DNA of 11,560 nucleotides, taken from assembly GCA_030453285.1 (NCBI GenBank), contig JAKDKP010000018.1, positions 1-11,560 of the forward strand, written 5' to 3'. The position numbers were made by a program, and so were the translations under genes. The stretch is from Propionibacteriales bacterium. GTDB taxonomy: Bacteria > Actinomycetota > Actinomycetes > Propionibacteriales > Propionibacteriaceae. The notes below the pieces were generated by a model. It had not been told where the DNA came from. It was given only the letters and a program-made list of their open reading frames with translations, and searched no databases. Shown in pieces: positions 1 through 11,560 of the stretch (its first letter is position 1; every line of letters begins with the position of its first letter).

Positions 1-90
1 CGGGTCGGTCGGCGTCCGCAGTGTCGGCCCGCTGACGGGTCGGCGGTCGATCTCGCCGTTGACGACCTCGTCGTACGGGAGGCGCCATGA
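1..90 (+). CDS. 3' end of an upstream gene (partial, unidentified)
   Basis: Frame 1 is open from the window edge to a TGA at 88-90 and would encode 29 C-terminal residues ending in VDLAVDDLVVREAP. The stop overlaps the ATG at 87 in an ATGA arrangement, the same junction style used by the genes downstream, which is the main reason to think this frame is the real upstream gene. Frame 2 is also open here and runs into eccD, so the assignment is not certain. The tail is too short to name a family; given the operon it could be another ESX component such as an Esx substrate, EccB or a mycosin, but nothing seen here shows that. Confidence 0.4.
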   Translation, partial: RVGRRPQCRPADGSAVDLAVDDLVVREAP

Positions 91-137
91 TCACCCGAGC
101 AGGGATCAACGTCACGCCCGGGGCGGATGTCAGATGA
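87..137 (+). CDS. 16-codon micro-ORF between the upstream gene and eccD
   Basis: ATG at 87 opens a 16-residue frame beginning MITRAG and ending at TGA 135-137. A strong ribosome binding site, GGAGG at 78-82, lies four bases before this ATG, whereas the eccD ATG at 134 has only a G-rich stretch of weaker match. Both junctions are ATGA overlaps: upstream stop with this start (87-90), and this stop with the eccD start (134-137). Two readings are possible. It may be a short coupling cistron that delivers ribosomes to eccD, or the original eccD start now separated by a frameshift. The peptide resembles nothing I know. Confidence 0.35.
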   Translation: MITRAGINVTPGADVR

Positions 138-1459
138 CTGAGTTCACCCGGATCAGCGTGCTCGGCAGTGTCCGCCGTGCCGAATTGGTCGTCCCCGACG
201 ACGAACCGTTCGGCGCTCTGTTGCCGCGCGTGCTGGAGTTGCTGGAGGAACCGTCCGGGCCGGCGTCTCGGCCCCTCACCCTCGTCCGGACCACCGGGGA
301 GCAGATCTCTTCCGGCTTGTCGGCTGATCAACAGCAGATCCGCGACGGGGAGAGCCTCCGCCTCGTGCGCGCCGACGAGGCACCGCCGCCACCCGAGGTC
401 GCCGACGTGACCGACGTGGTGGGCGACTCGTTCGACGACCGCTCCGGCCGCTGGTCCACACCCGTGGCACGCATCCTTGCGGCCGTGGGCGTTGGCGTGC
501 TCACCTTCCTTGCGACGTGGATCGGCTCGCCGTCGGTCGCCATCGCGGCCATGATCATCCTTGGGTCACTGGGCGTCGCCGTCGCCGGCGGTGGCCTCCG
601 CCGTCCCTGGCTCGCCGTTGCCGGAACCGCCGCCGCCCTCGGAGCGGGGGCGGCGAGTGTCCAGGCCTTGGCTCCGGCGATCGTTCAGCTCGGTCCGGGT
701 CCGTTGGGGAGGCTCGGCACCACCGCCATCACGCTTGTCGTCTGCTGGGTGGTCCTGGCGGTGGGTTTCGGATTCGGGCTCGGGAAGCGGGCTGCGGCTC
801 CGGCTGGTCTGCTGGGGGCAGTGTTGGCAGCTCTGCCGCTGATGCTGGTCCTGTCGGGGATGCGTGCGCCGCTGGCCGTTCTCGTCGGCGCAGCGCTGGC
901 TCAGTTGGTCTGCGGCTTCCTGCCCTGGTTCGCGCTGGCCACGTCGGGACTCACCGGGCTCGACGACGAGGTGGTGGCGGGCAAGCCCAGTGGCCGACCA
1001 CGAACACTCCAGACGGTCAACGGCGCCTACGCGTCCCTCGGCTGGGCGGTGTTCGCCGTGGCACCCTCCCTGATCGGGGGAGTGGCCGTGTTGATAACCA
1101 CCACCGAGACGTGGCTGGTCTGGGCCGCGGTCAGCCTCACGGTGTTGAGCACGCTGCGGGCTCGAGCCTTCCCGCTGGTGATCCAACGGATCCCCTTGCT
1201 GGCGGTCGCTCTCGTCGCGGTGGTCTGCGCTGCCATCACGTACCTCCCCACGCTCGGGCCGCTGCCCGTCGTCGGCGCGTTGACCTTCCTGGTGGTGGTG
1301 CTCGTGCTCGGTGCCGGGGTCGGTCTCACGCTGGCCAAGCACCAACAGGCGCGGCTGCGCCGGTGGGGCAACGTGGTTGAGGCGATCATGATGGTCGCCC
1401 TGCCCACATTGGTGCTGGGTGCCTTCGGGGTCTTCGCCGACCTGCTGGAGATGTTCTGA
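134..1459 (+). CDS. eccD: EccD, type VII (ESX) secretion membrane channel component
   Basis: EccD is an integral membrane part of the ESX/type VII secretion complex, where dimers line the inner-membrane assembly around EccC. The 441-residue product has the expected architecture. Residues 1-81 form a YukD-type ubiquitin-like domain (start MTEFTRISVL, with IRDGESLRLV near 69-78). An acidic linker follows to about 110, then about eleven hydrophobic segments run to the C-terminus, with a charged cytosolic loop near TGLDDEVVAGKPSGRPR in the middle. Eleven helices match the family. I chose ATG 134 because the ubiquitin-like strand begins right after it; the frame is open further upstream, but that part is arginine-rich and unlike the family. 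The stop overlaps the next start (ATGA at 1459), so the genes are probably translationally coupled. Confidence 0.9.
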   Translation: MTEFTRISVLGSVRRAELVVPDDEPFGALLPRVLELLEEPSGPASRPLTLVRTTGEQISSGLSADQQQIRDGESLRLVRADEAPPPPEVADVTDVVGDSFDDRSGRWSTPVARILAAVGVGVLTFLATWIGSPSVAIAAMIILGSLGVAVAGGGLRRPWLAVAGTAAALGAGAASVQALAPAIVQLGPGPLGRLGTTAITLVVCWVVLAVGFGFGLGKRAAAPAGLLGAVLAALPLMLVLSGMRAPLAVLVGAALAQLVCGFLPWFALATSGLTGLDDEVVAGKPSGRPRTLQTVNGAYASLGWAVFAVAPSLIGGVAVLITTTETWLVWAAVSLTVLSTLRARAFPLVIQRIPLLAVALVAVVCAAITYLPTLGPLPVVGALTFLVVVLVLGAGVGLTLAKHQQARLRRWGNVVEAIMMVALPTLVLGAFGVFADLLEMF

Positions 1460-2409
1460 TGACGACCCTGCGCGCTGCCACCGGTACGACCCTGCGGATG
1501 CTGCTGGGCAGCACCACGGCCGCCGTCGACGACCTGACGGCAGTGGACGATCGCATCGGTACGGCCCTGCCCCTGAGTCGAAGGGTCGGCTTCGTTTCCC
1601 TCGCCGGAGGGTCGGGTCTGAGTTCGGTCCTTGTCTCGGCACTGCTCATGCTCGACGCACGCCGATCCGGCCCGATCCTGGCCGTCGACGCAGCCGGCGG
1701 ATCCTGCGGACTCGGCCGACTGCTGGGGATTGGACGGGCCGAAGGTGATTCCCAGTCGGGCCCCGCTGAACAGGCGAAGGCCGATGCCCAGACTCGCCGT
1801 ACGGCACGGACCTCGGCCGACGCGCTGCGAGGATTGCCACGGTTGGGACGAAACGCGCGCCTTGTTGATCTTGCTGACCCTCTCCTCACCGGCGTCGTAC
1901 CGAGCCGCCTTTCGGCACCTGTGGCACGGTGGACCGAGGAGGTCGCCCCCATCGCCCGGTTCTCCGACCTGGTGCTGACCGACTGGGGAGTCCGGCCACC
2001 GTTCGAGGATCTGGGTCACGTCGCGAGCACCGGGCACGTGTTGATCGTCGTCGGACGAGCCGACCGGAAGCAGGCCATCGATGCCGTACGTGCCGTGGCG
2101 TCGATAGGTGCCGACAGCGCATCTCCGCGCATGGTTCTGGTGCTGGTGGATGGTGGCCGCACCGCAAGCCGGTTCGCCCTGGACGTCGGGAATCTGCCGG
2201 TCGACCGACTGCACCGAATCCCGTACGACCCGGCCTTCGGTGGAGCCATCCAGCACTCGCAGCGGCGGCTGTCGCACCCAACGCGCAGAGCATTGCTCGA
2301 CCTGTGCGCCGCTCTTGTCGATGAGGCCGGCCGCAGCGGCGCCCCCGGGCACGCTGCTGCCGGTCGCGTCGCTGCCGACACGAGCCGACCCGAGGAGAAC
2401 TGGTCATGA
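1459..2409 (+). CDS. ESX-linked ParA/MinD-like protein with degenerate P-loop
   Basis: The 316-residue product has the layout of a ParA/MinD (SIMIBI) ATPase. A central beta strand and loop VGFVSLAGGSGLSSVLVSAL (43-62) sit where the deviant Walker A belongs. A strand ending in an Asp follows (ILAVDAAGG, 73-81), then LVLTDWG (171-177), HVLIVVGRADR (193-203) and a late IPYDPAFGGA (254-263), which recalls the C-terminal part of ParA-like proteins of actinobacterial secretion loci. The canonical KGGVGKTT reads AGGSGLSS here, so both the signature lysine and the P-loop lysine are missing. ATP hydrolysis is therefore doubtful, and a scaffolding or regulatory role with the neighbouring EccC motor is more likely (inference). 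There is no signal peptide or membrane segment. It overlaps both neighbours by ATGA junctions. Confidence 0.72.
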   Translation: MTTLRAATGTTLRMLLGSTTAAVDDLTAVDDRIGTALPLSRRVGFVSLAGGSGLSSVLVSALLMLDARRSGPILAVDAAGGSCGLGRLLGIGRAEGDSQSGPAEQAKADAQTRRTARTSADALRGLPRLGRNARLVDLADPLLTGVVPSRLSAPVARWTEEVAPIARFSDLVLTDWGVRPPFEDLGHVASTGHVLIVVGRADRKQAIDAVRAVASIGADSASPRMVLVLVDGGRTASRFALDVGNLPVDRLHRIPYDPAFGGAIQHSQRRLSHPTRRALLDLCAALVDEAGRSGAPGHAAAGRVAADTSRPEENWS

Positions 2410-5400
2410 CGCGTCGACTCGTCCACCGACCGACCCGGATCACCGAGCCGCTCACCGAGCCGGAGCCGGAGCGGCTGGCCGCCCCACCGACCCTCACCGA
2501 TGATCATGTCGGCGGGCAGGCCCTGCACATGATGCTGCCCGCAGCCGGTGGCCTGTCGGCCGTGGTGATGATCGTGGTGATGCGAGGGGCCAACCCGCTG
2601 TTCATGCTCGCTGGCGGGGTGATGCTCGTGGTCGCTCTGGTTGCCGGCGTGGCGTTCGCCTTCAGCCACCGTGGCCAAGCTGTTCGAACCCGTCGCGTGC
2701 AACGCGAATTCTATCTGGACTACCTGGAGAAGTTCCGGATGAAGATGCGCACTCGCACCCGCGAGGTACGCGAACGGACCGCGACCCTGGACCCCGACCC
2801 CGGTGCCCTGCCGGAGGTGATCCGCGATCCCGGACGGCTGTGGGAACGACGACGTACGGATCCAGATTTCGGCCGGGTCCGGGTCGGCCTGGGCGACGTG
2901 GCCTGGTTCGGGCTCACCGTCCCGCCCGAGGAGAGCCCGGTCCAGCCGTACGATCCGATCATGCTGGCCGAGGCCGAAGCGCTGACCCAGCACTACGGGC
3001 AGGTGCTGGGTGTGCCGGTGGCGGCACGGCTCAAGGGTGCCGGCTCGGTGGCGGTGATCGGCGCGCGCGAGGACGTGCTTCCGGTTGCCCGCTCGATGAT
3101 CATGCAGCTCGCGGCGTTGCACGCTCCCGACGATCTGATGCTGGCCGCGACGTACGGGCCCGACACCGCCGATGACTGGAGAGGGCTCGACCTGCTGCCC
3201 CACGTTGTCGATGACAAGCTGCGCGATGCCGGTGTCCGCGCCCGTCGAGTCGGTCCGACCATGACCGATCTGGGCAGCGTGCTGGGTGCCGAGTTGACCG
3301 ATCGTGCACAACTGGCGGCCGCAGCCCGACGTGACGTGATCAAGGAGACCTTGCCGGTCTGTCCGTTGATGATCTTCTGCGACGATCATGGTCGGCAGGC
3401 CAACCCGCTCCCGATTCCCGACGCCGATCTGCGCCCCGATGAGCTTGGCGTGACCGTCGTCCACCTGTTGAGTGATCGGATGCACGAGCCCCCCGACGTC
3501 ACCGTACGGGTGACGGTTGCCGACGGCCTGGCCACCATCACCGACAAACGCCTGATCGGGGAGGAGCAGCGGCCCACGCCGACCCGGACCGCCTCGATCG
3601 ATCAACCGTCGGCGGACCTGTTCGACACCGTGGCGCGTACGTTGGCCCCGTTGCGACTGCAGTTGACCCAGGCCGAACGTGCCGATTCTGCTCGCAGCAT
3701 CCCGATCACTGATCTGCTCGGGATCGAGGAACTCGGTCATGTCGGAGCAGGGTTGTGGCGTCCCCGTTCCCCCCGCGACTTCCTGCGCGTACCGATCGGG
3801 CTGGACGACTACGGGGCCCCGATCCTGCTCGATCTCAAGGAGTCGGCCGCGCTGGGAATGGGGCCGCACGGCATCTGCATCGGCGCGACCGGGTCGGGAA
3901 AGAGCGAGATGCTTCGCACGCTGGTGCTGGCACTGGCCCTCTCGCACTCGCCCGAGGACCTCAGCATGATCCTGGTCGACTACAAGGGTGGTGCGACGTT
4001 CGATCCGTTCACAGGCTTGCCGCACGTCGCCGGCATCATGGACAATCTGGCCGACGAGGCACAGTTGATCGAACGGGCCCGGGCCAGCATCTCCGGCGAG
4101 GTGATCCGACGCCAGGAACAACTCCGGGCAGCCGGTTCGGTGTCGATCAGCCACTACCGCGAACTCCGAGCCGAACGCGGGAGGACCGGCGGCCAGCCGC
4201 TGCCGCCGATGCCGCACCTGTTCGTGGTGATCGACGAGTTCGGCGAGCTGCTGACCGCCGAACCCGACTTCATCGACCTGCTGATCCAGATCGGGCGCAT
4301 CGGCCGGTCGATCGGCGTCCACCTGCTGCTGTCCAGTCAGCGCATCGAGTCCGGAAAGCTGCGGGGCCTGGACACCTACCTGTCGTATCGCATCGGCCTG
4401 CGGACGTTCTCGGCCGCCGAGAGCAGCGTCGTGCTGGACACCCCCGACGCGTTTCACCTGCCGGCGATCCCCGGGTACGGGTATCTCAAGGTCGACACCT
4501 CGGTCTATCGCCGCTTCCGCTCCGGATTCGTGTCCGGTCCGGTGGACGAACCCGACAGCGCCGAGATCGATGAGAACCATGGGCCTGCCGAGCCGCTGCT
4601 GCTACCCACCTACAACACCCTGCGGCAGTCCACCGGCGGGGAGGGCGACGATGACGAGACCGAAACCGAGCTCACCGCCCCGATGGTCGGGCGGCCGTTG
4701 GTCGTCGAGTGCGTCGAACGATTGCGGACCGGAGCAGCCGACCGGACCGTCCCGCCCATCTGGCTGCCGCCGCTGCCGGACCGGTTGACCTTGTCCCGGG
4801 TGATCGGTGACCCCGACGAGTCGAGCTCGAACGGGCTGGTGGTGCCGCTGGGGCTGCTGGACGATCCCGCCCGCCAGCGTCAGCAACCCTGGCTGCTTGA
4901 TCTTGGCCGAGCCGGCGGACACCACGCCATCATCGGAGCTCCCGGTACGGGCAGAACCACGTTCCTGCGGACGGTGGTCACGTCCTTGGCGCTCAGCCGG
5001 ACGCCGCGCGAGGTCAGCATCTACGGCATGGACCTCACTGGCGCCGGACTGCGGCGGATCGAGGGGTTTCCGCACGTGGGCGGCATTGCCACGCGTGCCC
5101 ACCCCGACCGGCTCCATCGACTGGTCGAGGAACTGAACGGGATGCTCGCCATCAGGGAAGCGGTGTTCCGGGATCGCGGGATCGAGTCACCGGCGATGTT
5201 GCGCGCTGAACATGCCGCCGGGCGGATCCCCGAACTGGTGGCGGCCGAGGTCGTGCTGCTGGTGGACGGCCTCTCGGTGTTGCGCGACGACTTCGAGGAG
5301 TTGGAGGAGTCTTTGATGGACCTGTTGCAGCGCGGCGGCAGCTACGGGATCCATCTGGTGCTGGCGATGACCCGCTGGAATGAACTGCGCATCGTGCACC

Positions 5401-6434
5401 AGCCCATGATCGGCACGCGATTCGAGCTGCGTCTCAACGACCCGCTCGACTCCACGATCGGGCGCAAGCTGAACGCCGTGCTGAAGCTTGATCAACCCGG
5501 GCGAGTGATCACCGATGACGAGCGCTTTGCCCAGATCGCCCTGCCGGTCCTGGCCGACACCGGAGAGGCTGGTCTTGGTGCGGCCGTGGAGTATCTCGCC
5601 GAACAGTCGGCCGCGAGCTGGAAGGGAGCCGTGGCTGCCGAGCCCATCCGCCTGCTGCCCACTCACCTGGATCCCAACGACCTGCCCGACGCCTTGACCG
5701 AGCCTGATGCCGTGCCGTACGGACTCCGCCAAGACACCATGGAGCCCGCGTTGCTCGATCTGCGCACCACCGACCAGCACCTGATGGTGATCGGTGACCA
5801 GGGATCGGGCAAGACGACCCTGCTGCGCACCGTCATCCGTGGACTGGTGGAACGACACACCGCCGAGGAGTTGGTGATCGCGGTGATGGACCTGCGCGGA
5901 CAAGTGGCTGCCGAGGTGCCCGATGACTATCTCGGTGGGCACGCGACCACCGCCGGGTTGGCTCACGGCCTGTCGTCGGCGATCGCCACCGAGTTGTCCG
6001 AACGCGTCGACTCGGCCAACGCCGCCAGTGGGGACGGCCGACCCACACCGGAGTCGCGCCAAGCATTGGCTCGCGGACCTCGCATCGTGGTGGTCGCCGA
6101 CGACTACGACATTCTCGACGCCAGCACCATCGACCCACTTGAGCCTCTGCTGCCGTTCCTGGCGTCCGCACGGGATCTGCGCCTGCACGTGGTCATCAGT
6201 CGGCCGGTGGCCGGCATCGATCGAGCGATGTTCGGGCACGGCCTGTCGACCCTGCGAGATACCGGAGGCAGCGTGTTCCTGATGTCGGGCGAACGGTCCG
6301 AGGGACAGGTGGTCCCGGGCGTCTACGCCGAGCCCATGGTGCCGGGACGCGGCCGATTGCTCCGACGTGGCGGCAAGCCACACGTCGTCCAGGTTGCCGA
6401 GACCGGAGCCGACCTTGGCAAGGAGAAGGGGTAG
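2406..6434 (+). CDS. eccC: EccC, FtsK/SpoIIIE-type ATPase of type VII secretion
   Basis: EccC is the membrane-anchored motor that recognises Esx substrates and powers ESX secretion. The 1342-residue protein is a single-chain form, not split into EccCa and EccCb. Two membrane segments lie near 42-59 and 63-86, followed by a basic/acidic stalk. ATPase 1 has Walker A GATGSGKS (493-500) and Walker B VVIDEF (607-612). ATPase 2 has GAPGTGRTT (844-852), where Arg850 replaces the lysine, and LLVDG (951-955) without the catalytic Glu. ATPase 3 has GDQGSGKTT (1130-1138) and VVVADDYD (1228-1235). An intact first module with more degenerate later modules is usual in this family, whose later modules bind substrate and regulate. 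The ATG at 2406 follows GAGGAG at 2392-2397 with eight bases between, and overlaps the preceding stop (ATGA). Confidence 0.96.
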   Translation: MTRRLVHRPTRITEPLTEPEPERLAAPPTLTDDHVGGQALHMMLPAAGGLSAVVMIVVMRGANPLFMLAGGVMLVVALVAGVAFAFSHRGQAVRTRRVQREFYLDYLEKFRMKMRTRTREVRERTATLDPDPGALPEVIRDPGRLWERRRTDPDFGRVRVGLGDVAWFGLTVPPEESPVQPYDPIMLAEAEALTQHYGQVLGVPVAARLKGAGSVAVIGAREDVLPVARSMIMQLAALHAPDDLMLAATYGPDTADDWRGLDLLPHVVDDKLRDAGVRARRVGPTMTDLGSVLGAELTDRAQLAAAARRDVIKETLPVCPLMIFCDDHGRQANPLPIPDADLRPDELGVTVVHLLSDRMHEPPDVTVRVTVADGLATITDKRLIGEEQRPTPTRTASIDQPSADLFDTVARTLAPLRLQLTQAERADSARSIPITDLLGIEELGHVGAGLWRPRSPRDFLRVPIGLDDYGAPILLDLKESAALGMGPHGICIGATGSGKSEMLRTLVLALALSHSPEDLSMILVDYKGGATFDPFTGLPHVAGIMDNLADEAQLIERARASISGEVIRRQEQLRAAGSVSISHYRELRAERGRTGGQPLPPMPHLFVVIDEFGELLTAEPDFIDLLIQIGRIGRSIGVHLLLSSQRIESGKLRGLDTYLSYRIGLRTFSAAESSVVLDTPDAFHLPAIPGYGYLKVDTSVYRRFRSGFVSGPVDEPDSAEIDENHGPAEPLLLPTYNTLRQSTGGEGDDDETETELTAPMVGRPLVVECVERLRTGAADRTVPPIWLPPLPDRLTLSRVIGDPDESSSNGLVVPLGLLDDPARQRQQPWLLDLGRAGGHHAIIGAPGTGRTTFLRTVVTSLALSRTPREVSIYGMDLTGAGLRRIEGFPHVGGIATRAHPDRLHRLVEELNGMLAIREAVFRDRGIESPAMLRAEHAAGRIPELVAAEVVLLVDGLSVLRDDFEELEESLMDLLQRGGSYGIHLVLAMTRWNELRIVHQPMIGTRFELRLNDPLDSTIGRKLNAVLKLDQPGRVITDDERFAQIALPVLADTGEAGLGAAVEYLAEQSAASWKGAVAAEPIRLLPTHLDPNDLPDALTEPDAVPYGLRQDTMEPALLDLRTTDQHLMVIGDQGSGKTTLLRTVIRGLVERHTAEELVIAVMDLRGQVAAEVPDDYLGGHATTAGLAHGLSSAIATELSERVDSANAASGDGRPTPESRQALARGPRIVVVADDYDILDASTIDPLEPLLPFLASARDLRLHVVISRPVAGIDRAMFGHGLSTLRDTGGSVFLMSGERSEGQVVPGVYAEPMVPGRGRLLRRGGKPHVVQVAETGADLGKEKG

Positions 6435-6464
6435 CCGTGCAGAACGAGAGATCCGGAGGACACC

Positions 6465-6803
6465 ATGCCACGTGAATTCGCGCTCATCTCAACCAAGCCG
6501 ATTGGCGTCGAAGCGGTCGCCGCGGTGGCAGGGGCGGCCAACCCGAGGCTGGGGCTGCGAACCCTGTTCGGCGGCTGGGCGGTCCAACTGCTGGACGCCG
6601 GCGACACTGGAGTACTGACGATCGAGGTGTCCCGTTGGCTGGAGACACCGCCTGCTCAGCATGCCGGCGACTGCGGCGACGGGGGTGTCTGGTGGACCGA
6701 AGCGTCGGCACCCTGGGGATCTGCCGGTGCCCAAGGAGCCCAGCTCGTACGGGCCCTGGCCAGCAATGCAGGGGCCGAGTTGATCACCGAGGATGACCAG
6801 TGA
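6465..6803 (+). CDS. 112-aa protein of unknown function in the ESX operon
   Basis: I do not recognise this protein. It lies 30 bases after eccC, has a strong binding site (GGAGGA 6455-6460, four bases before ATG 6465), and its TGA overlaps the start of the next gene, so it is a genuine operon member. The 112-residue product has no signal peptide and no clear membrane helix. A hydrophobic N-terminal half (FALISTKPIGVEAVAAVAG) is followed by LFGGWAVQLLD and a strand VLTIEVSRWL. A distinctive GGVWWTEASAPWG (73-85) comes next, then a helix QLVRALASNAGAELI and an acidic end. It lacks the WXG motif arrangement of a roughly 100-residue helical hairpin, so it is not an Esx substrate. By position it may be a cytosolic accessory factor for EccC or for the ParA-like neighbours. 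Confidence 0.75.
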   Translation: MPREFALISTKPIGVEAVAAVAGAANPRLGLRTLFGGWAVQLLDAGDTGVLTIEVSRWLETPPAQHAGDCGDGGVWWTEASAPWGSAGAQGAQLVRALASNAGAELITEDDQ

Positions 6804-7495
6804 TGCCCCGCTCGGGTGACGAGCCGACCGCACCCGCGCGTCTGCATCGCTTCCTGGTGGCGGGTACGGCCGGCGGTGTCGGGACCACGACCGTGGCGGC
6901 CCTGCTCTTCGCCCACCTGGCCAAGTCCGGGCACCCGCCGATCCCGATCGACCGCACCGCGGGTTCGCTGGCCGAGCGGCTGCCGCCGACGGCCGGTGAC
7001 CTTGATCAACGACTCCGCGTGCACGACCTCGGTGGCCACGCGGCAACGGCGCTCACGCAACTCAGCAATCAGACCAGCCACGCCGTCCTGGTCAGCGCGG
7101 CCACCCCCCTGGGGTGTGACCTGGCCCTGGCCGAGTTGCGGAGGTCAGCGGGCCGTGAGGTCGACGAAGTGGCTGATCGCGGCAGCGGTACGGGGGACCA
7201 GCGGGTCGTGATCGTGCTCGCCGACGTGTTCGGCACACGGCGACTCGGTCGACAGATGATCACCGCGCTGCAAGCGGCCCCGGGGGTGCGCGGGGTGGTC
7301 CGTCTCCGGCGGGACCACGCCCTCGCCGCTGCGGATCGGATCAACGCCAAGAACCTGTCGCGGAGAACCACGGCGGCCATCGGTGAGCTGGCCACCCTGC
7401 TGGACGCCACCTCGCAGGGATGGTCGATGCCATCGCGGCCGAAGCGGCAATCGAGCCCGCCCATGGACTGGTCGCACGAGATCAAAACCCGTTGA
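6803..7495 (+). CDS. Second ESX-linked ParA/MinD-like protein lacking P-loop lysines
   Basis: The 230-residue product starts with a strand and glycine loop FLVAGTAGGVGTTTVAALLF (17-36), the hallmark of ParA/MinD family N-termini, followed by a strand ending in Asp (PIPIDRTAG, 47-54), a short HDLGG (74-78), AVLVSAATPL (94-103), VVIVLADVFG (135-144) and a basic C-terminal part. The normal KGGVGKTT reads AGGVGTTT, so both lysines are again absent while the rest of the loop is well kept. That pattern recalls TadZ/CpaE-type relatives and suggests altered nucleotide handling. Either ATG 6803 (TGATG overlap) or GTG one codon earlier (GTGA overlap) could be the start; GAGGA at 6789-6793 serves both. 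It is the last gene of the secretion operon, and its stop overlaps a promoter-like -35 element. Confidence 0.72.
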   Translation: MPRSGDEPTAPARLHRFLVAGTAGGVGTTTVAALLFAHLAKSGHPPIPIDRTAGSLAERLPPTAGDLDQRLRVHDLGGHAATALTQLSNQTSHAVLVSAATPLGCDLALAELRRSAGREVDEVADRGSGTGDQRVVIVLADVFGTRRLGRQMITALQAAPGVRGVVRLRRDHALAAADRINAKNLSRRTTAAIGELATLLDATSQGWSMPSRPKRQSSPPMDWSHEIKTR

Positions 7496-7519
7496 GGGCA
7501 TCGACGGCCTCGCCTACGA
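7492..7519 (+). promoter_or_regulatory. Candidate promoter of the leader peptide/erm unit
   Basis: TTGAGG at 7492-7497 and TACGAT at 7514-7519 are separated by 16 bases and resemble the -35 and -10 of a housekeeping sigma factor promoter. A start point about seven bases after the -10 falls at 7525-7528, next to the ATG at 7528, so the transcript would be leaderless or nearly so, which is common in actinomycetes. The only A-rich patch nearby, ATCAAAA at 7481-7487, sits just upstream of the -35. WhiB7-dependent resistance promoters have an AT-rich patch in a similar place, but WhiB7 control here is only a suggestion. The -35 overlaps the stop codon of the preceding gene. Confidence 0.5.
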
Positions 7520-7527
7520 TGACCGCC

Positions 7528-7605
7528 ATGTGTTCTGTCGCCGTGTGTGCTGCCGGCATCGCTGTGATCCGGGTCCGCCGCGCCCCGCGGCGACGGATCG
7601 TCTGA
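7528..7605 (+). CDS. Candidate 25-aa erm leader peptide
   Basis: ATG 7528 opens a 25-codon frame ending at TGA 7603-7605, 88 bases before the erm start. The peptide begins MCSVAVCAAG, continues IAVIRVRR (residues 11-18) and ends APRRRIV. Known macrolide-arrest leaders of erm genes carry motifs such as IAVV, IFVI or an Arg/Lys-X-Arg/Lys (+X+) triplet; here an IAVI stretch directly precedes R-V-R. The codons of this motif (7558-7581) lie on and just before the left arm of a strong hairpin. Promoter placement suggests translation starts at the 5' end of the mRNA. An in-frame ATG at 7519 would add MTA but lies within or before the predicted start point. No clear binding site precedes it, consistent with a leaderless start. 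The function is inferred. Confidence 0.5.
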   Translation: MCSVAVCAAGIAVIRVRRAPRRRIV

Positions 7606-7690
7606 CCGACCTCCCGCTTCGCCGCCCCGCCTTCCAGCGCCGGCGCGGCCCTGTGCTGCCCGGCTTCGGCCACCCTTGCGGCAGGAGCAC
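7566..7690 (+). promoter_or_regulatory. erm: Candidate translational attenuator upstream of erm
   Basis: Several exclusive pairings are visible. Hairpin 1 has an outer stem of 7566-7571 with 7594-7599 and an inner perfect 7-bp stem of 7576-7582 with 7586-7592; it covers the second half of the leader peptide. Its right arm can instead pair 7587-7593 with 7619-7625 (7 bp), and its left arm region 7577-7584 can pair with 7642-7649 (8 bp). Downstream, 7653-7660 can pair with 7680-7684 and 7688-7690, trapping part of the erm binding site AGGAG (7683-7687), while 7635-7640 can compete for 7653-7658. There is no U-run, so control would be translational. GC richness makes chance pairing easy, so the exact fold is uncertain. 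Confidence 0.45.
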
Positions 7691-7693
7691 CCC

Positions 7694-8548
7694 ATGCGTC
7701 AACCCATTGATCGACGACACGATCGAGGACAGAACTTCCTCATCGATCGCCACACCATCTCCACCGTCTGCACCTCCGTTGCCGCCACCAACGGACCGAT
7801 CCTCGAGATCGGACCCGGCGGCGGCGCCCTCACCCTCGCCCTGGAACGCCTCGGACGTCGGTTGGACTGTCTCGAGGTCGACCCCGAACGGGCGGCTGAC
7901 CTGACCCGACGCGTTTCCCCCACCACCACCGTCCGGGTTGGCGACGTTCTTGATCATCGGTTCTCGGCCCGTCCCCACGTGGTGGTGGGCAACCTGCCGT
8001 TCGGACTGACCACCCCCATCCTGCGGCGCCTGCTGTCCGCGCCGGGATGGACCGACGCCGTGCTGATCGTCCAGTGGGAGGTGGCCCGCAAGCGGGCCGC
8101 GGTTGGCGGGGCGACCATGCTGACCGCCCAGTGGTGGCCGTGGTTCGACTTCACCCTCGTCGAACGCGTACCGGCCGCCGCCTTCCGGCCCCGACCCGCC
8201 GTCGACGGCGGGGTGCTCACCATCGGCCGACGACGATCACCCCTTCTGGCGTGGGCTGATCGACGGAACCCCCACCGTCTGGTGCAGCAGGTGTTCACCG
8301 GCCGCGGGAGAGGCGTCGGCGAGATCCTCGGCAAGACGATCCGGCAACCGCCGCCGGTGATCACGGACTGGTTGCGACGGGCGGAGGTGGCACCGGGCGC
8401 CCTACCGCGCGACCTGTCGGCACAACAGTGGGCGAGGCTGTCCCGTTCGGCTGCCGGCCGGGATCAGCGGTCGCGTCGCGGCAGGAGTCGCCCACGGGCG
8501 GATGCGCCCGCCACCAGCCACACATCGCCGTCCCGCAGACCCAAGTAG
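7694..8548 (+). CDS. erm: Erm-type 23S rRNA adenine-N6 methyltransferase
   Basis: Erm enzymes use S-adenosylmethionine to methylate A2058 (E. coli numbering) of 23S rRNA and so block binding of macrolides, lincosamides and streptogramin B. The 284-residue protein has the family motifs: RGQNFL near the N-terminus (11-16), the SAM-binding EIGPGGGALT (38-47), LEVD with acidic residues for the ribose (60-63), GDVL (83-86), and the catalytic motif IV NLPF (100-103). The block VQWEVARKRAAVGG (126-139), MLTAQW and AFRPRPAVDGG (163-173) is typical of actinobacterial Erm(X)/Erm(E)-like enzymes and separates it from the housekeeping KsgA dimethyltransferase. The basic tail after about 254 is also seen in actinobacterial Erm proteins. 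ATG 7694 is preceded by AGGAG at 7683-7687 with six bases between. The 3' end overlaps the convergent gene by 85 bases. Confidence 0.93.
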   Translation: MRQPIDRRHDRGQNFLIDRHTISTVCTSVAATNGPILEIGPGGGALTLALERLGRRLDCLEVDPERAADLTRRVSPTTTVRVGDVLDHRFSARPHVVVGNLPFGLTTPILRRLLSAPGWTDAVLIVQWEVARKRAAVGGATMLTAQWWPWFDFTLVERVPAAAFRPRPAVDGGVLTIGRRRSPLLAWADRRNPHRLVQQVFTGRGRGVGEILGKTIRQPPPVITDWLRRAEVAPGALPRDLSAQQWARLSRSAAGRDQRSRRGRSRPRADAPATSHTSPSRRPK

Positions 8549-9126
8549 GGCTCGCCGGCGGCATCATGCCGGGCCGCAACACGTGTGAGTACCTCGGTCT
8601 CGAAGTGATCCTCGGAGTCCAGGTGCGGGACCACGGCACGGTCCAGCACGCCGAGTCCGTCGAAACGAGGCTCGACGGCGTACGTTCGGCGCAGCTCGTC
8701 TGTGTCGTCGCAGGCGTCGAGCTCTCGCAGATGTGGGCCCAGCACACACGGGCCGGCGCTGTAGCCGCCGTAGGCGAACGCATCGGTCGCCAGGCCGTCG
8801 ATGATCAACTGGTCGGCACCCGAGATCGCCAGCACGTGCCGGAGGACGAACACATTCCCGCCCCGTACCCACAGCAGGGCCGCCGTCGCCAGCCGATCAG
8901 CCAGCCCGGAGCGGTCGTCGAGATGATCACGCAGATCCAGTTCGGCGACCTGGTACCCGAGACCGGCCATCCGGTCGAGCTCATCTGCCACCCGCTCGGC
9001 GCGCGCCGTGGGCGGGACAGCGTCAATCGCGTTGGCGATCACCAGTACCGGTCCCGGCGGCGGGGCCAGTGTGCGCAAGGCGTCGGGATGGTCGCCGAGG
9101 CGGAAGGAGGACAGGTACAGCCGCAT
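8464..9126 (-). CDS. Peptidase E-like (family S51) protein
   Basis: The 220-residue cytoplasmic protein resembles alpha-aspartyl dipeptidase E and related class-I glutamine-amidotransferase-like hydrolases, in which a serine on a nucleophile elbow does the chemistry. Visible marks are the start MRLYLSSFRLG, the strand PVLVIANA (26-33), LLWVRGGNVFVL (84-95), the elbow YGGYSAGPCVLG (119-130) with probable nucleophile Ser123, and VVPHLDSEDHF (165-175) with the probable catalytic His168. Its length fits the family (about 220-240). I chose ATG at 9126 because the first strand begins there and GGAAGA lies eight bases upstream; an in-frame ATG at 9147 would add seven residues. It is divergent from the ABC-F gene and convergent with erm. 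Its substrate and any link to resistance are unknown. Confidence 0.85.
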   Translation of the reverse strand: MRLYLSSFRLGDHPDALRTLAPPPGPVLVIANAIDAVPPTARAERVADELDRMAGLGYQVAELDLRDHLDDRSGLADRLATAALLWVRGGNVFVLRHVLAISGADQLIIDGLATDAFAYGGYSAGPCVLGPHLRELDACDDTDELRRTYAVEPRFDGLGVLDRAVVPHLDSEDHFETEVLTRVAARHDAAGEPYLGLRDGDVWLVAGASARGRLLPRRDR

Positions 9127-9153
9127 GGTGGGAGTCTTCCATTGCAAGGGGCG

Positions 9154-9242
9154 AGGTTTCGACGGACGCTCGTTCCTCGCTGCTCAACCATGATGGGCCT
9201 GCGGTTGTCCTTGCTGCTTGACTGTCGTGGGGATTGGTTGAG
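9154..9242. repeat. Intergenic inverted-repeat element
   Basis: This gap between two divergent genes holds a segment that begins AGGTTTCGACGGACGCTCG and ends CGCTGCTCAACCA (9154-9190). That pattern, GGTTTCGA followed by CTCG..TCCTCGCT and CTCAACCA, resembles short interspersed intergenic elements I associate with high-GC actinomycetes; this is from memory, not a search. A perfect 8-bp inverted repeat joins CTCAACCA (9183-9190) to TGGTTGAG (9235-9242) across a 44-base loop. It could act as a bidirectional terminator or mRNA-end structure for the flanking genes, but there is no U-run. A lone TTGACT at 9218-9223 lacks a convincing -10. Confidence 0.4.
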
Positions 9243-9391
9243 TCCTTGCTGACCGCGCGCTGGTGCGGGAGGCGTGGGCGAGAAGTGATTTGGTCCAGCC
9301 GGAGCGGGCGAGGACACTGGAGGGGTTTGTTCTTCTGCCCCGCCGCACTCTCGGACGAGGGCCTGCGTACGTCCGGAATGGGGACTCGATC

Positions 9392-10990
9392 ATGCTGGTG
9401 GCCAAGGATCTCGAGGTCCGGGTTGGTGCACGCCTGCTGTTGGAGCAGGTGAGCTTCCAGATCGCCGCCGGTGACAAGATCGGCCTCGTCGGACGCAACG
9501 GCGCCGGCAAGACCACCCTCACCAAGATCCTCGCCGGTGGCGGGCTTCCGGCCGCCGGTTCGGTGAACTCGAACGGTGATGTCGGCTACCTGCCACAGGA
9601 TCCGCGTACCGGCGATCTGGAGGTGCTGGCCCGGGACCGCATCCTGTCCGCCCGTGGCCTGGATGCCACCTTGCGGCGACTACGGCGGGCCGAGGAAGAG
9701 ATGGGTTCGGCCGATGAGTCCGTACGAGAGCGTGCGATGTCGTCGTACACGCGGGCCGAGGCCGAGCTTGCCGCCGGCGGCGGGTATGCCGCCGAGGCCG
9801 AGGCGGCCCGCATCGCCAGCAATCTGGGACTGCCCGAACGTGTGCTCGGGCAACCGTTGCGGACCCTGTCGGGCGGGCAACGGCGACGAGTGGAGCTGTC
9901 CCGCATCCTGTTCTCCGGGGCGGAAACGCTGCTGTTGGACGAGCCGACCAACCACCTCGATGCGGACTCGATCAACTGGCTGCGTGGCTTCCTTCAGGGA
10001 CACAACGGCGGTCTGATCATGATCAGTCACGACACCGGACTGCTGGAGGCGACGGTCAACAAGGTGTTCCATCTCGACGCGAACCGTGCCGCGATGGACG
10101 TCTATGCCATGAACTGGAAGCGCTACCTGCTGCAGCGGGAGACCGACGAGAAGCGTCGCCGCCGGGAGCGGCTGAATGCCGAGCGGAAGGCTGATCAACT
10201 CTTCACCCAGGCAGCCAAGATGGGTGCCAAGGCGACCAAGGCCGTTGCGGCGCAGAACATGGCACGTCGGGCCGAGAAGCTGATGGCCGGCATCGAGGGC
10301 GAGCGTGTCCAGGACAAGGTGGCCAAGATCAGGTTCCCGGAGCCGGCACCCTGCGGAAAGACACCCTTGACGGCCAACAACCTGTCCAAGATGTACGGGT
10401 CGCTCGAGGTGTTCACCGGAGTCGATCTGGCCATTGATCGCGGTAGTCAGGTGGTGGTGCTGGGGTTGAATGGTGCAGGCAAGACCACTCTGCTGCGCAT
10501 CCTTGCTGGCGTCGAGAGGCCCGACAACGGCGAGGTCGTGCCGGGGCACGGGCTCAAGATCGGCTATTACGCGCAGGAGCATGACACCCTCGAGGTGGAC
10601 CGCAGTGTGCTGGACAACATGAAGTCGGCCTCACCGAATCTCAACGACACCGAGGTGCGCAAGGTGCTCGGCTCCTTCCTGTTCACCGGTGACGACGTGG
10701 CCAAACCGGCCAAGGTGCTCTCCGGCGGCGAGAAGACCCGTCTGGCCCTGGCCATGCTGGTCGTCTCCAGCGCGAACGTCCTGCTGCTCGATGAGCCCAC
10801 CAACAACCTCGATCCGGCCTCTCGACAAGAGGTGTTGGCCGCCATTCGCACGTACGCAGGGGCGGTGGTTTTGGTCACTCACGATGAGGGTGCGGTCGAA
10901 GCGCTGAACCCCGATCGGGTGCTCGTACTGCCCGACGGCGTCGAGGATCTCTGGTCTCCCGACTACGGGGAACTGATCTCCTTGGCATGA
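9392..10990 (+). CDS. ABC-F ATPase, Rv1473-like
   Basis: ABC-F proteins are soluble twin ATPases that bind the ribosomal E site; some are translation factors (EttA) and some displace antibiotics. The 532-residue product has two nucleotide-binding domains and no membrane segment. Domain 1 has Walker A GRNGAGKTT (34-42), signature LSGGQ (159-163) and DEPTNHLD (183-190). Domain 2 has GLNGAGKTT (358-366), LSGGE (443-447) and DEPTNNLD (467-474). The charged linker between them (QRETDEKRRRRERLNAERKA) contains GAKATKAVAAQNMARRAEKL. Wording throughout closely follows M. tuberculosis Rv1473 as I recall it, a protein annotated as a macrolide-related ABC ATPase. ATG 9392 was chosen because the first strand (LVAKDLEVRVGARLL) starts there and GGGGA lies seven bases upstream; the open frame before it is not family-like. 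Confidence 0.93.
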   Translation: MLVAKDLEVRVGARLLLEQVSFQIAAGDKIGLVGRNGAGKTTLTKILAGGGLPAAGSVNSNGDVGYLPQDPRTGDLEVLARDRILSARGLDATLRRLRRAEEEMGSADESVRERAMSSYTRAEAELAAGGGYAAEAEAARIASNLGLPERVLGQPLRTLSGGQRRRVELSRILFSGAETLLLDEPTNHLDADSINWLRGFLQGHNGGLIMISHDTGLLEATVNKVFHLDANRAAMDVYAMNWKRYLLQRETDEKRRRRERLNAERKADQLFTQAAKMGAKATKAVAAQNMARRAEKLMAGIEGERVQDKVAKIRFPEPAPCGKTPLTANNLSKMYGSLEVFTGVDLAIDRGSQVVVLGLNGAGKTTLLRILAGVERPDNGEVVPGHGLKIGYYAQEHDTLEVDRSVLDNMKSASPNLNDTEVRKVLGSFLFTGDDVAKPAKVLSGGEKTRLALAMLVVSSANVLLLDEPTNNLDPASRQEVLAAIRTYAGAVVLVTHDEGAVEALNPDRVLVLPDGVEDLWSPDYGELISLA

Positions 10991-11133
10991 TCAGTTCGGC
11001 GTCGGACGAGGGCTGATCTTGGTCCGATCACCTCGGTCTGCGGCGACGGCGAGATCATTTCCTGCGCCGAAGAGTTGCCAATTGATCTTCATCACGGTGA
11101 TCATGGTGACAACTGTGGTCTGGCCGGATGGTC
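10991..11133. other. Non-coding gap after the ABC-F gene
   Basis: No coding frame looks real here. Just after the ABC-F stop, GATCAG (10989-10994) and CTGATC (11013-11018) could form a weak 6-bp stem with a long loop and no T-run, so it is a poor terminator. A short inverted repeat ATCAC-g-GTGAT lies at 11091-11101, followed by TGATCATGGTGACAAC. TTGCCA at 11075-11080 could be a -35, but the -10 candidates near 11098-11104 are weak. An operator for the downstream helix-turn-helix protein could sit here, but this is speculative. Confidence 0.3.
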
Positions 11134-11173
11134 CGGTCAGTTCACCCACGGACCGTTTCGTGGGTGATGACCG
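11134..11173 (+). promoter_or_regulatory. Strong 5'-UTR hairpin before the HTH/H1-like gene
   Basis: CGGTCA (11134-11139) pairs with TGACCG (11168-11173), and TCACCCACG (11142-11150) pairs perfectly with CGTGGGTGA (11159-11167). The whole is a 15-bp stem with one 2-base bulge and an 8-base loop. It ends five bases before AGGAGG (11179-11184), the binding site of the next gene. A smaller alternative stem, GGTCCG (11130-11135) with CGGACC (11149-11154), would exclude it. No T-run follows, so it is not a typical Rho-independent terminator; translational control, mRNA stability or an operator are possible. Confidence 0.55.
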
Positions 11174-11189
11174 ACGTCAGGAGGCAACC

Positions 11190-11560
11190 GTGGCGAAGGA
11201 AGTGTCCAAGGGTTCCCGGATCACCGGGACCGATCGCGACAAGCTGTCCAAGGAGTACGCCAAGCGCTATCGCGCCGGCGAGAGCATTCGCTCCATCCAG
11301 GAAGGATCGGGTCGTTCGTACGGGTCGATTCACAAGGCGCTCGCCGATGCCGGTGTCCCCCTGCGGGGCCGTGGCGGAGCGACCCGAGGTGCCGCTGCCA
11401 AGAAGACGGTGACCAAGAAGGCTCCGGCCAAGAAGGCGGTCGCGAAGAAGGCTTCGGCCAAGAAGGCGGTCGCGAAGAAGGCCCCGGTCAAGGCAGCCGC
11501 CAAGAAGGCCCCCGCCAAGAAGGCGGTCACCAAGAAGGCCCCCGCCAAGAAGACCGCGAA
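11190..11560 (+). CDS. HTH protein with histone-H1-like Lys/Ala tail (partial, cut by window end)
   Basis: A GTG at 11190, five bases after AGGAGG (11179-11184), opens a frame that stays open to the window end (123 residues seen, no stop). Residues 1-68 form a small helix-turn-helix domain: [19 protein letters not shown], a helix [18 protein letters not shown], the turn [19 protein letters not shown], and RGRGGATRG. This matches a conserved actinobacterial family that includes Rv1473A, which follows Rv1473 in M. tuberculosis, so the pair is syntenic. From about residue 69 the protein is almost only Lys and Ala with some Pro and Val ([14 protein letters not shown] type), like eukaryotic histone H1 tails and the C-termini of mycobacterial HupB. 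It probably binds DNA or RNA nonspecifically through the tail, while the HTH gives specificity (inference). Confidence 0.85.
11428..11487 (+). repeat. Tandem 30-bp repeat coding the Lys/Ala tail
   Basis: Two adjacent 30-base units (11428-11457 and 11458-11487) differ in only a few bases and encode [10 protein letters not shown] and [10 protein letters not shown]. Shorter, looser copies of the same AAGAAGGC-rich unit run from about 11397 to the window end. Such repeats can gain or lose units by slippage, so tail length probably varies between strains, and this is a place where assemblies can err. Confidence 0.75.

Follow-up and report, generated by a model that had tools for sequence, protein, structure and literature searches.

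The stretch of DNA analyzed here (the window, 11,560 nucleotides of contig JAKDKP010000018.1 from a Propionibacteriales bacterium) carries an erm gene, whose product scores 244.2 bits against the NF000499.2 model (cut-off 212). A gap of 198 nt separates the start codon of the gene (ATG 7694) from the end of the upstream ORF (6800-7495), and it holds the features collected in Table 1. There is thus a short co-directional ORF just 5' of a true erm, as in +X+ (ErmDL-type) leader attenuators, and its stop lies 88 nt from the erm start. The gap, the 25-codon ORF, the Arg-Val-Arg codons with the IAVI codons (7558-7569) directly 5' of them, and the AGGAG sequence are all located where the first-pass annotation had placed them. 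No Shine-Dalgarno (SD) sequence was found 5' of the leader ORF, and no Rfam family matched the window above its gathering score. A second in-frame ATG is present at 7519, starting from which the leader would gain the residues MTA.

Table 1. Features of the erm locus, in coordinates of the window.
Feature	Position	Strand	Remarks
A-tract AAAA, WhiB7-type promoter element	7484..7487	+	3 nt 5' of the -35
-35-like GTTGAG	7491..7496	+	overlap with the stop of upstream ORF 6800-7495
-10 box TACGAT (TAnnnT)	7515..7520	+	7 nt 5' of the leader ATG
Leader ORF	7528..7605	+	25 codons, MCSVAVCAAGIAVIRVRRAPRRRIV, ATG 7528, stop TGA 7603-7605; its ATG probably at the 5' end of the transcript
+X+ arrest codons Arg-Val-Arg (Arg15-Val16-Arg17)	7570..7578	+	predicted; R-x-R recurs in erm leaders
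Segment A, hairpin 1 left arm	7576..7582	+	within/just after the arrest codons; from the fold
Segment B	7586..7593	+	hairpin 1 right arm (7586-7592); alternative partner of C (7587-7593)
Segment C, anti-SD	7616..7625	+	partner B (via 7619-7625) or F (via 7616-7625)
Segment D, internal hairpin left arm	7639..7649	+	from the fold
Segment E, internal hairpin right arm	7655..7664	+	from the fold; pairs with F too in relatives
Segment F, erm ribosome-binding region	7678..7690	+	contains AGGAG 7683-7687
erm, 23S rRNA adenine-N6 methyltransferase, 284 aa	7694..8548	+	NF000499.2 Erm23S_rRNA_broad, PF00398

A promoter-like pair had also been suggested for the gap. A sigma70 consensus scan of 7440-7720 gave no promoter, and the pair becomes visible only by comparison with other erm loci. 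In 69 of 76 leaders, 6-7 nt separate the end of a TAnnnT box from a start codon in frame, compared to 2-7 of 76 for the control gaps; when spacings of 5-8 nt are counted, the number is 72 of 76, the misses being L003, L054, L059 and L134 (L135, which has repeated hairpins, was removed before the count). Since the box ends 6-7 nt before the start in so many leaders, the leader ORF is probably leaderless, the start of the transcript being deduced from this spacing. An A-tract together with a -35 core at the WhiB7 position is present in 32 of 72 leaders, the window included, and in 0/72 at each of six shifted positions. The same genome encodes a WhiB-domain protein with an AT-hook-like RGRPRK stretch (L139 1426-1782), which we take to be WhiB7 on the basis of that stretch only. 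In the window, AAAA-CCC-GTTGAG fits the rule for WhiB7 promoters, an AT-rich motif 3 bp upstream of the -35, as given in the available part of PMC10727445. A WhiB7-type promoter, to which WhiB7 would bind, probably drives the leader. The leaderless start and the WhiB7-type element do not appear in the first-pass annotation, nor does the missing stop codon discussed below.

We now turn our attention to the leader peptide, which was compared among actinobacterial erm genes ca 42-62% identical to that of the window. The first set of 65 loci consists of the window, L002-L010, L031-L061 and L087-L110, with duplicates inside it (L006/L050, L047-L049, L109/L110). Outside it are the window's own locus L001, the lower-scoring, KsgA-like matches L011-L030, the lower-identity loci L062-L086 (25 of 56 loci) and matches without a locus. 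A short ORF ending in R-x-R was found at 46 of these 65 loci, at 6/65 on the reverse strand and at 0-5 in 20 shuffles. The strict pattern (R-x-R preceded by a residue that is small or hydrophobic and followed by one to three further residues) was written after the first listings had been seen, but it was fixed before the 27 later loci were seen, which include the near pairs L117/L120, L118/L121 and L136/L137. In this later set, it is matched at 23 of the 27 loci, at 0/27 on the reverse strand and at 0-3 in shuffles. With a hand-picked leader where the strict pattern failed, 53 of the first 65 and 24 of the 27 later loci could be anchored; anchoring failed at 12 and 3 loci, respectively, and such a leader is absent at, for example, L002, L004, L007, L009, L010, L105 and L107. 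Arg/Lys-X-Arg/Lys is hence conserved among orthologous leaders, as in the ErmDL type, and the motif recurs with its promoter-to-start spacing and its RNA partners in records of Enemella (Propionibacteriaceae), Streptomyces, Amycolatopsis and Mycolicibacterium.

Among the 61 distinct leaders, the first arginine, which the anchoring required at that place, is encoded by CGG in 20, CGC in 14, AGG in 14 and CGT in 13. The pattern permitted one to three residues after R-x-R, and in 57 of the 61 the stop comes exactly two residues past it. A ribosome has a footprint of ca 15 nt; if its P site held the X codon, its edge would come to lie at the end of the stop codon, which is where segment B begins. 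The leader of the window is without this stop codon that its relatives have right after R-x-R; no genome of the same genus was found for comparison, and the lack may be either fixed or due to an assembly error. The comparison strongly supports the reading, already proposed in the first pass, of an arrest leader of the macrolide type whose arrest site is +X+ (Arg-X-Arg); evidence from a family is not proof of function in this genome.

Arrest sites of the ErmA/ErmC type have the sequence IAVV or IFVI, and it had been suggested that two arrest types are joined here. In a hybrid sensor of this kind, the IAVI stretch would add such an arrest to that at R-V-R, and there would be two stall sites. The stretch does lie directly 5' of R-V-R, and similar ones occur in three other leaders (SIAVM, AIAMI and SVAVI). 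However, [ILV]A[VIM][IVLM] precedes R-x-R in only 4 of the 61 distinct leaders, the residues there being otherwise variable, small or hydrophobic ones, with A at -3 in 28 of the 61. Of the proposed I-A-V-I-R-V-R motif, R-x-R is conserved while the tetrapeptide is not conserved as an arrest site, and a hybrid sensor is thus highly improbable. The strings IAVV and IFVI are both absent from the available part of PMC8298421.

Next, the RNA was considered. The fold contains the hairpin over the arrest codons (7576-7582 with 7586-7592) and the alternative pairing of 7587-7593 with 7619-7625 that the first-pass annotation had described, and an anti-SD stem, said there to trap part of the erm binding site, is likewise supported, as the pairing of segment C with F. 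For a second alternative pairing, 7635-7640 with 7653-7658, the complementarity is there, but the fold favours 7639-7649 with 7655-7664 instead. An RNAalifold consensus of an early alignment of 35 sequences had almost no structure (-1.6), which, judged by eye, is due to the helices slipping register between clades. A partner-swap test was therefore used instead of a covariance model. In this test, the native duplex is compared to those with the partners of other species in 5000 permutations, using 23 sequences of <78% identity. Alignment A1 comprises 31 of 36 sequences, L124, L129, L130, L133 and L134 having been excluded by hand as hard to align.

With the 23 sequences, the test gives 0/5000 for both B:C and E:F, 38/5000 for C:F, 125/5000 for A:B and 594/5000 for D:E. 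The eight later loci alone give 7 (E:F), 33 (B:C), 59 (C:F) and 499 (A:B) of 5000. In a strict set of 14 sequences, B:C remains at 0/5000 and C:F at 25/5000, while support is lost for A:B (2579/5000) and D:E (1285/5000) and is weaker for E:F (237/5000), and the control pair B:D reaches 96/5000. Two other helices were tried and rejected: C:D as the resting-state helix is strong everywhere but has no native preference in the swap tests, and the pairing between the 5' part of the leader and the SD, whose value was 1/5000 in a set of 25 with redundancy, is lost in 32 non-redundant loci (356/5000) and is equalled in the window by 319 of 500 shuffles. The latter case indicates that support in the swap test can come out too high among related sequences, and B:C and C:F are for this reason based on the stricter sets of 23 and 14 sequences. 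Within these comparisons, B:C and C:F favour their native partners, and E:F does so less firmly.

These results also bear on transcription attenuation, of which ermK is an example. According to this explanation, the stalled ribosome would keep the leader hairpins from folding into a terminator, as in ermK or the whiB7 uORF, and the D:E hairpin is indeed GC-rich and strong in the window (-19.5, with the weak swap result given above). However, the region 7440-7720, which includes the whole stretch between leader and erm, contains no intrinsic terminator-like site, and D:E is not followed by a T-run. By the order of the segments, D:E would moreover form in the drug state, which is the wrong sense for such a switch, and C, less firmly E, favour their own SD region. 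We consider this mechanism quite improbable.

The folding energy of seven stretches is no lower than that of shuffles (z from -0.94 to +0.26). The first-pass annotation had expected a more stable fold and had itself named the lack of it as an argument against its proposal; this is a weak yardstick for an RNA that is expected to switch. The cost of opening the erm SD was then modelled at sets of loci hand-picked for diversity (29 and 33) and at later ones. For 29 loci, the mean drop at the stall site is 1.82 kcal/mol and the mean rise past it 2.06 kcal/mol, compared to shuffle-set maxima of 0.95 and 0.88; for 23 later loci, the values are 1.34 and 1.69 vs 1.06 and 0.67, and with full-length masking at 33 loci 2.35 and 2.42 vs 1.11 and 0.81. 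The first family test, with a cut at +18 and a longer tail, gave a mean of 0.74, with values >1 in 18 of 51 loci and <-1 in 9. Loci without a recognisable SD were removed (L056 and L057 from the first family test, L131 from the later-loci test). In these models, stalling would free the SD on average over the 33 loci, with the window's own full-length model as an exception.

For the window, release of AGGAG on stalling is present when the model omits the RNA lying 5' of the ribosome (4.84, reached by 7/300 shuffles, and 3.67, by 2/300; both together by 0/300) and is gone when that RNA is kept. With full-length masking, the opening cost is 7.7 kcal/mol for the free RNA, 8.5 with a stalled ribosome and 7.3 with one at the stop, such that the SD is not freed, because the leader RNA 7530-7558 takes it. 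Adding an initiating ribosome lowers these values to 3.8 (initiating only), 5.2 (with stall) and 4.9 (with stop), still without release, and the results are matched by 183/200 and 134/200 shuffles. The resting cost is 7.3-8.4 kcal/mol, or 2.1-3.8 for transcripts begun at 7540, and the 5' contact behind this closure is at chance level (319/500 shuffles).

The absence of a switch in this full-length model, and a folding energy no lower than that of shuffles, would be natural if the drug-induced WhiB7 promoter controlled erm alone, the leader ORF being a by-product and the closure of the SD merely a matter of GC-rich RNA. The A-tract and -35 at WhiB7 spacing and the AT-hook WhiB protein of the genome are likewise in line with this, and the available part of PMC4128351 counts erm(37) among the genes of the WhiB7 regulon, as an exception to the erm genes run by a uORF. 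This explanation does not, however, account for the recurrence of the R-x-R leader with a pattern fixed beforehand (23/27), for the native-partner preference of B:C and C:F, or for the 40 of 72 leaders that have the R-x-R ORF (required by the anchoring) and no A-tract match. We therefore regard it as unlikely.

The explanation that we favour, with a probability of roughly 70%, is that erm is controlled by a translational attenuator of the +X+ kind, transcribed from a WhiB7-type promoter. The mechanism we infer is as follows. Transcription from the promoter would begin at ATG 7528 or right beside it, and the 5'-terminal leader ORF would be translated. Once the exit tunnel holds a macrolide or ketolide, the ribosome would arrest at Arg15-Val16-Arg17 with the Val codon in the P site, placing its leading edge just 3' of segment A, which could then not pair with B. 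B would instead pair with C, and C would release the erm SD in F, allowing Erm to be made. Without drug, ribosomes would pass through, A:B would re-form, and C:F would close the SD. Transcription (WhiB7) and translation (the attenuator) would thus both answer ribosome-targeting drugs.

The proposed switch can be compared to known systems. It follows the four-segment logic of ErmCL-ermC, in which 1:2 and 3:4 give way to 2:3, here A:B and C:F to B:C; the ErmCL arrest peptide differs from that of the window, which also has an additional hairpin, D:E, within the loop between C and F. Loci L037, L042 and L043 have MQFCHSQARYMRLRR[SA] leaders, which are presumably of the pikR1/pikR2 type, and outside R-x-R they bear little resemblance to that of the window. 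The leaders of L047-L049, presumably of the erm(X) type judging from the hosts, are similar in having an ORF with RLR and, in L047, TATGAT 7 nt before an ATG, but they have a long tail past RLR and are not counted by the fixed pattern. In the parts of the literature available, ErmCL-ermC is a translational attenuator (PMC13410324), pikR1/pikR2 of Streptomyces venezuelae, which produces pikromycin, are inducible (PMC6685928), as the likewise actinobacterial erm of the window would be, and translational attenuation has been proposed for the erm(X) leader of corynebacteria (PMC3350403). ErmDL of ermD, as far as described there, is also a short ORF before erm, and it arrests at Arg6-Leu7-Arg8, where X occupies the P site and the second Arg the A site (PMC8298421), the same arrangement as predicted here. 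In contrast to ErmDL, the first Arg is residue 15 instead of 6, leader and erm are 88 nt apart instead of by an intergenic region of 276 nt, and the window's leader has a probable leaderless start and an actinobacterial promoter. The mycobacterial erm(37) and erm(41) are likewise WhiB7-run, but a +X+ leader is not mentioned for them in the available parts of PMC4128351 and PMC10727445.

In the literature searched, which covers few subscription papers and some sources in part, we found no account in which a +X+ leader is leaderless and has a WhiB7-type promoter. According to the available part of PMC11264731, erm uORFs group into some families, with no pattern common to all, and an independent origin of uORFs and palindromes is postulated there. 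Across the actinobacterial erm genes compared here, a single arrest motif recurs, together with a single promoter-to-start spacing and RNA partners that match. It is conceivable, at somewhat less than even odds, that an old two-tier erm sensor is common to Actinomycetota. A WhiB7 or related promoter would make the first codon of the mRNA open a leaderless +X+ peptide, whose stop is placed such that the edge of the arrested ribosome comes up against segment B, part of an RNA switch that co-evolves, and the window would be a variant that has lost the stop and reads through B. If the sensing ORF is indeed leaderless, loading of the sensing ribosome would follow the leaderless route; from the +X+ motif, ketolides as well as macrolides would be expected to induce.

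The erm gene of the window is probably controlled by an already known kind of element, a translational attenuator with a leader peptide carrying the +X+ arrest motif (Arg/Lys-X-Arg/Lys). Its ORF was identified as Erm by a profile search (NF000499.2, 244.2 bits, cut-off 212). Among named relatives it comes closest to Erm(46), Erm(38) and Erm(55), each of which stays below its own cut-off. The window is contig C414 of an assembly of 769 contigs (82.6% complete). Type VII secretion genes lie directly upstream (59-6434), among them one for a 1342-aa protein that we take to be EccC-like. An S51 ORF is convergent with erm and overlaps its 3' end by 85 nt, and an ABC-F gene on the strand of erm (NF000355.4, ribosomal-protection-like, 380.3 bits, cut-off 380) is possibly a second ribosome-drug resistance gene near erm.

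Features of the window and their positions
Feature	Position	Remark
YukD/EccD-like	59-1459	type VII secretion
FtsK/SpoIIIE protein	2406-6434	type VII secretion
A-tract and -35		AAAA-CCC-GTTGAG
-10 TACGAT	7515-7520	7 nt before ATG 7528
Leader ORF	7528-7605	25 codons
IAVI	7558-7569	
R-V-R	7570-7578	Arg15-Val16-Arg17
Segment A	7576-7582	arrest codons
Segment B	7586-7593	after relatives' stop
Segment C	7616-7625	
Segment D	7639-7649	
Segment E	7655-7664	
Segment F	7678-7690	erm ribosome-binding site (SD)
AGGAG	7683-7687	
erm	7694-8548	
Peptidase family S51 ORF	8464-9147 (-)	
ABC-F ATPase	9263-10990	

The 198 nt upstream of erm contain the leader ORF, R-V-R and AGGAG at precisely the positions given in the first-pass annotation. 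For the comparison, Erm homologues were collected in 57 near genomes, in 198 genomes from the family and in a species collection (the 31 most alike of 56 loci); the first set has 65 loci including the window, the others being 32-62% identical to its Erm. A short upstream ORF ending in a small or hydrophobic residue, R-x-R, one of R, S, T, G or Q and 0-2 further residues is found in 46/65 loci, versus 6/65 on the reverse strand and 0-5/65 in 20 shuffles. The window does not fit this strict pattern, as its R-V-R is followed by eight residues. Once the pattern had been fixed, a further 27 loci were obtained from 394 genomes of the class, and 23 of them are positive (reverse 0/27; shuffles 0-3/27).

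The middle residue of R-x-R is L in 25 of 61 distinct leaders, I in 13, P in 8, D in 7, T in 5, and E, M and V in 1 each. In the same leaders, the first Arg codon is CGG (20), CGC (14), AGG (14) or CGT (13), I, L, V, M or T precedes R-x-R in 55, position -3 is Ala in 28, and the stop comes exactly two residues past R-x-R in 57. The last of these counts partly reflect the picking pattern, which required both Arg, favoured such a preceding residue and allowed one to three after, while the Arg codon spread and the preference for two residues before the stop are independent of it. These counts argue for R-x-R with a nearby stop as the kept element. The IAVI stretch, previously proposed as an arrest element, occurs in comparable form in only 4/61 leaders, and is the window's own version of a loosely defined hydrophobic stretch. 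Leaders with an acidic middle residue (R-D-R, R-E-R; loci L003, L008, L054, L059, L106, L108-L110, L128, L130, L136 and L137) are unlike the RLR/RIR majority, and their drug preference may differ.

Plain sigma70 and terminator scans gave no matches before erm. In 69/76 anchored leaders, an in-frame ATG/GTG follows the end of a TAnnnT at 6 or 7 nt (72/76 at 5-8 nt), compared to 2-7/76 at six control spacings. With this spacing, transcription would begin at the start codon itself, and the leader ORFs would therefore probably be leaderless. An A-tract 1-4 nt upstream of a -35-like core is correctly spaced in 32/72 leaders, the window included, and in 0/72 at each of six shifts; the WhiB7 motif is AT-rich and 3 bp upstream of the -35, according to the available text of PMC10727445. 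A WhiB protein carrying an RGRPRK AT-hook-like stretch, by which we take it to be WhiB7, is encoded in the same assembly (L139, 1426-1782), and further WhiB matches lie on contigs C745 and C379.

We now turn to the RNA. Stability of the proposed hairpins against shuffled controls offers no support, the folding energies of seven stretches matching those of dinucleotide-shuffled sequence (z -0.94 to +0.26). Segments A-F were cut from alignments, and each native pair was set against pairs with partners exchanged between species, on the basis of duplex energy. For 23 sequences below 78% identity, B:C and E:F gave 0/5000, C:F 38/5000, A:B 125/5000, D:E 594/5000 and C:D 3132/5000; for the nine non-model pairs the values were 364-4955/5000. 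Eight later loci alone, including two related ones (L117 and L118), gave 7 (E:F), 33 (B:C), 59 (C:F) and 499 (A:B) of 5000, with 581 for the control B:D. In a strict set of 14 the values were 0 (B:C), 25 (C:F), 237 (E:F), 1285 (D:E) and 2579 (A:B), with 96 for B:D. B:C and C:F are therefore the firm pairs, and C would be an anti-SD that B can capture. In the window, C:F (7616-7625 with 7678-7688) has -17.6 kcal/mol and beats its C with 17/18 other F segments; B:C is ordinary (better than 7/18).

In ErmDL, the arrest site is Arg6-Leu7-Arg8; Leu7 occupies the P site and Arg8 the A site, and the dependence on +X+ is strict with telithromycin and less so with erythromycin (available text of PMC8298421). 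Transferred to the window, this geometry would put Val16 in the P site and the ribosome edge at the foot of B, near 7585-7588. For the relatives, the edge of the arrested ribosome, placed from its footprint, falls at the junction between the end of the stop codon and the start of B. Arrest would open A:B, the freed B would pair with C, and C, once taken, would free F, while WhiB7 would raise transcription in parallel. The window has CCG at the relatives' stop position, and reading continues to 7605 through B (region 7585-7605); this keeps the geometry, with B at the same distance, but lets unarrested ribosomes read through B. Long tails also occur at L057 and L060.

The cost of opening the SD is 7.3-8.4 kcal/mol in the whole transcript from 7518, and only 2.1-3.8 and 3.3-5.5 kcal/mol in transcripts begun at 7540 or 7561. 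With the RNA 5' of the ribosome omitted, it is 2.6-4.1 kcal/mol for edges at 7582-7587, 4.7-5.4 at 7588 and 6.5-7.3 past B (7594-7610). From 7518, free minus stalled is then 4.84, a value reached by 7/300 shuffles, and past minus stalled is 3.67, reached by 2/300; no shuffle reaches both (0/300). The corresponding means are 1.82 and 2.06 for 29 loci (shuffle-set maxima 0.95 and 0.88) and 1.34 and 1.69 for 23 later loci (1.06 and 0.67). A version run before these, with the cut at +18 and a longer tail, did not convince (mean 0.74; >1 in 18/51, <-1 in 9/51). A fuller model, in which the whole transcript from the leader start is kept and only the ribosome footprint masked, gives 2.35 and 2.42 for 33 loci (maxima 1.11 and 0.81). 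For the window itself it gives -0.8 and -1.1, that is, the SD is not released on stalling, the exposed 7530-7558 capturing it; at 73% GC the equilibrium folding model is at its limit. Masking 7558-7590, the check suggested earlier, likewise leaves the SD closed (9.2), and adding an initiating ribosome restores no switch (3.8 without stall, 5.2 with stall, 4.9 at the stop). The 7530-7558:SD contact is at chance level (319/500 in the window, 356/5000 in the family).

Attenuation was proposed earlier for erm(X) leaders (available text of PMC3350403), and pikR genes are described as inducible (available text of PMC6685928). Loci L047-L049 (Propionibacterium, Flaviflexus and Corynebacterium records), taken to be erm(X), carry leaders in which a long tail follows RLR, and L047 has TATGAT 7 nt before an ATG of its leader. 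The common actinobacterial layout was not found described in the literature searched, which covers few subscription papers. This layout comprises a probably leaderless +X+ ORF, a stop at the ribosome edge and a co-varying anti-SD switch, joined by a WhiB7-type promoter in 32/72 leaders. While the available text of PMC4128351 treats erm(37), with its WhiB7 control, as distinct from erm genes under uORF control, the erm of the window is preceded by signs of both.
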